NCBI GenBank assembly: GCA_025360005.1
Contig: JANYDA010000017.1
Coordinates: forward strand, 1 to 64,000
Reading direction: 5' to 3'
Source: Fibrobacteria bacterium
GTDB lineage: Bacteria; Fibrobacterota; Fibrobacteria; UBA11236
Length of the DNA stretch: 64,000 nt
Position 1 is the first letter of the stretch; each line of letters begins with the position of its first letter. Shown here piece after piece: positions 1 through 64,000 of the stretch. The notes below the pieces were generated by a model. The model made no database searches. It was not told the DNA's origin and was given only the letters and a program-made list of their open reading frames with translations. The position numbers and the translations under genes are program-made.

Positions 1-981
1 GAATTCAAAGACGAGAATGATGAAGATGAGCAAGATGGACATCAACAACACTTGGGTGAGACCGAGAAACGATTCGCGCTGGATTTGGTAGAGGCCACCA
101 TACTCTATGTCTGTGCCAGGGGGAACAACAAGTTCTTTAGCCAGGCGGGCGCGAATTTCATCCATTGCAGAACCGAGGTCGCGGCCTGAAAGGCGCGCGG
201 TTACCGACGTCATGTTGCGCAGATTGTCGCGATGGATTTCGGTTTGCCCTTCCTCCACTTCTTTGGTGACCAGGCTTGAGAGCGGCATGGTGTTGCCGGT
301 GACAGATGTTAATTGAAGCGATTCGAGCTTCTCAAACGAGGACCGGTAAGCAGCGGGGTAGCGCACCCGGATTCCCACCAACCGGTTATCGCGAATCATG
401 TTCGATGCCAGTTGCCCGTCGAGCATGGCGGCCTCCTCGTAGGCGAGCGGGATCTCGTCCAATACCGCCTTCATCATCCAGGTGGTGAAGGACAGGTTGA
501 AACAGGTGTAGAGGAGGATGAGCCCGAAGCGCGTGTCCAGCAGCCCCAGGCGGCTGTACATGAAGCTGATGGGGACGGCCACGGCCAGGGGCGGGAGCAT
601 GCGCGTGGAGAGGACGAAGAAGAGCGCGTCGCGGCCGCCGCGGAAGGGGAAGCGGCTGAACCCGTAACCCGCGAGTGACCCCACGGCCACCGACAGGGCG
701 GTGCTGCAGACGGAGATGAATACGGAATTGAAGAGGTAGCGCAGGGTTTCCGCATCCGCCAGGATGCGCGCGAAGTTGCCCAGGGAGAAACGGAACCAGA
801 AGGAGTTTTCCGGAGCCGAAAGGCCGGGCAGGAAGCGCGGGGGGAGGGCGGCGGTATCGGCCGGGAGCTTGAAAGCCGTCAGCACCATATAGGCAATCGG
901 CGCCAGGCTGATCATGGCGTAGGCCGCCAGCAGCAGGGCCCGCACGGGAGCGGCCTTGGTTTCCGCGCCGTCCGCCCTCAC
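1..981 (-). CDS. Sugar ABC transporter permease (MalG-like) fused in frame to an RND efflux pump fragment; partial
   Basis: Reading from a GTG at 981, residues 1 to about 187 are the inner-membrane permease of a carbohydrate ABC importer: N-terminal membrane segment, periplasmic loop, several helices, then the start of the cytoplasmic EAA loop (EEAAMLDG) that docks on the ATPase. From about base 420 down to base 1 the same open frame becomes an RND (CzcA/AcrB-type) pump: LVGIRVRYP, VPLSS-like MPLSSLV, TARLSGRDLGSAMDEI, PPGTDIEYGG, then a hydrophobic helix. The last permease helices and the RND start are both missing, and the RND part is visibly less GC-rich than the permease. The GTG overlaps the TGA of the upstream permease (GTGA), which supports coupled translation. 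No stop occurs before the window edge. I regard this as a chimera, probably of assembly or cloning origin, rather than a working fusion. Confidence 0.75.
   Translation of the reverse strand, partial: MRADGAETKAAPVRALLLAAYAMISLAPIAYMVLTAFKLPADTAALPPRFLPGLSAPENSFWFRFSLGNFARILADAETLRYLFNSVFISVCSTALSVAVGSLAGYGFSRFPFRGGRDALFFVLSTRMLPPLAVAVPISFMYSRLGLLDTRFGLILLYTCFNLSFTTWMMKAVLDEIPLAYEEAAMLDGQLASNMIRDNRLVGIRVRYPAAYRSSFEKLESLQLTSVTGNTMPLSSLVTKEVEEGQTEIHRDNLRNMTSVTARLSGRDLGSAMDEIRARLAKELVVPPGTDIEYGGLYQIQRESFLGLTQVLLMSILLIFIILVFEF
405..425. other. Junction between ABC-permease and RND-pump sequence
   Basis: The switch falls in a short LDG-encoding stretch that would fit both parent families (ABC EAA loop ...AAMLDG; RND ...LDGQLAS), as expected for a join by micro-homology. 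Base composition changes at the same point. Confidence 0.6.
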
Positions 982-1898
982 AGGCGCCTTCCGTAGTGCC
1001 GATCGCCTCGGACATGGTCCAGGTAGCGCAGCACCAGGGTGGCCAAGGCCAGCGAGGCGATGAGGAGCAGGTAGGCCAGAGCGGTGGGCTCGCCCAGGGA
1101 GCGGCTGCCGCCGAACCCGCGCGCGTGCAGGAGCACGCTGACGAAGGTGGTGGGCTGCCCTTCCAGGTTGCCGTTGAGGACCATGGCGGTGTCGAACAGG
1201 CGGAAGGTGTCCATGGCGCGGAAGACCACGCCCAGGAGAATCATGGGCGCGGCCAGCGGCAAGGTGATATGGCGGAAGCGCAGCCAGCGGCCCGCACGAT
1301 CCACTTCCGCGGCCTCATAGAGCGTTTTGGGGATGGAGTTAAGGCCCGCCAAAGAGAGCAGCATCATGAACGGGGACCACATCCACACTTCCGCGATCAC
1401 CACCGCCCAGAAGGACAGGGCGCGCGAACCGTCCCAGTTCCAGCGCGCGTCCAAGAGCCAGTTGAGAGCGCCGTAGTCCGCGTTGAAGAGGTAACGCCAG
1501 AATGACCCCATCACGGCCGGGGACAGCATCATGGGGATGAGCAGGATGGCCGTGAACAGGCCGCGCCCGCGGAAACCGCGGCGCAAGAGCAGGGCAACGG
1601 CGAAGCCGATCAGGGTTTCCAGGCCTACCGTCACCAGCACCAGCGCGCCCGTGCGCGAAAAGGAACGCCATACTTCCTGGCGCGGGCTGTCGATGAGGGC
1701 GGTGTAGTTCTCCATGCCGCTGAAGCGCGGGGAGGCGTCGATGATGGGGTTGAAGTCCGTGAAGCTGATGCCCAAACTGGCCAGCAGCGGAAAGACATTG
1801 AAGGCGATCAGTAGCGCCAGCGCGGGCATGATGCACAGGTTGCGCGCCGAGGCGTCCGACATAAAGCGATGGGCGCGGCCGGGCGCGTTGGCGCTCAT
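978..1898 (-). CDS. Carbohydrate ABC transporter permease, MalF/LacF-like
   Basis: This 306-residue inner-membrane protein is one of the two channel subunits of a sugar importer. It has six predicted hydrophobic segments, beginning at LCIMPALALLIAFNVFPLL, and a full EAA loop (YEAAEVDRAGRWLRFRHITLPL) about 80 residues from the C terminus, which contacts the ATPase. Length and layout are normal for the MalF/UgpA family without the extra MalF periplasmic domain. It overlaps the binding-protein gene upstream (ATGA) and the second permease gene downstream (GTGA), so the three genes form one tightly coupled operon. No ATPase gene is present; in many such systems one MsmX/MalK-type ATPase is shared from another locus. 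The substrate cannot be told from sequence. Confidence 0.93.
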   Translation of the reverse strand: MSANAPGRAHRFMSDASARNLCIMPALALLIAFNVFPLLASLGISFTDFNPIIDASPRFSGMENYTALIDSPRQEVWRSFSRTGALVLVTVGLETLIGFAVALLLRRGFRGRGLFTAILLIPMMLSPAVMGSFWRYLFNADYGALNWLLDARWNWDGSRALSFWAVVIAEVWMWSPFMMLLSLAGLNSIPKTLYEAAEVDRAGRWLRFRHITLPLAAPMILLGVVFRAMDTFRLFDTAMVLNGNLEGQPTTFVSVLLHARGFGGSRSLGEPTALAYLLLIASLALATLVLRYLDHVRGDRHYGRRL

Positions 1899-3358
1899 CG
1901 GATCCGCCCCCGTTTGCGGAGGATGGCCTCATGCTCCGACTGGATCTGGCGGACCGCCTCCACCGGATTGGCCCCGTCCTGGAACACGGCGCAGAATTCG
2001 CGCTGGCAGGCCTTCATCATATCGTCGTACTCCGGCACGGACCAGAAGTCCCGCATCAATTGGAACGCTTCCTCGAAGAGGGGGTTGTAAGGCGCGGCCT
2101 TGCGGAAGGATTCGCCTTTCAGCACGGTCCTGTCGGAAGTGAAGCCGCCCTTTTCCGCCCATCGGCGCTGCGTACCGGATTCGCAAAACCATTTCAGGAA
2201 AGCCTTGGCGCGTTCCTGCCGTTCCGGGGAGATATGCGCGTTGATGCTCATGCCCTGCCCGCCCAGGGCCACGGCGCGGCGGCGGACCCCATCCGATCCC
2301 ACCTGCGCGGGCGAATTGAAATAACCGGTCTTGTCGTAGAAATCCGGATTGTCGCCGGGGCTGGCGATGGCGGGGAAGAAGGCCAGGAAGTTGCAGGCCA
2401 TGGCCGCGCGGCCCGCGATGTATTCCGCCGCCACTTCCCCGTAGCCCATGTTGCGGCCCCCCGGGGACGTGCTTTCCATCAGCTCCGTATAGAAGCGCAA
2501 AGCGTCCACGGTCCCGCGCGAATCGATGGTCACGCGGTTGGTGACGTAATCCCCGAAGTCCCCCCCGAAGGACCACATCACGGGCTCGAAGCTCATGGTG
2601 GCCATGTCGTATTTGCGCGAGGTTGCCATGACCAGGCCCGCCATGCCCGGAATCGCCTGCTTGAAATACTTGGCGATCCAGGCGAGTTCGCTCCAAGTCT
2701 TGGGCGGCCCCAGGGGAAACGGGGGCGTTACGTGGCGGGATTCCAGGAAACGCGCGAAAGCGGCGCGGTGGCCGGCGTCCTCGAACAGATCCTTGCGATA
2801 GGCCCAGGCCATGGCGTCCGCCTCGCACGGTACGGCGTAATAACGCGCCGAACCCTTGGGGTATTCGCAATACCACTTGAGCGCTGCCGGCTCCAGATTG
2901 TCCATGCGTACGTTTTGTTTCATCCAGTCGGTCAGTTCCAGGTAATGGCCGCCCACCACTCCCAGCCCCATCCATTGGCTGTCCCCGATGATGATGTCGT
3001 AATTGCCGTCCCGGTTGCGGAACTCGGAGAAGGTCGCGTCCCCGAAGGCGCCGTCCCAGGATTTCTTCACCACCTTGACGGGGACCCCGGTCTTGGCCTG
3101 GTATTCCCGCCCCAGCTCCGCCAAGGCGTCCGAGGGCCGCCACTCGGCCCAGAGGATCTTGATCTCCGGGGGCCGCGAACCGGATCCGCAGCCGGCCAAC
3201 ATGCCGGAGAGGAAAAGGGGGAACAGGGCCAGGAGCGGCAACGCCAGGGCGGCGGCCGGCAACGCAGGCCGGGCAAAGGGGCCCGGCGGCCGGCCGGGTG
3301 CGGAAAGGTGCGCGAGGGTTCCCATGGAGAGGCCCATAATATAATCCGGTAATCGCAA
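1895..3358 (-). CDS. Extracellular sugar-binding lipoprotein of ABC importer
   Basis: This is the ligand-capture subunit of the importer, a family 1 solute-binding protein of about 430 mature residues. An Ala/Leu-rich segment ends in the lipobox MLAGC, so it should be a lipoprotein held in the periplasm. After the Cys comes a typical first strand and early region (IKILWAEWRPSDALAELGREYQAKTGVPVKVV), followed by the GNYDIIIGDSQW segment. The start is uncertain: the farthest ATG (3358) gives an unusually long leader, and ATGs at 3337 or 3325 would give a more normal signal peptide. The stop overlaps the permease start by four bases (ATGA). Related proteins bind oligosaccharides, sugar alcohols or glycerol phosphate; specificity is unknown here. 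Confidence 0.9.
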   Translation of the reverse strand: MRLPDYIMGLSMGTLAHLSAPGRPPGPFARPALPAAALALPLLALFPLFLSGMLAGCGSGSRPPEIKILWAEWRPSDALAELGREYQAKTGVPVKVVKKSWDGAFGDATFSEFRNRDGNYDIIIGDSQWMGLGVVGGHYLELTDWMKQNVRMDNLEPAALKWYCEYPKGSARYYAVPCEADAMAWAYRKDLFEDAGHRAAFARFLESRHVTPPFPLGPPKTWSELAWIAKYFKQAIPGMAGLVMATSRKYDMATMSFEPVMWSFGGDFGDYVTNRVTIDSRGTVDALRFYTELMESTSPGGRNMGYGEVAAEYIAGRAAMACNFLAFFPAIASPGDNPDFYDKTGYFNSPAQVGSDGVRRRAVALGGQGMSINAHISPERQERAKAFLKWFCESGTQRRWAEKGGFTSDRTVLKGESFRKAAPYNPLFEEAFQLMRDFWSVPEYDDMMKACQREFCAVFQDGANPVEAVRQIQSEHEAILRKRGRIR

Positions 3359-3613
3359 AGCATTCGCCGGTTTTTTGTGCGCCAGGAGGAAGCGCCGCCC
3401 GCAAGCCGGGAATGCCGGTACCGAAAGGGCCGAAAGGCAAGCCCGCCGGAACGGTAAGAGGCGAGTGTAAATGCGCGATGCATGGGATGCAGAGCATAGG
3501 ATAAGCTGAATCGCGCCCTCCGTTTCCTGGGAGCACGATTCTAACCGATGGGCCGGCTAGTCCAAGGGTGATAAGTCCGATATGCTCTTTCGAACTTATC
3601 TTGCAGATCCGCT
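3359..3613. other. Intergenic region upstream of the ABC importer operon
   Basis: No gene is seen in these 255 bases. They should hold the importer promoter. A 7-bp inverted repeat, GATAAGT/ACTTATC, spans about 3570-3600 with an A/T-rich loop; it could be an operator or a weak hairpin beyond the porin-like gene. Confidence 0.4.
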
Positions 3614-4966
3614 TTAGATGGAATACCCCAGCTGCACGGCCCAGTACCAGTCATTCTTATGTTGCATTACGTCTTCATCGTTAGTGTGGCCGAAATAATC
3701 CACCAAGCGTAAATGATCGCTGGCCGCCTGAGCTGAAATGGAAAAGGACCTATAGATGTCCTTCTTGGCGTAAAGGGTCCACTTGAGGTTATCTCCGTTG
3801 GTGATTTCTCCGGAGGGCTCGGGAGTGGGGACCAAGGAGCGGGCAGGCACGCCCTGGCTGTTCTTGTAGGGGTTTTTACAATATTCGTATTCAAAGGACA
3901 GAACATCAATCAAACGGAAGGTGGGCAAATTGATGCCGGCCATGTAGGCGAACCGATTGCTCATTTTATTGAAGTACCCCGGATAATTCTTGATGCCCAT
4001 CAAAATGGCTTCGCCGTATACCCGCAAATCCCCGGGTGACAGGAGGCTGTTTTCCGGGAGAAGCTTGCCGAAATCCAACGCGGCACGGGCCATGGCTTTC
4101 TCACCTGTGAAGGTATAGTATGAAGTATCGGCTATCAGGGTCGGATCCGGCGGGGTATTGGACGGATAGGCGATGCTGCCGTCCTTCATGGTGAAATAAG
4201 CCCCTTCGCCCACGGCGTGGCCGCCGGCATAATCTCCTTTTTCCAGGCCGGTGGGGTCATAGAAATTGTCGTACATGAGCCCGGCCCCCAGGGTCAACAC
4301 GTTCTTGAAGGAATAAGAAACGATGTCAGTCAGGCTGAGAGCGGCAGTCGGAATTTGATCCGTCTTGACTGTAAGCATCACGTCATTCTCAAAGCCCCCG
4401 ATTTTGGTATTCGCGTCCAACCCGTTGAGTTGCGCCATCGCGCTATTGATCAGGGTCAACCCTCCGGTGAAAATCACCGTGGGATAGGTGTAAGTCCGGA
4501 ACATGTATTCGCCCAGGTTTTTGGCGTCCGAGTTGTATTTGAAGGGAAAGACTCCCAGCTTGAGCCGCAACCCGTGATCGCGATCGCCTTCGCCTTGCTT
4601 CCAGAATTCGAATTCCCCATGCGCGTCGGTCAGGCCGAAACCCGACCGTTGCCCGAAGCTATATTGATTTCCCGGCGAAGGAAGGATGAAAAAATAAGCT
4701 CCTCCCACCCCCAGGAAAACCTTGGCATTTGAAGACAAATGCGCCTCTTCCAATAGCCAAACCGCAGCATGATCGATGAGCTGCTTGTACTTACCCGCAA
4801 CCTGGCCTCCCGCCGCATCAGGCTGGTACTGCTCGACCTTTCCGACTTCCCAAGCCGAGAAGGCATGCATCGGCTCAAGCTTGAAACCCTCATCCTGGGC
4901 GAGGGCGCTGCCTATGAGTATCGCAGCAACCGTTCCCAGCACAAATGTTGGACGGAAATTGGACAT
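3614..4966 (-). CDS. Outer-membrane porin-like beta-barrel protein of unrecognised family
   Basis: This 450-residue secreted protein has a clear signal peptide (SNFRPTFVLGTVAAILIGSALA, then QDEG). The mature part is rich in Tyr, Phe, Gly and alternating polar/apolar strands (for example VFLGVGGAYFFIL, VLTLGAGLMYDNFYD, FEYEYCKNPY) and ends WAVQLGYSI, as expected of an outer-membrane barrel. An AGGAG ribosome site precedes the ATG. I do not recognise a specific family; a lineage-specific porin or channel is a reasonable guess. It lies downstream of the DUF1080 gene on the same strand with about 110 bases between, so the two may be co-transcribed, and near a sugar importer, which would fit carbohydrate passage across the outer membrane (inference). 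Confidence 0.75.
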   Translation of the reverse strand: MSNFRPTFVLGTVAAILIGSALAQDEGFKLEPMHAFSAWEVGKVEQYQPDAAGGQVAGKYKQLIDHAAVWLLEEAHLSSNAKVFLGVGGAYFFILPSPGNQYSFGQRSGFGLTDAHGEFEFWKQGEGDRDHGLRLKLGVFPFKYNSDAKNLGEYMFRTYTYPTVIFTGGLTLINSAMAQLNGLDANTKIGGFENDVMLTVKTDQIPTAALSLTDIVSYSFKNVLTLGAGLMYDNFYDPTGLEKGDYAGGHAVGEGAYFTMKDGSIAYPSNTPPDPTLIADTSYYTFTGEKAMARAALDFGKLLPENSLLSPGDLRVYGEAILMGIKNYPGYFNKMSNRFAYMAGINLPTFRLIDVLSFEYEYCKNPYKNSQGVPARSLVPTPEPSGEITNGDNLKWTLYAKKDIYRSFSISAQAASDHLRLVDYFGHTNDEDVMQHKNDWYWAVQLGYSI

Positions 4967-5074
4967 AAATAACTCCTCTTACAAATGGTCAACGTCGGAT
5001 CAAAGGGATATCTGATTCATGGCAAATCGGATCCGATGCAAAGATCGGATCCGGTTGAAGTCAGGAGCCGGAAA

Positions 5075-6382
5075 CTAAGGCTTCTTGGAGTTGAACGTTT
5101 CTGTCGGGATGATGGATAGCGCTTTTCCATGGACCGGTATAGCGCGCCCGGTAAGATCGAACACCGTTTCGAGATCCAGTTTCCCGAAATCCATACTGCG
5201 CCCGAGAGGTTGGATCTGGCTCTTGATCGATACCGAAGGATCGGCCGTAGCCAAGATGGAGCTATAGGGCAGGCTGATTGGAGTGGCGTTGGGCACGATC
5301 CAAATATTGTTGAATACGATTTCATTACCGTGATTTTGCAGGTAAAGCGGCCCATTGGCGAGCGGGCTTGCGGGAGGGCTTGCGCCGGGCGTATACGAGG
5401 GCATGGCGGTTTCGTCCTGCACCAATACGCCGTTCGCGTAAGTGGTTTCCGTAGCCTGCCCGGCAGCGTCTCCCTGCTTGCCGGAGGTGCGTATCTTGAA
5501 ATAAATGTCATAGGTTTGCAAAGTGACTTGCGGCGGCAATTCCGCATTGACCTTAGGAGCCTTCAGTTCGTATATGGCGCCGTATTCATTGAGGGCCCCG
5601 GACAAACCGAAGTTATCCAGGACCTGGTTTTCATAGCCGTGTTGTACATAGATGCCGCTATTGGCCCGGTTTTGCTGGTTGGCGGTAGGGTTGAAGCAAG
5701 ACAGAAATTCGATGTGCAGCAGGTACGAACCGTAAGTGTTGGCGGTTTGGATGCCGCGAAACAAGTAGTTGTATTTGACCTGCGCGGCGTTATCCACTTG
5801 CTGCCAATTCTTCAAATCGGCCTGCCCGGTGGCGGAATCCCACAGGCTGATCACGCCGCCGGCGCCCGCCACGTTCTTTACTTGGGCGGCGCTGAAGCCG
5901 CGGGTGGGGCTATGGCGCTTGACCCTTTGCAATACGTACGATTTTCCATCGATGTTGTGGACGTAAAGCGCGCGCGATTCATTACTGCCCGTAATGCTAT
6001 CCGCGGTGTAGCCGCCGGTGGCGGTGCTTACATTGAACACTTTCCCATTGAGCGTTCCCAGGGCAGGTCCGGTGGCTCCTTGATAGCGTGTCGCCTTGTC
6101 CCAGCCACCGTATTGTTGGCTGGGGATATCGAGCAAACCTCCGGGCAGGAGCACCAAACCGTAGTTGGTACCACCGCCCGCGACCAGCCAAGCGCCCAAA
6201 TGAACGGCGCTATTTTGCGTTTGGCTACCGTAATATTCCCCTTGCACCTGCCACTGAGTTTGCACGCCGGCGGGCCACCCGCTCATCGGCGGCATATAAT
6301 CCTGCTGCGCCTGAACTTGCGTGATCGTGCACATGCCTAAAATCGCGGCCGTTACGATACTGATTTTAAAAAGTTTTTCCAT
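5075..6382 (-). CDS. Secreted DUF1080 (3-keto-disaccharide hydrolase-like) protein
   Basis: A signal peptide (MEKLFKISIVTAAILGMCTITQVQA) is followed by a protein of about 410 residues. The central part, YLLHIEFLSCFNP with NSGIYVQHGYENQVLDNFG, is the hallmark of DUF1080 (PF06439), a concanavalin-like fold found in glycan-degrading loci and in 3-keto-disaccharide hydrolases. The C terminus (VFDLTGRAIPVHGKALSIIP) resembles a short sorting-type tail also seen on other secreted proteins in this window. I chose the ATG at 6382, which follows GAGGAAAG; the reading frame stays open 24 codons further upstream, but that stretch is not signal-peptide-like. Its place beside a porin-like gene and a sugar importer suggests a role in sugar use (inference). 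Confidence 0.82.
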   Translation of the reverse strand: MEKLFKISIVTAAILGMCTITQVQAQQDYMPPMSGWPAGVQTQWQVQGEYYGSQTQNSAVHLGAWLVAGGGTNYGLVLLPGGLLDIPSQQYGGWDKATRYQGATGPALGTLNGKVFNVSTATGGYTADSITGSNESRALYVHNIDGKSYVLQRVKRHSPTRGFSAAQVKNVAGAGGVISLWDSATGQADLKNWQQVDNAAQVKYNYLFRGIQTANTYGSYLLHIEFLSCFNPTANQQNRANSGIYVQHGYENQVLDNFGLSGALNEYGAIYELKAPKVNAELPPQVTLQTYDIYFKIRTSGKQGDAAGQATETTYANGVLVQDETAMPSYTPGASPPASPLANGPLYLQNHGNEIVFNNIWIVPNATPISLPYSSILATADPSVSIKSQIQPLGRSMDFGKLDLETVFDLTGRAIPVHGKALSIIPTETFNSKKP

Positions 6383-7043
6383 TCTTTCCTCACCCCATAC
6401 AACGGATTTGAATCCCGAAGCGAACATAGTAAAAAAACCAAATACACAACTCATTCAAAGTCGATGGCCGGCACCCTTGAAACGGCTATCGTGAATGGAT
6501 AACCGATGGCGCCGCCATGTAGCCATCCAAAAAACCATAAGGGCGGTTGTTGCTTAATTATCGGTTAGGCGGCACTATTATGTTCCTAATCGAATCGAAG
6601 GGTAATCTACCTCTGCTTCCGCCAATGCAATCGTCATGCCATCCAAAAGGCGTATTCCAGTTGAGTACAAAACCGGTTCCTTTGCCTAGGACACCATGAT
6701 ACGGGTGCGTTTCTGGCATACCGCCCCGACGCAGTTCACTTACCCGCCTTCCCGCATTGCGTCCTCACAGGCCCCTGACAGTCTTGGATTACGCGAAGCG
6801 TTAGGCCGCTCGGCCATTGGACTGCGCATTGCCTCTCCCTTGGAAATGAGATCTTGGCCGGAATCGGTTTTTGCGAATAGCTCAATTTGCGGATGAATTT
6901 CATGCGATGACTGTTACTGATGAATTGAAAACGAGGTGCGCGAGGATATAGAACGCCGGCTTGTATAGCAGCTAATATTCCAACACGTTCTTTCAGCAAG
7001 AGTCGACTACGGTTGCGACCTGGTTATCCAAAAGTGGGGTTTT
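6383..7043. other. Long non-coding stretch, no gene recognised
   Basis: These 660 bases are more A/T-rich than the neighbours. The first part should contain the promoter of the DUF1080 gene. Short open frames exist on both strands, but none has a recognisable motif or a convincing ribosome site. Together with the remnants at 7044-7770 it looks like a decayed region. Confidence 0.45.
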
Positions 7044-7430
7044 CTACGGCGCCTGACAGGACCCCACAATGGTGTTTGTTCCATCGCTTATGCCATTTGG
7101 GCCCATGATAACGTTGGCTTCTCTGGTAAAAGATCCGCCAAAAGATGTTACCTCGTAAGTCGTATTATCAAGGATTTGAGAATTGCTTCCCGCGCAAAGC
7201 GCTCCACCCTCCAAAGTCACTCCGCCACCACCGGAGGACGTATTATTGTTGATGATGGTATTGAGCAACCTCACATAAGAATTTGTACCCGATTCTAGTA
7301 AACCTTCCGTAGTGATATTTCCCGAAAAATGCGAGTCCAGGAAATCGACTCTGGAGGCGTCTATTAGAATGCCAATGCTATAGCTTCGATTTAAGGCTAC
7401 GATATTTTTAAAAGTCGCTTTCGCACCCGA
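7044..7430 (-). pseudogene. C-terminal remnant of a parallel beta-helix surface protein
   Basis: The frame reads SIGILIDASRVDFLDSHFSG, then LLNTIINNNTSSGGGGVTLE, then Asn/Gly-rich text ending GTNTIVGSCQAP and a stop. This is the usual C-terminal rhythm of right-handed parallel beta-helix (pectate-lyase-like) repeats. No start codon with a signal peptide precedes it; upstream the frame runs into unrelated text (LVPQAPALRYGFRLLKSC). It therefore looks like the broken 3' end of a once larger gene. Its base composition is lower in GC than that of its neighbours. Confidence 0.55.
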
Positions 7431-7506
7431 ACCGGATTGATTGCGACAGGATTTCAGCAGGCGAAAACCGTACCGTAGCGCCGGGGCCTGGGGAACAAGG
7501 GGAAGC

Positions 7507-7770
7507 TTACGACTTCGCGAATAGGCTTCTTAGACGGGCGGCAAGGTAAAGGGGGATATGGAATACGCCTTTCTCCTTGTCTTGGGAAAAGCCTCTCGCG
7601 CTCAAGATGGCGCGGCAGGCAGGCCGGTATTTTTCCGCGAATACTTTCAAACTCTTGGCTTGCGTTACCCATCCGGATTTGATTTCCACAGGCAGGATCC
7701 GCCCGTTGATCTCCAAGAGTATTGCACCATGCAAGAGATTGGAGTCAATGAATAGCTGGAAGGCCGGGTG
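7507..7770 (-). pseudogene. C-terminal remnant of a DUF4143-type AAA+ ATPase
   Basis: The frame contains LLEINGRILPVEIKSG, then AKSLKVFAEKYRPACRAILSA, then FHIPLYLAARL and a stop. This matches the nuclease-like tail (DUF4143) of a large family of prokaryotic ATP-binding proteins that are normally about 400 residues long and start with a Walker A motif. Only some 80 residues remain and nothing of the ATPase part is found upstream, where the frame meets the stop codon of the isomerase gene at once. It is a decayed fragment. Confidence 0.65.
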
Positions 7771-7788
7771 ACCTGGGGTCCCGGGCCC

Positions 7789-8619
7789 TTACAAAGCCCG
7801 CGTCAACACGCCGTGCTTGCGCAGGAATGCCGCCGACGCCTCGATGGCGGACTCGTAATCATCCTTGAACGGATACAGATCCGGAGTATAGTCCCCGCGA
7901 TAACCGATGGCGTGGAGGGCCGGGAAAACCGCGTTGAAATCGATGTCGCCGTCCCCGTATAGTTTATGCGCATGCACGCGGCCGCGGATATCTTCCAGAT
8001 GCACGTTGCGTAGCAGCGGCCCCAGCGCGGCGATGGCGGCGGCGATGTCTTCGCCCAGCACATGGCTATGGCCCACATCGAAATTGGCGAACACGGCCCC
8101 GGGGAATTCCAGGCCCAGCGCCAGCAATTGATCCGCGGAGTTGATGACATGCTCCGGTTCCTGCTCGATCAGGATCTTCACGGAATCCGGCAAGCGGACA
8201 ACCAGTTCGCGCAGTGCCAGCCGGAAGGCCTGGACCTGCACCCCCCTCTCCGCTTCCGATTCGGTGAGTCCGCTGGTCAGGGTGAGATGGGGGCAGGCCA
8301 ACGCTTGGGCGATGGCCAGGCATTTTTCCGCGGTCCGGATCTTCATGTCGCGCGCAGCCGGATCCAGAGCGGATAGCCCGGGGCGATGGGCCTCCCGGCC
8401 CATGAGATGGGGGGCTCCCATATGCACGTTGCGGAAGGCAAGTCCGCGGGATTGGAACAAATTGCGGACACCGTGCCAATACGCGGAGTCGCCGGAGAGG
8501 GGAAGCATCTCCGCGGTGATCACCAGCTCCACGCCCGTGAACGGGGTGGGGCTCAGGATATCGGCGATTTTGGCGAAAGGGATTCCGTCCGGCAGGGAGC
8601 CGGTGCTATAGCAAAGCAT
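7789..8619 (-). CDS. Sugar phosphate isomerase/epimerase-like TIM-barrel protein
   Basis: This 276-residue cytoplasmic protein has the xylose-isomerase-like TIM-barrel fold (AP endonuclease 2 family). Likely metal ligands are E152 (ILIEQEPEH), D181 and H184 (FANFDVGHSH) and E209 (NVHLEDIRG). It contains no signal peptide. Its start lies 14 bases inside the end of the dehydroquinate synthase-like gene upstream, so the two are translated together, and both face away from the EboE arm of the cluster. By position it is probably part of the ebo-type pathway, perhaps handling a sugar-like intermediate; known ebo operons often have a TatD-type hydrolase as another member, which is absent here. The reaction is unknown. 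Confidence 0.85.
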   Translation of the reverse strand: MLCYSTGSLPDGIPFAKIADILSPTPFTGVELVITAEMLPLSGDSAYWHGVRNLFQSRGLAFRNVHMGAPHLMGREAHRPGLSALDPAARDMKIRTAEKCLAIAQALACPHLTLTSGLTESEAERGVQVQAFRLALRELVVRLPDSVKILIEQEPEHVINSADQLLALGLEFPGAVFANFDVGHSHVLGEDIAAAIAALGPLLRNVHLEDIRGRVHAHKLYGDGDIDFNAVFPALHAIGYRGDYTPDLYPFKDDYESAIEASAAFLRKHGVLTRAL

Positions 8620-9811
8620 CCCAATACTCGAGCAGCACGCTGTTGAGCTGGAATTCGCAAACCGGCGTCAGCACGGAGCCGTCCTGCATATTCACTTGCC
8701 CCACCGCCTTCATCAGGATGAAGGCCATGCCCTTGCCCACTTTCTTGTTGTCGCGTTGCACGCTGGCCTGGATCTGGCCCACGGAAATATCCTTGGGGAT
8801 GGGCGGGATGCCGCGTAGGCGGCTCAACAGCAGCGATTGCTTCTTGAGCTCTTCCACGGGCATAATGCCCAGGTGATGGGCCAATTGCCCGGCCACGTTC
8901 ATGCCATGGTACACGGCCTCGCCGTGCATGAGCCTGCCTTGCGAAAGCCATTCCAGGGCATGCCCCACGGTATGCCCGTATTCGAGCATGAGGCCCAGGG
9001 ATTTCTCCTTGGGATCCAGGCGCGCGATCTCGAATTTCTGCTTAAGGCTGTTCACCAACAGGCGATCCAGCTGCGGCGCGGAGAAGGTATCCGGCACCGA
9101 GAAGAAGCGCAGCGCTTCCTGGTAATGCTCCCCGCCCAGCAGAATGGCATTCTTGCAATACTCCACCGCGGCGGCGCGCAATTGGCGCAACGGTTCCGTG
9201 CGGAAGAAGTGCGGATCCGCCACGGCGGCCAAGGGAGTGGCGAAGACGCCCAGGCGGTTCTTGCCGCCCGCGAAGTTGATGCCCTGCTTGTTGGAAACGA
9301 TGACGTCGCTTTGCGCCATCAAGGTGGTGGGCACGTGCAGGAAGCGGATGCCGCGATAGACGAGCGAAGCCGCGAGCCCGCCGATATTGAGCGTAACGCC
9401 GCCGCCGAAATTGACGACCAGGGAGGATTTGGTGATGCCGCGCTCGAACAACTGCTCGCACAGGAATTCGAGATTGGACATTTTCTTCTCGCCTTCGCCC
9501 TCCCCGATGAGGATGATCTCGGGAGCGAAATGGGGCGACAGCGATTGCAGCAGTTCCGCGCCGTGCAAATGGAATACGCGCTGATCGGAGATGATGAAGA
9601 CCTTATCCGGCTTATGGCTGAGCAGCAAATCGGGAAGGCGATCCAGCGCGCCGGCCCCGAAAATGATGGGCATGCCGCCCGCCAGCGGCGAATGCCACGT
9701 TTCCGCGCTAACACCCATGGAGGCAGGCGCGGCGGTGGCGGCGCGGGAAGGATGGGGAAGGTTATGAACGGTAGTCTGGGCCGTTACCTTGGCTTGGTCG
9801 TGCTTTTCCAC
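8606..9811 (-). CDS. eboD: 3-Dehydroquinate synthase-like cyclase, EboD-type
   Basis: This is a sugar-phosphate cyclase of the AroB superfamily, about 400 residues long. NAD- and metal-site signatures are present: GGGVTLNIGGLAA, FLHVPTTLMAQSDVIVSNKQGINFAGGKNRLGVF, YGHTVGHALE and MHGEAVYHGM. The SNKQGINFAGGKNRLG form differs from ordinary AroB (GGKTGVNHPLGKN) and resembles the side branch that includes 2-deoxy-scyllo-inosose synthases and EboD. The first 35 residues are a poorly conserved extension. Together with the adjacent EboE and UbiA-like genes this identifies an ebo cluster member rather than the shikimate-pathway enzyme. It would make a cyclised sugar intermediate; the substrate is not known. 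Confidence 0.85.
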   Translation of the reverse strand: MEKHDQAKVTAQTTVHNLPHPSRAATAAPASMGVSAETWHSPLAGGMPIIFGAGALDRLPDLLLSHKPDKVFIISDQRVFHLHGAELLQSLSPHFAPEIILIGEGEGEKKMSNLEFLCEQLFERGITKSSLVVNFGGGVTLNIGGLAASLVYRGIRFLHVPTTLMAQSDVIVSNKQGINFAGGKNRLGVFATPLAAVADPHFFRTEPLRQLRAAAVEYCKNAILLGGEHYQEALRFFSVPDTFSAPQLDRLLVNSLKQKFEIARLDPKEKSLGLMLEYGHTVGHALEWLSQGRLMHGEAVYHGMNVAGQLAHHLGIMPVEELKKQSLLLSRLRGIPPIPKDISVGQIQASVQRDNKKVGKGMAFILMKAVGQVNMQDGSVLTPVCEFQLNSVLLEYWDALL

Positions 9812-9906
9812 TAAATTAATCTAACCTTGGGCCCTAACTTTGGGAACCGGAACTTTGCCCGGTTGCGCGAGCAGGGCGGACCTTTCCGATCGGAAGGCTA
9901 TAAAAC
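9812..9906. promoter_or_regulatory. Divergent promoter region of the ebo cluster
   Basis: The 95 bases separate the two outward-reading arms, so both promoters must lie here. The part next to eboD is A/T-rich (around 9812-9826). A GGAAGG ribosome site at about 9892-9897 sits before the TTG start of eboE. I see no clear operator. Confidence 0.5.
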
Positions 9907-11115
9907 TTGAAAAAGCTCGGCCTAACCTATTGCACCAATGTGCATCCTCTGGGGGATTGGGCCAGCTGGAGCGATATCATCGGCCGCTTTGGGCCTGCCG
10001 TCCGCGCGGAGCTGGGCTGGAAAAACCAGCCGCTGGGGCTTTGGTTCCCGGCTTCCCTGATAGCGGAGATGAACCTCGAACCGCAAAACGCGCGCGCGCG
10101 TCTGAAATCCCTATTGGCGGAGCACGATCTCTCCGCCTTCACTTGCAACGCTTTCCCCTACGGCAACTTCCATGACAAGGTGGTCAAGACCAAGGTCTAC
10201 CATCCCGATTGGACCACGCCCGAACGCCTTGCCTATACGGTGGCCTGCGCGCGCCTGCTCGCTTCCCTGCTGCCGGTGGGCGGGGAGGGATCCGTGTCCA
10301 CCTTGCCGCTGGGCTGGCGCATAGGCTGGAGCGAGGCGCAATCCCGGAAAAGCGCCGAGAACCTGTGCGCCTTCGTGCGCGAGGCGCGCGCCATCCGCGA
10401 GCTGGACGGCCGCAGCGTAAGGCTGGGCCTGGAACCGGAGCCCGGTTGCGTGCTGGAAACCATCGATCAGGTGATGGGATTCTGGGACGCCCATCTGCGC
10501 CCGGCGGCCCAGCGCGCGGGCATTTCCAGCCAGGACCTGGCGGATTTCTGCGGCCTCTGCTACGACACCTGCCATCAGGCCGTGCAGTTCGAGGAAGCGG
10601 TGGATGCCCTCGATCGCCTGGCTGCCAACGGTATCCGCATCGTGAAGATGCAGCTTTCCAGCGCTTTGGAATTCCATGCCGATCCGGATCGCGCATCCCT
10701 GGAACTGCGGAGGCAATTCGTGGAAGAGCGCTTCCTGCACCAGACGCGCATCCTCACCCCCCATGGCATGGTTTCCTTCGATGATCTGCCGGAAGCGTTG
10801 GCGGCGGCGGAGGCCGGGATCGATCTCTGGGCGCATCCCTGGCGCGTGCATTACCACCTGCCCATCGATTCCCAAAGCCTCCTGGGATCCAGCGCCGTCA
10901 CCACCACGCGGGACGAAATGCTGAAGGCCTACCGCTACGCCATCGACCGGAACCTGTGCCGCCATTTCGAGGTGGAAACCTATACATGGAGCGTGTTGCC
11001 CCAGGCCCATCGGCCCAAGGACGATGCCGATCTGGCCCGCTGCATCGCGCGCGAACTCGCGTTCATCCAATCCCATACGCCCGCAGGGACGGTACCCAAT
11101 GCCCACAATGAATAA
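9907..11115 (+). CDS. eboE: Metabolite traffic protein EboE
   Basis: This 402-residue cytoplasmic protein starts KKLGLTYCTNVHPLGDW, the N-terminal signature of EboE, a TIM-barrel protein of the ebo cluster. Later features fit a metal-binding barrel: RLGLEPEPG, CGLCYDTCHQAVQFE and LWAHPWRVHYHLP. In Nostoc punctiforme the ebo genes are needed for moving a scytonemin precursor to the periplasm (established); in other bacteria the cargo is unknown. I chose the TTG at 9907 because it gives the conserved N terminus and follows GGAAGG. The 3' end overlaps the phosphatase-like gene by 17 bases. Confidence 0.9.
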   Translation: MKKLGLTYCTNVHPLGDWASWSDIIGRFGPAVRAELGWKNQPLGLWFPASLIAEMNLEPQNARARLKSLLAEHDLSAFTCNAFPYGNFHDKVVKTKVYHPDWTTPERLAYTVACARLLASLLPVGGEGSVSTLPLGWRIGWSEAQSRKSAENLCAFVREARAIRELDGRSVRLGLEPEPGCVLETIDQVMGFWDAHLRPAAQRAGISSQDLADFCGLCYDTCHQAVQFEEAVDALDRLAANGIRIVKMQLSSALEFHADPDRASLELRRQFVEERFLHQTRILTPHGMVSFDDLPEALAAAEAGIDLWAHPWRVHYHLPIDSQSLLGSSAVTTTRDEMLKAYRYAIDRNLCRHFEVETYTWSVLPQAHRPKDDADLARCIARELAFIQSHTPAGTVPNAHNE

Positions 11116-12493
11116 GACAGCCGTATTGAACGTGGTGGGCCTGACGCGCTCGCTGATAGGCCCCGGCACGCCGCGCCTCAAGAAGTTCATCCAGGAAAGC
11201 TGGAGCGCACGGCTGCGCGAAGCCTTCCCCGCCGTCACCTGCACCAGCCAGGCCGTAATGCTCACCGGCCAGCTGCCCGCCCGGAACGGCATCGTGGCCA
11301 ACGGTTGGTATTTCCGCGACCAGGCGGAAGTGGGATTCTGGAAGCAGAACAACGGCCTCATCCAAGGCGAGAAGGTGTACGACAAGCTCAAGCGCGAATT
11401 GCCCGGCTTCACTTGCGCCAAGCTGTTCTGGTGGTACAATATGTATTCCGGCGCGGACTGGAGCGTTACGCCCCGTCCCCAGTACCCGGCGGACGGCCGC
11501 AAGATCTTCGACGTGTACACGGAACCGGGCGAGATCCACGACTACATGATCAAGGAGCTGGGCCCGTTCCCGTTCTTCGAGTTCTGGGGGCCGGGCTCCG
11601 GCATCGGTTCCTCCCGGTGGATCGCCGCCTGCGCCAAATGGATCTTCGAGCGCAAGCGCCCCACCCTGAACCTGGTCTATCTGCCGCACCTGGACTACGG
11701 CCTGCAGCGTTTCGGGCCCGGGGCCCCGGAGATGCGCCCGGAATTGGAGGCCATCGACAACGTGGTGGGCGATCTGATCGACTTCTACCGCGAGCGCAAC
11801 GTCCGCATCATGATCGTCTCCGAGTACGGTATCACCAAGGTTACCCGGCATACCCATCCCAACCGCATCCTGAGGCGGGCCGGGTTCCTGGAAATCCGCG
11901 CCAGCCTCACCTGGGAGATGCTGGACGCAGGGGCCAGCGCCGCCTTCGCGGTATCCGATCACCAGATCTGCCACATCTATGTCAAGGACAAGTCGCGCGT
12001 CGATGAGGTGGCGGCCCTGTTCCGGAAGGAACCCGGCCAGCGCGCCGTGCTTACGGGCGATGCCATCGAGAAGGCGGGGCTCAAGCATGACCGCAGCGGC
12101 GACGTGGTGCTGATGGCGGAGCCGGACAATTGGTATACCTATTATTACTGGGAGGACAACAGCAAAGCGCCGGACTTCGCGCGCTGCGTGGACATCCACC
12201 GCAAGCCCGGCTACGATCCCGCGGAGCTATTCCTGGATCCGGACATCAGGAACATCAAGGTGAAAATGGGCCTTACGCTCCTGAAGAAATCCCTGGGCTT
12301 CCGCTATTACATGGACGTGATCCCGCTGAAGCCGGAGCTGGTCCAGGGCAGCCACGGCACTCCCGCCGATAACCCGGACGAAGCGCCCATGGTGATCTCG
12401 GATTTCATGGCGTTGGATCCGGGCAAGGCGGAATTGCCCATGGCGGCGGTGCGCGATCTGATCGAATCCCATGTTACCGCGGAGGGGAAGTGA
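11099..12493 (+). CDS. Alkaline phosphatase/nucleotide pyrophosphatase-like protein of the ebo cluster
   Basis: This 464-residue protein belongs to the type I phosphodiesterase/nucleotide pyrophosphatase superfamily (PF01663), as does EboF. The probable nucleophile is Thr in FPAVTCTSQAVMLTGQLPARNGI; LPHLDYGL and the later HTHPNRILRRAGFL supply metal-site Asp and His. The second metal motif, SDHGM in classical members, reads SEYGI here. There is no signal peptide, so it should act in the cytoplasm. I prefer the ATG at 11099 (MPTMNKTAVLNVVGL) because AGGGACGG stands seven bases before it; the ATG at 11108 is possible. It overlaps eboE at its start and the UbiA-like gene at its end (GTGA), so the three are one operon. 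Confidence 0.82.
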   Translation: MPTMNKTAVLNVVGLTRSLIGPGTPRLKKFIQESWSARLREAFPAVTCTSQAVMLTGQLPARNGIVANGWYFRDQAEVGFWKQNNGLIQGEKVYDKLKRELPGFTCAKLFWWYNMYSGADWSVTPRPQYPADGRKIFDVYTEPGEIHDYMIKELGPFPFFEFWGPGSGIGSSRWIAACAKWIFERKRPTLNLVYLPHLDYGLQRFGPGAPEMRPELEAIDNVVGDLIDFYRERNVRIMIVSEYGITKVTRHTHPNRILRRAGFLEIRASLTWEMLDAGASAAFAVSDHQICHIYVKDKSRVDEVAALFRKEPGQRAVLTGDAIEKAGLKHDRSGDVVLMAEPDNWYTYYYWEDNSKAPDFARCVDIHRKPGYDPAELFLDPDIRNIKVKMGLTLLKKSLGFRYYMDVIPLKPELVQGSHGTPADNPDEAPMVISDFMALDPGKAELPMAAVRDLIESHVTAEGK

Positions 12494-13398
12494 AAGGCAG
12501 GGACTTCCTTTCGCTGGTGCGCGTTCCCACCGTGTTCAGCTCCATGTCCAACGCGTACGCGGGCTATTTCCTGGCCGGCGGGCGCGCGCTTTCCCCGCGC
12601 TTGGTCGCGGGCATCCTGGCCGCCGGCCTTTTCATCATGGCGGGCATGGCGCTGAACGACGTGGCCGACAAGGACGTGGACGCGCGCGAACGCCCCGATC
12701 GCCCCATTCCATCCGGCGCCATACCCTTGGGGCTGGCATGGAGCCTGAGTCTGGGCATGATGGCCGTGGGATTAATCCTGCTGGGGCTGGCCAATCCCGT
12801 ATCCGTTTGGATAGGCGCAGCCTTGTGCCTGGCCATCTTCGCTTACAACTTCCTGTTGAAGGGATCGGCCCTGGGGCCCGCTGCCATGGGCCTGTGCCGG
12901 GCTCTCAATCTGCTGGCGGGCATTTCCCTCACCTGGTCCGCGCTCCCCGGCGCAGCCGCGTTTTCCCATCCGGAAGCGTGGCCCAAGCCCCTGCTGGCGG
13001 CGCTGATCTCCCTGTGGGCCTATATCGCCCTGGTCACCTTCCTGGCGCGCGATGAGGTGGGCGGCAATACGCGCCGGCGGGCGATGATCTATCTGGGCGG
13101 GCTGGCCGCCTGGTTCATCGCCTGGCCGATAGCGGGGCTTACGTGGTTCCGGAACGAACCGTTCATGGCGCCGGCCTGGCTGGCGCTCGCCATGTTCCTG
13201 CGCGGCCCCTTGCGCAACCTGGCTTCCGATCCTTCCCCCAAGAACACGGGCAAGATGGTGGGCGCCATGCTGCGCTTTGTCCCCTTGGTGGATGTGATCG
13301 CCATGCTGGCCAACCATGTGCCGCCCGCCTATGCGCTGGCCGGCGCGCTGTGGATAGTGCCCGCCTTTGCGGTGGGGAAATGGTTTTACAGCACATGA
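12490..13398 (+). CDS. eboC: UbiA-like prenyltransferase EboC
   Basis: This 302-residue membrane protein has about nine hydrophobic segments and the first Asp-rich motif of UbiA prenyltransferases, NDVADKDVDARERPDRPIPSG, which binds Mg-diphosphate. The YNFLLKG segment and the RDEVGGNTRRR loop fit the family. UbiA enzymes join a prenyl chain to a polar acceptor in the membrane; in the ebo cluster the acceptor is unknown and a lipid-linked carrier for a cyclised metabolite is a reasonable inference. It starts with GTG overlapping the TGA of the preceding gene and ends the plus-strand arm. Confidence 0.88.
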   Translation: MKGRDFLSLVRVPTVFSSMSNAYAGYFLAGGRALSPRLVAGILAAGLFIMAGMALNDVADKDVDARERPDRPIPSGAIPLGLAWSLSLGMMAVGLILLGLANPVSVWIGAALCLAIFAYNFLLKGSALGPAAMGLCRALNLLAGISLTWSALPGAAAFSHPEAWPKPLLAALISLWAYIALVTFLARDEVGGNTRRRAMIYLGGLAAWFIAWPIAGLTWFRNEPFMAPAWLALAMFLRGPLRNLASDPSPKNTGKMVGAMLRFVPLVDVIAMLANHVPPAYALAGALWIVPAFAVGKWFYST

Positions 13399-13601
13399 AA
13401 GGAAGCCGGCGATGGATTCTCATCCCGTAGGGGATTCCCCCATATCTATATAGTGGGGCTTGTCCAGGCCCGAATCCGGTCAACAACGGGGTTCCGGGCC
13501 AAGAACCTCTAGCGGGAGGAAACTCCACCGCTGATGGAATAACCATTAAAGTTTTCTCGCGACGACTCCGAAACATGAGTATGGAACAGGGAGGACTTCT
13601 G

Positions 13602-14471
13602 ATGGATACGCTCAAATCGAAAACCGTTAAACTGATGATCGCGCTGCTGGCGCCCGCTTTTCTGGCGCATTGCGGTAAAGCCCCCAACTCGGTAGCCGAT
13701 CGCCAAACGGACCAGGCCCCGGAAAACGCGGTAGTGAAATCCTCCGTGGTCCTGGGCAAGGTGGGCGCTCTGAGCAAGACCTCCACCATCAACCTGGCCA
13801 AGCTGATTGTCACGGCCGTTTCCAGCGCTACCCCCCCGGACACGGTCCGGGACACCTCTTTGGTCAGCGGTAACGCGCAGGTTTCCGTAGTGCGCGCGTT
13901 AACTTTGCCCCCCTTGCGCAACTGGGTCATCACCGCCAAATCCCTGGACTCCAAGGATTCGGTCGTCCATACCGGTTCCAGCTCGCCCTTCTTCGTCAAG
14001 CCCGCCGACACGGCTTTCGTCAGCCTCAACCTCGCCTCCCGCTTCGCCATGTACGAAGCCCATTTCAACACGCTTCCGGACAGCATCAGCTCTTCCGTTT
14101 CCGGCACGGGCAAGGACAAGCTGAACCTCAACCGCGTGGTGCTGCTGGTCGACGGCGTCATCAAGGCGGACTCGGTGCTGGCCGCCGGCAGCTACTTCGC
14201 GGCCAACCAAACCGTCAACATTTACTGGGACTATATCACTCCCGGCTCCCACACCGTGACCCTGGAAGCCTACGGCGTGCTGCACACCTACGCCGGCAAG
14301 CTCTACAGCGGCGCCGCCACCTACAGCGTGAGCGCCGGTACCGATGATACCCGCTCCCTCTCTCTGGCCTGGGTAGGCCCCACCACCGGCACCGGCAAGC
14401 TGACCGTAACGCTGGGCAAGGTGGGCAAGGCCACCGTCAACGGCGCGCTTCCCGGCTCCGTCATCAACTGA
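13602..14471 (+). CDS. Secreted lipoprotein of unrecognised family
   Basis: A short basic N terminus (MDTLKSKTVK) leads into LMIALLAPAFLAHC, a lipobox-like end, so the 289-residue product is probably a lipoprotein. The rest is rich in Ser, Thr, Val and Ala with alternating strand patterns, suggesting one or two beta-sandwich domains (for example RVVLLVDGVIKADSVLAAG and PGSHTVTLEAYGVLHTY). I see no enzyme motif. AGGGAGGA lies at 13588-13595, seven bases before the ATG at 13602; an ATG at 13575 in the same frame would break the signal peptide. It stands alone, 200 bases after eboC, and ends in a terminator. Confidence 0.75.
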   Translation: MDTLKSKTVKLMIALLAPAFLAHCGKAPNSVADRQTDQAPENAVVKSSVVLGKVGALSKTSTINLAKLIVTAVSSATPPDTVRDTSLVSGNAQVSVVRALTLPPLRNWVITAKSLDSKDSVVHTGSSSPFFVKPADTAFVSLNLASRFAMYEAHFNTLPDSISSSVSGTGKDKLNLNRVVLLVDGVIKADSVLAAGSYFAANQTVNIYWDYITPGSHTVTLEAYGVLHTYAGKLYSGAATYSVSAGTDDTRSLSLAWVGPTTGTGKLTVTLGKVGKATVNGALPGSVIN

Positions 14472-14493
14472 GTCCCTCCCGTTTCCTGATTGA

Positions 14494-14528
14494 AGCGCCG
14501 TCGCGACCCACCGCGCCGGCGCTTTTTC
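14494..14528 (+). terminator. Rho-independent terminator after the lipoprotein gene
   Basis: A perfect 7-bp GC-rich stem, AGCGCCG (14494-14500) and CGGCGCT (14517-14523), is followed directly by five T. It begins 22 bases after the lipoprotein stop. Confidence 0.85.
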
Positions 14529-14802
14529 GTTTCCCCTTTTCCGGCCTCGCCCCCTCTCGCAAGCATCGCCTTCCGCTTGATCGGACCCGTGGACGCAAGC
14601 CGCCGGCGCTCCCGGACTCCAAAGGTCCCAAATCCCCTAACCGCGTTCCAATAACGGAAACAACCAAGTAAAACCGATCAAAGCGCTTACCTCGCTTACC
14701 CGCTATGTCTTGAAGGATGCCCTGGACATCTCGATAATGGTAAGAGCCCCTTGGGCGGCGGCGGGGAAAATCCGAATGGTCCTTGGTCCCGGAAAAAATG
14801 AG

Positions 14803-15279
14803 ATGAACCTGGAGTTGCGCATCCCCAAGGTGCGCCCCACCTTGGAGGCCATGCGGCGTAAATTGGCGTCCGCCCCGCAGAAACCGGTGGCGAAGCCCGC
14901 GCCCGCCGCGCGCAAATCGCGCAAGCCCGGCGTCAAATCCCTGATGGGAATGGGGTTGGCTTGCATGCTATTGGTAGCGGCGCATTTCCTGGCGCATTCG
15001 CATCGGGAAGAGATCCTGGAAGCGGTGGGATGGCGGACTTTTTCTCCGCCTTTGGCGCCTCCCGCGGGCCTCTCCCTGGATGATCGCGCACGCTTCTGGG
15101 CCTTCGCCGCGTTCGATTCGCAAAAGTTGCGTCAGAAGTTCAAGGTCCCGGCCTCGGCCATGATCGATGCGGTGGACGCGCAGCATCACCTGGAGGATTT
15201 GCTCACGCAGGATCTGGGCGCGCAGGCGCGCGCGGAGGTGATGGAACTAAAGCAGCCTCCCATCAAGGCGCGCCGGTGA
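14803..15279 (+). CDS. Single-pass membrane protein at the head of the minor-pilin operon (paralogue A)
   Basis: The product (158 residues from the ATG at 14803) has a basic cytoplasmic N part (TLEAMRRKLA, then Lys/Pro/Ala-rich linker), one membrane helix (MGMGLACMLLVAAHFLA) and a soluble C part. The C part contains LAPPAGLSLDDRARFWAFA and KFKVPASAMIDAVDAQHHLEDLL, which match closely the protein encoded at 19038-19565 on the other side of the pilin genes. No known family is recognised. Its stop overlaps the GTG of the GspH-like gene (GTGA), so it belongs to the pilin operon and may be an assembly or anchoring factor (inference). The start could also be the ATG at 14776 or the TTG at 14710. 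Confidence 0.75.
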   Translation: MNLELRIPKVRPTLEAMRRKLASAPQKPVAKPAPAARKSRKPGVKSLMGMGLACMLLVAAHFLAHSHREEILEAVGWRTFSPPLAPPAGLSLDDRARFWAFAAFDSQKLRQKFKVPASAMIDAVDAQHHLEDLLTQDLGAQARAEVMELKQPPIKARR

Positions 15280-15740
15280 AAGAGCGCGGATTCAGCCTGG
15301 TGGAAATGATGGTGGTGCTGCTCATCCTCACCGCCACCACCACCATATTCGCCCATTCGCTGCTGGGGCGCGCCAAGAAAACCGCCGATGTGACCGCGGT
15401 GAAAACCCTATTGAACCTGGCCGCGCGCCGGTCGATAGTGGAAGCCAAGCATTTCGGCGTGCATTTCGATTCCACCCTGCACACCGCCTCCCTGTTCGTG
15501 GATAGGAACGAGGATAACGTTTTCAACGGTACCGATACGCTTTCCTCCATCGCCAAGCTCAGCCCGCTGGGAAGCCTGAAGGTGGCCGCCACCTCCGCGA
15601 CGCCCATGACGGACATCTGCTTCAAGAAGAACGGGGCGATATCCTCCGGCGATAGCTTTGAACTCACCTACCTGGGCGTGAACGGCGACTCTTCCAAGCT
15701 GCAAGTCATCGCCGCTTCCGGCCGGGTGCTGGGGCCCTGA
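15276..15740 (+). CDS. Minor pseudopilin, GspH/FimT-like
   Basis: The 154-residue protein begins KERGFSLVEMMVVLLILTATTTIFAHSLL, a type III (prepilin) signal with cleavage after Gly and Glu at mature position 5, then a short periplasmic domain with an N-terminal helix (VTAVKTLLNLAARRSIVEA) as in GspH and FimT. It starts with GTG overlapping the preceding stop. GspH/FimT proteins sit at the tip of type II secretion pseudopili or type IV pili. It is followed three bases later by a PilV-like gene. Confidence 0.88.
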   Translation: MKERGFSLVEMMVVLLILTATTTIFAHSLLGRAKKTADVTAVKTLLNLAARRSIVEAKHFGVHFDSTLHTASLFVDRNEDNVFNGTDTLSSIAKLSPLGSLKVAATSATPMTDICFKKNGAISSGDSFELTYLGVNGDSSKLQVIAASGRVLGP

Positions 15741-15743
15741 TCC

Positions 15744-16166
15744 ATGGCCGTCAGGAAAGCCCAACGGGGAATGAGCCTCATCGAGGTGATGATCGCCATG
15801 ATGGTCACCGGCATCGCCCTGACGGCATTCGTGCAAACGGTGCAGCCCACCATCTCGGGGAATAAATCCAACAAGAAATACATCGAGATCACCGCAGCCT
15901 TGTCCGAGGTGCTGGACTCGGCCATGACCCAACCCGTCAGCTCCCTGGACCTGATGAACGGGAGCACTTACAAGTCGCGCCAGGGAGTCAACGTCAAGCT
16001 GAGCGTTTCCAGCTATACCCAGGCCCAGGCGGACGCCATGATGGCGGGTCTGGACGTATCCCGCATGCGCAGGATAGTGGTGAAGGCCGTGGTGGACACA
16101 ACCCGCACGCTGAGCGGCACCGTGTCCAACTACCAGGAAGTTTCGGCCGGGAAATGCTATCCATGA
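15744..16166 (+). CDS. Minor pilin, PilV/GspI-like
   Basis: The 140-residue product starts MAVRKAQRGMSLIEVMIAMMVTGIALTAFVQTV, a prepilin leader with Glu at mature position 5. The short globular part and the order after a GspH/FimT-like gene fit PilV or GspI. It overlaps the next gene by 13 bases. Prepilin peptidase and pilus motor genes are not in the window, so they must be elsewhere. Confidence 0.87.
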   Translation: MAVRKAQRGMSLIEVMIAMMVTGIALTAFVQTVQPTISGNKSNKKYIEITAALSEVLDSAMTQPVSSLDLMNGSTYKSRQGVNVKLSVSSYTQAQADAMMAGLDVSRMRRIVVKAVVDTTRTLSGTVSNYQEVSAGKCYP

Positions 16167-16981
16167 AACCCTCCTTTTCCGGCCGCGCGCAGCGCGGATT
16201 CACGGTCGTGGAAATGGCTTTGGCCGGTACAGTGGGCATGCTGGTGGCGGGATCGGGCTTTATGCTGTACCGCTCCCAGACGAGCATGCACCTGCGGCAG
16301 AACGACGTGAACGAAGCGCAACTGACGGTGGACTACGTGGTGAACAACTTGCGCACCATGGTGGTCTCGGCGGGGGGCGGGCTGCCGCAGGGGGCGAGCG
16401 GTCTGCGCAAATGCGTATCCGGGCGCGGCGTGAGCACCTACGTCAATCGCGACGATCGATCCGCGACCGTGGTGGACGAACTCAACCTTAACCCCAACGA
16501 CGGAGTCCTGCCCGTAAACGATATCACGCCTTTCGACGGCACCGGTTTCATCATGGTGTCCCACAACGAGGACTGCCTGCTGGGCGAAATGCAAAGCGTG
16601 GACGTGGCCGCCAAGACCATCACCCTCAAGGACCCGTCCCTGGAAACCAAGCTGACGGGCGCCAATTTCGTCTATCCCGTGGAATACTGTTCCCTCTACG
16701 TGGACACCATGGGTTCCTTGCGTAAGACCATCCTGGCGGAGGGATCCACCCTCAAGAACATCCCCCTGGCCGTGAACATCGACTCCCTGGACGTGAGCTT
16801 CGACGTCAGCGCCGACGGGAACGGGGGTTTCACGCGCAACATCACCGACAGCAGCAAGGTATCGCGCGTAAAGGTATACGTGCGCGTCAAAGGCTCCCAT
16901 GCGCTTGCGGGCGCCACCAAACGAAGTTTCGAAACCATCGTAGGGGTGCGCCGGGGGCGCCTCTACAACAGGGCGATGTAA
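16154..16981 (+). CDS. Minor pilin, PilW/GspJ-like
   Basis: The N terminus RAQRGFTVVEMALAGTVGMLVAGSGFMLY is a prepilin signal with Glu at mature position 5, followed by a helix that contains QLTVDYVVNNLRTMV. The length of 275 residues, the long beta-rich C part and the place between PilV- and PilX-like genes fit PilW. A start at the second Met (MKPSFSGRAQRG, 16163) is equally likely and would reduce the overlap with the PilV-like gene to four bases. Confidence 0.87.
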   Translation: MLSMKPSFSGRAQRGFTVVEMALAGTVGMLVAGSGFMLYRSQTSMHLRQNDVNEAQLTVDYVVNNLRTMVVSAGGGLPQGASGLRKCVSGRGVSTYVNRDDRSATVVDELNLNPNDGVLPVNDITPFDGTGFIMVSHNEDCLLGEMQSVDVAAKTITLKDPSLETKLTGANFVYPVEYCSLYVDTMGSLRKTILAEGSTLKNIPLAVNIDSLDVSFDVSADGNGGFTRNITDSSKVSRVKVYVRVKGSHALAGATKRSFETIVGVRRGRLYNRAM

Positions 16982-18816
16982 TGGGTAATGCAAAGCGCGG
17001 CATGCAGGGCCATGGGGAGAGCGATGCGAACATGCAAGGGGTCCCGCCAGGCCGGCGGAAACAGCGCGGCTACGTGCTCCTGCTGACCCTGGTGGTGCTG
17101 GGCGCGGTGATGACGCTGGGGCTGTCCATGCTCACCAACGTATCGTCGGGCCGCAAGCTGGCTACGGAATCCAGGAAAGGATCGCAATCCCGCTATGCCG
17201 CCGAATCCGCCATCGCCATGGTCATCAACCGCACCGCCAATTCCGTGGACAGCAACGGCTTCCTGGTGGAATTCCCTTCCACCACCGTAAACCTTTACGG
17301 GCACAACGTTGTGGTCACCAGCGATATGGAGACGCTCCCCTCCGGCGCGGAGCGCATGGACAGCATCCGCACCAAGTTCGATCTCCTGACCTTCCGGTCC
17401 TATACCAACATCGAAGCGGTTTCCACGGACACGTCCACGGGCTCGCGCGCGCGCATCCGCCAGCGCATCGCCTTCGATCAATACCCCATTTTCCAGTTCG
17501 CCACCTATTGGGAAGGGGTGATGCTGCTGGATCCGGGATCAAACATGTCCATCAACGGACGGGTGCATTGCAACGCGCGCGTCAAGCTTTTCCCCTGGAG
17601 CCTGCTTTCCCTGGAAGACTGGTTCACCTCGCCCTGCGACATCTGGAACATGAAGAGCGCCGCCGGCTCGGGCATCCGGTTCAAGGGCGTGGACGGCGTG
17701 CTGGGCACCTACATGACGCCTCCCAACGCTTTCACCCCGGTGGATACTCCCTTTTACGGCGGCGTCAAGCGGATGCGGGTGGCCTACGGCAGCCAAGTCC
17801 CCGTTTTCAAGATGCCCATCGGCACGCGCAACGCCATCCTCATAGTCCAACCCAAGAACGTGGACGACAAAGGCCAATCCGGGTTCACGGAGAATACCAC
17901 CTCCAAGAAACAGAAGTTCGTCTACAAGGCCGATCTCATCTACCGCAAACGTAACGCGGCCGGTACCCTGATCAAGGCATGGTACCGCAATCTGGCGGAC
18001 GGCAGCGAGGCTGCCGAATCGGGGGCTTCCAACGCCAGCCTGAATAACGCCCTGGTGAACCCGCCGGGCAACCCCAACCCGGATCTTTTGTACGACTTCG
18101 GCGATCAGACTTGGATGAACGCCACCTTCATAGACATGTCCAAATTCTTCCTGGCCTCCACCCTGCCCGCCGATCAGGTCATCTACCTGGAGGGCCGCTT
18201 CAACGCCTCCGCCGCGCCCATCACCCGGGACGTCTTCGTGCTGTACAACGCAAGCACGCTGGGCCGCAACATCACCTTCGCCTCCAATTGCCCCGTTTAC
18301 ATCTGGGGCAACTTCAACAAGACCGCCACCAAGTCCGCCGCCATCGCCGCGGACATCATCAGCGTGCTGTCGCCGGGCTGGAACCCGTCCTACACCGCCG
18401 GCACCGCCACCCGCGCGGCCCAGAACGACGAGGTCTACGCATGCCTGCTGGGAGGCGTGCGCCGCGCCCGCGTGCATCCCGCCTGGAACGATCCCGCCGA
18501 TCCCGATTATTACAACTGGAACCAGGATGACAACGCCAGCTATTCGGATCGCATCGGGCAGCCGCACAACCACATGTCCCTGATGGAGGACTGGACCGGC
18601 AAAACCCTCACCTTCTCCGGCTCCCAAGTGGCGCTCTGGCGCTGCCTCTACAGTACCGGACAGTTCCGCTGGAACCCCGGCAACAACGTTTACGTCCAGC
18701 CCACGCGCGCCTTCACCTTCGACACGCGCTACAACTCCCTCAAGAACATGCCCCCCGGCACCCCCACGGTGATCTCGCCGTTCAACCTGGATTATTACGA
18801 GATCCACGAAGAGTGA
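16981..18816 (+). CDS. PilX-like pilus assembly protein with large C-terminal domain
   Basis: Residues 28-50 (KQRGYVLLLTLVVLGAVMTLGLSML) form a prepilin-like hydrophobic segment without the usual Glu at position 5, as in PilX and GspK. The following helix has the PilX trait SRYAAESAIAMVINRTAN. Then comes a long domain of some 500 residues, rich in Asn, Trp and Gly, which is much larger than ordinary PilX (about 200 residues) and may present a binding module at the pilus tip (inference). The ATG overlaps the last base of the PilW-like stop codon. The first 26 residues are hydrophilic and perhaps not all translated; an ATG at 17032 is an alternative. Confidence 0.82.
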   Translation: MGNAKRGMQGHGESDANMQGVPPGRRKQRGYVLLLTLVVLGAVMTLGLSMLTNVSSGRKLATESRKGSQSRYAAESAIAMVINRTANSVDSNGFLVEFPSTTVNLYGHNVVVTSDMETLPSGAERMDSIRTKFDLLTFRSYTNIEAVSTDTSTGSRARIRQRIAFDQYPIFQFATYWEGVMLLDPGSNMSINGRVHCNARVKLFPWSLLSLEDWFTSPCDIWNMKSAAGSGIRFKGVDGVLGTYMTPPNAFTPVDTPFYGGVKRMRVAYGSQVPVFKMPIGTRNAILIVQPKNVDDKGQSGFTENTTSKKQKFVYKADLIYRKRNAAGTLIKAWYRNLADGSEAAESGASNASLNNALVNPPGNPNPDLLYDFGDQTWMNATFIDMSKFFLASTLPADQVIYLEGRFNASAAPITRDVFVLYNASTLGRNITFASNCPVYIWGNFNKTATKSAAIAADIISVLSPGWNPSYTAGTATRAAQNDEVYACLLGGVRRARVHPAWNDPADPDYYNWNQDDNASYSDRIGQPHNHMSLMEDWTGKTLTFSGSQVALWRCLYSTGQFRWNPGNNVYVQPTRAFTFDTRYNSLKNMPPGTPTVISPFNLDYYEIHEE

Positions 18817-19037
18817 ACGGTACCGATCGCAACGGCTACCGGCGCCCGGATAAATTAAAATGCCGGGAAGGCAAATAAGCGCCGATCCGGCTCCCCGCCC
18901 CCAAGAGACCGTAATCTTCCCATCAACTTCCCCAAAGACTTCCACTCGATTTACGCATGCTTGACTGGCTGCCCGGTCCCGCCTCCGGGCATAATGAGAA
19001 AAACCCGAATCATTGATCCCATCGGAGTACCCAAGTA
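18817..19037. other. Gap between the pilin operon and paralogue B
   Basis: Nothing coding is seen. A short inverted repeat GCCCGG/CCGGGC near 18971-18990 precedes CATAAT, which could be the -10 element of the next gene. Confidence 0.35.
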
Positions 19038-19565
19038 ATGGCCGACGAGAACGAAAACAATCTGGTCCAACGGGGCCGCGAAGACCGTCGCACCCTGGAG
19101 AAGATGCGCCGCAAGCTCGCCACCTCCGGGCAAATGGGCAAGAACGATGTCATCAAGTTGAAGAAGACCAAGAAAGGCATGCGCATCTGGCCTGCGGCCA
19201 TCGCCGCGGCCGCGATCCTGGTGGGAGTCAACTTCATGCTGAATACGCAGCAGGATAAGATCGTCGGCACCATCGGCGGGAAGGCTTCCCAGAAAGCGGC
19301 GCTGGCTCCGCCCGCGGGAACCTCGCTGGATGATCAGGCGCGCTTCTGGGCCTACGCCAGTTACGATATTCCCAAACTGAAAGCCAAATTCAAGATCCCG
19401 AAAGGATCGGTCATCGATCCCGTCGCCGCCTATGCGAATCTTGAAAAAATCCTCGCCGACAACCTCGGCGTGGAGGTCCGCAAGGAAATCTTCACCATCC
19501 AGCAAAGCGCTCCCCCTCCCGTGCTCGCCAAGAAAATCGGCGCGAAGCCCCAAGCCGCCGAGTGA
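19038..19565 (+). CDS. Single-pass membrane protein downstream of the minor-pilin operon (paralogue B)
   Basis: The 175-residue protein repeats the plan of the gene at 14803-15279: a charged N part with TLEKMRRKLA, one membrane helix (WPAAIAAAAILVGVNFML) and a soluble C part containing LAPPAGTSLDDQARFWAYA and KFKIPKGSVIDPVAAYANLEKIL. Identity across the LAPPAG...FWA stretch is high; the linkers differ. No known family is recognised. Its placement on the far side of the pilin genes suggests both paralogues serve the same machine. It is preceded by its own likely promoter region and followed by a hairpin (19573-19587) without a T run. Confidence 0.8.
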   Translation: MADENENNLVQRGREDRRTLEKMRRKLATSGQMGKNDVIKLKKTKKGMRIWPAAIAAAAILVGVNFMLNTQQDKIVGTIGGKASQKAALAPPAGTSLDDQARFWAYASYDIPKLKAKFKIPKGSVIDPVAAYANLEKILADNLGVEVRKEIFTIQQSAPPPVLAKKIGAKPQAAE

Positions 19566-19669
19566 TCGCCTCCGGGGCTTAGCCCCGAGAACCCGATTCT
19601 CCCAGGCCCAAGCAACCGCCGCCGCATCCCCCCACAGCCGCCGGCCGGCTTAAGAGAAAGCCCTCATCC

Positions 19670-19702
19670 ATAAGCCCGCCCTCCCGTTTGACGGGTTTAT
19701 GA
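19670..19702. repeat. Imperfect palindrome upstream of tetR
   Basis: CATAAGCCCG and CGGGTTTATG face each other around a 13-base loop; all ten positions pair if one G-T pair is allowed. It overlaps the proposed -35 element of the regulator gene and could be a terminator-like hairpin or a second regulatory site. Confidence 0.45.
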
Positions 19703-19722
19703 TTTCAGTTTACACTGTTAAC
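19688..19722 (+). promoter_or_regulatory. tetR promoter with overlapping operator
   Basis: TTGACG (19688-19693) and TACACT (19711-19716) are separated by 17 bases. A 15-bp near-palindrome, GTTTACACTGTTAAC (19708-19722), covers the -10 box and ends one base before the ATG, so transcription would start at or next to the ATG and the message may be leaderless. The same 15-mer with one change lies upstream of the TonB receptor gene. Confidence 0.65.
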
Positions 19723-19723
19723 T

Positions 19724-20308
19724 ATGTCCGATTTGCGGGAGCGCATCCTGGAATGCGCCTTGGACCTGTACCTGGAGCACGGCCTCAAGGGGATTTCCAT
19801 GCGCCACGTAGGGGACAAGCTGAGAGTGAGCGCCACCGCCATCTACCGGCATTACCGCAACAAGGAGGACCTGGTTCACAACGTCATCGGGGAGGCGGTG
19901 AAGGTATTCGGCGGCTACCTGTTCCCGGCGCTGTCGGCCAAAACCCCGGAGGAGCGGTATCTCAAGGGTTGCGAAGCCTATCTCGACTTCGCCCTGGAGA
20001 AGAGCAAATACTACGACGTGATCTTCATAGTCCCGTCCCAATTGGGTAAAGAGGGGCTCCCGGAAGAACTCCACCGGCAGAGCATGGCCACTTTCCAATT
20101 CCTGGTGGACCGCGTGCAGGAATGCATGGAGTCCGGGTTCTTCCAGAAGGACGATGCCTTCTCCGTGGCCATGACCATCTGGGCGCATGGGCACGGCCTG
20201 GTCTCCATCTACCTGGCCAAGAAATCCCCTTTGGACGAATCCGGATTCCGGAAACTGTTCTGGGAGTCCCACCAGCGGTTGTTGCACGGCCTGCGTTCTC
20301 CGGCTTAA
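19724..20308 (+). CDS. TetR-family transcriptional regulator
   Basis: This 194-residue protein has the TetR N-terminal helix-turn-helix (ERILECALDLYLEHGLKGISMRHVGDKLRVSATAIYRHYRNKEDLV) and an all-helical ligand/dimer domain. TetR proteins are usually repressors released by a small ligand. The operator-like 15-mer at its own promoter and a near copy (20335-20349) before the next gene show that it probably controls itself and the downstream TonB-dependent receptor operon. No Shine-Dalgarno is visible, which agrees with a leaderless message. The ligand is not predictable from sequence. Confidence 0.88.
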   Translation: MSDLRERILECALDLYLEHGLKGISMRHVGDKLRVSATAIYRHYRNKEDLVHNVIGEAVKVFGGYLFPALSAKTPEERYLKGCEAYLDFALEKSKYYDVIFIVPSQLGKEGLPEELHRQSMATFQFLVDRVQECMESGFFQKDDAFSVAMTIWAHGHGLVSIYLAKKSPLDESGFRKLFWESHQRLLHGLRSPA

Positions 20309-20313
20309 CGACC

Positions 20314-20349
20314 TTGACACCGGCCAAACCGCATGTTTACATTGTTAAC
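20314..20349 (+). promoter_or_regulatory. Promoter and TetR operator of the TonB receptor operon
   Basis: TTGACA (20314-20319) and TACATT (20338-20343) are spaced by 18 bases. GTTTACATTGTTAAC (20335-20349) overlaps the -10 box and differs at one base from the site upstream of tetR. Binding there would block transcription of the receptor. Confidence 0.7.
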
Positions 20350-20391
20350 CTGCTTTGCGGGGCCTTTCTCCGTGTGCGATGGCGAGGACGC

Positions 20392-23010
20392 ATGATTCAC
20401 GGCAACGGATCGGGAAAGGCCGCCCATGGGGCGGGCCTGGGCGCAGCCGGATGGGGCTTTGCGCTCCGCGCCGCGCTGGCCGCCGCGCTCGCCGCCGGCT
20501 TCCCCTCCCGCGCGAACGCCGCGGCGCCGACGGTAACGTCTCCGGCCGCCAGCGCAGCGGCAGCCGCCAAAGCCGCCGCAACCGTCCGCCTCCAAGGTAA
20601 CTTGCACGATACCTCATTCCCGGCCGCCGCGACCGTGCGCCTGGAAATCCTGGAAACGGGGGATACCCTCGACTTCGTTTCCGGCCTGCCCTTCCGCGTG
20701 GACCTGCCGCGTGACACGGTATGGAACCTTTGCTTCAGCGCGCCCGCCGCACTGGCCCGGGACAGCGGAACGGGGAAACCGGGCCCGGCTGCCGCGGAGA
20801 AAACCTCCGGCCCCGGCGAGCCCGCCCCGCGCCTGGAAAAGTGCTATGAAATCCGTTACCTGGGCGGGGACACCGCCTTCAGCGCGGAGATAGGGGAGGG
20901 CCCCGCCGTAGTGGTGGAAGCCCCCACGGAGACCGGGACCACGACGGCCGCGCCCGCAGCGGACACCGCAGCCGAAGCGGAAACGGGGACCTTCAAATCG
21001 GAAGAGGCCGTGCAGCTCAAGAAGGTCCTGGTGCGGGCCCAGCGCGCGCCCAAGCGGTCCCTGGGCAAATCCACCGTCTCCGCCAAGCTCATCAAGCGCA
21101 TGCCGGGCCTGGCCGAAGCCGACGTGATCCGTTCCATCCAGGCCCTGCCGGGCGTGGTGGCCAGTTCGGATTTCTCCACCAAGATCTATGTGCGCGGGGG
21201 CGGATCGGATCAGAACCTGATCCTGCTGGACAAGGCCGTGGTCTATTCGCCGGTGCATTTCTTCGGACTGTTCTCCACCTTCCTGGTGGAAGGCATCGAC
21301 GAAGTCAACTTCTACAAGGGCGGTTTCCCGCCCGAATACGGCAACCGCCTGTCTTCGGTTTTGGACATCAAGTCCCGCCAAGGCGGCAAGGACACGGCGG
21401 ATAGCTGGGTCAAGGGATCCTCGGTCAAGGTGAGCACTTTCGCATCGCAATTGCACACGGAAGGCAAGCAGGGGCCGGTGCGCTGGCTGGTGGCGGGACG
21501 GCGCACCTATATCGACCAGGTCCTGAGCGCCTTGCGCGATCAGGGGCTGACGGATCTGGATCTGAATTATTTCTTTTACGATCTGCAGGGCAACGTCCAC
21601 TACGACATAGACAAGAACAAGGGCCTGATGCTCTCCTGGTACAACGGCCGCGATCTCCTGGATTTCACGCCCTTCAAGGTGGAGTGGGGCAATACCGTGA
21701 TCCCCTTGAACTACTCGCAAACCATCTCCAAGCAATGGTCCACCCAGGTAACGGCCGCCTACAGCCATTTCAGCCAGAAGTTCGGGCTGGAGAACATCTT
21801 CGAATTCTACAACCGCATCGTCACCGCCAATTACAAGCAGTCGGTGGAATACTCCGGGTTGGACGATCACCGTCTGACCATGGGCGTGGATCTGAATTGG
21901 ATGCAGACCATCTTCAGCAACGACCAGATCATCGCCAAGGTCAAGGTCCGCGACTATACCGGGTTCTGGCTCAACAGCCTTTTCGCCCAGGACAAATGGA
22001 CGGCCGGCCAGGCCGAGCTTACGTCCGGCCTGCGCCTGACGCTTTCCACCACCTTGGACGAACCCGGCATCGAACCGCGCGTTTCCCTCAAGTACAAGCT
22101 GCCGCACAACCAATCGTTGGATTTCCACACGGGCTATTACCTGCAGTACATCAACTCCATCCAGTTCTCGGATCAGGAGAACCTGAACGAATTCTATTAT
22201 CCGGCCAAGAAGGTGACCTACCGCACCGTGGAGCCCACCTCCTCCCTGCTATTCTCGGCGGGTTACGGGGCGGACAAGGTGCGCGGCCAATGGGACATGA
22301 CCCTGGAAGGCTACTATAAGACGCTGAACCACCTGGTGGTGTTCGCGCCCAACGATACCCCGGATTCCATCGCACTCAATACGAATCGTACGCTCGGGGA
22401 TCTGTTCAAGGAGGCCCAGGGCTACAGCTACGGTTTCGAGGCCGCCCTGCGCCGGCCGGAGGGCACCGTCTTCGGCGGGGTATCCTATTCCAACGGAACC
22501 TCCGTGATACGGGAGGACAACAACGACAAAGCCTACTTTCCCTCCTGGCACCAGCCCCACAGCTTCAAAGGGGATCTGGCCGTCAACATCACCGGCAAGG
22601 ACGGGCTATGGCTGAGGAACAACCGCAAATACCTGCGCATGTCCACGCAGTTGAAATACGCCACCGGGCTGCCGTACACCGAATACATCGGCTACATGAA
22701 CGCCCATCTGCTCGATCAGAACCAGGGACTGGAGGCGGGCGGGCCCAATCCGGAGTTCCAGGACAATCTCAACCTCTTGCAGGGCAATCGCAACGCGGCC
22801 TTTGTCCCCGCCTATTTCCGCTGGGACGTGAAGGCGATCGATTGGGGCAGGGAAGGCAAATGGAATTTCTCCTGGACCATCCTCAACGTTACCGGCCACA
22901 AGAACATCTTCTTCTATACCTACCAGCGGCAGAACAATCCTCCCACGCGCACCGAGATCACGCAATTCCCCTTCTTCCCATTCCTGGTCAACTATGAATA
23001 CTACTTCTGA
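20392..23010 (+). CDS. TonB-dependent outer-membrane receptor
   Basis: This 872-residue protein has a long signal peptide ending near FPSRANA, an N-terminal beta-sandwich-like domain (about 60-190), a plug (KRMPGLAEADVIRSIQALPGVV, KIYVRGGGSDQNLILLDKAVVY) and a barrel that ends VNYEYYF with the expected terminal Phe. It moves a ligand across the outer membrane using TonB energy. The ATG at 20392 follows GGCGAGGA; the frame is open further upstream but passes through the promoter and operator. It overlaps the lipoprotein gene by 17 bases and precedes a complete TonB2-type system, so receptor and motor are probably one regulon under the TetR protein. Ligand unknown. Confidence 0.9.
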   Translation: MIHGNGSGKAAHGAGLGAAGWGFALRAALAAALAAGFPSRANAAAPTVTSPAASAAAAAKAAATVRLQGNLHDTSFPAAATVRLEILETGDTLDFVSGLPFRVDLPRDTVWNLCFSAPAALARDSGTGKPGPAAAEKTSGPGEPAPRLEKCYEIRYLGGDTAFSAEIGEGPAVVVEAPTETGTTTAAPAADTAAEAETGTFKSEEAVQLKKVLVRAQRAPKRSLGKSTVSAKLIKRMPGLAEADVIRSIQALPGVVASSDFSTKIYVRGGGSDQNLILLDKAVVYSPVHFFGLFSTFLVEGIDEVNFYKGGFPPEYGNRLSSVLDIKSRQGGKDTADSWVKGSSVKVSTFASQLHTEGKQGPVRWLVAGRRTYIDQVLSALRDQGLTDLDLNYFFYDLQGNVHYDIDKNKGLMLSWYNGRDLLDFTPFKVEWGNTVIPLNYSQTISKQWSTQVTAAYSHFSQKFGLENIFEFYNRIVTANYKQSVEYSGLDDHRLTMGVDLNWMQTIFSNDQIIAKVKVRDYTGFWLNSLFAQDKWTAGQAELTSGLRLTLSTTLDEPGIEPRVSLKYKLPHNQSLDFHTGYYLQYINSIQFSDQENLNEFYYPAKKVTYRTVEPTSSLLFSAGYGADKVRGQWDMTLEGYYKTLNHLVVFAPNDTPDSIALNTNRTLGDLFKEAQGYSYGFEAALRRPEGTVFGGVSYSNGTSVIREDNNDKAYFPSWHQPHSFKGDLAVNITGKDGLWLRNNRKYLRMSTQLKYATGLPYTEYIGYMNAHLLDQNQGLEAGGPNPEFQDNLNLLQGNRNAAFVPAYFRWDVKAIDWGREGKWNFSWTILNVTGHKNIFFYTYQRQNNPPTRTEITQFPFFPFLVNYEYYF

Positions 23011-24691
23011 CCGCCGCCGCAGCCGCTCCGGGATCCTGGCCGCCGCAGCCGCGCTGGCCCTGGGAAGCTGCATCCAGGGTCCTTGGGATTATTATCCCCA
23101 CAATCCGCCGCCCTTCCGCGGGGTGTACCTGAACGGTTATGTGTTGGCCGGCAAGCCCGTCGACAATGTCTGCTTCGAGCGCGTGCTGGATCTTTCCGAA
23201 GAGGCCACCCAGGCCTTCGCCTTCTATGACAGCGCGGACGTGCGCATCGCGGGCCATTTCTCCAACGCCGACAGCCTGGTGCTGACCCCGGTGGTGGACA
23301 CGCCCAATTGCTTCCGGGGCGATACGGCCGCCTTAGCGGAAAAGGACCAGGAATATCGTCTGAGCGCGCGCTTCCATTGGGACAGCGCCGGAAGCAAGGT
23401 GGTTTCCGTGCTTACGGCTACCGCGCGGGTGCCCACCATGTTCAGCATCCATCGCACCGCCGCCGCGCCCAGTTTCGCCAAGACGGGGGGCGTACCGTCC
23501 AACATCTTCTCCATCCCCTTCTTCCTGAGCCTGCCGCCCAACGTGCAGGCGCCGCTGATCAAGGAATACGGGGACTCGCTGGGCAAATACCAGACCGACA
23601 CCACCGGCGTGGGCAAGTACCTGGCGGCCAACGGCCAGCGGATCCAGAAGCGATTGCTCGGCCTTCTGGAGAACGATCATTTCGTTTACCATGAAGGCGA
23701 TACCCTCTTCTACCTCAACGGCGCGCTCAACACCCTTTCCCATTACTACTCATCCGATCGTTCCGCGGACGTGGGAGCGGTGCTGATAACGCAGCGCTTC
23801 GACTCCAACAGCTCCCGTCCGGAAACGCGCTTCGACTCGCCCCTGGGAATAAAACCGGATTCTTCCCAATACTATTTTCCGGGCACCCTGAGGCGCCTGC
23901 TCATTTATCCGGACGCCAAGAACAACAATAGCTGGAACTTGCTTGACAGCATCGGCGTGGTCAACACCTGGTTCCACACGCTGCGGAACCGCCTGTATTT
24001 CTACGGCTTCGAAAAAGCCTATTACGATTACCTGAGCACGGTGGTGCAGACGCAAGGCGGCGGAGGCGGGGGGGTGGATCCGCGCATCAAGCCCAAATAC
24101 AACGTCATCGGCGGGAACGGCGCCTTCGTAGGCGGCATCCCCGACTCCTTCGACATCTATATCCAGACGGACTCCCTGACCAAGGCGTATCCTTTGCAGG
24201 CGACCCACGGCCTGTTCTGCGCCAAGGACGGCTGGGCGGACAGCAAGGATTGCCGGGAGTATTACCCGCGTTACTGCCGGGAACGGAATTACAAACCGGA
24301 AGATTGCGCCCAGGCCGCCGTCACCGCCTGCCTGATCGCGGACCTGACCGGGGATACCGCCTTGCATGCGCTCTGCGCCCCCGTGGCCGATAGCGCGCGC
24401 GGGAATGCCAACACCGTCCAAAGCGGCGAAAACCAATTCTGCCTGGAACAGGGATTCCCCGCGGACAAACCCGCCTGCGCGGGCGCCAACCGGCGTTGCC
24501 TGGAAACCCAAGGCAAGGACGATTGCAAGCGGGCGCTGTGGGATTATTGCCTGGATCATGATTGGCGGCCCGCCCAATGCGCGCCGGGCCTGGCCAGCTA
24601 TTGCCATGACAGGCCGAGATTGTCGGAAACCCTGTGCAGCCACGCGGACGCCTATTGCGCTGCGCATCCGGGGTCGGTGCTTTGCAAGTGA
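22994..24691 (+). CDS. Lipoprotein with C-terminal Cys-pair repeats, partner of the TonB receptor
   Basis: The signal peptide ends in LALGSC, so this 565-residue protein is a lipoprotein, probably at the outer membrane with the receptor whose gene it overlaps. Residues 30-160 look like an Ig-like or DUF4249-like beta domain; about 170-390 is unrecognised. From about residue 405 to the end come eight units with two Cys 8-16 residues apart, most starting with an aromatic-Cys pair (FCAKDGWADSKDC, YCRERNYKPEDC, YCLDHDWRPAQC, YCHDRPRLSETLC and YCAAHPGSVLC among them). This could form a disulfide-rich solenoid or bind metal. In Bacteroidota, TonB receptors are often paired with a surface lipoprotein that captures the ligand; the same role is inferred here. 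Confidence 0.8.
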   Translation: MNTTSDRRRSRSGILAAAAALALGSCIQGPWDYYPHNPPPFRGVYLNGYVLAGKPVDNVCFERVLDLSEEATQAFAFYDSADVRIAGHFSNADSLVLTPVVDTPNCFRGDTAALAEKDQEYRLSARFHWDSAGSKVVSVLTATARVPTMFSIHRTAAAPSFAKTGGVPSNIFSIPFFLSLPPNVQAPLIKEYGDSLGKYQTDTTGVGKYLAANGQRIQKRLLGLLENDHFVYHEGDTLFYLNGALNTLSHYYSSDRSADVGAVLITQRFDSNSSRPETRFDSPLGIKPDSSQYYFPGTLRRLLIYPDAKNNNSWNLLDSIGVVNTWFHTLRNRLYFYGFEKAYYDYLSTVVQTQGGGGGGVDPRIKPKYNVIGGNGAFVGGIPDSFDIYIQTDSLTKAYPLQATHGLFCAKDGWADSKDCREYYPRYCRERNYKPEDCAQAAVTACLIADLTGDTALHALCAPVADSARGNANTVQSGENQFCLEQGFPADKPACAGANRRCLETQGKDDCKRALWDYCLDHDWRPAQCAPGLASYCHDRPRLSETLCSHADAYCAAHPGSVLCK

Positions 24692-24776
24692 GCGAAGACC
24701 CCAAAAGGGGTCTGAGACAGCGTCGGCGGACTTGTCCCGCCGTACCGAGAATACAGGTGAACAGAGGAAGGAAGCC

Positions 24777-25760
24777 ATGATCAATTCGAACAGACCGAAG
24801 CCGGCTGCGGAGGCGCGGGCATACCCCTGCCTCCGCGCGCTGATCGCCGCCCTGGCGGTGGCCGCCTTTGTCCCCTTGGCGGGATTCGCCCAAGACGGGG
24901 ATGCGGCGGCCAAGCTCGAATCGGAAATCCAGAAAACCAAAGGCGAGATAGCCCAGGCCAAGAAGGACGCGCAGAAGGCGGAAGCCGAATTGCGCAAGAC
25001 CGACTCCCTGCTCAAGGATGAGAACGATCGCGCTTCCCAGGCGGAGGATCGCCAGGCCAAGGATCGCGATCGCAGGGAGAAGGAGAATGCCGCCCTGCAG
25101 GCCCATCTGCAGGAGACGCAGGCCAAAATCAACGCCGAGCGCTCCGGCTCCGGGCGCCGGCAGAACGCCGAGGACGAGATCAAGGCGCGCCAGAAACGGC
25201 TGGCGCAGGTGCTGGCCGGCTATTGCGATTCCTTGACGGCGCGCATCGAGGCCGGACCGCCTTGGGAGCGCGAGCCCCGCGTGGACCGGGCCAAGGCCCT
25301 GAAAAAGGATTTGGAAGCGGGATCGGCGACCGGCGAGGAAGGCTTCGCCCGCCTCAACGCCATCATCAAGGAAGAGATCAAGGGCGGCGATGAGATAGCC
25401 GTGCTGAACAAGCCGATCACGCGCAAGAACGGGGACGTGGTGAACGCGCAGGTGCTCAAGATCGGGAACCAGTGGATGGTGTACATGGACGAGGAAGGCA
25501 AGCGCTTCGGCATCCTGGAAAGGAACGCGGGAACGGGCGCCTGGGATTGGCGCGAGGATCCGGGCTTCGCCGAGAAGAATCGCATCAAGGCCGCCCTGGA
25601 AGTCAAATCGGCCAAGCGCCCGCCGCAGTTGGTGGCGCTGGATCTGGGCCTGGCATTGAACGCGCCCGCGGCCATCCCGGCCGCGGCGCAGGCGGCGTCC
25701 CCCGCCGTAGCACCTACGTTACCGGCTCCGAAAGCCGCCCCCGCGAAAGGAGGCCAATGA
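24777..25760 (+). CDS. DUF3450-type periplasmic coiled-coil protein of the TonB2 operon
   Basis: A signal peptide (CLRALIAALAVAAFVPLAGFAQ) is followed by a long coiled coil (about 35-125: LESEIQKTKGEIAQAKKDAQKAEAELRKTDSLL) and a small beta-rich domain with VLKIGNQWMVYMDEEGKRFGILE. This layout is that of DUF3450 proteins, which in marine gammaproteobacteria precede TtpC, ExbB2, ExbD2 and TonB2. AGAGGAAGG precedes the ATG at 24777. The stop overlaps the next gene (ATGA). It probably helps couple the TonB2 motor to the outer membrane; the exact role is not established. Confidence 0.82.
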   Translation: MINSNRPKPAAEARAYPCLRALIAALAVAAFVPLAGFAQDGDAAAKLESEIQKTKGEIAQAKKDAQKAEAELRKTDSLLKDENDRASQAEDRQAKDRDRREKENAALQAHLQETQAKINAERSGSGRRQNAEDEIKARQKRLAQVLAGYCDSLTARIEAGPPWEREPRVDRAKALKKDLEAGSATGEEGFARLNAIIKEEIKGGDEIAVLNKPITRKNGDVVNAQVLKIGNQWMVYMDEEGKRFGILERNAGTGAWDWREDPGFAEKNRIKAALEVKSAKRPPQLVALDLGLALNAPAAIPAAAQAASPAVAPTLPAPKAAPAKGGQ

Positions 25761-27259
25761 TGAATCGCCTAGCCATGGCCGCGTTGTCGGCCCTGCTCGC
25801 CGCCGGGATCGCCTCGGCCAAGGAAGACCCGGATGCGGTCAAACGGAAAAGCCTGGACGATCTGCAGCGGGAACTCACCTCGCTGGAGAACATCAAGGCC
25901 GAGAAGCTGGAAGCCCTGGAGAAGAAGGAGGCGGAACGCTGGGACGCCCGCTACCGTCACGCCGCGCGCGCCAAGGAAAACGAGGAGAAGTCCCGCGCTC
26001 TGGAGGAAAAGTACGGTCGCCTGGCTTCGGACCAAACGCGCCTGGAAGAAGAACTGGTCAAGGCCAGGAACGAAAGCAAGGACAAGGCCGATGAGGCCGC
26101 GGCCGCGCAATCGGGCTGGGACGCCTTCACCGTCACTGTGAAACGGGCCGTGGACGGCGCCGCCGAGAACCTCTCCCTGGACGTGCCCGTGGCCCTGGAG
26201 GACCGGACCCTGCGCCTTTCCCGCGCCGGGGATCTGCTGGCCGCCAAAAGCGGATCGCAGCCGAATACCCAGGACGGGCTGTCCGCCTTGCTGGACGTAT
26301 CGCTGCTGCGCTTGGATCAGACTTTGAAGCAAAGCGTGGAGTCGCGCCAGGCCGTGTTCGGCGGAGGCCGTCCCGCGGAAGCGTGGCGCCTGCAATTGGG
26401 CACCGTGTTCGTGGGCGAACTGGAAAAAGGAGGCAAGAGCGAATCGCAAATCCTGCTGCGCACCGGCAACCTGCAAGGCAAAACCTTCGTCTGGCGCGAG
26501 GATCTGGCGCAGGACTACAATCGCCTGCTGGCGGCCTCCATTTCCGACGCCTCCCAGGGTAAGGCGCAGGTTACCCTGCCCATGGACGTGCTGCAATACA
26601 AGAGCCTGGGCTCCGGCTTTGTGAAGGGCGAAGAGGAATCCTTCTCCCGTAAATTCGCCGCTTGGTTCAAGGGCGGCGGCGTGACCTTGTACCCGCTGTT
26701 CGCGGTGGGCATCCTCTCGTTGCTGATGATCCTGGAGCGGTTGATCTATTTCGCGCGCAAGAACACCAATGCAACCGTTTTCACAAGCCGGTTCCTGCAG
26801 ATGGCGGAAAGCCGCCGCTGGCGAGAGGCCAGGGAGTTCTGCGCCCAGTCCGGCAGCGCGCTGGCGCGCACTTTGGGCGCCGTGGCCGCGCATGGGGAGC
26901 AGACGCGCGATGCGGCCGAGAAAGCGGTGCGGGAAGCCCTGTTGCGGGAAGTGCCGGCGCTGGAAAAGCGCCTTCCGCTGATCGCGGCGATGGGCGCCGC
27001 CGCGCCTTTGCTTGGGCTATTGGGAACGGTAAGCGGCCTGGTCACCCTCTTCAAGGTGCTGAACCAATTGGGCGCCAACGATCCCAAGGTGCTGGCGGGC
27101 GGCATTTCCGAAGCCCTGATCAATACCGAGACGGGTCTGGCCATCGCGATTCCCGTGCTGCTGTTCCACGGTTTCCTGAACGAGAAGCTGGATACGATGA
27201 ATGCGGCCTTGAGCAGCGCGGCGTTGGAAGTGATGAATAAGGTGTGGCCGAAGGGGTAG
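25757..27259 (+). CDS. TtpC-like MotA/TolQ/ExbB proton channel protein with periplasmic coiled coil
   Basis: A signal peptide (LAMAALSALLAAGIASA) and a coiled coil (residues 30-125) lead to a mixed domain and then, from about residue 310, a MotA/TolQ/ExbB module with three membrane helices: LYPLFAVGILSLLMILERLIYF, LIAAMGAAAPLLGLLGTVSGLVTLF and TGLAIAIPVLLFHGFL. At 500 residues it matches TtpC, the extra ExbB-like member of TonB2 systems. It should form part of the proton-driven motor in the inner membrane. AAAGGAGG stands before the double ATG at 25757/25760. It is followed by a 293-base insertion before the second ExbB gene. Confidence 0.88.
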   Translation: MMNRLAMAALSALLAAGIASAKEDPDAVKRKSLDDLQRELTSLENIKAEKLEALEKKEAERWDARYRHAARAKENEEKSRALEEKYGRLASDQTRLEEELVKARNESKDKADEAAAAQSGWDAFTVTVKRAVDGAAENLSLDVPVALEDRTLRLSRAGDLLAAKSGSQPNTQDGLSALLDVSLLRLDQTLKQSVESRQAVFGGGRPAEAWRLQLGTVFVGELEKGGKSESQILLRTGNLQGKTFVWREDLAQDYNRLLAASISDASQGKAQVTLPMDVLQYKSLGSGFVKGEEESFSRKFAAWFKGGGVTLYPLFAVGILSLLMILERLIYFARKNTNATVFTSRFLQMAESRRWREAREFCAQSGSALARTLGAVAAHGEQTRDAAEKAVREALLREVPALEKRLPLIAAMGAAAPLLGLLGTVSGLVTLFKVLNQLGANDPKVLAGGISEALINTETGLAIAIPVLLFHGFLNEKLDTMNAALSSAALEVMNKVWPKG

Positions 27260-27260
27260 G

Positions 27261-27533
27261 GGCAAAAAGTCAAAGTGCAAAGTGAAAAATGCAAAATTTG
27301 AATACGAAGATGGAAACCTCTGAGCGGCGCGTCAAAAACTTGCCGGATCGCCTATTGGCGTTCGCTGTGGCGACGATTAAATCAACGTACGATTTCCCCA
27401 AAAGCCAGGCTGGAATGCGTGTCTGCGGCCAATTGCTCCGATCCGTCACTTCGGCCGGCGCGAATTAAGGAGTGGCCAAGTGAGCTCTTCCATTTTTCAC
27501 TTTGCTTTTTGCATTTTGAATTTTGACTTTTCC
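27261..27533. repeat. A/T-rich inverted repeats enclosing a truncated four-helix-bundle gene
   Basis: The left arm (27261-27304) is built of CAAAGTG and GCAAAATG-like words and the right arm (27491-27533) of their complements (CACTTTGC, GCATTTTG). The arms face each other about 190 bases apart. The same word set flanks the start of the TPR gene at 29681-29869. This looks like a mobile or expanding repeat that entered the operon between the two ExbB genes. Confidence 0.65.
27289..27468 (+). pseudogene. Truncated four-helix-bundle protein (23S rRNA intervening-sequence type)
   Basis: The 59-residue reading frame contains RLLAFAVATIKSTYDFPKSQAGMRVCGQLLRSVTSAGAN and stops. This is the first half of the four-helix-bundle family (PF05635, TIGR02436; about 120 residues), in which GAN is normally followed by Y-x-E-A. 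The second half is missing, so the gene is broken. Its ATG lies inside the left A/T-rich repeat arm. Related genes are found inside 23S rRNA intervening sequences and scattered as single genes in environmental genomes. Confidence 0.7.
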
Positions 27534-27552
27534 ACGGTGAAGGCCACCTAAC

Positions 27553-28188
27553 ATGTTTTCAATCATCTACGAAACCTGGCAACAAGGCGGCCTCGTCCTC
27601 ATCCCCATTCTGCTGGTGGGATTCTGGGGCTTTTGCCTGGTGTTGGCGGCGTACGCGGAATTGGGGGCGGGGTTGTGGCGGACCAATCTCAATCCGCTTT
27701 TCGAGAGCGTGCGCGGCCGGCTTTCCCGGGGCGACGTGGAGGGCGCCAAGCGCCTGGCCGGCGGGGCGCCGCAACTTGTGGGTTACGGTCTCTCGCTGGC
27801 GCTCGACAATCGCGCCTTGCCGGAGGACGCGCTGCGGCGCCTGCTCTCCGAGAAGCTGGCGCTTTCCCTGTACAGCCTGGAACGCCACCTGCCCCTGGTG
27901 CGCGTGATGGCGGCTTCGGCGCCGTTGCTGGGCCTGCTGGGTACGGTCAGCGGACTCATCCATACTTTCCAGGTGATGACCGAATACGGCAACGGCAACG
28001 CGGTGTTGTTGGCTCACGGCATTTCCGAAGCCCTGATCGCCACCCAGAGCGGCCTGCTGCTCGCCATCGTCCTAATTCTGCTGGGGCAGCGCTTGGAAGG
28101 GCGCGTGCATTGGCTGCAGAACCAAGTCGAATACGGCATCACCATGATGCTCAACCAGATTTACAACCCCAAGGAAGGCGGGCGCTGA
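27553..28188 (+). CDS. exbB: ExbB-type proton channel subunit of TonB2 system
   Basis: This 211-residue inner-membrane protein has three helices: GLVLIPILLVGFWGFCLVLAAYAEL, PLVRVMAASAPLLGLLGTVSGLIHTF and LIATQSGLLLAIVLILLGQRL. The APLLGLLGTVSG and ALIATQSGL motifs are those of ExbB/TolQ/MotA. It is the size of ExbB2. With ExbD (next gene, one base away) it forms the proton motor that energises TonB. The upstream inverted repeats separate it from the TtpC-like gene but the order of a classical TonB2 operon is kept. Confidence 0.92.
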   Translation: MFSIIYETWQQGGLVLIPILLVGFWGFCLVLAAYAELGAGLWRTNLNPLFESVRGRLSRGDVEGAKRLAGGAPQLVGYGLSLALDNRALPEDALRRLLSEKLALSLYSLERHLPLVRVMAASAPLLGLLGTVSGLIHTFQVMTEYGNGNAVLLAHGISEALIATQSGLLLAIVLILLGQRLEGRVHWLQNQVEYGITMMLNQIYNPKEGGR

Positions 28189-28189
28189 T

Positions 28190-28597
28190 ATGGAGCCGTT
28201 CCTGATCCAGACCAAGAAACGCGGGGGCTTCGAGCTCAACGTGGTGCCGCTCATCGATGTGGTGTTCGTGCTGCTCATCTTCACCATCCTCACCTCCTCG
28301 CTGACCAAGGAGACGGGCGTTACCGTGGACAAGCCCCAGGCGCAATCCGCGGGCGAGCTCAACCGGCAAAGCATCCTGGTGGCCATCACGCGCGAGGGCA
28401 CCGTGCACGTGAACGAGCGCCAGGTGGACCTGGAAAGCCTGCAGGACGTTTTGCATCGCATGTTGGCGGAAAACGCGCTGGGCGAAGTGGTGCTGATAGC
28501 GGATCGTTCCTCCAACACGGGATTGCTCGTGAACGTCATGGACGCCTGCAACCTGGCGGGCGCGAAGAAAATCTCCGTCGCGGCGATGAGCAAGTAG
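28190..28597 (+). CDS. exbD: ExbD-type biopolymer transport protein
   Basis: The 135-residue protein has the ExbD/TolR plan: short cytoplasmic N terminus, one helix with the proton-carrying Asp (FELNVVPLIDVVFVLLIFTIL) and a periplasmic domain (TREGTVHVNERQVDLESLQDVLHRML). It begins one base after the ExbB stop. A 423-base non-coding stretch with a large palindrome separates it from tonB. Confidence 0.93.
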   Translation: MEPFLIQTKKRGGFELNVVPLIDVVFVLLIFTILTSSLTKETGVTVDKPQAQSAGELNRQSILVAITREGTVHVNERQVDLESLQDVLHRMLAENALGEVVLIADRSSNTGLLVNVMDACNLAGAKKISVAAMSK

Positions 28598-29020
28598 CAT
28601 GTTCATGGGGTCTCCACATAGATGGGGTTTGGGCGCGCCCGTTCCCGCGCTGCGGAACTCGCGCGGATCACTCTTACGCGGGCTCTCGCCGGGCCCGCGC
28701 TCAGGCAGGCCTCCGCGCGGGAACGGGCGCGCCCAAAGCCCCTCGACCCAGGGCGACCTCAAGACCGGCGACATGGCCGCCGAAGGCGCGCGGAGGTTGG
28801 TCCGCCCGGTGGTGAAAACGCGGCATCCCCGGGAATCTTCCCGCGTAGCGGGAGTTCCCGGCGGATTTCCCAGGCGGGTTTTGTGGGGGAGGATGGGGTT
28901 GGCGGAGTTTTGGCGTTTATTCTTGAGATGGGAACGCATGCAGAGGATGGCGCGGCGGGACGCGGCGGGGCGGCACGTAGATGTGCGCAAGCGGGGGAAA
29001 TTCTACCTGAGATATTCGCG
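28598..29020. other. Non-coding stretch inside the TonB operon
   Basis: No gene is recognised although open frames cross it because of the high GC. The first third is occupied by a large palindrome (28629-28736). A second small hairpin, CCCGC/GCGGG, lies near 28849-28862. The stretch probably is an insertion of repeat elements between exbD and tonB. Confidence 0.5.
28629..28736. repeat. Large GC-rich inverted repeat between exbD and tonB
   Basis: Two perfectly complementary 22-base arms lie at 28629-28650 and 28715-28736, each containing GGGCGCGCCC next to GTTCCCGCGC or its complement. The 64-base interior has further GC-rich self-complementary text. In RNA it would form a very stable hairpin that might reduce tonB expression relative to exbBD. 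No T run follows, so it is not a simple terminator. Confidence 0.75.
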
Positions 29021-29659
29021 ATGAAGAAATGGATCCGGAACCTGGTGATCGGGACGGTTGCGCTGGTGCTGAGCGCCGGGGTAACCGTATTGATACCCCT
29101 GATGAACCATTTCCTGAACGACGGTCCGGGCAAAAAAGGCCCGCGGATAGTGGCCCAGGTTTCCCTGCGCCAGATGGAATCCGCCCGGCAGGCGGAACAG
29201 CCCCGGCGCAAACTCAAGCAGCCCACGCGGGCCAAGCCCATGCAGGCCTCGGTGAAATCCGGACCGCGCTTTGCCATGGACCTTTCCGTAGGCGGGCTGG
29301 AGGGCGCGGCCGTGCCCGTTGATATCGTGAACCGCCCCAGCGGCGGGGGCGGGGAGGCCGCGGGGGAATCCGGCGACGTGGATGAGAAACCGACGCCTAC
29401 CATGCCGCCGCCTTTCCGCACGCCCCCGGAGATCAAGTCCGCGGAGAAGGATGCCTATCTGGTATTGTCTTTCTGCGTGGATCCGTCCGGCCATCCTTAC
29501 GATGTGCGCGTGGCGGAAGAACGGCCGCAGGGTCTGGGCATGGCCCAGGCCGGACGTGAGGCTTTGCGGCAGACGGTGTTCACGCCCGCCAAGAAAGGCG
29601 GCCTGCCCGTTTCATTCTGCGGCCTGGAACAACCGTTCGAAGTGAAGTTCGGAAACTAG
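29021..29659 (+). CDS. TonB2-type energy transducer
   Basis: The 212-residue protein has an N-terminal anchor (WIRNLVIGTVALVLSAGVTVLIPLM), a periplasmic linker with Lys/Arg and Pro/Gly runs (QPRRKLKQPTRAKP, EKPTPTMPPPFRTPPEI) and a C-terminal TonB-like domain (YLVLSFCVDPSGHPYDVRVAEERPQGLGMAQAGREALRQTVFTPAKKGG). The linker is short, as in TonB2 proteins, which rely on helper proteins such as TtpC. The ATG at 29021 yields a normal membrane anchor; no strong ribosome site is visible. It completes the motor that should power the receptor encoded at 20392-23010. Confidence 0.85.
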   Translation: MKKWIRNLVIGTVALVLSAGVTVLIPLMNHFLNDGPGKKGPRIVAQVSLRQMESARQAEQPRRKLKQPTRAKPMQASVKSGPRFAMDLSVGGLEGAAVPVDIVNRPSGGGGEAAGESGDVDEKPTPTMPPPFRTPPEIKSAEKDAYLVLSFCVDPSGHPYDVRVAEERPQGLGMAQAGREALRQTVFTPAKKGGLPVSFCGLEQPFEVKFGN

Positions 29660-29680
29660 CGGATGCGCGGGCGGGCGATA

Positions 29681-29869
29681 GAATTCAAAATGCAAAGTGC
29701 AAAATGCAAAAGTTAAAAGTGAAGAGGCCGGTAAGGCAAAGTGCGGAGAAAACCGGCTTTAAGAACCTGGGAAGCGGCCGCGATTGCCCCGCCGTGCTGC
29801 CGGGCCGCCCATTTTACCCCCATTCGGTTTTCCGTTTTGCATTTTGCTATTTGCGCTTTGCACTTTGCC
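29681..29869. repeat. Second A/T-rich inverted repeat pair, overlapping the TPR gene start
   Basis: The left arm (29681-29724) has AAAATGCAAAGTGCAAAATG words and the right arm (29832-29869) has GCATTTTGC and CTTTGCACTTTGC words in inverse orientation. They share the word set of the pair at 27261-27533. The ATG of the TPR gene lies in the left arm and the right arm codes for part of its signal peptide. Confidence 0.65.
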
Positions 29870-30933
29870 TTTCTCTCTTCGCAACCGCCTCCGCGGCGAC
29901 CACCGCCGCCCCCTCTCCTTCCCTGACGCCGCGCCAGACCACGGTGGATATCGTGAACCGCGCCAACGCCGTGTACAACCGCGGCGAGTTCGCCAAGGCG
30001 CTCATCCTCTACCGCAAGGCGGAAGGCCGCGGCGCGGACCTGGGCACCATCTCCTTCAACATCGGCAATTGCCTGTACCGCCTCAACAAGCTTCCGGAAG
30101 CGGCGGCCGCCTTCAAGAAAACCGAGCGGCTCACGGACGGCAAATACCTGCCCGCGCTTTTCAACCTGGCGGCCGTGCTGTTCCGTCTGGAGCAATACGG
30201 CGAGTCCATCGCCGCCTACCGGCGCGCGCTCAAGGGCGATGCGGAGAATACCAGCGCCTGGCTTTACCTGGCGGATGCCTACGGCCGCACCAAGGATTAC
30301 GTGGGCGCGCTCCAGGCCTTGGAAAAAGCGCGCGCCTTGGACCCGGAAGATCTATCCATCGTCTATCAGATGGCGGAAGCGCATGCCTCCATGAAGGAAT
30401 ATCCCGCCGCCATCGATTTGGTGCGGGAAGCTTATGCGCGCAAGCCCGCCGAGATCGATTTCCTCTTTTACATCGGCGACCTGTACCGATCGGAAGGGGA
30501 TTTGGAAGGCGCGGCGGGCGCGTATCGCGAGGGCCTGGCCTTGCGCGAAAAGGATCCGGAAACCCTCTACAAGCTGGCGGATGTGCTGGCGCAGGACAAG
30601 AAGCCCTTCCTGGCGATGGAATACCTGCAAAAAGCCTTGTCCTACAAACCGGACTTTACGGATGCGGCCGTCTTTCTGGGCAATCTGGCTTTCGACGCCA
30701 AATGGTGGGATCGCGCCGAAGCCTCCTACGTGCAGGCCCTCAAGGCGGGCAACCGCGAGGGTTTGGAAGGCCTCCGCAACCTAGCCTACGAATTCCACCA
30801 GCAAGGCCGCAATGACCGGGCCGCGCAGGTGCTGGGAGGCGCATTGCCGCTCCGCCCCAAGGACCGGGCCCTGGCGGAGGAGGTGGATCAATACCGCGCC
30901 TTGGAAAAAGAGAAGCCGGCCGCTGCTCGTTGA
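29704..30933 (+). CDS. TPR-repeat protein of the TonB2 operon
   Basis: From about residue 75 the protein is a chain of tetratricopeptide repeats (for example VDIVNRANAVYNRGEFAKALILYRKAE, ENTSAWLYLADAYGRTKDYVGALQALEKARALDP, DFLFYIGDLYRSEGDLEGAAGAYREGLAL). TPR proteins usually end TonB2 operons and are thought to assist receptor-motor coupling. The only hydrophobic segment, FRFAFCYLRFALCLSLFATASA, lies 43 residues after the ATG, so the true start may be internal, for instance a TTG at 29851; the ATG at 29704 gives 409 residues with an odd leader. A strong terminator follows. Confidence 0.82.
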   Translation: MQKLKVKRPVRQSAEKTGFKNLGSGRDCPAVLPGRPFYPHSVFRFAFCYLRFALCLSLFATASAATTAAPSPSLTPRQTTVDIVNRANAVYNRGEFAKALILYRKAEGRGADLGTISFNIGNCLYRLNKLPEAAAAFKKTERLTDGKYLPALFNLAAVLFRLEQYGESIAAYRRALKGDAENTSAWLYLADAYGRTKDYVGALQALEKARALDPEDLSIVYQMAEAHASMKEYPAAIDLVREAYARKPAEIDFLFYIGDLYRSEGDLEGAAGAYREGLALREKDPETLYKLADVLAQDKKPFLAMEYLQKALSYKPDFTDAAVFLGNLAFDAKWWDRAEASYVQALKAGNREGLEGLRNLAYEFHQQGRNDRAAQVLGGALPLRPKDRALAEEVDQYRALEKEKPAAAR

Positions 30934-30952
30934 AAACGCCGCGCACCATTAA

Positions 30953-30982
30953 GCCTACGCGCCCGTAGGCGATTCCTTTTTT
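30953..30982 (+). terminator. Rho-independent terminator of the TonB2 operon
   Basis: GCCTACG (30953-30959) pairs with CGTAGGC (30964-30970) around a 4-base loop, followed by GATTCC and six T. It lies 20 bases after the TPR gene. Confidence 0.85.
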
Positions 30983-30997
30983 AGATTTCGGTTCCCC

Positions 30998-31966
30998 ATG
31001 GAACCTTCCCTTTCCCACAGCGCCCCGCGCAAAGCCACCTTGGTGGCCGCCCTGGCCGCCCTGCTGCTCATCCTGGTCAAGCTCGCCATCGGCCTCTCCA
31101 CGGGTACGGTGGTGGTGCTGGCTTCCGCCGTGGATTCCTTTCTGGATTTCCTGGTCTCCTCCTTCAACGCCTTCGCGGTCCGCAGCGCCGAGCGCCCCAG
31201 CGATCAGACGTACAATTACGGGCGCGGCAAGATGGAAGGCGTCGCGGCCTTCTCGGAGGGCCTCTTCATCATGGCGTCCGCGTTGTACATCATGCGCCAG
31301 GCCGTCTTCAAGTTCTTCACTCCGGGCAGCCTGGATTTCCGCCTGCCGCCGCCCATTCCCGTCGCCGGGCTGGCCTGGGCCATGGCGGCGATGGCCTTCT
31401 CGCTGGCGCTCACCTTTTTCGTGGTGGGGTATCTCAAGAAGCGCGCGGCCGAATCCAGCAGCCTCATCATCCGCGCGGACACGCTGCATTACCAGACCGA
31501 TCTGCTCAGCAACGCGGGCATCCTCATAGCGCTGATACTCATCCGCTTTACGGGATGGGCCTGGCTGGATCCGGTCATCGCCATGGGCGTTTCCCTCTAC
31601 GTAGCCAAGGCGGCCGTTCCGCTCCTGCGCAAAGGCCTGGCCATGCTGTTGGACCGGGCCTTGGAGGAAAGCCTGGTGGAACAGATCCGCCGCATCGCCG
31701 CATCGCATAGCGAACGCGTGACCGGCGTGCACGAACTGAAGACGCGCCGATCCGGGGACACCAACCTGGTGGAATTCCATCTCGTCTTCGACGAGGATAT
31801 CAGGCTCCGCGAAGCCCACCGCATCGCCGACGAAATCGAGATGCGGGTGCGCGCCCTGGAACCGGCGCGCTGGATCATCAACGTCCATCTGGATCCCGTG
31901 GACGATTCCCATCGCGATCAAAAACTGGCCAAGCTGGGCCGCGAAGACCTGGCCGGAGCCGGTTAG
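30998..31966 (+). CDS. Cation diffusion facilitator (CDF) metal exporter
   Basis: This 322-residue inner-membrane protein has six helices and a C-terminal cytoplasmic ferredoxin-like domain (from about residue 210). The transport site is the DxxxD/HxxxD type: D46 and D50 in SAVDSFLDF, H164 and D168 in DTLHYQTDLLSN, as in FieF/YiiP, which export zinc, iron or cadmium in exchange for protons. The C-terminal part has EFHLVFDEDIRLREAHRIADEIE and INVHLDP, both typical. It stands alone after the TonB operon terminator, facing the ABC exporter gene tail to tail. Confidence 0.93.
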   Translation: MEPSLSHSAPRKATLVAALAALLLILVKLAIGLSTGTVVVLASAVDSFLDFLVSSFNAFAVRSAERPSDQTYNYGRGKMEGVAAFSEGLFIMASALYIMRQAVFKFFTPGSLDFRLPPPIPVAGLAWAMAAMAFSLALTFFVVGYLKKRAAESSSLIIRADTLHYQTDLLSNAGILIALILIRFTGWAWLDPVIAMGVSLYVAKAAVPLLRKGLAMLLDRALEESLVEQIRRIAASHSERVTGVHELKTRRSGDTNLVEFHLVFDEDIRLREAHRIADEIEMRVRALEPARWIINVHLDPVDDSHRDQKLAKLGREDLAGAG

Positions 31967-32021
31967 CGGGAGATGGGAAGGCCGGAGGAAACCGAAAGCT
32001 CCAAGGTGAACAGGGCCCGGG

Positions 32022-33788
32022 TCAAATCCTGGATTGATAGGTGAAGAGTTGGAAGTAACGGCCCTGCGCGGCGATCAATTCGTCATGCGTGCCGCGCTCG
32101 ACGATCTTTCCGGCTTCCACCACCAGGATGGCGTCCGCCCGGCGGATGGTGGACAGGCGATGGGCGATGACGAAGGTGGTGCGACCGCGCATCAGGCCCG
32201 CCAGGCTTTCCTGGATCAGCATCTCGCTTTCCGCGTCCAGGTTGGAGGTGGCTTCGTCCAGGAAGAGGATGCGCGGATTGGCCAGCAGGGCGCGGGCGAT
32301 GGCCACGCGCTGGCGCTGGCCCCCGGAGAGCTTGACGCCGCGCTCGCCGATCAAGGTGTCCAGGCCCTTTTCCAATCCATCCGTAAAATCCTTGAGGTTG
32401 GCCGCCCGTACCGCCTCGGTTACCTCCGTTCCGCTCGCGTCCCTGCGGCCGAAGAGGATGTTGTCGCGGATGGTGCCCTCGAAGAGGAACTCGTCCTGCA
32501 GAACCACGGCCAGATGCTTGCGGTAGCTTTCCAGCTTCACGGTGGCCAGATCGATATCGTCCACCAGGATACGGCCGGAAGTAGGGCGCAGGAAGGAAGC
32601 CGCCAGGCCCGCCAAGGTGGTCTTGCCGGATCCGGAACTGCCCACCAGGGCCGTCACCGTGCCTGCCGCCGCGCGCAGGTCGATGCCGCGCAGGACTTCT
32701 TTGCCGGTCTCGTAGGAAAAAAGCACGTTCTCGAACGCGATCCGGCCTTCCAGGCGATCGAGCGCGCGCGTGCGTTCCGGCTCCCGGCCTTCCGGATCCA
32801 GCTTGAGGATTTCGTCCATGCGGTCCAGCCCGGCGAAAGCCTCCGTCAATTGCGATCCGATGTTGCTCATCTGCACGATGGGCGCCACCAGGAATCCCAG
32901 GTACAGGGTAAAGGAAACGAAATCGCCCACGGAGATGATCCCGTGCAGGATGAAGCGGCCGCCCAGGCCCATGATCAACACGCTGGTCACGCCCAGGAGA
33001 AGCGTGGCGGAGCTGGTCACCAGGCTGGTGGTGGTCATGGACTTGCGCACGTTGCGGAACAGCGTGTCCACGCCGCTCTCGAAGACCTTCACCTCCTGGG
33101 CTTCCGCATGGAAGCCTTTCACCACGCGGATGCCGCCCAGGGTTTCCGTGAGGCGGCCGGTCACCTCCGCCGTGATCTTGCCGCGTTCGCGGAAGATGGG
33201 GCGGATGCGCGAGAAGGCCATGAAGGAGATGAAGCTGAACATGATGAGCGGGAACAGGCTGGCTACGGTGAGCCAGGGGCTGATGCGCAGCAACAGGAAG
33301 AAGGAAACCGCCGCCGTCAATACGCCGCCCAGCAATTGCACCACGCCCGTGCCCACCAGGTTGCGCACGCCTTCCGGATCGTTCATGATGCGGGATAACA
33401 GAACGCCGGACTTGGTGCCGTCGAAGAAGCCCACCGGCAGGCCGATGATATGCTTTTGCATCTGCAGGCGCAGGCGCGAGATGAGATGCTGCGCTTCCAC
33501 CGCCAGCAGGTTGGTCAAGGCAAAGGAGGTGACGGCCTGGACCAGCACCGAAAAGCCCACCGCTCCCAGCAACAGCGCCAGCAGGCGCAAATCGCGATGG
33601 GGAATGACGTCGTCCAGCAGGTACTTGGTGGATCCGGGCAGCACCAGACCGCACAAACGGTTGATGACGATCAGGAGCAGGCCCAGCAGCAGCAGCTTGC
33701 GACGCGGCCAGATGATGGTCAGGAATGCATGGCGGACGGTCCGCAAACCGGGTTTTTTCTTCTTGGCGGAGGCGTTCGGATCGCTCAC
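32022..33788 (-). CDS. MsbA-like ABC exporter (fused membrane and ATPase domains)
   Basis: The 588-residue protein carries an N-terminal ABC transmembrane domain with six helices (about 25-320) and a C-terminal ATPase. The latter has Walker [10 protein letters not shown] (about 381), signature [18 protein letters not shown] (about 484), Walker [14 protein letters not shown] and the switch His in VIAHRLSTI. Such half-transporters act as homodimers and export lipids, lipid-linked glycans or drugs. The substrate cannot be assigned. The ATG overlaps the aldo/keto reductase stop (ATGA), so both genes are one transcript. Confidence 0.92.
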
Positions 33789-34771
33789 AGGTTCAGCGAT
33801 CCCATCGCCGCTTCCGGATACCGCTGACCGGCCGCGCTGCCTTGCGGAGCCGCATCCTCGATGCGGGCCAGATCATCGGCCGCAAGCACGATGTCCGCAG
33901 CAGCGGCGTTCTCTTCCAGGTAACGCCTGCGTTTGGTACCGGGAATAGGCACGATGTCCTTTCCGCGCGACAGCACCCAGGCCAGCGCCAATTGGCTGGA
34001 GGTCACGGATTTCACTTTGGCCAGCTCCGTTATCTTATCCACCAGGGCCAGGTTCTTGCGGAAATTATCCCCCTGAAAACGCGGGGAGAAGCGCCGGTAA
34101 TCGTCCGGCTCCAGATCGTCGATGGTCTTGAATTTGCCGGTCAGGAAGCCGCGGCCAAGCGGGCTGTAGGCCACGAAACCGATGCCCAGTTCGCGCAGCG
34201 CGGCCAGCACTCCGTCCTCGGGTTCGCGGCTCCACAGGGAGTATTCGCTTTGCAGCGCGCTGATGGGATGGACCGCGTGCGCGCGCCGGATGGTAGCGGG
34301 CGCGGCTTCGCTGAGGCCCAGGTATTTGACCTTGCCCTCCTTGACCAATTGGGCCATGGCCCCCACGGTATCCTCGATGGGCACGCGCGCGTCCACGCGA
34401 TGCTGGTAATACAGGTCGATGTGATCCGTGCCCAAGCGCTTGAGTGAAGCTTCGCAGGCCGAACGGACGTAGGCGGGGGAGCCCTCTATCGATCGTTGCG
34501 GCGGATTGCCCGTGCGCTTGAGCCCGAACTTGGTTGCCAGGATCACCTTGTCGCGGCGGCCTTTCAAAGCCCGGCCCAGCAACTCTTCGTTGGCGAAAGG
34601 GCCATAGGCATCGGCCGTGTCCAGGAAGGTGATCCCCAATTCCAGGGACCTGTCCAAAGTGGCCAGTGATTCCTTCTCATCCGCGCTGCCGTAGAACTCG
34701 GACATTCCCATGCAGCCCAGGCCCAGGGCGGAGACTTCCAATCCTTGCCGGCCCAATTTCCTTTTTTCCAT
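33785..34771 (-). CDS. Aldo/keto reductase
   Basis: This 328-residue cytoplasmic NADPH-dependent oxidoreductase has the AKR barrel and catalytic tetrad: Asp and Tyr in [12 protein letters not shown], Lys in VILATKFG, and His in [10 protein letters not shown]. The C-terminal cofactor region reads [18 protein letters not shown]. It resembles the YajO/AKR13-like group that reduces aldehydes and sugar ketones. It shares a four-base overlap with the ABC exporter gene. Upstream is a 269-base region shared with a divergent luciferase-like gene. Confidence 0.93.
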
Positions 34772-35040
34772 CGCGCGTCCCCTCTATTATCCGCGTGTTC
34801 GCGTATTCATTTGCTTTCAGGCTCATAAGCTCTTACGGCTTCCGCCGGATTCCCTGCCTAAATTACTTTCCCGGCGCCTCGGCTGGCCAGCATCGCGGTT
34901 GATTGCCGCGGTTACTTGGCTACCCGCCGCCCAGGCTTGCGCCCCCGGGCGGTATTCCTTTCGATCGCAAGGCGATTTTGGTATCTCTATCGCGTAAGCC
35001 TACTTATCCGGTAACCTCCCGGCAACCACAGGCGGAAGCG
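34772..35040. promoter_or_regulatory. Divergent promoter region between the aldo/keto reductase and luciferase-like genes
   Basis: Two genes point away from this 269-base region, so it must hold at least two promoters. The reductase side is A/T-rich near 34780-34860. I see no clear operator or riboswitch. Confidence 0.4.
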
Positions 35041-36027
35041 ATGATCCCACTTTCCATCCTCGACCTGGTCCCCATCAAAGCGGATACCACTCCGGGCGAA
35101 GCCTTGCGGGAAAGCCTGAGCCTGGCGCGCCTGGCGGATGCCCGCGGATACCGCCGTTATTGGGTCGCCGAGCACCATAACATGATCGGCATAGGCAGCG
35201 CGGCCACTTCCGTGGTCATCGGCTTTTTGGCCCAGGGCACCAAGTCCATCCGCGTCGGCGCCGGAGGCATCATGCTCCCCAACCACTCGCCCTTGGCGAT
35301 AGCGGAACAGTTCGGGACCCTGGAATCGCTGTACCCGGGCCGGATCGATCTGGGCCTGGGTCGCGCGCCCGGTACCGACATGCGCACGTTACGGGCCTTG
35401 CGCCGCAGCGCGGACCACGCGGAGAACTTCCCGCGTGACGTGCTGGAACTGCGGTCCCTGCTGGCTCCGGAGGAAGCGGGCCAAAACGTGCGGGCGGTGC
35501 CGGGCGCCGGCACCCGGGTCCCCTTGTGGATCCTGGGATCCAGCCTGTTCGGCGCCCAGCTGGCCGCGGCCTTGGGGCTGCCCTACGCTTTCGCCTCCCA
35601 CTTCGCCCCTGCGGCCTGCCTGCAAGCCCTGGAGCTGTACCGCCGCGCCTTCCAACCCTCCTCCCAATCGCAGGCGCCCTACGCCATGATCGGCGTGAAC
35701 ATCGTGGTGGCCGATACGGACGCGGAAGCGCGCCGGCTGTTCACTTCGCCGCAACAGGCCTTCACCAACATCCTCCGCGATACGCGCGGGTATTGCCCCA
35801 CCCCCATCGCCTCCATCGAGGACTACTGGACTCCGTCGGAAAAGGACCAGGTCGCGCGCATGCTGGAATTTTCCGTGGTCGGTTCCCCCGCTACCGTGGC
35901 CGAGGGCCTGCGGGCGTTTATCGCCAAGACGGGCGCGGACGAGCTGATGATCACCGCGCATCTTTCCGAACCCGCCGCCCGCCTCCGTTCCTACGAACTG
36001 CTTGCCGAAGCGGTCCGCTCCGTTTGA
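35041..36027 (+). CDS. LLM-class (luciferase-like) flavin-dependent oxidoreductase
   Basis: The 328-residue protein has the bacterial luciferase-like barrel of the MsnO8/YhbW type: [69 protein letters not shown]. These bind FMN. Members oxidise or reduce small molecules with flavin and their substrates are mostly unknown. The frame is open upstream, but the conserved N terminus and the CGGAAG ribosome site fix the ATG at 35041. Confidence 0.93.
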
Positions 36028-36116
36028 CGCGGGGCGGCGGCCGTGAGGAATATCACGGAATCGGCCCTGGAGAAAGGGTATTCTTACCGGGATCCTGTCT
36101 CAACCAAGGGGAACAT

Positions 36117-36704
36117 ATGCTTCGCATCCACCGCCTCCGGATCCATTCGGCACTCGCCCTTACCGCCTGCGTTTGGCTGGGCTGCGATTCCTCTGCCACG
36201 GCTCCCGCGGCCACCAACCCCGACCCCAACGCCGGACGGACCCTGATCAGCGCTTGCGGCCTGGTGACGCAAGCGGAAGCCGAAGCCATCATCGGCAAAC
36301 CGGTGTTATCGATGAAGGAAGATACGAGCGGGGGAACCGCTTCCCTCGGCGCCAAATACATCACCAATTGCGCCATCCTAAGCTCCCTGGAACCGGGCGC
36401 CATTCTGCCCACCCGCCTCAGCGTCACGGCCTTCACTACCGGCGGGCTCCAGCCGCTTTTCCATCTCACCGTCCCCGTGTATTTCGCCAACCTCAAAACC
36501 GCCACCTCGGCCGCGACCAGGGATTCGGTTGCCGACGTGGGCGCGGAAGCGTTCTGGCAAAAGCGGCCCGGCAAGCTCTCCTTATACAAGCAGGATGTCT
36601 ATGCGGACATTTCCTACAGCCTTACCGGAAAAGTGATCGACACCAGCGCGTCCGCCAAGGCCGCCTGCATCGCGGCGGGCATGAAAGCGGCCGAGAAGAT
36701 CTAA
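36117..36704 (+). CDS. Small lipoprotein with a DUF3558-like motif
   Basis: The signal peptide ends in VWLGC, so this 195-residue protein should be a lipoprotein. The mature part has ACGLVTQAEAEAIIGKPV, a motif also seen in DUF3558-like lipoproteins, followed by a mixed alpha/beta domain with TNCAILS, which may form a disulfide with the first Cys. AAGGGGA precedes the ATG at 36117. The frame stays open upstream through the luciferase-like gene but without a signal peptide. Function unknown. A terminator lies 140 bases downstream. Confidence 0.75.
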   Translation: MLRIHRLRIHSALALTACVWLGCDSSATAPAATNPDPNAGRTLISACGLVTQAEAEAIIGKPVLSMKEDTSGGTASLGAKYITNCAILSSLEPGAILPTRLSVTAFTTGGLQPLFHLTVPVYFANLKTATSAATRDSVADVGAEAFWQKRPGKLSLYKQDVYADISYSLTGKVIDTSASAKAACIAAGMKAAEKI

Positions 36705-36841
36705 TCCGGTCCGCGGCAATCATACGGCGCAACAAATCACGCTAGCCCGCCGCAAATTCCCTCTCAAAATCCGGTAAGCGTTGTCATCCGGCGGGTGTTT
36801 CCGTCAAGGCGCAAATCATGCTGCGCGATCCCCAAATTACC

Positions 36842-36874
36842 CACGCGATTTCCAAAAATCCTCGCGTGTTTTTT
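36842..36874 (+). terminator. Rho-independent terminator
   Basis: CACGCGA (36842-36848) pairs with TCGCGTG (36862-36868) around an A/T-rich loop of 13 bases and is followed by six T. It probably ends the small lipoprotein transcript. Confidence 0.8.
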
Positions 36875-36979
36875 CGGTGTTTGAGGGCGCGCGAACGCGA
36901 CGATTGATTTTTTCGCAAGCTTCGGTCATAGTATTCCGAGTTGTATCCATAACGCGCAATCGGGACATAGGGGCCATCC

Positions 36980-39103
36980 ATGAATTTCGGCAAGCAAGCA
37001 TTCGCCTACTTAAACACTTCTCGGTTCGGAAGCATGATCCTGCCTACCGCCCTCGCAGCGGTAGCCGTATTCCCCACCGGCTGCATGGAGTCTTCTCCCG
37101 GCGGATCCCAGGGCGAATCCCAGTCCCCGCCCCTGGTATTGCGCGTCACCTCCGCCAATCCCCTTTGCAAACCGCCCACCTACCTGCTGGTGCTGGACGA
37201 AGACGCCATCAGGAATCCCTCCCAATGCGCATCCACCTCCGACCGCGATTGCGACCGAGGGGATGGCAAAGACAATGATAAAGACAAAGAAAAGGATACG
37301 GACAAGGACAAAGACGACGGCAAATGCAAGAAGGACGATCGCGGTTCCGAACGCTACCATGATGCGTCCAGGCAGAATTGCGATAAGGACAAAGCGGGCG
37401 ACAAGGGCGACAAGGGCGGAAGCGGAGCACAACTCATCTGCCACAAGAACCACGTACACACCAAGGAATGCTACCGGGACGATGGCGACGGCGGAAAGCA
37501 TAAGCATTCAACCCTTATCTGCAAGAAGGTCCATACCCACACCAGGGAATGCTACAAGGACGATGACGACGGCAACACCGGGGGTAAGGACGGGGCGGAG
37601 TCCCAGCTGATTTGCCATAAGAACCATGTTCATACCAAGGAATGCTACAAAGACAGCAGGACGGACAAGGACAAGGATCGCGATGAAGATCATGAAAAGA
37701 GCGGTGACGGCAAGGAAGTGAAGCGCAACGAGATCGACGCGGACCAGACGGCTTGCGAAAAATCCGAGATCGGGAAACGGACCACGCTGAAATTTTTCGC
37801 CGACAATGTGGGCCGGGAAATCGTGCTGCCCGCGGGCAGCCTGGGGGACGAAGGCTGGTTCGCCGTGACCGCAATCCGCGTCGCCTGGAAAAGCGCCGGC
37901 CCGGAAGCGGGTGACGGCCTGCGCAATTACGAAGTCGCGGGCCCCGGCCTGGGAAAGCCGGACGCCAAGGGCAATAAGGAAACCCTGCTGGACAACGTGC
38001 CCGATCTCACGCCCTTGCGAGCCATCGGCCTGGACCGCCTGGTGGGGGCTTCCGTATGCGGCATCGTTTTGGACGGGGACGTCAAGATGACCTATGGCCC
38101 CAGCCGCTCCGGCAACATCCAAGGCCCCAACTTGGGCATAGTCGGGTTCCAGGTCCTGGGCACCGAAGCCACCAATAAAGGATCCGCTACCCAGCTCCCC
38201 GGCGTGCGCGTGCGCATTCTGGACGCCGACGCGGTATGCAGCGATCCGCTGGCCGCCTTCACCAACGCGCCCGCGCCCACCTCCGCCAGCCAACCCCCGG
38301 ACGTGGACCGGCCCTCCTGCTCCGTGCAGAAGACCCTGCTCTCGGAAACCTGGGACAACTTCGATAGCACCATGTGGCGCGGGGACGGGAGCCAGGTGGT
38401 CGAAAACGGATTCTTCCACGCCCAAGACGGTTCGGCCTCGGCCACCGCGGATTATATCGTGCCCTGCCCCATCCCGGTGGAATCCACTTCCGCAGTGCGC
38501 TTCACCAACCGCCTGCAATTGACCAGCCCGGATCAGGCGGCCTACGCGCAAAGCGGCGCGCTCTTTTTCGTCAACGCCGACAATGACAACAGCTTCAACA
38601 ACTACGTATTCATCAATGTGGGCTATACCATGGCGCCCAGCAAGGTATTCGTGGAGCTGTTCGGTTCCGACAACGGCCAGGATTTCGATCAGTTCGAAGA
38701 GACCTCGCTGGCCTTCACCCCCAGCCAACTGTTCAACGTGGATTTGTGGATCCAACCCAACAGCTACCAGATAGCGGTGGGCGAGCAGATCATCGATACC
38801 GTGCGCTTGGCGGCTCCCATCCCGGGCGTGAGCCTATTCGAAGTGGGCGTGCAGCAGAACGAGAGCGGCCTGCGCGGATTGGTGGACATGACCACCATCG
38901 CCAAGATCTGCGAGAAGGAAAAGGAGGCCGTCCACCATTGCCGCGCGCACAGCATCCACCGCAACATGCGCAAGGAGCGGATGGGCAAGACCTGCCGTAA
39001 CCGGAATTCCTACATCCGGCTGGCCAAAGAGCGCATCAAGCATTGCGCGCATCCCTCCCAGGCTATGCGCGTGCTGTCCAAGATGAAGGAAACCCCGGAG
39101 TGA
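36980..39103 (+). CDS. Large lipoprotein with Asp/Lys-rich linker and three Cys/His repeats
   Basis: A signal peptide ends in FPTGC (weak lipobox). Residues 80-250 are a highly charged, low-complexity linker (KDNDKDKEKDTDKDKDDGK) that carries three copies of a 14-residue unit: LICHKNHVHTKECY, LICKKVHTHTRECY and LICHKNHVHTKECY, that is C-x4-H-x-H-x3-C-Y. This spacing suggests a metal-binding knuckle; similar C-x4-H-x-H-x3-C-Y units occur in surface proteins of Firmicutes. Residues 250-430 are unrecognised, about 450-640 look like a LamG/concanavalin-like sandwich (SETWDNFDSTMWRGDGSQVVENGFF), and the end is a basic Cys-containing helix region. It is probably a surface protein. It stands alone with AGGGGCC before its ATG. 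Confidence 0.75.
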   Translation: MNFGKQAFAYLNTSRFGSMILPTALAAVAVFPTGCMESSPGGSQGESQSPPLVLRVTSANPLCKPPTYLLVLDEDAIRNPSQCASTSDRDCDRGDGKDNDKDKEKDTDKDKDDGKCKKDDRGSERYHDASRQNCDKDKAGDKGDKGGSGAQLICHKNHVHTKECYRDDGDGGKHKHSTLICKKVHTHTRECYKDDDDGNTGGKDGAESQLICHKNHVHTKECYKDSRTDKDKDRDEDHEKSGDGKEVKRNEIDADQTACEKSEIGKRTTLKFFADNVGREIVLPAGSLGDEGWFAVTAIRVAWKSAGPEAGDGLRNYEVAGPGLGKPDAKGNKETLLDNVPDLTPLRAIGLDRLVGASVCGIVLDGDVKMTYGPSRSGNIQGPNLGIVGFQVLGTEATNKGSATQLPGVRVRILDADAVCSDPLAAFTNAPAPTSASQPPDVDRPSCSVQKTLLSETWDNFDSTMWRGDGSQVVENGFFHAQDGSASATADYIVPCPIPVESTSAVRFTNRLQLTSPDQAAYAQSGALFFVNADNDNSFNNYVFINVGYTMAPSKVFVELFGSDNGQDFDQFEETSLAFTPSQLFNVDLWIQPNSYQIAVGEQIIDTVRLAAPIPGVSLFEVGVQQNESGLRGLVDMTTIAKICEKEKEAVHHCRAHSIHRNMRKERMGKTCRNRNSYIRLAKERIKHCAHPSQAMRVLSKMKETPE

Positions 39104-39155
39104 CCCCGCGCCGGATAGCGGCATCAGCGCGCGAAGGAAGGGCGGGAGCGCCTCG

Positions 39156-41702
39156 TCATTTCGGGCGCAGGTAGCCGAAGGTGGCGAACACCGCCGTCTG
39201 CGATTCCTTCACCACCTGGGCTTCCCCTTGCGACCCGCGCTGGGATTCGTTCAAGTGGTTCACCACCACGCCTTTGAGGATGTAGGCTCCCGTGCCCACG
39301 TAGGCTCCGTTGTGGGCGATGGGCAGCCACCGGAAGAACAGTGAGCGGTAGCCGCTCGCGTCCTGCGGGATTTTCGCGATCATGCCTTCCGTCACCTGAC
39401 CCTCGGTCTTGTTGATGAAGTTGCCGATGTGATCGTAGACGAAGAAGGTGTAATGGAAAGCGTACCTGGACTTGATCACCCATTGCGGAATCACCCCCTT
39501 GCGGGTGAATACGTCGTCCGTGCCGGGCGCGCAACTGAGGCAAATCTCGCCCTGGTCGGCCACCCCTACCACGGCGAAGGGGTTCTTGATCGCTTCGGAT
39601 GATGGGGTCGCATTCTCCCTGGAGTGCCGGGATGTAATAAGATTAGTCACCTGGATCACAATCGGATTGGTGAGCACCTGGGGATCCCCTTCCACCGGGA
39701 TACGCTTACCGCCGCCCACGGCGGGATTCCCTGCGGCATCGCGCAAGGCGGGCCCGGCGGACAATACCAGGCTATCGGTATAAACGGGATAGGCGGGGGA
39801 ATTCACGGCGAAGGTCCAGCGGTAGGTATTGCCATTGCCGGCGCCGGGCACCGTCGCCACCGAGGTCACGGCGACCTGGCTGGACTGCGCGCCTCCGTTG
39901 CGGATGATATCGAAGGGCCAGATTAGGCCCGCCTGGACGGCGGCCAGATCGATGGGTTCGCTGAAAGTGATGTCCACGCTGGCCGCATCCTCGGGCGCGG
40001 TCTTGTTGTGCGAGACCGCTTTCATCGGCACCGGCCCAACCGAGTCGGCGATGGCGAAAGCCTGGGCATCGTAGCCCGGCGAACCGGGAAAGAATCCCAG
40101 CATGGCTTTGGCGAAGACGGTCCCCTCCGAGAATTGCTTGTCCGGAAACCGCACCAGCAGGATATCCCGCTCCGCTCCAAAGGCGATGTTGCCGGAAAGG
40201 AAAGTGGCGGGCGTCTTGGCGAACGGATCGATGAGAATGACGGAAGCGGGGAGGGCGGCGGCGGGAATGTCCAGCTTGATCACGGCACCGTCGATACGGC
40301 CGTTTCCGTCCGCATCGATATACACGGCCGTCCCGGAGGCGCCCAAACGCTGGTAGTCCTCCCTCATGGTGAGGCTGGGTTTCCAATCGGTTTGGAAAGC
40401 CTTGGCCTTGAGCGTGGCGGTCTTGGCGAAAGTTAGCCCCGCCGTGTATACGGGGCTGGCGGAGTCGGGTTCGGAGCCGTCCAAAGTGTAGTGGATGACG
40501 GCGCCGGGAGTGGAGTCGCTCAGGGTCACTAGCAGGGAGTTCATGAAAACCTTGCCGGGAGGATCGGCCTTGGGCGTGGCCACCGTCTGTATTTTGGTGA
40601 AGATCTCCGTGACCACATCGCTGTTGCGGAAACCCGGCCGGATGGCGATGATCTTGATGGTGGTGGTTGCGGATAGGGTTATGGGTCCCGTGTATTGCTG
40701 CGAAGAAGCGGTGGGAATGGAACCGTCGGTGGTGTAATAGAGGATGGCGGCCGGGGAAGCATGGCTCGCGGTCACGGAAACCTGGCCTTCGAAGAAACCT
40801 CCCGGGGTAACGATGGGCTTGTCGAGCAGCGGTTCCAGCTCCAGCGTAGTGGTGATGCGAAGCTTAGATGTGCTGGTATGGCGCTCCGCGAAGAAGAAGT
40901 CCAGCGGATATATCAGGCTGTCCTGCAGGCCGTTGGCCGCCGCCACGGTGTCCAGGTTGAAGGACGCGGTCTGTCCGGGATGGATGCCGCCCAAATCGAT
41001 GACGCGCTTGCCGTTGATGAATACCCAGACATCGTCATCCCCCACGAAAGTGAACACCTGGGCCTTTCCCTTGAAATAGGTGAACTTGGCGTGGAACTCC
41101 ATGGTAAAGCCGTAGTCGTGGGTGGAAAGGTCGACCCCGCCTTCGATGCCCGTCAGCAAATTTCCGAAGGGAGGTTTTCCGCTCAATTGCGCATAGGTCT
41201 TGCCCTTATCGAGCGGGAAGAAATTGTCGTCCGCGTAGGTGTATACGCCGGTGGCGGCATTGCGGGTGAATTTCATATCGATGAGGAAGGAACGGTTGAT
41301 GTCGCCGGAGGGCCGGTCGTTGTACCATTCGTCGAAGCGGGCAACGGGCTCAAAGCAGGGTGCTACCCTGGGGTCCAGCGGACTCACCAGCTTGGGACCT
41401 CGATTGTCGCCTTTGAACACCGCCGTATCGCCGAGATCGTTGCCGGTATCGATATCCGATTGGACGACGTTGATGCCCAGCTCCTGGGAGCTGCACGGTT
41501 TTTGATGGGCCTTCCGCCCGTAAAAATGCGGATGCGCCGGAGTCAAGGTGGGATTATCCTCGATGAAATCCCGCACCTTGCCCTTGAGGATCAATTCCGT
41601 AGGACCCGTTTGGCCCAAGGCGGCCCCCGTAGCCGAAAGAAAAGTGAGCGCAAGAAATACGCGGCCCGCAACCCTTATGAAAGCACCCCTGCCTGAATTC
41701 AT
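39156..41702 (-). CDS. Fibro-slime domain protein with chitobiase-type repeats
   Basis: After a signal peptide (VAGRVFLALTFLSATGAALG) comes a fibro-slime domain (TIGR02148; PA14-like): LKGKVRDFIEDNPTLTPAHPHF, later FTFVGDDDVWVFINGKRVIDLGGIHPGQTASFNLD. Two CHB_HEX_C-like units follow (TDGSIPTASSQQYTGPITL and LDGSEPDSASPVYTAGL), then Ig-like domains and a C terminus with FFVYDHIGNFINKTEG. The fibro-slime domain is typical of Fibrobacter succinogenes surface proteins linked to cellulose binding and of myxobacteria/Dictyostelium slime proteins. Start chosen at 41702 after AAGGAACGG; the open frame upstream is not signal-like. It is 848 residues and likely extracellular or surface-bound. Confidence 0.9.
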   Translation of the reverse strand: MNSGRGAFIRVAGRVFLALTFLSATGAALGQTGPTELILKGKVRDFIEDNPTLTPAHPHFYGRKAHQKPCSSQELGINVVQSDIDTGNDLGDTAVFKGDNRGPKLVSPLDPRVAPCFEPVARFDEWYNDRPSGDINRSFLIDMKFTRNAATGVYTYADDNFFPLDKGKTYAQLSGKPPFGNLLTGIEGGVDLSTHDYGFTMEFHAKFTYFKGKAQVFTFVGDDDVWVFINGKRVIDLGGIHPGQTASFNLDTVAAANGLQDSLIYPLDFFFAERHTSTSKLRITTTLELEPLLDKPIVTPGGFFEGQVSVTASHASPAAILYYTTDGSIPTASSQQYTGPITLSATTTIKIIAIRPGFRNSDVVTEIFTKIQTVATPKADPPGKVFMNSLLVTLSDSTPGAVIHYTLDGSEPDSASPVYTAGLTFAKTATLKAKAFQTDWKPSLTMREDYQRLGASGTAVYIDADGNGRIDGAVIKLDIPAAALPASVILIDPFAKTPATFLSGNIAFGAERDILLVRFPDKQFSEGTVFAKAMLGFFPGSPGYDAQAFAIADSVGPVPMKAVSHNKTAPEDAASVDITFSEPIDLAAVQAGLIWPFDIIRNGGAQSSQVAVTSVATVPGAGNGNTYRWTFAVNSPAYPVYTDSLVLSAGPALRDAAGNPAVGGGKRIPVEGDPQVLTNPIVIQVTNLITSRHSRENATPSSEAIKNPFAVVGVADQGEICLSCAPGTDDVFTRKGVIPQWVIKSRYAFHYTFFVYDHIGNFINKTEGQVTEGMIAKIPQDASGYRSLFFRWLPIAHNGAYVGTGAYILKGVVVNHLNESQRGSQGEAQVVKESQTAVFATFGYLRPK

Positions 41703-42027
41703 TTTCCGTTCCTTTTTTCTATAGCGGTATATAAATCCCATAGCGGTATCTAAAGCGCTCCCCTGACGGCATAGCGCGCCTGCGTTGGATGACGGAGTGG
41801 ATCGATGCGCACGGGCCACGATGGATCCGACCCTAAAGCCCCTCAGCCCGGATCGGGTTCGCTCGGCAAAAAAGGCTCCGTTCCACCCCTCGTGGTCCAT
41901 TGCCTGACGGCTATACCGTATGGGACAAAATATCCCGGAAACGGAAATGCAGCATGGGGATCTTTCGAGTTTCTGCTCTGCTAATGTGAGCGGGGTTCCA
42001 GGAGTGTCCTTTTGGACTCTGCCGGGG
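41703..42027. promoter_or_regulatory. Upstream region of the fibro-slime gene with direct repeats
   Basis: No gene is seen. ATAGCGGTAT occurs twice, at 41721-41730 and 41740-41749, that is 19 bases apart, close to two helical turns, just upstream of the fibro-slime ribosome site. A related CTATACCGTAT lies near 41909-41920. These could be sites for a dimeric regulator. Confidence 0.45.
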
Positions 42028-44523
42028 TCACAAATCGCAAGTAGTCCCCAGGAAAAACAGCGGGAAAGGCCAATTCAATTGGGCGGATTTCAATTGCCCC
42101 GTGCTTTGGTCCCGGGCGAAATAGTTGGGGTCGTTCATGGAGTTCCAGACCTCCAGGTAGATCTTGAAGTCCCGCTTGTACCAGCGCGCATTGCGCGTCA
42201 GCCTTATGTCCAGGCGGCTATACGGCGCCAATCGGCCGCTGTTGCGGGCGCCCACCGCGATCGGTTGCAGCGCGTTCGTGGCCTCCATGTCACCGGTATA
42301 AGGCGTGTAGGGTTGGCCCAGCGCCCAGCGATAGGTGAAGGCGATGTCGAAGTTGCCGGGGATGTCGAAGTAGTTGACCCAATTGAAAACCAAGGGGCGA
42401 TGGTAGCGGTAGTCGTAATATGCCTCGCCTTGCGCGTCCCGCCGGTTGGAAAGGCTTACGTCCGCGGACAGCCAGCCTGACCAGGCCGCATTGGGGCTAT
42501 AGAAAAAGGACAGCTCCGTCCCCAGGCTATTGCCCACGCCGGTATTATCATATTGGAAGATCAGGTTGCCGAACGTCTGATAAGCCAGGCGCTGGACGGA
42601 ATCCGGCAGGGCGGAGAATTGCGCGGTGGTATCCAGGATGGCCTTTAGATCGGCCACCTGCCGGGCGGAGAGCGGAGTGCCCGGGAGGGGCAGCAGGAAG
42701 CCGTTCAAATCGATGGTGTTGTCCGGGACCAGCCGGGGCGCAACCAGATCGTAGTAACGTTTGTAATACCCATCCACCGAAACACGGTAGCCATCCGGAA
42801 AATCGTGCGTCCATTGCAGGCCCAATTGCCCGGACTTTTCCGAACGCAGGGAAGGATTCCGATCGCGTTCGTAGAAAGGCAGGTTGTTCTGGGAATACAG
42901 CCCGGAACTGAAACGCAACTCATCGGCGCGATCGATCTTCCAGCGGTATTCCAGGCGCGTGGCGGGGAAGAATTCCCGCGACTCCGATTGGTATTCGGCG
43001 CGCAGCCCGTAAGCCAGGGACCCGGGACCCAGCCGCAGGGAATGGGACGCGAATGCGGAGCCGTAATGCTCCTTGAGCGTGCCCTGATGGACGAAGCGGA
43101 TGCGCGAGGGATATTCGCCCAGGTAGTCGAAATTGCTGCGGGTGGTGTCCTCCTTTTCGATGGTGAAGCCGCCGTTGGAGAAATAGCCCAGCGGTCCCAG
43201 CATGTCCATGTTGCTGTTGACCACCACATCGTACAGCACGTAAGGCAGGTTCATATCGTAATGCTCTTCCTTATAGTCATAACCCGCGCCGAACTTGATC
43301 TGCTGGCCCGGCGAGGGCGACCAGGAATCCACGAAGCGGTAATTGAACATGCGGGAATCCTGGTAGAGCGATAAAGGCTCCGGCAGGGCGGTGCCTTTCT
43401 TGAAGGACACGTCCCATTTCTGCCCCTGGAACCCGAAATTGTTTTCCACCAGGTTATCCGGGGAACTGTCCCAGGCGAAGTTCAGGAAATGCATCTGGTT
43501 ATCGATGGCGACGGAGGAGATGCTGTCGATGGAAAGCTTCTTCCCATGGGGATCGGGGTTGCGCGGGACCGCGGGCGGCGAGACCGGAGCGGTGGGATCG
43601 CCGAACTTGGGGTTGATGCGGGAGAATATGTTGGAAGCGCGCGGGACCACCACGGCGTAGGCATCGCCGGAAAGGGCTCCCATGTAGTCGATACGCAGGT
43701 CCGGGCTGGCGGCATAGGATGCGCCCGCGTGGTAGTCGACGAAATCCGGCATGTTGATGTGATCCTTGTAGCCTTGCAACTCGTTCCTGAACGCGCTGTC
43801 GCGGGACACCTGGGAGGAAAGGTCCAGGAGGCCGTGCAGGGAGCGGTTGAACAGGAAGGCCTGCGAGGCGGCATATATGCTGAGCTTGTCCTTTATTATG
43901 GGGACCTCCGCAAAGATGTCTCCGCGCAGCATGGACAGGTCGGCATGCGCGCGCGCTTGTTCCGGGAACTTGGCGTTGTTCTTGAGCCGCAGCACGCCGG
44001 AAAGGGCCCCGGGATATTCCACCGGGAAATCATCCTTGTACAATTCCACCGACTCCAGGGTGTTCAGATCGAAGAGGGAGAACACGCCGCCCACATGGTA
44101 GGCCTGCAGCAAGGGCAGTCCGTTCATCACCACGCGCGTCTGCTCCGCGTCCCCGCCGCGTACGAAAGGCCTGATGTTGACGTCGTTCTGGACCGTGACC
44201 CCGGGCGCGAAGGATGCGGCCCGCACGGGATCGTTCATGGTGCTGGGTATCTTGCGGATGAAATCGCTTTTGACTTCCGTGGAGACGATTTCCCGCTTGG
44301 CCGCCTTGGCGGTTTGATCGGGCAATTCCAGCGCGGCGGTATCCGCCGGAGCCGTCAAGGCCGGGGCGGCGGCGGCCGGACGCGAGGCGTCGATTGAGTC
44401 GCCGGCATCCCCATCGCCCGCGCGCACCCAGCTTACGGCCGCGCACAAAGCGGCCAGGCACAGGCTCAATCCGGGCGTACGCGCCGTCAAAACGCCCACC
44501 CGAATCCGAAGTTCATGTCCCAT
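42028..44523 (-). CDS. TonB-dependent receptor (second)
   Basis: This 831-residue protein has a signal peptide (LSLCLAALCAAVSWVRA), a plug (STEVKSDFIRKIPSTMNDPVRAASFAPGVTVQNDVNIRPFVRGGDAEQTRVVMNGLPLL) and a barrel rich in aromatic strands. The plug and barrel start resemble the receptor at 20392-23010. The C terminus (FPLFFLGTTCDL) does not end in the usual Phe/Trp, so the last strand may be altered. The start is either the ATG at 44523 or a GTG at 44499, both inside the end of the upstream lipoprotein gene. It is coupled to that gene and shares its transcript. No TonB or TetR gene is next to it. Confidence 0.87.
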   Translation of the reverse strand: MGHELRIRVGVLTARTPGLSLCLAALCAAVSWVRAGDGDAGDSIDASRPAAAAPALTAPADTAALELPDQTAKAAKREIVSTEVKSDFIRKIPSTMNDPVRAASFAPGVTVQNDVNIRPFVRGGDAEQTRVVMNGLPLLQAYHVGGVFSLFDLNTLESVELYKDDFPVEYPGALSGVLRLKNNAKFPEQARAHADLSMLRGDIFAEVPIIKDKLSIYAASQAFLFNRSLHGLLDLSSQVSRDSAFRNELQGYKDHINMPDFVDYHAGASYAASPDLRIDYMGALSGDAYAVVVPRASNIFSRINPKFGDPTAPVSPPAVPRNPDPHGKKLSIDSISSVAIDNQMHFLNFAWDSSPDNLVENNFGFQGQKWDVSFKKGTALPEPLSLYQDSRMFNYRFVDSWSPSPGQQIKFGAGYDYKEEHYDMNLPYVLYDVVVNSNMDMLGPLGYFSNGGFTIEKEDTTRSNFDYLGEYPSRIRFVHQGTLKEHYGSAFASHSLRLGPGSLAYGLRAEYQSESREFFPATRLEYRWKIDRADELRFSSGLYSQNNLPFYERDRNPSLRSEKSGQLGLQWTHDFPDGYRVSVDGYYKRYYDLVAPRLVPDNTIDLNGFLLPLPGTPLSARQVADLKAILDTTAQFSALPDSVQRLAYQTFGNLIFQYDNTGVGNSLGTELSFFYSPNAAWSGWLSADVSLSNRRDAQGEAYYDYRYHRPLVFNWVNYFDIPGNFDIAFTYRWALGQPYTPYTGDMEATNALQPIAVGARNSGRLAPYSRLDIRLTRNARWYKRDFKIYLEVWNSMNDPNYFARDQSTGQLKSAQLNWPFPLFFLGTTCDL

Positions 44524-45257
44524 TGCACGGGGGGGACGTCCGATCGCTTGAATTTCAAATCGCCCGCCGGCACCTGGGGCAAGGTCAGGTTGAACTGGGG
44601 AATGAGGAAATCCGGGGCCACGGGCCAATCGGGCAGGCGGTAGAGGAGCCCTAGGCCCGCCTGGAAAACCAGGATGCGATGGCTGGGCAAGGGCGCGGAG
44701 AAATCCCCTCCCAGCACTTGGTTGAGCTGCGTGGCCAGATAGGTACCGCGCAAGTTACCGAAGAAAAGCGGCCGGCCCACGCTCTTGGAGGCGGCGTATT
44801 CCATGAAGAAGGAATTGTCGGCCCAGGCCCCGATGCCCCAGCCTGCGCCCAGCTTATGGTGGAAGGAAGCCGGGGTGGGCGCGGGATTGCCGGTGGGCAG
44901 GGCAAGATTCATGGCGAACTCCATCGTCACCGGTCCCGTGGGGGCTTCCACATGCCATTCCATTTCGGCGCCGGGGAAAGGCCCCCAGCGGTCCTTCAAG
45001 CCCAAACGGTAATTGAAGCTGCCTTTGAATATATCCGACTTGCGGGCCGCTTCCAGGCCGCTGTCGTTTTCATTGCAGGCATGCGCCGCCAGGGTCGAAT
45101 CCGTATGGTAATTCCGGCAATGCCATTGCGGTTGCCGTCCCACGCCCAAGGTGGCCTGGCTATGCCCCGCGGGCATCAATACGCCGGTATTGAAATGATG
45201 CACCGAATATAGGCATCCGCTTAAAAACAACGCCATGAGGATGCAAAGCGATTTCAC
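44487..45257 (-). CDS. Lipoprotein preceding the second TonB receptor
   Basis: The short signal peptide MKSLCILMALFLSGC ends in a good lipobox. The 256-residue product is rich in aromatic residues and Gly, with strand-like text (FKGSFNYRLGLKDRWGPFPGAEMEWHVE, HKLGAGWGIGAWADNSFFMEYAAS) and ends MNFGFGWAF, like a small outer-membrane barrel. Its gene overlaps the TonB receptor by 37 bases. I do not recognise a family. It may capture the receptor's ligand or form a barrel of its own (inference). Confidence 0.78.
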   Translation of the reverse strand: MKSLCILMALFLSGCLYSVHHFNTGVLMPAGHSQATLGVGRQPQWHCRNYHTDSTLAAHACNENDSGLEAARKSDIFKGSFNYRLGLKDRWGPFPGAEMEWHVEAPTGPVTMEFAMNLALPTGNPAPTPASFHHKLGAGWGIGAWADNSFFMEYAASKSVGRPLFFGNLRGTYLATQLNQVLGGDFSAPLPSHRILVFQAGLGLLYRLPDWPVAPDFLIPQFNLTLPQVPAGDLKFKRSDVPPVQWDMNFGFGWAF

Positions 45258-45430
45258 TGCCAGATGGTCACCTATTGCCAGTCAAGGTTTGTCCGGTGGA
45301 CCCCCTGGTCCCCGGAACCGGAAGAAATTACAACGTGCCGTATCAGGAGCAAGAGAAATGCCAGATCTTGGGAAGATGTAGCCCGATCAGAAACGATCGG
45401 GATCGGCAATCCCGGAAACGAATCCGCCGC
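45258..45430. other. Short intergenic region
   Basis: Nothing coding is seen. It should contain the promoter of the lipoprotein/TonB receptor pair on the minus strand. Confidence 0.3.
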
Positions 45431-45778
45431 TCAAATGGCATTTCCCCTTTTGAGCAGCCAGGCGAGCACCAGATGGGTGGCCAGCACGGCCCCCAGCAAC
45501 TGCCCATCCGTGAAGCGGATCAGCAGGTTCCGCATGCCTTGCAATCCGAAATGCGTCAGCAGGCCGTACCCCACGGTGGACAACAATACGAAAAGCGCAT
45601 AACGCAAAAGCCAATGCAATCGCCCGGACAGGCGTTTCACGAAGCCATTGATGAAAGGCCCTGCCACGACCAGGATCATGGCCGTGATGCCGAAAGCGAT
45701 TTCAAAGAGGTGGGAGCGCATCCATAGGGCGGGAACATGGATCCAATGCATGAGTTTGAAAACGCTCACCAACGCCAC
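45431..45778 (-). CDS. Small integral membrane protein
   Basis: This 115-residue protein has three to four hydrophobic segments: FEIAFGITAMILVVAGPFI, LLRYALFVLLSTVGYGLL and LLGAVLATHLVLAWLL. No family is recognised. Its start overlaps the end of moeA by 13 bases, so it is probably co-translated with it. An ATG at 45751 (MHWIHVPAL) is an alternative start. Several His residues at the N terminus (HWIHVPALWMRSH) could bind metal or heme, but this is only a suggestion. Confidence 0.7.
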   Translation of the reverse strand: MALVSVFKLMHWIHVPALWMRSHLFEIAFGITAMILVVAGPFINGFVKRLSGRLHWLLRYALFVLLSTVGYGLLTHFGLQGMRNLLIRFTDGQLLGAVLATHLVLAWLLKRGNAI

Positions 45779-46989
45779 AACCTCACCCTGGTGCCGGCCT
45801 TCACCTCATCGTTCCCGGCCCCCAGTTCCACAAACCCGTCCGCGCGCGCCCACGCGCTGAAGTCCCCCGATCCCTGGTTCTCCACCCATCTGGCCTTGAG
45901 CCGGCCTTCGGTATCGTAGCTGCAGGCGACGGGGAGAAAATGCGCCAATGGACCCGAAGGCGGCGCGTCCTCCGCCAGCACGGCGGGCATGGACTCGTCC
46001 CCGGTCCATCCCAGCGCGCGCCGTAACACCGGAATGACGTATCGGTGCAGGCACACCAACACCGAGGCCGGATTGCCCGGCAGGGCGAACACGGGAATGC
46101 CGCTGGCGCCCACCCCGAACCAGAACGGTTTGCCGGGCTTCTGGCGGATCTTGTGGAACAAGGGACGCACGCCTTGATCGAGCAGGACCCCGGGCACGTA
46201 GTCGGTTTTGCCCATCGATACCCCCCCGGTCAGGATCAGCACGTCGCATTTCCCGCGCACGCCTTCCAGGGTACTGCGCAGGCGGGCTTTGTCATCGCGC
46301 GCATGCAGCAGGGTCACGCGTTCGATGAGCCGCTTGCGCAACGCGGCCTCGATGGCGTAGGGATTCGATTTCCGGATCTGGTGCGGCAGCGGCTCCCGAC
46401 CCACGTCCACCAGTTCGTCCCCCGTGGCCACGATGGCTATCGAAGGGGTTTCCGCGACCTTCACGTCCTTCATGCCGAAGGCGGCCGCCGCCCCGATATG
46501 GGCCGCCGTCAGTTGCACGCCTTCCGGCACCAAAACCTTTCCGGCCGGGCAATCGGCGCCCGCGCGGTGCACGTGGCGGAACGGCACCGGCGCGGAAGCA
46601 TCATTGCGCAAGACGGCCACGCCGTCCTCTATGCTGATCTCCTCCATCGGCACCACGCAATCGACCGCCGTGGGCATCACGCATCCCGTCATCACCTCCA
46701 GGCAGGCTTCCGGCGTCCGCATTTTGCGCGCGGGTTCGCCCGCCTTCTGCGCCCCTTCGATAGGGAACCGGCGCAGGCCTTTCTCCCAGGCCGAAAAGGC
46801 GAAGGCGATGCCGTCCATGGCCACGCGGTCGAAAGGAGGCTGGGCTCGATCGGCGCGGATGGGCTCGCGCAGGATGCGGCCCTGCGCCTTGGAAAGCGGC
46901 AAGGTAACTTGCGCGTAACGGGGGATGGCCGAGGCCAGGACCGCATCCGCTTCCGAAGGGGAAATCATTTCCCGGAAATTCATGTCCAT
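45766..46989 (-). CDS. moeA: Molybdopterin molybdotransferase MoeA
   Basis: The 407-residue enzyme inserts molybdenum into adenylylated molybdopterin in the last step of molybdenum cofactor synthesis. MoeA signatures are present: AQPPFDRVAMDGIAFAF, VMPTAVDCVVPME, the MoaB-like domain ATGDELVDVG and ILTGGVSMGKTDYV, and KIRQKPGKPFWFGV with FALPGNPASVLVCLH. The C-terminal beta-barrel (domain IV) follows. Length is normal. No other cofactor gene or molybdoenzyme is in the window. Confidence 0.95.
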   Translation of the reverse strand: MDMNFREMISPSEADAVLASAIPRYAQVTLPLSKAQGRILREPIRADRAQPPFDRVAMDGIAFAFSAWEKGLRRFPIEGAQKAGEPARKMRTPEACLEVMTGCVMPTAVDCVVPMEEISIEDGVAVLRNDASAPVPFRHVHRAGADCPAGKVLVPEGVQLTAAHIGAAAAFGMKDVKVAETPSIAIVATGDELVDVGREPLPHQIRKSNPYAIEAALRKRLIERVTLLHARDDKARLRSTLEGVRGKCDVLILTGGVSMGKTDYVPGVLLDQGVRPLFHKIRQKPGKPFWFGVGASGIPVFALPGNPASVLVCLHRYVIPVLRRALGWTGDESMPAVLAEDAPPSGPLAHFLPVACSYDTEGRLKARWVENQGSGDFSAWARADGFVELGAGNDEVKAGTRVRLWRW

Positions 46990-47140
46990 GGAACTCTCCT
47001 GCCGCGATGCGGTACCGGGGGAAATTTAAGATCTTTGGGAGGATCGCGTCGTACCGCGATCACGCCGGAGTGGATCTAAACGGGGGATGGCCCTAGAATG
47101 GGATCAGGGATAGGAGGGGATTCTCCCTCCATGGATCAAA

Positions 47141-47545
47141 ATGGCAAAGATTCTGATTTTCGAGCCGGAAGCGCGGTATCGTCATATGCTGCGTTTCATT
47201 CTGGAAGGCATCAACCATCATATCCTGGATGCCGGCAGTTGGGATCATATCCCCATCCTACTGGCCAATGACACTCCGGACCTGATAATATTGGGCGTCC
47301 ACCTGGGCGAAGAACCGGAAATCCTGTCCTGGCCGGAATGGCAATTGGCCTTGCCGGACGTGCCGACTTTGATCCTCTTCTCCGGCGATCCGGAATTGCG
47401 GGACGGTTTCCTGGATGCTTGGGAAGGGACCCGGTCCATGAACATGATGGTGCAACCCATCGATCCATATCCTCTTTTGGCCATGGTCAAGGCCATGCTG
47501 ACGGCGCCGGTGGAATGGCGCCGCGGCGGGCAGCACGCGGTTTAA
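47141..47545 (+). CDS. Degenerate response-regulator receiver domain
   Basis: The 134-residue protein has the CheY-like fold pattern: KILIFEPEARYRHMLRFILEG, PDLIILGVHLGEE, TLILFSGDPE and MVQPIDPYPLLAMVKAML. The phosphorylation site Asp is Gly (LILGV where LVLLD is usual), the N-terminal acidic pair is E-P-E and the conserved Lys before Pro is Gln. It is therefore a pseudo-receiver that probably cannot be phosphorylated in the usual way. It stands alone without a histidine kinase. The next gene, tail to tail, makes polysaccharide. Confidence 0.75.
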   Translation: MAKILIFEPEARYRHMLRFILEGINHHILDAGSWDHIPILLANDTPDLIILGVHLGEEPEILSWPEWQLALPDVPTLILFSGDPELRDGFLDAWEGTRSMNMMVQPIDPYPLLAMVKAMLTAPVEWRRGGQHAV

Positions 47546-47620
47546 AAACCCGCAGGGGATCTCTAACTGTAGAGGGCTGCCGCTGAGGTGCGGTTCGCGG
47601 CTTAAGAGGCCGTCCTGGGC

Positions 47621-49675
47621 TTAAGCGGCCGTGGGGCGGCGCGGCAGCACGGGATTGCCGTGCGCTTCCCTGTGTTCTTCTTCCCGGCCGGCCTCCTGGT
47701 CCCGGTTCGCTCCCATATTGCTGGGGATGTACACCGGGCTCTTCTTCAGCATCACCGCGACCCGGCGGGTCTCCGCATTGGCGCTGATGGAGGTGAAGGA
47801 GAATTTCTGCAGCAGGCGATTGAGTTTCCATTCCAGCGTATGCAGGTTCACGTAATGCTGGAAGGTCTTGACCAGCCCCACGCTTACGCGGCGTTGATCC
47901 TGATCGAGTTCCCAGGGATGGAAATAGACCATGGCGGGATGTCCCTTGCGGTTGCAGGACTCGATGAAACTCTCCGTGACCACGTGCGGGAACAAGCGCA
48001 GGTAACCCCCTCCCGACATAGGCAGGAATTTGTTCCCGACGCCCAAGGTGGACATGGGGAATTCCCGCAGGCTGGCGCCGCTTTGCAAATGCAGGGTATG
48101 CGGCAGACGGTTGGGATAATCCGGGATGCCGTAGCGGTCGCGCTTGATGGGGAAGATGCTGGAATCGTATTCCAGCCCATGCCGGGCCAGGATCTCCAGC
48201 GCCCAATAAGTGCCGGGCACGATGGTGAAATTGGATGCGCGATGGCCGCGGATGGGCTGCGAGGCATGGCGCGAGATCGCCTCCAGCGATTTTAGCAGGT
48301 CTTCCTCGAAGCTGGCCGGCGTCATATCCGTAATGAGGTTGTGGTAATAGCCGTGCGTGCCGATTTCATGGCCTTCCGATGCGATCAGCTTGACCACCTC
48401 CGGGAAGCGATCCGCCACCCACCCCAATATGAAGAACGTTGCCTTGGTTTCCTGTGAACGGAACAGCTCCAGGATGCGCTCGATGTTGCTGATGATGCGG
48501 GTCTCCTGGAGGTGCCAAGTAGAGGGCGGGATCTTCTCCTTGAGATTGTAGGCGTGGAACCAGCATTCCACGTCCACGGTCATGAAATTGCGGACCCGGC
48601 TTTGCGGGCGGGCCAGGTCCACCACCTTGTCCATGTGGATTTCCCGGAGCATGCGGCGCACGCGCGCGCTGGGATCGCGCACGGCCAGGCGGCCCCCCAC
48701 CTGCTTGACGCCGTGGGCCAGTTCCACCAGGAAACCCAGATCCTCCAGATCGAAATCCTTGCGCGGCGTATAGCAGACCTCCAGGGTCTTGAGCCCGCGG
48801 GCGGAAAGGCGCGCCAGGCGCGCGGTGATTTCCGCCGGCCCCTTGCCTTCCAGAACCACGGACCTATCGTCATGATCGAGCTTGACCCATGCCGTAACTT
48901 TGTGGTTACCGTGCTTGCGAGGCGTGCGGGCCAGCAGGTTGAGCAACTTCACGCGCTTGAGGCTGGCCAGATCGCGGGTATCGCCTTCCCTGCGGGGTTT
49001 GATAAGCAGGTAGCCCACCGTGTTCATCAGCACCCACCATTCCATGCGGACCCAGGACCGGAAATGGCTGAAAGAAGCGCGGTAGGAATAATCGAAATAG
49101 GTCTTGCGCACCACGCTGTCCATGCCCTCGTCATAACCGAGCGTGATTTGGGCCAGTCCGGTGAGACCGGGCTTGATCCACAAGGTCCGGTTCTGGTAAT
49201 GCGGGATGGTGCGGCCGAACTCCACCGTGAAATGCGCCCGCTCCGGGCGCGGACCTATGAAGCTCATGTCGCCGCGCAAGATGCTCCAGAACTGCGGCAG
49301 TTCGTCCAGATGCAGGGCGCGCAGCCACCAGCCCACCTTGGTCACGCGCGGGTCCACGCCCTTGGCGGCCAATTGCGGGCCGTTCTTTTCCGCGTCCGCC
49401 CGCATGCTACGGAACTTGGAGATCTCGAACGGCTTCCCGCCCACGTCGGATTTGCGGATGGGCAGGGCTTCTTCGCCGTCCCATCCGTTCTGCAAGCGGC
49501 GCTCGCGCTTATTGATGCCTATCCGCTCCTGGCTATATATGACCGGCCCCGGGCTCTCCAGCTTGATGAGGAGGGCCAGGATGGGGTAACAGAAAACGAA
49601 AGCCCCGGTGCCCACCAGGCCGATGAGGATATCGATAAGACGTTTGACGACGATAACGCTGGGACTGGGTCGCAT
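47621..49675 (-). CDS. Three-domain fusion: polyprenyl-phosphate sugar transferase, STAS domain, polysaccharide deacetylase
   Basis: Residues 1-235 are a bacterial sugar transferase with one membrane helix (LIDILIGLVGTGAFVFCYPILALLIKL) and the catalytic text KFRSMRADAEKN, DELPQFWSILRGDMSFIGPRPER; this enzyme puts the first sugar phosphate on undecaprenyl phosphate. Residues about 260-358 (KLDHDDRSVVLEGKGPAEI to REIHMDKVVDL) have the plan of a STAS domain of anti-sigma antagonists. From about 362 comes a polysaccharide deacetylase with MTVDVECWFHA and HEIGTHGYYHN (metal Asp and His residues) and the DUF3473-like tail of the exopolysaccharide-locus subfamily. The single frame is 684 codons without break. 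It would start and modify an exopolysaccharide; the STAS part may regulate it. Confidence 0.88.
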   Translation of the reverse strand: MRPSPSVIVVKRLIDILIGLVGTGAFVFCYPILALLIKLESPGPVIYSQERIGINKRERRLQNGWDGEEALPIRKSDVGGKPFEISKFRSMRADAEKNGPQLAAKGVDPRVTKVGWWLRALHLDELPQFWSILRGDMSFIGPRPERAHFTVEFGRTIPHYQNRTLWIKPGLTGLAQITLGYDEGMDSVVRKTYFDYSYRASFSHFRSWVRMEWWVLMNTVGYLLIKPRREGDTRDLASLKRVKLLNLLARTPRKHGNHKVTAWVKLDHDDRSVVLEGKGPAEITARLARLSARGLKTLEVCYTPRKDFDLEDLGFLVELAHGVKQVGGRLAVRDPSARVRRMLREIHMDKVVDLARPQSRVRNFMTVDVECWFHAYNLKEKIPPSTWHLQETRIISNIERILELFRSQETKATFFILGWVADRFPEVVKLIASEGHEIGTHGYYHNLITDMTPASFEEDLLKSLEAISRHASQPIRGHRASNFTIVPGTYWALEILARHGLEYDSSIFPIKRDRYGIPDYPNRLPHTLHLQSGASLREFPMSTLGVGNKFLPMSGGGYLRLFPHVVTESFIESCNRKGHPAMVYFHPWELDQDQRRVSVGLVKTFQHYVNLHTLEWKLNRLLQKFSFTSISANAETRRVAVMLKKSPVYIPSNMGANRDQEAGREEEHREAHGNPVLPRRPTAA

Positions 49676-49981
49676 CCTACTCCTTGCGCGCCCGCGCTTC
49701 CGCGGCCGGGACGCATGCCCGGGTCCGAACCCAAATAGTTCCAGGGTCCGGGCGTCGGCGATGCAATCTTAGGGGATGGGCGCCTTTCCTTCCAAGATTT
49801 TTCGTTGTTTGATGCCTCCATTAGGCAATGGCGAATTCAGAGGATGGAATCCCCGGTATTTTGAACACATCCTTTACCCGCGCGTCTTTGCAAAACAGTA
49901 TTTCCCCAGGGGGCTCCAGGGGCGGCCCAAAAAAACAAAACCCCGGACGGACGCCTGGGTGGGAAAACGTGAGGAGTGAAA
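49676..49981. other. Intergenic region between sugar-transferase fusion and dedA
   Basis: No gene is seen in these 306 bases. It must contain divergent promoters for the fusion gene (minus) and dedA (plus). GAGGAG at 49971-49976 is the dedA ribosome site. Confidence 0.4.
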
Positions 49982-50632
49982 ATGCGGGATTGGCTGGTTG
50001 CGAACGGGGTATGGGGGGTTGCGCTGCTGATGTTACTGCAGAATATCCTTCCCGTCTTGCCTTCCGAACTTATCATGCCGCTTTCCGGTTTCCTGGCGTC
50101 TCTGGGCATCCTCCCTATCCATGGCGTGCTGCTGGCAGGCATAGCAGGCTCAGTACTAGGCCATCTGCCTTGGTATTTCCTGGGCTTCGCCCTAGGCGAA
50201 GAAAAGTTGGAACTCTTCGTGGACAGGCATGGACATCGGATCTTCCTGCGCCAAGCGCATGTACGAAAGGCGAAAGAATGGTTCGATAGGAATTCCATCA
50301 AGGCGGTATTGTTGGGCCGCCTTATCCCCGGCTTGCGCACCTGCGTCAATATCCCAGCCGGCACCACGCGGATGCCTTTCATCCCTTATTTCGCCTGCAC
50401 TCTGGCGGGGGATACCGTGTGGACCGCCCTGCTGGGCCTGGGCGGTTATGCCCTGGGACGCGACTACCGCCTTATCGCCGGTTACCTGCATTTGTTCGTC
50501 TGGGTATTGATGGCCGCTGCTTCGCTCTTCCTGGGTTGGGCCTATGTGCGGCGCCACCGTGGGGGAAATCCGCTGCGCGGGCGCGAGAAGGAGCCCAAGA
50601 TATCGGCCAGCGCCGCATCCAGGTTACCGTAA
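49982..50632 (+). CDS. DedA-family membrane protein
   Basis: This 216-residue inner-membrane protein has the DedA (SNARE-associated/VTT) plan: an N-terminal re-entrant segment LLQNILPVLPSELIMPLSGFLAS with the Glu in the P-S-E motif, LGHLPWYFLGFALGEE, FLGR-like VLLGRLIPGLRTCVNIPAG, and two C-terminal helices. DedA proteins are linked to lipid carrier flipping and membrane homeostasis. The ATG at 49982 has GAGGAG seven bases upstream; a GTG at 49976 is too close to it. Its last 91 bases overlap the end of the convergent epimerase gene. Confidence 0.9.
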   Translation: MRDWLVANGVWGVALLMLLQNILPVLPSELIMPLSGFLASLGILPIHGVLLAGIAGSVLGHLPWYFLGFALGEEKLELFVDRHGHRIFLRQAHVRKAKEWFDRNSIKAVLLGRLIPGLRTCVNIPAGTTRMPFIPYFACTLAGDTVWTALLGLGGYALGRDYRLIAGYLHLFVWVLMAAASLFLGWAYVRRHRGGNPLRGREKEPKISASAASRLP

Positions 50633-51513
50633 CGGAAAGGGTACCCTTTCTCCGCCTTGCCCGCATCCGTTTTCTGGCCCTCCAGCAGAGTGCCGGCCAT
50701 CTCCCCCAAGGCCAACCGCAGAGCCATTCCCGGGACCCGGAGCAGCAGCGGCCGGCGCACCGCTTTGGCCAAGGTGACCGCGAATTCCCGCTGCCGCACC
50801 GGCTGCGGGGCGCATCCGTTAACGGGTCCCGCCAGGGCGTTATCGTCGAGAGCACGCGCGAAAAGCCCTGCGACGTCTTCCACATGGATCCAGCTCCACC
50901 ATTGCCGGCCGGATCCCAGCACCGCCCCGCCGCCCAGCCGGAAGGCGGGCAGCAGCTTTTGCAAAGCACCCCCCTTTCCCAGCACCAACCCGTTGCGGAT
51001 GGCCACGGCGCGGATACCCAGTTCCCGCGCGCGGAATATCTCGCGCTCCCAGGCCACGCAAACCTCCGCCAGGAACCCGGTTCCGGGCTCATGCGTTTCC
51101 GCCAGCGTTTCCTCACCGCCGTCCCCGTAATACCCGACTGCTGAAGCGGACACGAATACGGAAGGCAGGCCATCGCCCGCGCCGTCCGCCGCCGCGCGCA
51201 ACCCCTCCACCAGGGAGCGGGTGCCTTGCACGCGCGATTCCAGGATGAGCCTTTTGCGGGCCGCCGTCCAAGGCCATGCGCCGATGTTCTCGCCCGCCAG
51301 GTGGATCACCGCATCGGCGCCCCGCAAAGCCGCGATGGGAGCGGGCAGGGCGGGATTCCAGGAAAAGACCTGGGCGCCCGCGGGCAGGCCGGATGCGGAA
51401 TGGGTAACGTTTGAGTTACGGGAGAGGACGCGGAGCGAATGGCCCGAGGCCGCCAGCCGGGCCGACAGGATCCTGCCGATGAAACCCGTGGCGCCCGTTA
51501 CCAGGACAATCAT
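50542..51513 (-). CDS. TIGR01777-family NAD-dependent epimerase (YfcH-like)
   Basis: The 323-residue protein has the extended SDR fold with the nucleotide-binding motif VTGATGFIGRIL, VIHLAGENIGAWPWTAARKRLILESRV, SASAVGYYGDGGEETL, and a C-terminal DUF1731-like part (GPVNGCAPQPVRQREFAVTLAKAVRRPLLLRVP). The family is widespread but its substrate is unknown. The ATG overlaps the stop of the THUMP methyltransferase gene (ATGA). Its 3' end runs 91 bases into the convergent dedA gene. Confidence 0.92.
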   Translation of the reverse strand: MIVLVTGATGFIGRILSARLAASGHSLRVLSRNSNVTHSASGLPAGAQVFSWNPALPAPIAALRGADAVIHLAGENIGAWPWTAARKRLILESRVQGTRSLVEGLRAAADGAGDGLPSVFVSASAVGYYGDGGEETLAETHEPGTGFLAEVCVAWEREIFRARELGIRAVAIRNGLVLGKGGALQKLLPAFRLGGGAVLGSGRQWWSWIHVEDVAGLFARALDDNALAGPVNGCAPQPVRQREFAVTLAKAVRRPLLLRVPGMALRLALGEMAGTLLEGQKTDAGKAEKGYPFRYGNLDAALADILGSFSRPRSGFPPRWRRT

Positions 51514-52910
51514 TTTTCCGGGAAGGTCCTGGCCTTGGCGGGCTTGGCCGCCTTCAATACCTTCACCGGTTTCGCGGGTTTGCCCGCTTCGGCTTGGCCC
51601 GCTTCGGCTTGGCCCGCTTGGGCTACCTTGACTGCATCGGACGCGTCGGCTGGGGCATCGGTACCCCGGGCATGGGCGCCCTTCATGAACTTGGCGGGCG
51701 CATCGTCGCGCGGAGGGAGGATGGAATATTCGGCTACGCCCACTTCCAAAGCGCCGTTGTCGATGGCCAGCCTGCGCTCGGGTTTGAACCAGATTTCCTT
51801 TTCCAATTCCTTGTCCGGGATCAGCACGTAGGCTTTGGAGCCGGGGCATTTGGTCTTGAGGAATTGCCCCAGCGTCTTATAGAACTCCTGCAATCCTTCC
51901 TGGGTGTCCTCGAGGCGAACGCCGTAAGGCGGATTGGCGACCACGATGCGATCGGGATAGGGGCCTTCCAGCTTGGCGAAATCCTTTTGCACCAGCTTCA
52001 CCGCATCCAGCCAGGGAGTGCGCGCAAGGTTGGCGCGCGTGGCGGCCATGGCGCGGGCGCTGATATCCACGCCGGTGATGAGCCCCTTGGGCAATGGCAA
52101 AATGGCCTTGGTGAATTCCAGCTTGACCTTTTCCCACAGCGACTCCGAGAAATCCGGCAGGGTCTCGAAGCCCTGCGTCTCGCGGAAGAAACCCGCGGGG
52201 GTATGCGTGGCTATCATGGCGCCCTCGATGAGGAAGGTGCCGCTGCCGCAGAAGAGATCCAGCAGGGGCCGATCCCCTTTCCATTGGGAGAAAAGCAGCA
52301 CGGCGGCCGCCAGATTCTCCTTTAGCGGCGCATCCACGGCCTGGATGCGGTAGCCGCGGCGATGCATGATGCCGTCCGAATAATAAAGGCTGATGGTGGC
52401 CTGATCATGGCGCAGGAAAAGATCCAGGCGCACATCGGGGGTTTCCCTGTCGATGGAAGGCCGCGCGCCCGTTCGCTCGCGCAGGCTGTCGACCACGGCG
52501 TCCTTCAGTTTGAGCGCCGCATATTGGCTATGGGTGATGGCGGAGTCCGAGACGGAAGCGGAAACCTTGAGGGTCTGCCCCTCTTTCAGGATGCGCGCCC
52601 AGTTGAACTTGACCGCGTGTTCATAGAGCTCGTCGGGATTGCGGCACGGAAAGGTGGCCAAAGGCCGGAGCACCCGGGAGGCCAATCGCGAAGCGTATAC
52701 CACGCGGTAGACCTCTTCCCTCGACAGCTTGGCTTCCACCCCCAGGTAAACCTGCTTGACATCTACGATACCCAGGTCGCGCAATTCCGCTTCCAACAAA
52801 GGCTCGAGATTGCGGGGCGTGCTTATGAAGAAAGCGTGGCGGGCCGGACCTTTTCGTCCTGCGTCCGGCTGGGCTTCCTCCAGAACGGAGAGGGGATCGG
52901 CTGGTATCAT
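51510..52910 (-). CDS. THUMP-domain class I SAM-dependent RNA methyltransferase (RlmL N-terminal-like)
   Basis: Residues 25-170 hold an N-terminal ferredoxin-like and THUMP RNA-binding region (FFISTPRNLEPLLEAELRDLGI, SRLASRVLRPLATFPCRNPDELYE). The Rossmann methyltransferase follows with DLFCGSGTFLIEGAMIA, GVDISARAMAATRANL and the NPPY motif VVANPPYGVRLED. It resembles the N2-guanine methyltransferase half of RlmL, acting on 23S rRNA. The last 60 residues are a Lys/Ala/Pro tail with a 15-bp tandem repeat (about 51588-51620), absent from most family members. It is coupled to the epimerase gene. Confidence 0.92.
   Translation of the reverse strand: MIPADPLSVLEEAQPDAGRKGPARHAFFISTPRNLEPLLEAELRDLGIVDVKQVYLGVEAKLSREEVYRVVYASRLASRVLRPLATFPCRNPDELYEHAVKFNWARILKEGQTLKVSASVSDSAITHSQYAALKLKDAVVDSLRERTGARPSIDRETPDVRLDLFLRHDQATISLYYSDGIMHRRGYRIQAVDAPLKENLAAAVLLFSQWKGDRPLLDLFCGSGTFLIEGAMIATHTPAGFFRETQGFETLPDFSESLWEKVKLEFTKAILPLPKGLITGVDISARAMAATRANLARTPWLDAVKLVQKDFAKLEGPYPDRIVVANPPYGVRLEDTQEGLQEFYKTLGQFLKTKCPGSKAYVLIPDKELEKEIWFKPERRLAIDNGALEVGVAEYSILPPRDDAPAKFMKGAHARGTDAPADASDAVKVAQAGQAEAGQAEAGKPAKPVKVLKAAKPAKARTFPEK
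51586..51622. repeat. 15-bp tandem repeat in the methyltransferase tail
   Basis: CGCTTCGGCTTGGCC occurs twice head to tail with partial further copies, giving GQAEA-GQAEA on the protein. It lies in the disordered-looking C-terminal extension. Confidence 0.6.
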
Positions 52911-53351
52911 TTGGGAAACATAAAAATTAGCGTCGCCGTTTGCACAATCCTTTCGCCTATTTCCTTGGGTCTTTGGGATAAAACCCCAGTAATCATGGAG
53001 AAAAGACGGGAAAGCGGGCGGATAGGCCGTCGCGCCTTTGCCTTTGGCATAGGGAGGCGCGGATCGGCGGCTGCGGAAAATTCCGCTCCGTCCCGGCGCT
53101 CCGTCCCCATCCCCGGTACCGATCGGGATCGCGCGACTAGGTAACTTACAGGGTACCCGTAACCGAGGAGTTTCCCGGGGCCGCCGGACAGATTCGGCCG
53201 CCCTTCACAAGCATCGATGCGGAAGTGTTGATGGGATTTCGGTGATGATGGGAAGGAAAAATGTGCGAACGCGGCCAGGAATGCCGCAGCCCATTGCCAT
53301 CAGGCAGGGAAGGGTATGCCGCGGAACGGGGATCGTCCCGCGGCGGAATCT
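52911..53351. other. Intergenic region without recognised gene
   Basis: These 440 bases separate the methyltransferase gene start from the end of the RNA-binding protein gene on the same strand. Open frames exist, but none shows a signal peptide, domain or ribosome site. The part next to 52911 is A/T-rich and probably contains the methyltransferase promoter. Confidence 0.4.
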
Positions 53352-53678
53352 CTAGTAAGTGCCCCGGTTGGTGCTCTGGGTAGGGGGATGGCTATCGCGA
53401 CGGAATCCGCCGCCGTTGCCGCCGCCCGGGCCCTCTTCGCGAGGACGGGCTTCGCGGGCGTTGATTTTGCGGCCGGTCAGCTCCGCGCCATTCATACCTT
53501 CGAGTGCGGCGCGGGCTTCGTCATCGTTGCCCATTTCCACGAACCCGAAACCCCGGGATTTGCCGGTCAGCTTGTCTTTGATGATGCGGGCCGAACTCAC
53601 ATTCCCGAACGACGCGAACGCGTCCCGGAGCTCATCCTCGGTGGTCTGGTAAGGTATGTTGCTGACATAAATATTCAT
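53352..53678 (-). CDS. RRM RNA-binding protein with Gly-rich tail
   Basis: This 108-residue cytoplasmic protein has a single RNA recognition motif: RNP2 IYVSNIPY and RNP1 GKSRGFGFVEM, followed by a Gly/Arg-rich tail (EEGPGGGNGGGFRRDSHP). It resembles the small bacterial RRM proteins that rise at low temperature and bind mRNA or regulate translation. The ATG at 53678 follows AAGAAGGAAT. The frame is open 23 codons upstream but that text does not fit the RRM start. An A/T-rich region 100 bases upstream (ATTATATTT near 53787-53796) could be the promoter, leaving a leader of about 100 bases, possibly regulatory. Confidence 0.93.
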   Translation of the reverse strand: MNIYVSNIPYQTTEDELRDAFASFGNVSSARIIKDKLTGKSRGFGFVEMGNDDEARAALEGMNGAELTGRKINAREARPREEGPGGGNGGGFRRDSHPPTQSTNRGTY

Positions 53679-54075
53679 CTGGGATTCCTTCTTTGAGAAC
53701 ACATCAGCCACCCGGTAAAACCCGCGCCTCATGCGCTTTACCCGCATGACCTCAAGCCTACCCGAACGCCAAGTAACCGATTGAGGCTAAATATAATTCG
53801 GGTTATTCCAAAGGGGGCCGTGATTTTTTGCGATTGATGAGTAAAGCCCCCCAAAAACCACATGTTGTCTCATAATCCCGTCCAGCCCCGACAGTTCCGA
53901 CATTCATCTATGATGATGATCACTATTGGGACATATCCATGCACCCGCGAGTTACCCCCTTTCCGGCCACGCGTCACCAGGGGTCGGAACGATTTGTTTC
54001 GGAACAGGCCGTGACGTTTGGAATATCGCGGCCGGGCAGGCGGAGCGGTACGGCGCGCCTAAATGCCTTGGCGGG
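53679..54075. other. Leader of the RRM gene and intergenic region
   Basis: No gene is seen. The first 100 bases are the likely 5' leader of the RRM gene. The remaining part, to the end of the DUF3160 gene, contains A/T-rich text and no recognised structure. Confidence 0.4.
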
Positions 54076-56460
54076 TCAAGGGCCCAGCAGCGGGCCCGTC
54101 CAAGCGGGGCGGGCCACGATGGAATCATTGGTTCGGATGGCGGTGGTCCATTCCTCATCGCTGTACCGCTTCAAATCCCCGTCATGGCGCACCTCATAGA
54201 AGGAGCCCACCGGGCCCACGTACATCGTCACGCAGGAGTCCTCCTGCACGGCAACGGCCGCCAGGTTGATCTCCCCGGAAGCTTCGTGCAGCACCATGTT
54301 GGGGGCGATATCATCCTGGAGATGCGTATGCACGTCCGCGATGGTGTAGTCGGTAGAATATTCCAAATCGGATTTGGGGCTGTAGATGAGCGACAAATAC
54401 CATCCGTCGTAAACGCGGACGGAAATGCAGCCCAGCGGTTTGGAAGTGGAAGACAGCGCCGTGGTCAGCCAGGCTCCCTGGGCTTCCGTGGGGCCCAGTC
54501 CTTGGGCGGAACGGGCGGCCACTTCCGCCAGCTTGCCGGATACCTCCTCCAAGGCGGCGAAGTAGGCCGCCACCGCGGGCCGGCCGGTTTTGAACAGCGC
54601 GGATCCGCCGCGGGCGTAAGCGGCCACGGCGGCGAAGAAATCCGGATAAGGTTCCACATAGGCCTTGGGAAAGGAACAGCCCGCCATGCCGGTATAGGAT
54701 TGCTTGGCATACAGGATGGTATTGTGGCGGAGCTGGGCCCAGGAGGTCAATTGCGTGTTACGCATCTTCTTGCGCCATACCGAGGTGCGGAAGGCGGGGG
54801 CAACCTTGGTGTTACCGGGGTCCGGGTTCAGCTTGCGCAGGAAATCCAGCCAGGAGGTGTAGAGGTTGGAATGCCAGCCTTCCGCGCTGATGCCGTCGTA
54901 CAAGGCGCGCTGTGCGCCCAGTACGGGAAAGACGGCGTTGGTTTTGGCGGCGGGCAGATCCTGCAAGGCGGAGTTGTCCCCCAATGCGAAAGCGATTTGC
55001 AGGGAAGAAGGCATAAGTTCTTCCGTGAGCGGAAATACGGTTTGCGAGAAGGTGTAGGAGTCCAGGATAAAGCGCTGGGGCATGAAGTTGCAGATGGGCG
55101 ACAGATCCAGATCGGCCGCGCCTTGGGGAGGATATTCCTTGCCTTGCGAGAGTATGGCCTGCGCGCCGAAGCGGCCCGCCGCCGCTGCCGAATCGAAACG
55201 CGCCTCCGGAAATGCCTTGAGGAAATCCGGAACCGAGGTGATGCCCAGGGCCTGGGCCAGCGAGCCCATTCCTTTCATGTTGAGGCCGTCGCTGTTGCCG
55301 ACCATGTATTCTATGTAACGATTGATTTCCAACCAGGCCGGATAGGATCCGGAGTTGACCACGCAATCCCACAGGATAAGCGCGTCCTTCTTCATGCGCG
55401 TGAAGGCGGGGACCGCCTTGCCTTTGGCCTGTGCGCGCAGGTCCAAGGCCAGGTCCGCGCGCGATAGCCACATCATGGCCTGGAAATAGGCCGACAGGGC
55501 CGGGCTTTTGGTATAATGCCCGCGCGGCTTGAACTGGGAATAGTCGATGAGGGTATCCTGTCCGTACAGCTTGGTTTTCACCGCGCCCTCTGCCCGGATG
55601 TCGGCCAGATGGGCGGCGACCTCCGGCGTCTCTTCCACATCGGAACGGGTGCTTTGCAACAGGTACAATGCGGTCGCCAGCATTTCCCGGACATCCTTGC
55701 CGTTCTGATCGGCGGGATAATTCTTGGCCGCATAGTCATAGGATGCCAGCAGGATCCTGTCCAACGAGGGCGCAAACAGATTCAGCTCCAACTCCATCAG
55801 GATATTGTCGTAGCTGAGGTAGACGGTGTGGAGCACCGCGTCCGTGGTGACCAGCAGCGGGAGATCGGCGGAATGAATCTTGTCCAAGGCCTGGAAATAG
55901 TTGGGGAACTTGACGGCGCGGGATACGGCGGCGCCTTGCGTGCGGACCTGGGATAAGAAAGCCGCCCGGTCCCAACCGGATACGCCCCATTTGGCTATCC
56001 CGTCGCCCACCTCGGTCTCATATTGCACCTGCCCGGGAGCATAGCCGGGCGCGGCGGCGGGCGCGGCGGGATAATGCTGCTTGAGATCCGCCAGGGTCCA
56101 AGCCGAGAATGCCTTTTTGTTGGCTTGATAGCCCGCGAAGGCCGCCGTATCGGCCGGATTGCTGAAGTAAAGCGTGGCCAGGCCTGCTGAGGGCTGCTGG
56201 TACAAACCGTTGATCCAGCGGCCGAACAACAAAGCATCGGAAAGGCCGACGGTACCATCTCCATCCAAATCCAGGCCCGCCGGCGGAACGCCTTGGGCCA
56301 CGTCCGCCAGGAAGACCTGCGCATCCAGCGCGTCCAGTTTATGATCGCCATTCAAGTCCGGGTTGTTCACGGGCGCGGCGGCGAAGGCCGCGGCGCAAGC
56401 GGCTGCCAGGACGGCAATGCCTAGGGATAGCCTTCCGGAGGCAAGGGATGGATTTTTCAT
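54076..56460 (-). CDS. Secreted DUF3160 protein with N-terminal dockerin-like domain
   Basis: A signal peptide (LSLGIAVLAAACAAAFAA) is followed by two Ca-binding-loop repeats typical of dockerin type I: DLNGDHKLDALDAQVFLADV and DLDGDGTVGLSDALLFGRWI (about 35-85). The remaining 700 residues are DUF3160, a helical secreted domain of unknown function (LLVTTDAVLHTVYLSYDNILMELE, PRGHYTKSPALSAYFQAMMWLSRADL, VADVHTH-like IADVHTHLQDDIAPN). The ATG at 56460 overlaps the stop of the upstream secreted protein gene (ATGA) and follows GGAGGTGGG. An N-terminal dockerin could attach the protein to a cohesin partner. Confidence 0.88.
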   Translation of the reverse strand: MKNPSLASGRLSLGIAVLAAACAAAFAAAPVNNPDLNGDHKLDALDAQVFLADVAQGVPPAGLDLDGDGTVGLSDALLFGRWINGLYQQPSAGLATLYFSNPADTAAFAGYQANKKAFSAWTLADLKQHYPAAPAAAPGYAPGQVQYETEVGDGIAKWGVSGWDRAAFLSQVRTQGAAVSRAVKFPNYFQALDKIHSADLPLLVTTDAVLHTVYLSYDNILMELELNLFAPSLDRILLASYDYAAKNYPADQNGKDVREMLATALYLLQSTRSDVEETPEVAAHLADIRAEGAVKTKLYGQDTLIDYSQFKPRGHYTKSPALSAYFQAMMWLSRADLALDLRAQAKGKAVPAFTRMKKDALILWDCVVNSGSYPAWLEINRYIEYMVGNSDGLNMKGMGSLAQALGITSVPDFLKAFPEARFDSAAAAGRFGAQAILSQGKEYPPQGAADLDLSPICNFMPQRFILDSYTFSQTVFPLTEELMPSSLQIAFALGDNSALQDLPAAKTNAVFPVLGAQRALYDGISAEGWHSNLYTSWLDFLRKLNPDPGNTKVAPAFRTSVWRKKMRNTQLTSWAQLRHNTILYAKQSYTGMAGCSFPKAYVEPYPDFFAAVAAYARGGSALFKTGRPAVAAYFAALEEVSGKLAEVAARSAQGLGPTEAQGAWLTTALSSTSKPLGCISVRVYDGWYLSLIYSPKSDLEYSTDYTIADVHTHLQDDIAPNMVLHEASGEINLAAVAVQEDSCVTMYVGPVGSFYEVRHDGDLKRYSDEEWTTAIRTNDSIVARPAWTGPLLGP

Positions 56461-57209
56461 CGTCCCACCTCCAGCTTCCGATCGTAAGCATAAGCGCCCG
56501 CCTCCAAGCGCAGAAAATAACTGCCCGCCGGCAGCGGCTTCCCGCCATCGGCTTTGCCATCCCACTCCACTTGGTGCATTCCCGCGCCCAGCTTGCCGTC
56601 CAGGATGGCGGCCACGCGCCTGCCGCGGAAGTCGGAAACATAAACCTGAACCCGTTGGGCTTTGGCCAAGGTGAAATCCAAGGTCCGCAGGGAACCTCGC
56701 ATCCGTTCCACGGGTCCGGAAGCGGAGGCCTCCCCGCTAGAGCGCAATCCCGTGGTCAGGTTTTGGGTCAGGGTGGTTTTCTTCCCGAAAGGGGACCAGG
56801 CTTCCGCCACGATCAAGCTGTCGATGAGATCGGCCGCAGCCGCCATCGGTTTGGAGGGGGAAAGGCTCACGTTCAAATCGGCGATCAGTTGCGCGCCTGA
56901 ATCCTTGCTTTCCCCGATGTTGGGGGCCATGGCCCAAACGATCATCTCATCGCCGGCACGGCGGAGTTGCGGCGCGAATTGGGACCAGGGGCCGGCAGCC
57001 GGGGCCGTGCTGGCCACCGCAGCCATGCCTGCCTGGGGGGACAATTTCAAACGGAGCTTCACCGCTCCAAGCGGTTCCCGGGCGGGAACCTGATAGATAC
57101 GGATGCGGGCCGATCCGGCGGGATTGGAAAACTGTACGTCCACATCCATGCCATGCCCCAGCGCCATGGCCGCCGTCAATGCCGTTATCCCCAGCAATCC
57201 TGCCCGCAT
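56457..57209 (-). CDS. Secreted protein with cohesin-like N part and FlgD-type C-terminal domain
   Basis: The signal peptide (AGLLGITALTAAMALG) is followed by about 110 residues of beta-strand text (MDVDVQFSNPAGSARIRIYQVP, LGAVKLRLKLSPQAGMAAVAS, EMIVWAMAPNIGESKDSGAQLIADLNVSLSP) that vaguely resembles a cohesin fold. The C-terminal 65 residues (RVQVYVSDFRGRRVAAILDGKLGAGMHQVEWDGKADGGKPLPAGSYFLRLE) are a FlgD-Ig-like domain as found on sorted secreted proteins. It is 250 residues from the ATG at 57209, which follows GGGAGGGATT. It is translationally coupled to the dockerin/DUF3160 gene. The cohesin assignment is only a suggestion. Confidence 0.7.
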   Translation of the reverse strand: MRAGLLGITALTAAMALGHGMDVDVQFSNPAGSARIRIYQVPAREPLGAVKLRLKLSPQAGMAAVASTAPAAGPWSQFAPQLRRAGDEMIVWAMAPNIGESKDSGAQLIADLNVSLSPSKPMAAAADLIDSLIVAEAWSPFGKKTTLTQNLTTGLRSSGEASASGPVERMRGSLRTLDFTLAKAQRVQVYVSDFRGRRVAAILDGKLGAGMHQVEWDGKADGGKPLPAGSYFLRLEAGAYAYDRKLEVGR

Positions 57210-57580
57210 ATAATCCCTCCCACATTGCATCCGGACGACCGGATACATATGTCTTTCGGACTTTTACTTCTCAATGAGTGACACGCTTCCGATAATTTGA
57301 TCCCGATCCGGCCGTCCGTGTTTCGATTTTTTGGAAAAAGGAGACCGGGGCCGCAAACACGCTGGTAAGGCAAGATCCAGCCTCTAGCCGTAGACCGGTT
57401 TCCACGCTTGCCACCCGGCACAATGGAAGAAACACCGAATCACCCGGGGCGTCCAGGATTCAAACTGGGATCCGCGATCGGGGCCGGGATGGCGTATTCA
57501 GCCTTATTGTAAGAACCAATCCGGAGCCCGGTTGGGGCCAAATGCGTACGGCATTATTAAGCGTTTATGGGGGGCCACGA
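57210..57580. promoter_or_regulatory. Divergent intergenic region
   Basis: The 371 bases lie between the DUF3160 operon (minus) and the sugar dehydrogenase gene (plus) and must hold both promoters. No repeat or operator was recognised. Confidence 0.4.
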
Positions 57581-59290
57581 ATGAACCACTGGAAATATCT
57601 ATTGCTGGGCGTGTTGACGACGGGAGCGGCCATGGCGCAATTGACCTATTCGGGTTGCGCTCCCCTCCAGGCTTCGGATTTCCAGGCGACGGAGCTGGTG
57701 AACCGGCAAGGCACCAACGGAGCGGCGGCGGATCCCGGTTTGTCGGAACCCACGCGCATGGACGTGCAGGTAGTCAATAAAGGCGGCGTTTACGACCATT
57801 CCAACATCTTCTACGTGGAACGCCTGGGCAACGTCAAGTATTACGACGGCGTTACCAAGAAGGTCACCTTGATGGCCAAGATCAATGTCTGGGGGAAGAT
57901 CGACAACGGCTTGATGGGGATAGTGCTCCATCCGGACTTCGACAATAACCATTGGCTTTATCTCTGGTTTTCCCCTAACCAACTGATTGGCCAGAACCGC
58001 CAATTGCAGCTCAACCGTTATACCGTAAAAAGCGATAACACCCTGGACATGGCCTCGGAGAAAGTCCTGATCAAAATCCTGGCCGGTAAGACGGATAATT
58101 ACCACAGCGGCGGACCCATGACCTTCGATGCCTACGGCGATCTGTGGGCGGCCGTGGGCAACAACAGCGTCGATCTGGATCCGACCGCCTGCAGCGCGGG
58201 CAATAACGTGCTTTCCAAGACGGATAGCTCCGCCAGCGCAGAATGGGGCCCTTCCAACACGGCCAGTTTGCGGGGAGGGTTTTTCCGCATTCATCCCGAC
58301 AGTTCGGACAAAGGCTATTCGGTGCCGCGCGGGAACTTCGGCGAATACTGGGCGGACCAATTCGATAAACAGGGCAAGACGGCCCTGGCGGCCCAATACC
58401 GGGATCCCAAGAAGGTTTTGCCGGAAATCTATATCAAGGGCGAGCGCAGCAATTTTTCCATCGCCGTGCATCCCACCAAGCGCTGGCTGGCCTGGGGCAC
58501 CGTCAATTATGCCAGCGTGAACGACGAGTTCAATATCACCAACCACCCCATCTTCACCGGCTTCCCCTATTTCCACAACAACAACTTGCAGACCTGCAAT
58601 AACGGCCAGGTTGCCGCCACCCCCAAGAACAATTCCCCGCTCAACAGCGGCGTGGTGGATTTGCCGCCTGCCATTCCGGGCTCCATCAACAACCTGGTGA
58701 ACGTCTCCATCGGAGGGCCCATCTACAGCTTCGATCCCAGCCTGAATTCGGAGGTGAAGTTCCCGCCCCATTTCAACAATAAATGGCTGGTGGCGGGATT
58801 CCGCGGCGGCATGTGGGCGGTGACGGTGGATACCAATACCTTGGCGGTGACGAATACCTTGAAGGTGGACAACGGGATTTTCAGTTCGCTCCCTATTCGC
58901 AACTTCATCGGAGCGAAGTACGGCAAGGATGGAGCCCTGTACATGCTGAACTATGACGGCTATTACAACCAGGCCGTCAATCCCGGCGTCACACGCGTCA
59001 TCTACAAGGGCAGTTGCAAGGTGGCGGTGGACGTTAAGGCCGAACCCGCGGCGGAAGCCTACCAGAAAATCTGGTTGTCCCAGACGGATCTGAAGGTGGG
59101 CGAGAAGGGTGAACACAGCTTCAGCCTCTTCGACCTATCCGGCCATAAGGTTTACCAGGCCCGCGGCAAGGAAGGCGCCGACTATGTATTCGCCGCCTTG
59201 GCCGCCAAATCCGGGCTCAAGCCGGGGGTTTTCGTGGTCAAGGTGGAAACGCTGCAAGGGCCGTTCGTGAGGCGGATTTCCCTGCTCTGA
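57581..59290 (+). CDS. Secreted PQQ-type glucose/sorbosone dehydrogenase-like protein
   Basis: A signal peptide (WKYLLLGVLTTGAAMA) precedes a six-bladed beta-propeller of the GSDH family (PF07995): IFYVERLGNVKYYDG, GLMGIVLHPDFDNNHWLYLWFSP, NYHSGGPMTFDAYGDLWAAVGNN, YIKGERSNFSIAVHP and FIGAKYGKDGALYMLNYDGYY. Family members use PQQ to oxidise aldoses in the periplasm. The last 70 residues (HSFSLFDLSGHKVYQARGKEGADYVFAALAAKSGLKPGVFVVKVE) form a sorting-type C-terminal domain, suggesting export beyond the outer membrane. The ATG at 57581 gives the signal peptide; one at 57542 is less likely. PQQ synthesis genes are not seen. Confidence 0.88.
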   Translation: MNHWKYLLLGVLTTGAAMAQLTYSGCAPLQASDFQATELVNRQGTNGAAADPGLSEPTRMDVQVVNKGGVYDHSNIFYVERLGNVKYYDGVTKKVTLMAKINVWGKIDNGLMGIVLHPDFDNNHWLYLWFSPNQLIGQNRQLQLNRYTVKSDNTLDMASEKVLIKILAGKTDNYHSGGPMTFDAYGDLWAAVGNNSVDLDPTACSAGNNVLSKTDSSASAEWGPSNTASLRGGFFRIHPDSSDKGYSVPRGNFGEYWADQFDKQGKTALAAQYRDPKKVLPEIYIKGERSNFSIAVHPTKRWLAWGTVNYASVNDEFNITNHPIFTGFPYFHNNNLQTCNNGQVAATPKNNSPLNSGVVDLPPAIPGSINNLVNVSIGGPIYSFDPSLNSEVKFPPHFNNKWLVAGFRGGMWAVTVDTNTLAVTNTLKVDNGIFSSLPIRNFIGAKYGKDGALYMLNYDGYYNQAVNPGVTRVIYKGSCKVAVDVKAEPAAEAYQKIWLSQTDLKVGEKGEHSFSLFDLSGHKVYQARGKEGADYVFAALAAKSGLKPGVFVVKVETLQGPFVRRISLL

Positions 59291-59567
59291 TAGTCCCGTT
59301 GCATGCCTTCCGTTAGCTCACGGGAGGCTGGTTCTCTCCCGCCTATCGCTATCGCTTCGGCTTCTCCCATAAAGCTGCGATGGGTATCGCATACAGGGAC
59401 TCCTCCGGCCGAAAACCGGCCTCGCCATCATAGAGTACCACTCCGGCTGGGAATTTTTTCCGGCAGCCGGCTTCAATTTCCTAAGGGCTTTGAAGTCGGC
59501 TGGCTTCTAGAATAAGTAGGCCGCGGATTGAAACCTTCCCCGCCGGGAAGGTTTCCGGGACGGGAAT
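59291..59567. other. Convergent intergenic region with hairpin
   Basis: The genes on both sides end here. A perfect 11-bp stem, GAAACCTTCCC (59530-59540) and GGGAAGGTTTC (59545-59555), with a four-base loop lies just after the gene at 59568. It has no T run but may act as a bidirectional terminator or protect the RNA ends. Confidence 0.55.
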
Positions 59568-60137
59568 TCAGCTCAAGCGCTTGATGAAACCCGCCAGATC
59601 GAATGCGCCCTTGGCGCTGACCTGCACGGAAAAACGCTGGCGCGGATCGGTGGGATGCTCCAGGGAGAACGCGTTATCGCCGAACGCTTTCGCCAGAACC
59701 TTGGCCAAATCCGGTTTCACCGCTTCCAGAGTGGCCGGGGTATTGGGCGCGGCGGCGCGGCTATTGACTATGAAACGGAGATCGCCGGCATTGAACTTAG
59801 GCTTATGCTTGAAACCGGCATCGTCTTCCAGGCGCTTGGCCACGCGCAGCAGGCCAAGCAGGCTGTTGCGGATTTTCTCCTCGTTGGCGCCATCCACTGG
59901 ATGCTTATAATCATACAGCAATCCCAGGCGGCGGCCGGTGGCGTCCAGGGAATAGTTCACGTAATGGCCCACCAGCAAGGTCACCGGCCCGTCCGGCACA
60001 TGCTTATAATCGGCCACGTCGATGAAGATTTCCGGCGCGTCCGGGATCCAGGTGCTGAACACCTTGAACCATTCGTCGGGCTCGGCCTCGGCTGGGTTCT
60101 CGAGATGGATTTTCCAATTCAGGTATTGCAGATTCAT
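59568..60137 (-). CDS. Conserved-looking protein of the sulfite/nitrite reductase operon
   Basis: The 189-residue cytoplasmic protein begins MNLQYLNWKIHLENPAEAEPDEWFKVFSTWIP and contains EIFIDVADYKHVPDGPVTLLVGHYVNYSLD and LLRVAKRLEDDAGFK. No catalytic motif or cofactor site is obvious. It starts 17 bases after the reductase gene, so it is almost certainly co-transcribed with it and probably serves the same pathway. I do not recognise a named family. Confidence 0.8.
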   Translation of the reverse strand: MNLQYLNWKIHLENPAEAEPDEWFKVFSTWIPDAPEIFIDVADYKHVPDGPVTLLVGHYVNYSLDATGRRLGLLYDYKHPVDGANEEKIRNSLLGLLRVAKRLEDDAGFKHKPKFNAGDLRFIVNSRAAAPNTPATLEAVKPDLAKVLAKAFGDNAFSLEHPTDPRQRFSVQVSAKGAFDLAGFIKRLS

Positions 60138-60154
60138 CGTTATCCCTTAATCCC

Positions 60155-62491
60155 TTAAGCCTTAGCGTCCGATTTGGCGAGCAGGCCTTCTTTGCCCTTG
60201 TTGGCGCCCATGCTCATGCGCAGATAGCAGCTATGCGCCGCCTCGATGAACAACTGGGCTTCTTGCAGGCGGCGGCTGGTCTTCTCTTTGTCGAGCACGG
60301 CCCCGCGCTCTTCGTGCGTGTGGAAATAGAACTGCGCGAAGCGCGGACCCGCGAACGGATCGAAGAAGACCTGCGTATCGTAGAAACGTTCCTTGAACTC
60401 GGACATCACCTTATCCGCATCGTCCGAGATGTCGATGTTGTAGGCTTTGATGAGCCCCTGCGCCGCCAGCAGCATGGCCTTGTAGGCTTGCACGCCGGCG
60501 GTCTGCCAATCGCCGGAATCGAATTTGATCTGGGCGTCGAACACTTCCCGGTCGGCGGCCTTGAGCCCGAACTCGGTGAGCGAAACCACTTCGCCCGCGC
60601 ATTCGCCCATGCCCTTGTCCTTCACGTTGTACTCGCGCACGCTGCCCCAGTCCGTATAGTAGGACTTGTCCTTGTCATAAGCGGGCACGGCGGCCACTTC
60701 CGCCAGGCTTTGCATGATGGCGGCCTTGCCGGTACGTTCCACCCAGGCGCGGAATCCCTCGCCTTTCTGCTTGGCCTTGAGGTACATGTCCAAGAGCTTG
60801 TCCACCACGCCGGGGATGGCCTTGGAGGCGATGCCGCCCACGCCCAGGCCGTAGCTGCCGCCGTTGTTGATGAACTGGCCGCCCAATACCATCTGGAAAT
60901 GCGGGACGATGTAGCCTCCCACGTTGCGGCTGATGCCGTAGAAGCCGATATCGGCGATATGCTGCTGGCCGCAGGAGTTGAAGCAGCCGGAAACCTTGAT
61001 GCGCAGGTTGCGTACGGCCTCGTCCATCTCCACGAACTTGACGGCCAAGCGCGTACGCAGCTCGGCGGCCAGGCCGCGCGAAGAGGACACGCCCAGCTTG
61101 CAGGTATCCGTGCCCGGGCAAGCGGTAATGTCCACGATGGAGGCCGCGCCGGCCTCGGCGAGGCCGATGGCCTTGAGATCCTTGTACACCTCGTAGAGAT
61201 CGGCTTCGCTGACCCAGCGCAGCACGATGTTCTGCTCCACCGTGGTCCGCATGGTGTCCTTGACGTACTTGCGCGCGACGTCCGAAAGCGCGCGCGCCTG
61301 GTTGGAGGTGATGTCGCCCATGGGTAACGTCACGGTCACGGTAAGGAAGCCCTCCTGCTTCTGGGGATACACGTTGGTGAGGCACCAGAAATCGAAAGCA
61401 GGGTCGTCCGTCTTGGGAATGCCTTTGCCTGCCGGACCGTTTCCGGTCCGCGGGCGCAAGGGTTTCTCCTCGAACTTGGGCAAGGTGGCCAGGAATTCCG
61501 TCCAGCGCGGATCGTGGGGGAGCTTGGCGCGCTCTTCCAGCACTGCCGCGCGGAACTTGTCGATGCCCATATCGGCCACCAGGAACTTGATGCGGGCGCG
61601 ATGGCGCTTCTTCTTCTCGCCCAGGCGCGCATACACGCGGCACACCGCCTGGGTCAGGGCCAGGACCTCCTCTTCCGGCACGTAGTCGGAGAAGAGCTTG
61701 GCATCGTAGGTCACCGCGCCCAGGCCCCCGCCCACTACGTACTCGAAGCCGCGCTTGACGGTCCCGTCCGGCTGCGGCCTGGCCACGGCGGTCAGCCCCA
61801 GGTCATGGATGTTGGTGAGGCCGCAGGGATTGTGCTTGCAGCCCGAGAGCGCGATCTTGAACTTGCGGCCGAAGTCCTGCACGTCCGGATGGCCCAGCAG
61901 GTACTTGAATACGGCATTGGCATAGCCGGTCACGTCGAAGGCTTCCTCTCGGCAGACGCCCGCGATGGGGCAGGCTGTCACGTTGCGGACCGAGTTGCCG
62001 CAGGCCTCTCGCGTGGTGATGTCCACGGCGGCCAGGCGGCGGAACATGGACGGGCAGTTCTCGATATGGATGTAGTGGAGCTGGATGTCCTGGCGCGTAG
62101 TAACATGCAAGATACTGTCGGAATATTCCTCGGCAAGCTCCGCCATCACGTCCAATTGCTCCGCGCTCATGCCACCCCAGGGCAGCTTGATGCGTTCCAT
62201 GCCGGGCGCGTCCCACTTGGTCTCCGGTCCCTTGTTGAGATCGGTGGGAAACGGAATGTTGCGCATCTCGGCTCCGTCATGGCGATGGCCGTTGTCGTAG
62301 CGCTGACCGTAGGCGCCCATGCGCAGGCGGGTCTCCGCGAACACGCGATCCTCGATCTTGCCCTTCTTCTTAAGCACGATGTCGGTTTCAAAGTTGTCGA
62401 TATCCTCGCGCCACTTGGGGTCGAGGCGTTCGGAGAGGGTTTTCTTCCAATGCTGGGCGGATTCGGATGTGACCAAGTCTAAATCTTTCAT
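60155..62491 (-). CDS. Nitrite/sulfite reductase (siroheme, 4Fe-4S)
   Basis: This 778-residue enzyme has the duplicated ferrodoxin-like plus siroheme-binding plan of assimilatory sulfite and nitrite reductases. The first half has GMSAEQLDVMAELAEEYSDSILHVTTRQDIQLHYI and RNVTACPIAGVCREEAFDV. The second half has the cluster ligands: TACPGTDTCKLGVSSSRGLA (C-x5-C) and KVSGCFNSCGQQHIADIGFYG (C-x3-C). The six-electron reduction of sulfite to sulfide or nitrite to ammonium takes place in the cytoplasm with ferredoxin as a likely donor. Length is about 100 residues above many relatives because of a C-terminal helical extension (about 640-778). Which substrate is used cannot be settled here. Confidence 0.9.
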   Translation of the reverse strand: MKDLDLVTSESAQHWKKTLSERLDPKWREDIDNFETDIVLKKKGKIEDRVFAETRLRMGAYGQRYDNGHRHDGAEMRNIPFPTDLNKGPETKWDAPGMERIKLPWGGMSAEQLDVMAELAEEYSDSILHVTTRQDIQLHYIHIENCPSMFRRLAAVDITTREACGNSVRNVTACPIAGVCREEAFDVTGYANAVFKYLLGHPDVQDFGRKFKIALSGCKHNPCGLTNIHDLGLTAVARPQPDGTVKRGFEYVVGGGLGAVTYDAKLFSDYVPEEEVLALTQAVCRVYARLGEKKKRHRARIKFLVADMGIDKFRAAVLEERAKLPHDPRWTEFLATLPKFEEKPLRPRTGNGPAGKGIPKTDDPAFDFWCLTNVYPQKQEGFLTVTVTLPMGDITSNQARALSDVARKYVKDTMRTTVEQNIVLRWVSEADLYEVYKDLKAIGLAEAGAASIVDITACPGTDTCKLGVSSSRGLAAELRTRLAVKFVEMDEAVRNLRIKVSGCFNSCGQQHIADIGFYGISRNVGGYIVPHFQMVLGGQFINNGGSYGLGVGGIASKAIPGVVDKLLDMYLKAKQKGEGFRAWVERTGKAAIMQSLAEVAAVPAYDKDKSYYTDWGSVREYNVKDKGMGECAGEVVSLTEFGLKAADREVFDAQIKFDSGDWQTAGVQAYKAMLLAAQGLIKAYNIDISDDADKVMSEFKERFYDTQVFFDPFAGPRFAQFYFHTHEERGAVLDKEKTSRRLQEAQLFIEAAHSCYLRMSMGANKGKEGLLAKSDAKA

Positions 62492-62805
62492 AGTGGGGTA
62501 AATATAGCAACGGGCCCGTTAATTCCTAGTGAATGGAGGGGATTTAAGCCCCTGGGTAAGTTTCTCCGATGGTATTTTCATTTTTTGTGGCCTTTTTTGT
62601 TCTAATTCGCCATTTATTTGTCGTCCAAATTCCTACTGTTCAAATATGTTAAAGGCTGTTTGAGTTGTTGGATAGTTACGGGAAAGCACCCAAAATCTCC
62701 AAGGTCGTCCCTCCGATTTAACCACACGATGTTTGAACGCATTTCCTTTTTCCGATAGAATGTCCTTGAGCCCACCCGTGGGCGGGAATTCAAAGGTAAA
62801 GGACC
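62492..62805. promoter_or_regulatory. A/T-rich divergent promoter region
   Basis: This 314-base stretch is the most A/T-rich of the region and lies between the divergent reductase and small membrane protein genes. Runs such as TTTTCATTTTTTGTGGCC near 62577 and CAAATATGTTAAAGG near 62641 are promoter-like. I see no recognisable regulator site. Confidence 0.5.
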
Positions 62806-63138
62806 ATGGACGAATACGAAGAAGAAAGGATCATGACTGCGCGCCGCATGGCGCGCAAGCTGGCCAGGAATACTTCCCGAAGCCGCACGGTGAGGAAGTT
62901 GCCGCAGTCCATGATCATCGTGCCCCGATCGGGCGGCAGGGCCTATCCCATCCGCTATGCGATCAACGCCAACAAACGCATGACCTACATCCTGTTATTG
63001 GGCGCCGTGCTGTGCGCGTATTGGTACGACGTGGACATAGACACCCTGACCATCGTGATGCGGACCGTGGGCCATGAAGCGCATGAGCATCTGCCCGGCG
63101 TGGATCTGGAACAATTGGGGTTCCCGGGACTATCGTGA
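62806..63138 (+). CDS. Small basic single-pass membrane protein
   Basis: The 110-residue product has a strongly basic N part (MTARRMARKLARNTSRSRTVRKLPQSMIIVPRSGGRAYPIRYAINANKR), one membrane helix (MTYILLLGAVLCAYWY) and an acidic C part with His residues (GHEAHEHLPGVDLEQLGF). By the positive-inside rule the basic part stays in the cytoplasm. No family is recognised. A start at the second Met (62833) is also possible. It precedes the metzincin gene by 15 bases, so the two may be one operon. Confidence 0.72.
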   Translation: MDEYEEERIMTARRMARKLARNTSRSRTVRKLPQSMIIVPRSGGRAYPIRYAINANKRMTYILLLGAVLCAYWYDVDIDTLTIVMRTVGHEAHEHLPGVDLEQLGFPGLS

Positions 63139-63153
63139 TGTAATTTAACCTGC

Positions 63154-64000
63154 ATGCGCTTCTTTCCTCGCATGCTATCGTGGCCCCGGCCGGGCATCTC
63201 ACCGCGGCTCTTCCTGGTTGCCGTGATGGTTGGGTGCCCGGCGGGCCTCTCATTCCCGGCCCCGGAAACCGGATCCGTTCCCGCCTCCCCCTTCCCCCTC
63301 GAAATCGAAAAAGCGCGCGTCGCCATCGCGGATCTGCGCGTGTACCTGGACTTCGATGACGATCCCGCCACCTTCGCATCCTGGCCCCTGGACATGTACG
63401 GAAAGCGGCTGCCGCCGGATCAGATCGCCCGCGCGGCCCGGTTGGCGCTGGCGCTGTGGACAAGCGTGCTTCCCGACATGCGTTTCCGCTTGGTGCAAAA
63501 GGAATCCGAAGCCAACCTTTCCATCCGGTTCGGGAAATACCTCCGGTCCGGATTCGCGAATGCGGGAGGCCGATCCTTCCTGCCCGCGCATTGGTCTCGC
63601 TTGGACGGCGATTGCGGCAGGCGCCGGGAGAACCGGAGGCCCGACGGCTCCGCGTGCCAAGAGTGGGAGCACAATATCATAGTGATGCAGGAGCAATGCT
63701 GGGCGGTACGCCGCGCGGACTTCCGGGGTAACCGGCAGGTTTATGGCTACTTCGCCTGGATTTTCGATCCGGCCAGGCCGCATTACCTTAAAGAGGGACG
63801 CTGCGTGACGGGATCCGATCCGGCTTTCCCATGGTCGGATTCCTGCGTGCCCTTCGCCGAGTCGCCTTACTTCGACTCCATCGCGGGCGCCGATCTGGCG
63901 GCCGTATTGGAGCATGAGTTCGGCCACACCCTGCTGGGCGAGCATACCCCCAGCCCGTACGAATGCGTCGATTATGCCCGGCGCCCCATCCTTTCCAAGG
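63154..64000 (+). CDS. Metzincin-type secreted metalloprotease, partial
   Basis: The N terminus (MRFFPRMLSWPRPGISPRLFLVAVMVGC) is a lipoprotein-type signal peptide. The protein then has LPPDQIARAARLALALWTSVLPDMRFRLV, a helix typical of matrixin-like proteases, and at bases 63913-63945 the zinc motif HEFGHTLLGEH (HExxHxxGxxH type with Gly replaced by L-G shift), the metzincin signature. At least six Cys in the region before it may form disulfides. The gene runs past the window end, so the Met-turn is not seen. An ATG at 63172 is an alternative start. Confidence 0.82.
   Translation, partial: MRFFPRMLSWPRPGISPRLFLVAVMVGCPAGLSFPAPETGSVPASPFPLEIEKARVAIADLRVYLDFDDDPATFASWPLDMYGKRLPPDQIARAARLALALWTSVLPDMRFRLVQKESEANLSIRFGKYLRSGFANAGGRSFLPAHWSRLDGDCGRRRENRRPDGSACQEWEHNIIVMQEQCWAVRRADFRGNRQVYGYFAWIFDPARPHYLKEGRCVTGSDPAFPWSDSCVPFAESPYFDSIAGADLAAVLEHEFGHTLLGEHTPSPYECVDYARRPILSK

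Follow-up and report, generated by a model that had tools for sequence, protein, structure and literature searches.

A predicted phosphoglycosyl transferase joined to a polysaccharide deacetylase through a STAS-like domain in a genus of Fibrobacterota

The fusion gene and its recurrence

The window analyzed here is a 64,000-nucleotide stretch of a Fibrobacteria bacterium genome (GenBank assembly GCA_025360005.1, contig JANYDA010000017.1). On its reverse strand a reading frame runs from 49675 down to 47621, with an ATG start, 684 amino acids plus a stop, and zero internal stops. The features of this gene and of its two flanking genes are as follows.

47621–49675, (-): complete coding sequence of a phosphoglycosyl transferase (PGT), STAS-like and CE4 deacetylase fusion, 684 aa; the start codon is shared by every orthologue and paralogue
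48998–49675, (-): monotopic PGT (PF02397), residues 1–226, with PDB matches to PglC and WbaP chains
49547–49669, (-): sole hydrophobic segment, residues 3–43, containing K11-R12 and Y30-P31 and predicted to be the re-entrant membrane helix of the PGT
49301–49306, (-): D124-E125, the PGT catalytic Asp-Glu dyad, unchanged throughout the fused members and also in separate PGTs
48605–48904, (-): STAS-like domain, residues 258–357, strand/helix order bbababa, with Leu310 at the usual phospho-Ser position
47783–48589, (-): TIGR03006/CE4 NodB-type deacetylase, residues 363–631, active-site columns conserved
47624–47728, (-): variable C-terminal tail, residues 650–684, mostly of low model confidence (pLDDT <50 from residue 653)
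49976–50632, (+): DedA/VTT-domain protein, divergent neighbor, whose best NCBIfam matches are to UptA (undecaprenyl-phosphate transporter), under cut-off; kept in 5/6 genomes
47141–47545, (+): degenerate single-domain receiver, 134 aa, convergent neighbor matching KdpE/PhoB receiver profiles (E 9e-8); kept tail-to-tail in 6/6 genomes

A Pfam scan of the fusion recovers Bac_transf (PF02397; best stretch 79–221, E 9.9e-46), Polysacc_deac_1 (397–480, E 3e-16) and DUF3473 (505–632, E 6e-41), all far over their cut-offs, and the NCBIfam model TIGR03006 (XrtA-system polysaccharide deacetylase) scores 297.5 bits against a curated cut-off of 276.2. Each of the six genomes of the genus contains PGT-deacetylase fusions, which fall into four paralogue groups, A to D, with groups A and B in every genome; the group C copy of G002 and the group D copy of G001 are cut off by contig ends. 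The window copy belongs to group A, and its own genome carries two paralogues, one on contig C23 that is 60% identical over the full length and one on C25 whose middle is shorter. The STAS-like middle is a feature of groups A, B and C, and group D has a short, poorly conserved linker in its place. In a search of 168 genomes of the phylum, the strong TIGR03006 matches in long frames that also hold a PGT all came from this genus, and the related named database records are Fibrobacteres or Fibrobacteria metagenome-assembled genomes.

The start methionine is common to all fused copies, and between group A orthologues dN/dS is 0.07–0.18 for the PGT, 0.11–0.19 for the STAS-like domain and 0.09–0.11 for the deacetylase; all three domains are under purifying selection. 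The corresponding values for the C-terminal tail are 0.25–1.15. Since fusions occur in six genomes and four paralogue groups, and since an identical start and an unbroken domain order are found across the six genomes in groups A, B and C, with these low per-domain values, a frameshift or assembly error joining separate genes is ruled out. The original prediction, made from the window alone, of one frame joining a sugar transferase, a STAS-like domain and a deacetylase of the exopolysaccharide-locus type is thus borne out by the open frame, the Pfam and NCBIfam scores and the recurrence of the architecture in groups A to C throughout the genus.

Genomic context

The neighbors of the window fusion are not polysaccharide genes, and no recognizable polysaccharide locus surrounds any group A, B or D copy examined. 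In the adjoining degenerate receiver the phospho-Asp position is occupied by Gly52, and the MoeA gene next to the receiver is also conserved. In Myxococcus the single-domain regulator EpsW directly activates an initiating PGT (PMC12802240), and the two settings are alike in that an initiating PGT is thought to be controlled by a small receiver-type protein in M. xanthus and a receiver-like gene adjoins the fusion here. They differ in that the Myxococcus PGT, EpsZ, is of the large type and its regulator EpsW undergoes phosphorylation, whereas the receiver-like neighbor in the window lacks the phospho-Asp. By analogy, there may be a regulatory link between the degenerate receiver and the fusion.

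Other genes near fused copies were also noted. A sigma-54 response regulator (L052:6323–7690, (-)) is divergent from the group C fusion and conserved in 4/4 group C loci; it is closest to PrsR (TIGR02915), at 445 bits against a cut-off of 502.6. Within the window, 39156–41900 (-) encodes a protein of 914 aa, fibro-slime-like by eye, in which a PA14 domain and two CHB_HEX_C_1/Fn3_assoc repeats occur, and 32022–33788 (-), ~14 kb from the fusion, encodes an MsbA-like ABC transporter (TIGR02203, 446 bits, under cut-off).

The phosphoglycosyl transferase domain and membrane topology

The PGT part resembles the small monotopic enzymes typified by PglC, in which a Lys-Arg pair and a Ser-Pro break make the helix re-entrant and the whole globular part is cytoplasmic (roles of the Lys-Arg and X-Pro motifs in PMC6133551). 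K11, R12 and P31 are invariant across the fused set, where the mid-helix break is Tyr/His-Pro instead of Ser-Pro, and K87/R89 and the PRPE motif are also kept in every fused member. Neither the four-helix bundle nor the PF13727 domain of large PGTs (WbaP/WcaJ type) was found in the window protein: the Pfam scan gave no PF13727 match and, unlike in large PGTs, the PGT core begins at the N-terminus. PGTs with fused functional domains are a recognized bifunctional class (PMC10942596), and on its sequence the window protein would be classed with them, since it has the PF02397 core, a lone re-entrant helix bearing the Lys-Arg and X-Pro motifs, the Asp-Glu dyad and an extra domain. It departs from them in its partner, a CE4 deacetylase usually attached via a STAS-like domain.

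A hydropathy scan detects a single hydrophobic segment per fused protein, within residues 3–43, in agreement with the one helix predicted originally. The stand-alone TIGR03006 relatives from other Fibrobacterota and from planctomycetes start ~5–20 residues before the catalytic motif and have no signal peptide, and four fibrobacterial stand-alone deacetylases that were scanned contain no hydrophobic segment. (Query boundaries in the comparisons with stand-alone and planctomycete deacetylases may be slightly shifted, which leaves the matches unaffected.) Since the sole hydrophobic segment corresponds to the PGT re-entrant helix and the relatives lack signal peptides, the deacetylase is expected on the cytoplasmic face. 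A periplasmic location is not supported. The original prediction had reasoned that deacetylases usually act in the periplasm, so that a single helix would create a topology conflict; for the TIGR03006 family that premise finds no support, and with a PglC-like helix and relatives without signal peptides the conflict therefore largely disappears.

The STAS-like middle domain

In the full-length protein the middle region gives only a marginal STAS match (PF13466, E 0.007, under the gathering score). Scanned alone, all 11 middle domains of groups A to C match both STAS_2 and STAS (best E 9.5e-6 and 1.6e-4), although the window's own domain lies under the Pfam gathering scores (20.3 vs 29.2 and 16.9 vs 22.6 bits). 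A profile of the domain weakly matches the PDB chains TM1081, RsbV, TM1442 and SpoIIAA, with a non-STAS top match that is no stronger. A structure model of the domain has a mean pLDDT of 67 (~80 in the core), and its best 11 PDB matches in Foldseek are all STAS proteins (probability 0.87–1.00, E 0.0095 or worse). The full-length AlphaFold model, with a mean pLDDT of 52, was used for secondary-structure order only and not for domain contacts. From the family matches, PDB profile matches and fold search we take the middle to be a divergent STAS fold, as was proposed originally, with the qualification that the window domain by itself falls short of the curated profile thresholds.

The serine phosphorylated in SpoIIAA and RsbV is the one following the Asp of the DS-x-G motif. 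Its position aligns with Leu310, which is invariant in groups A to C, and this speaks against a canonical phospho-switch STAS domain of the anti-anti-sigma type. A fusion can exist without the domain, which is missing from group D and from a planctomycete fusion (below); the domain is most likely a spacer or a dimerization or partner-docking module and not a phosphorylated switch.

The deacetylase domain

The CE4 catalytic residues (Asp, two His, Arg, Asp, His) are present in the fusion, and D368, E370, H441, H445, R479, D504 and H586 are kept in every fused member; motif 1 has Cys371 where the usual VED(Y/W)F has Asp. Since the known catalytic residues of both domains are retained in every fused member, both enzymes are probably active. 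TIGR03006 is named for exopolysaccharide/exosortase loci, in which deacetylase and sugar transferase are both cluster members (PMC1569441). The fusion resembles XrtA-system deacetylases in its score and its intact catalytic residues, and is unlike them in its covalent union with an initiating PGT and in Cys371. An exosortase is encoded in 6/6 genomes of the genus; that of the window genome is on contig C20, and the window copy therefore lies outside the exosortase locus.

On the same contig C20 (L040:6821–8536, ~63.8–65.5 kb) is a 572-aa deacetylase-GT2 fusion in which the CE4 residues are gone (D to S, H441 to A, H445 to P, H586 to M). A 609-aa planctomycete protein (L118) has the same order and also seemingly lacks the first Asp and first His, and this type is possibly a conserved pseudo-deacetylase-glycosyltransferase.

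PGT-deacetylase pairing in planctomycetes

In a Roseimaritima metagenome-assembled genome the PGT and deacetylase are separate adjoining genes in the same order, 11 nt apart. Across 58 genomes of its planctomycete order, 25 loci exceed the TIGR03006 cut-off, and in 20 of these a PF02397 PGT is directly upstream on the same strand, with 173–563 nt between the domain matches (counted by eye from match coordinates). By a rough estimate assuming ~4 PGTs in a 6-Mb genome, such a neighbor would occur by chance at about one locus in several thousand. One planctomycete, G171, has the two as a single 578-aa frame with no STAS domain. In trees of the PGT and of the deacetylase both G171 domains group with planctomycete sequences, from which we conclude that the fusion arose twice. 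In G185 the pair, 15 nt apart, is followed by GT4, GT2, Wzy-type protein and ABC-2 permease genes, and in G174 an exosortase gene is located ~8 kb upstream.

It had originally been proposed that no protein with this domain order had been described. Our literature searches found no PGT-deacetylase architecture with or without STAS, although the main survey of PGT architectures was outside their reach and may list it; the order is nonetheless shared by all six genomes of the genus, and the pairing itself is widespread as neighboring genes in planctomycetes.

Stand-alone relatives in Fibrobacterota

In the sister genus g2 the deacetylases carry traces of a PGT. The G008 protein (L064:7830–9104, (-)) starts with a PGT helix remnant, MRIIEMMGGAGGLALWVLTYPLLALLIRL..., that keeps the TYP break and matches the PGT with E ~1e-4 in a small search, and in G007 the remnant is further eroded. 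In the deacetylase tree the g2 domains group with group C, nested inside the fused set (support 97/96), implying that g2 lost the PGT from a fused ancestor, although a single clade of all fused proteins is not rejected (p-AU 0.118). In the PGT tree the nearest separate PGT belongs to a different family within the order. The G008 deacetylase, which retains only the membrane helix of the lost PGT, amounts to a natural test of how this enzyme is anchored in the membrane.

In other Fibrobacterota families the stand-alone deacetylase mostly has no PGT within the ~10 kb examined, with one exception ~2.7 kb away on the opposite strand. In three families it ends a same-strand run of a GT2-like gene, an ArnA-like formyltransferase gene and the deacetylase (L101:7308–10080, L102:7870–10600 and L103:7875–10667; family scans were made on L101, and L102 and L103 were judged by sequence resemblance). 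This layout recalls ArnC-ArnA-ArnD.

Proposed function and alternatives

We favor, with modest confidence, a bifunctional initiating enzyme in which the PGT loads an N-acylated sugar and the tethered deacetylase then removes the acyl group. The N-terminal PGT would dip into the inner membrane from the cytoplasm via its re-entrant helix and, drawing on a UDP-sugar, load undecaprenyl phosphate with a sugar-1-phosphate that is N-acylated, probably N-acetylated. The CE4 domain at the C-terminus would then take the acyl group off this lipid-linked sugar at the same cytoplasmic membrane face, so that a free amino sugar on undecaprenyl diphosphate is in place when chain extension begins. Loss of the acyl group would favor the forward direction of the reversible PGT step, and may also mark the lipid intermediate for its own pathway and commit the carrier; the STAS-like domain probably orients, dimerizes or docks. 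In favor of the bifunctional reading are catalytic residues that never vary among the fused members, purifying selection on all three domains, the pairing of PGT and deacetylase in planctomycetes, the PGT helix remnant in g2 and the absence of export signals; the DedA/UptA-like neighbor in 5/6 genomes, as a candidate for lipid-carrier recycling, also counts for it. Counting against it are Cys371, the absence of a recognizable polysaccharide locus around the group A, B and D copies examined, and the stand-alone Fibrobacterota deacetylases, which usually lack a nearby PGT and in three families follow a formyltransferase gene.

There are precedents for the chemistry. ArnC is a GT2 family transferase, and ArnD deformylates the lipid-linked sugar after ArnC has acted. 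GpgD deacetylates GlcNAc-phosphatidylglycerol and is predicted to be cytoplasmic (PMC12713373), and for HexSDF of C. difficile, a related system, the authors weigh both outside and inside deacetylation sites (PMC10128005). ArnC-ArnD (lipid-linked Ara4N) and GpgS-GpgD (GlcN-phosphatidylglycerol) are like the proposed reaction in that an N-acyl sugar is placed onto a membrane lipid and then N-deacylated; they are unlike it in that the enzymes are separate, the transferases are GT2 (ArnC) and GT4 (GpgS) and neither is a PGT, and the deacylases fall outside TIGR03006.

The two activities might instead be merely co-localized, with the deacetylase acting later in the cytoplasm on an extended lipid-linked oligosaccharide, or on the UDP-sugar before transfer. 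Common membership of deacetylase and sugar transferase in the loci for which TIGR03006 is named (PMC1569441) and the occurrence of related deacetylases without a nearby PGT would both fit, but the partner is specifically an initiating PGT, adjoining and in fixed order in 20/25 planctomycete loci, and has been fused twice independently; we regard co-localization alone as unlikely, though deserving of serious consideration. A partner-switching role for the STAS-like domain, with phosphorylation controlling whether the PGT is active, is quite unlikely. The fold of the domain would suit that role, and the conserved pseudo-receiver next door together with EpsW activation of a PGT (PMC12802240) makes regulated initiation plausible, but the phospho-Ser position is the invariant Leu310, no kinase or phosphatase gene was recognized beside any fusion copy, and group D and the planctomycete fusion do without the domain.

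The removed acyl group could also be formyl, since in three Fibrobacterota families a GT2 gene and an ArnA-like formyltransferase gene precede the stand-alone deacetylase, all on one strand, and ArnD is a NodB-fold, membrane-associated esterase acting as a deformylase (PMC10967932). An Arn-like route that adds and removes a transient formyl, with the fused domain as N-deformylase rather than deacetylase, is nevertheless quite unlikely: no formyltransferase gene was recognized next to those fused copies whose neighbors were listed, and no ArnD model was among the Pfam or NCBIfam matches of the fusion.

Implications

Bifunctional PGTs are already known as a class, and we regard the CE4 deacetylase partner as the probably new part, with the conserved pairing giving it its interest. 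Placing the deacetylase on the cytoplasmic face would remove an apparent topology paradox for CE4 enzymes, and gives a likely place and substrate to the TIGR03006 deacetylases, which apart from this are known just from polysaccharide loci associated with exosortases. The pairing, conserved and twice fused, predicts that the first sugar is deacylated before chain growth. More broadly, we see an even chance that planctomycetes and some Fibrobacterota use a two-step PGT and CE4 module to start surface polysaccharides with an undecaprenyl-diphosphate-linked free amino sugar at the cytoplasmic face. Initiating PGTs decide which pathway receives the scarce lipid carrier, and such a module, if real, would represent a previously unrecognized lipid intermediate and a means of reserving the shared carrier lipid for a single pathway.
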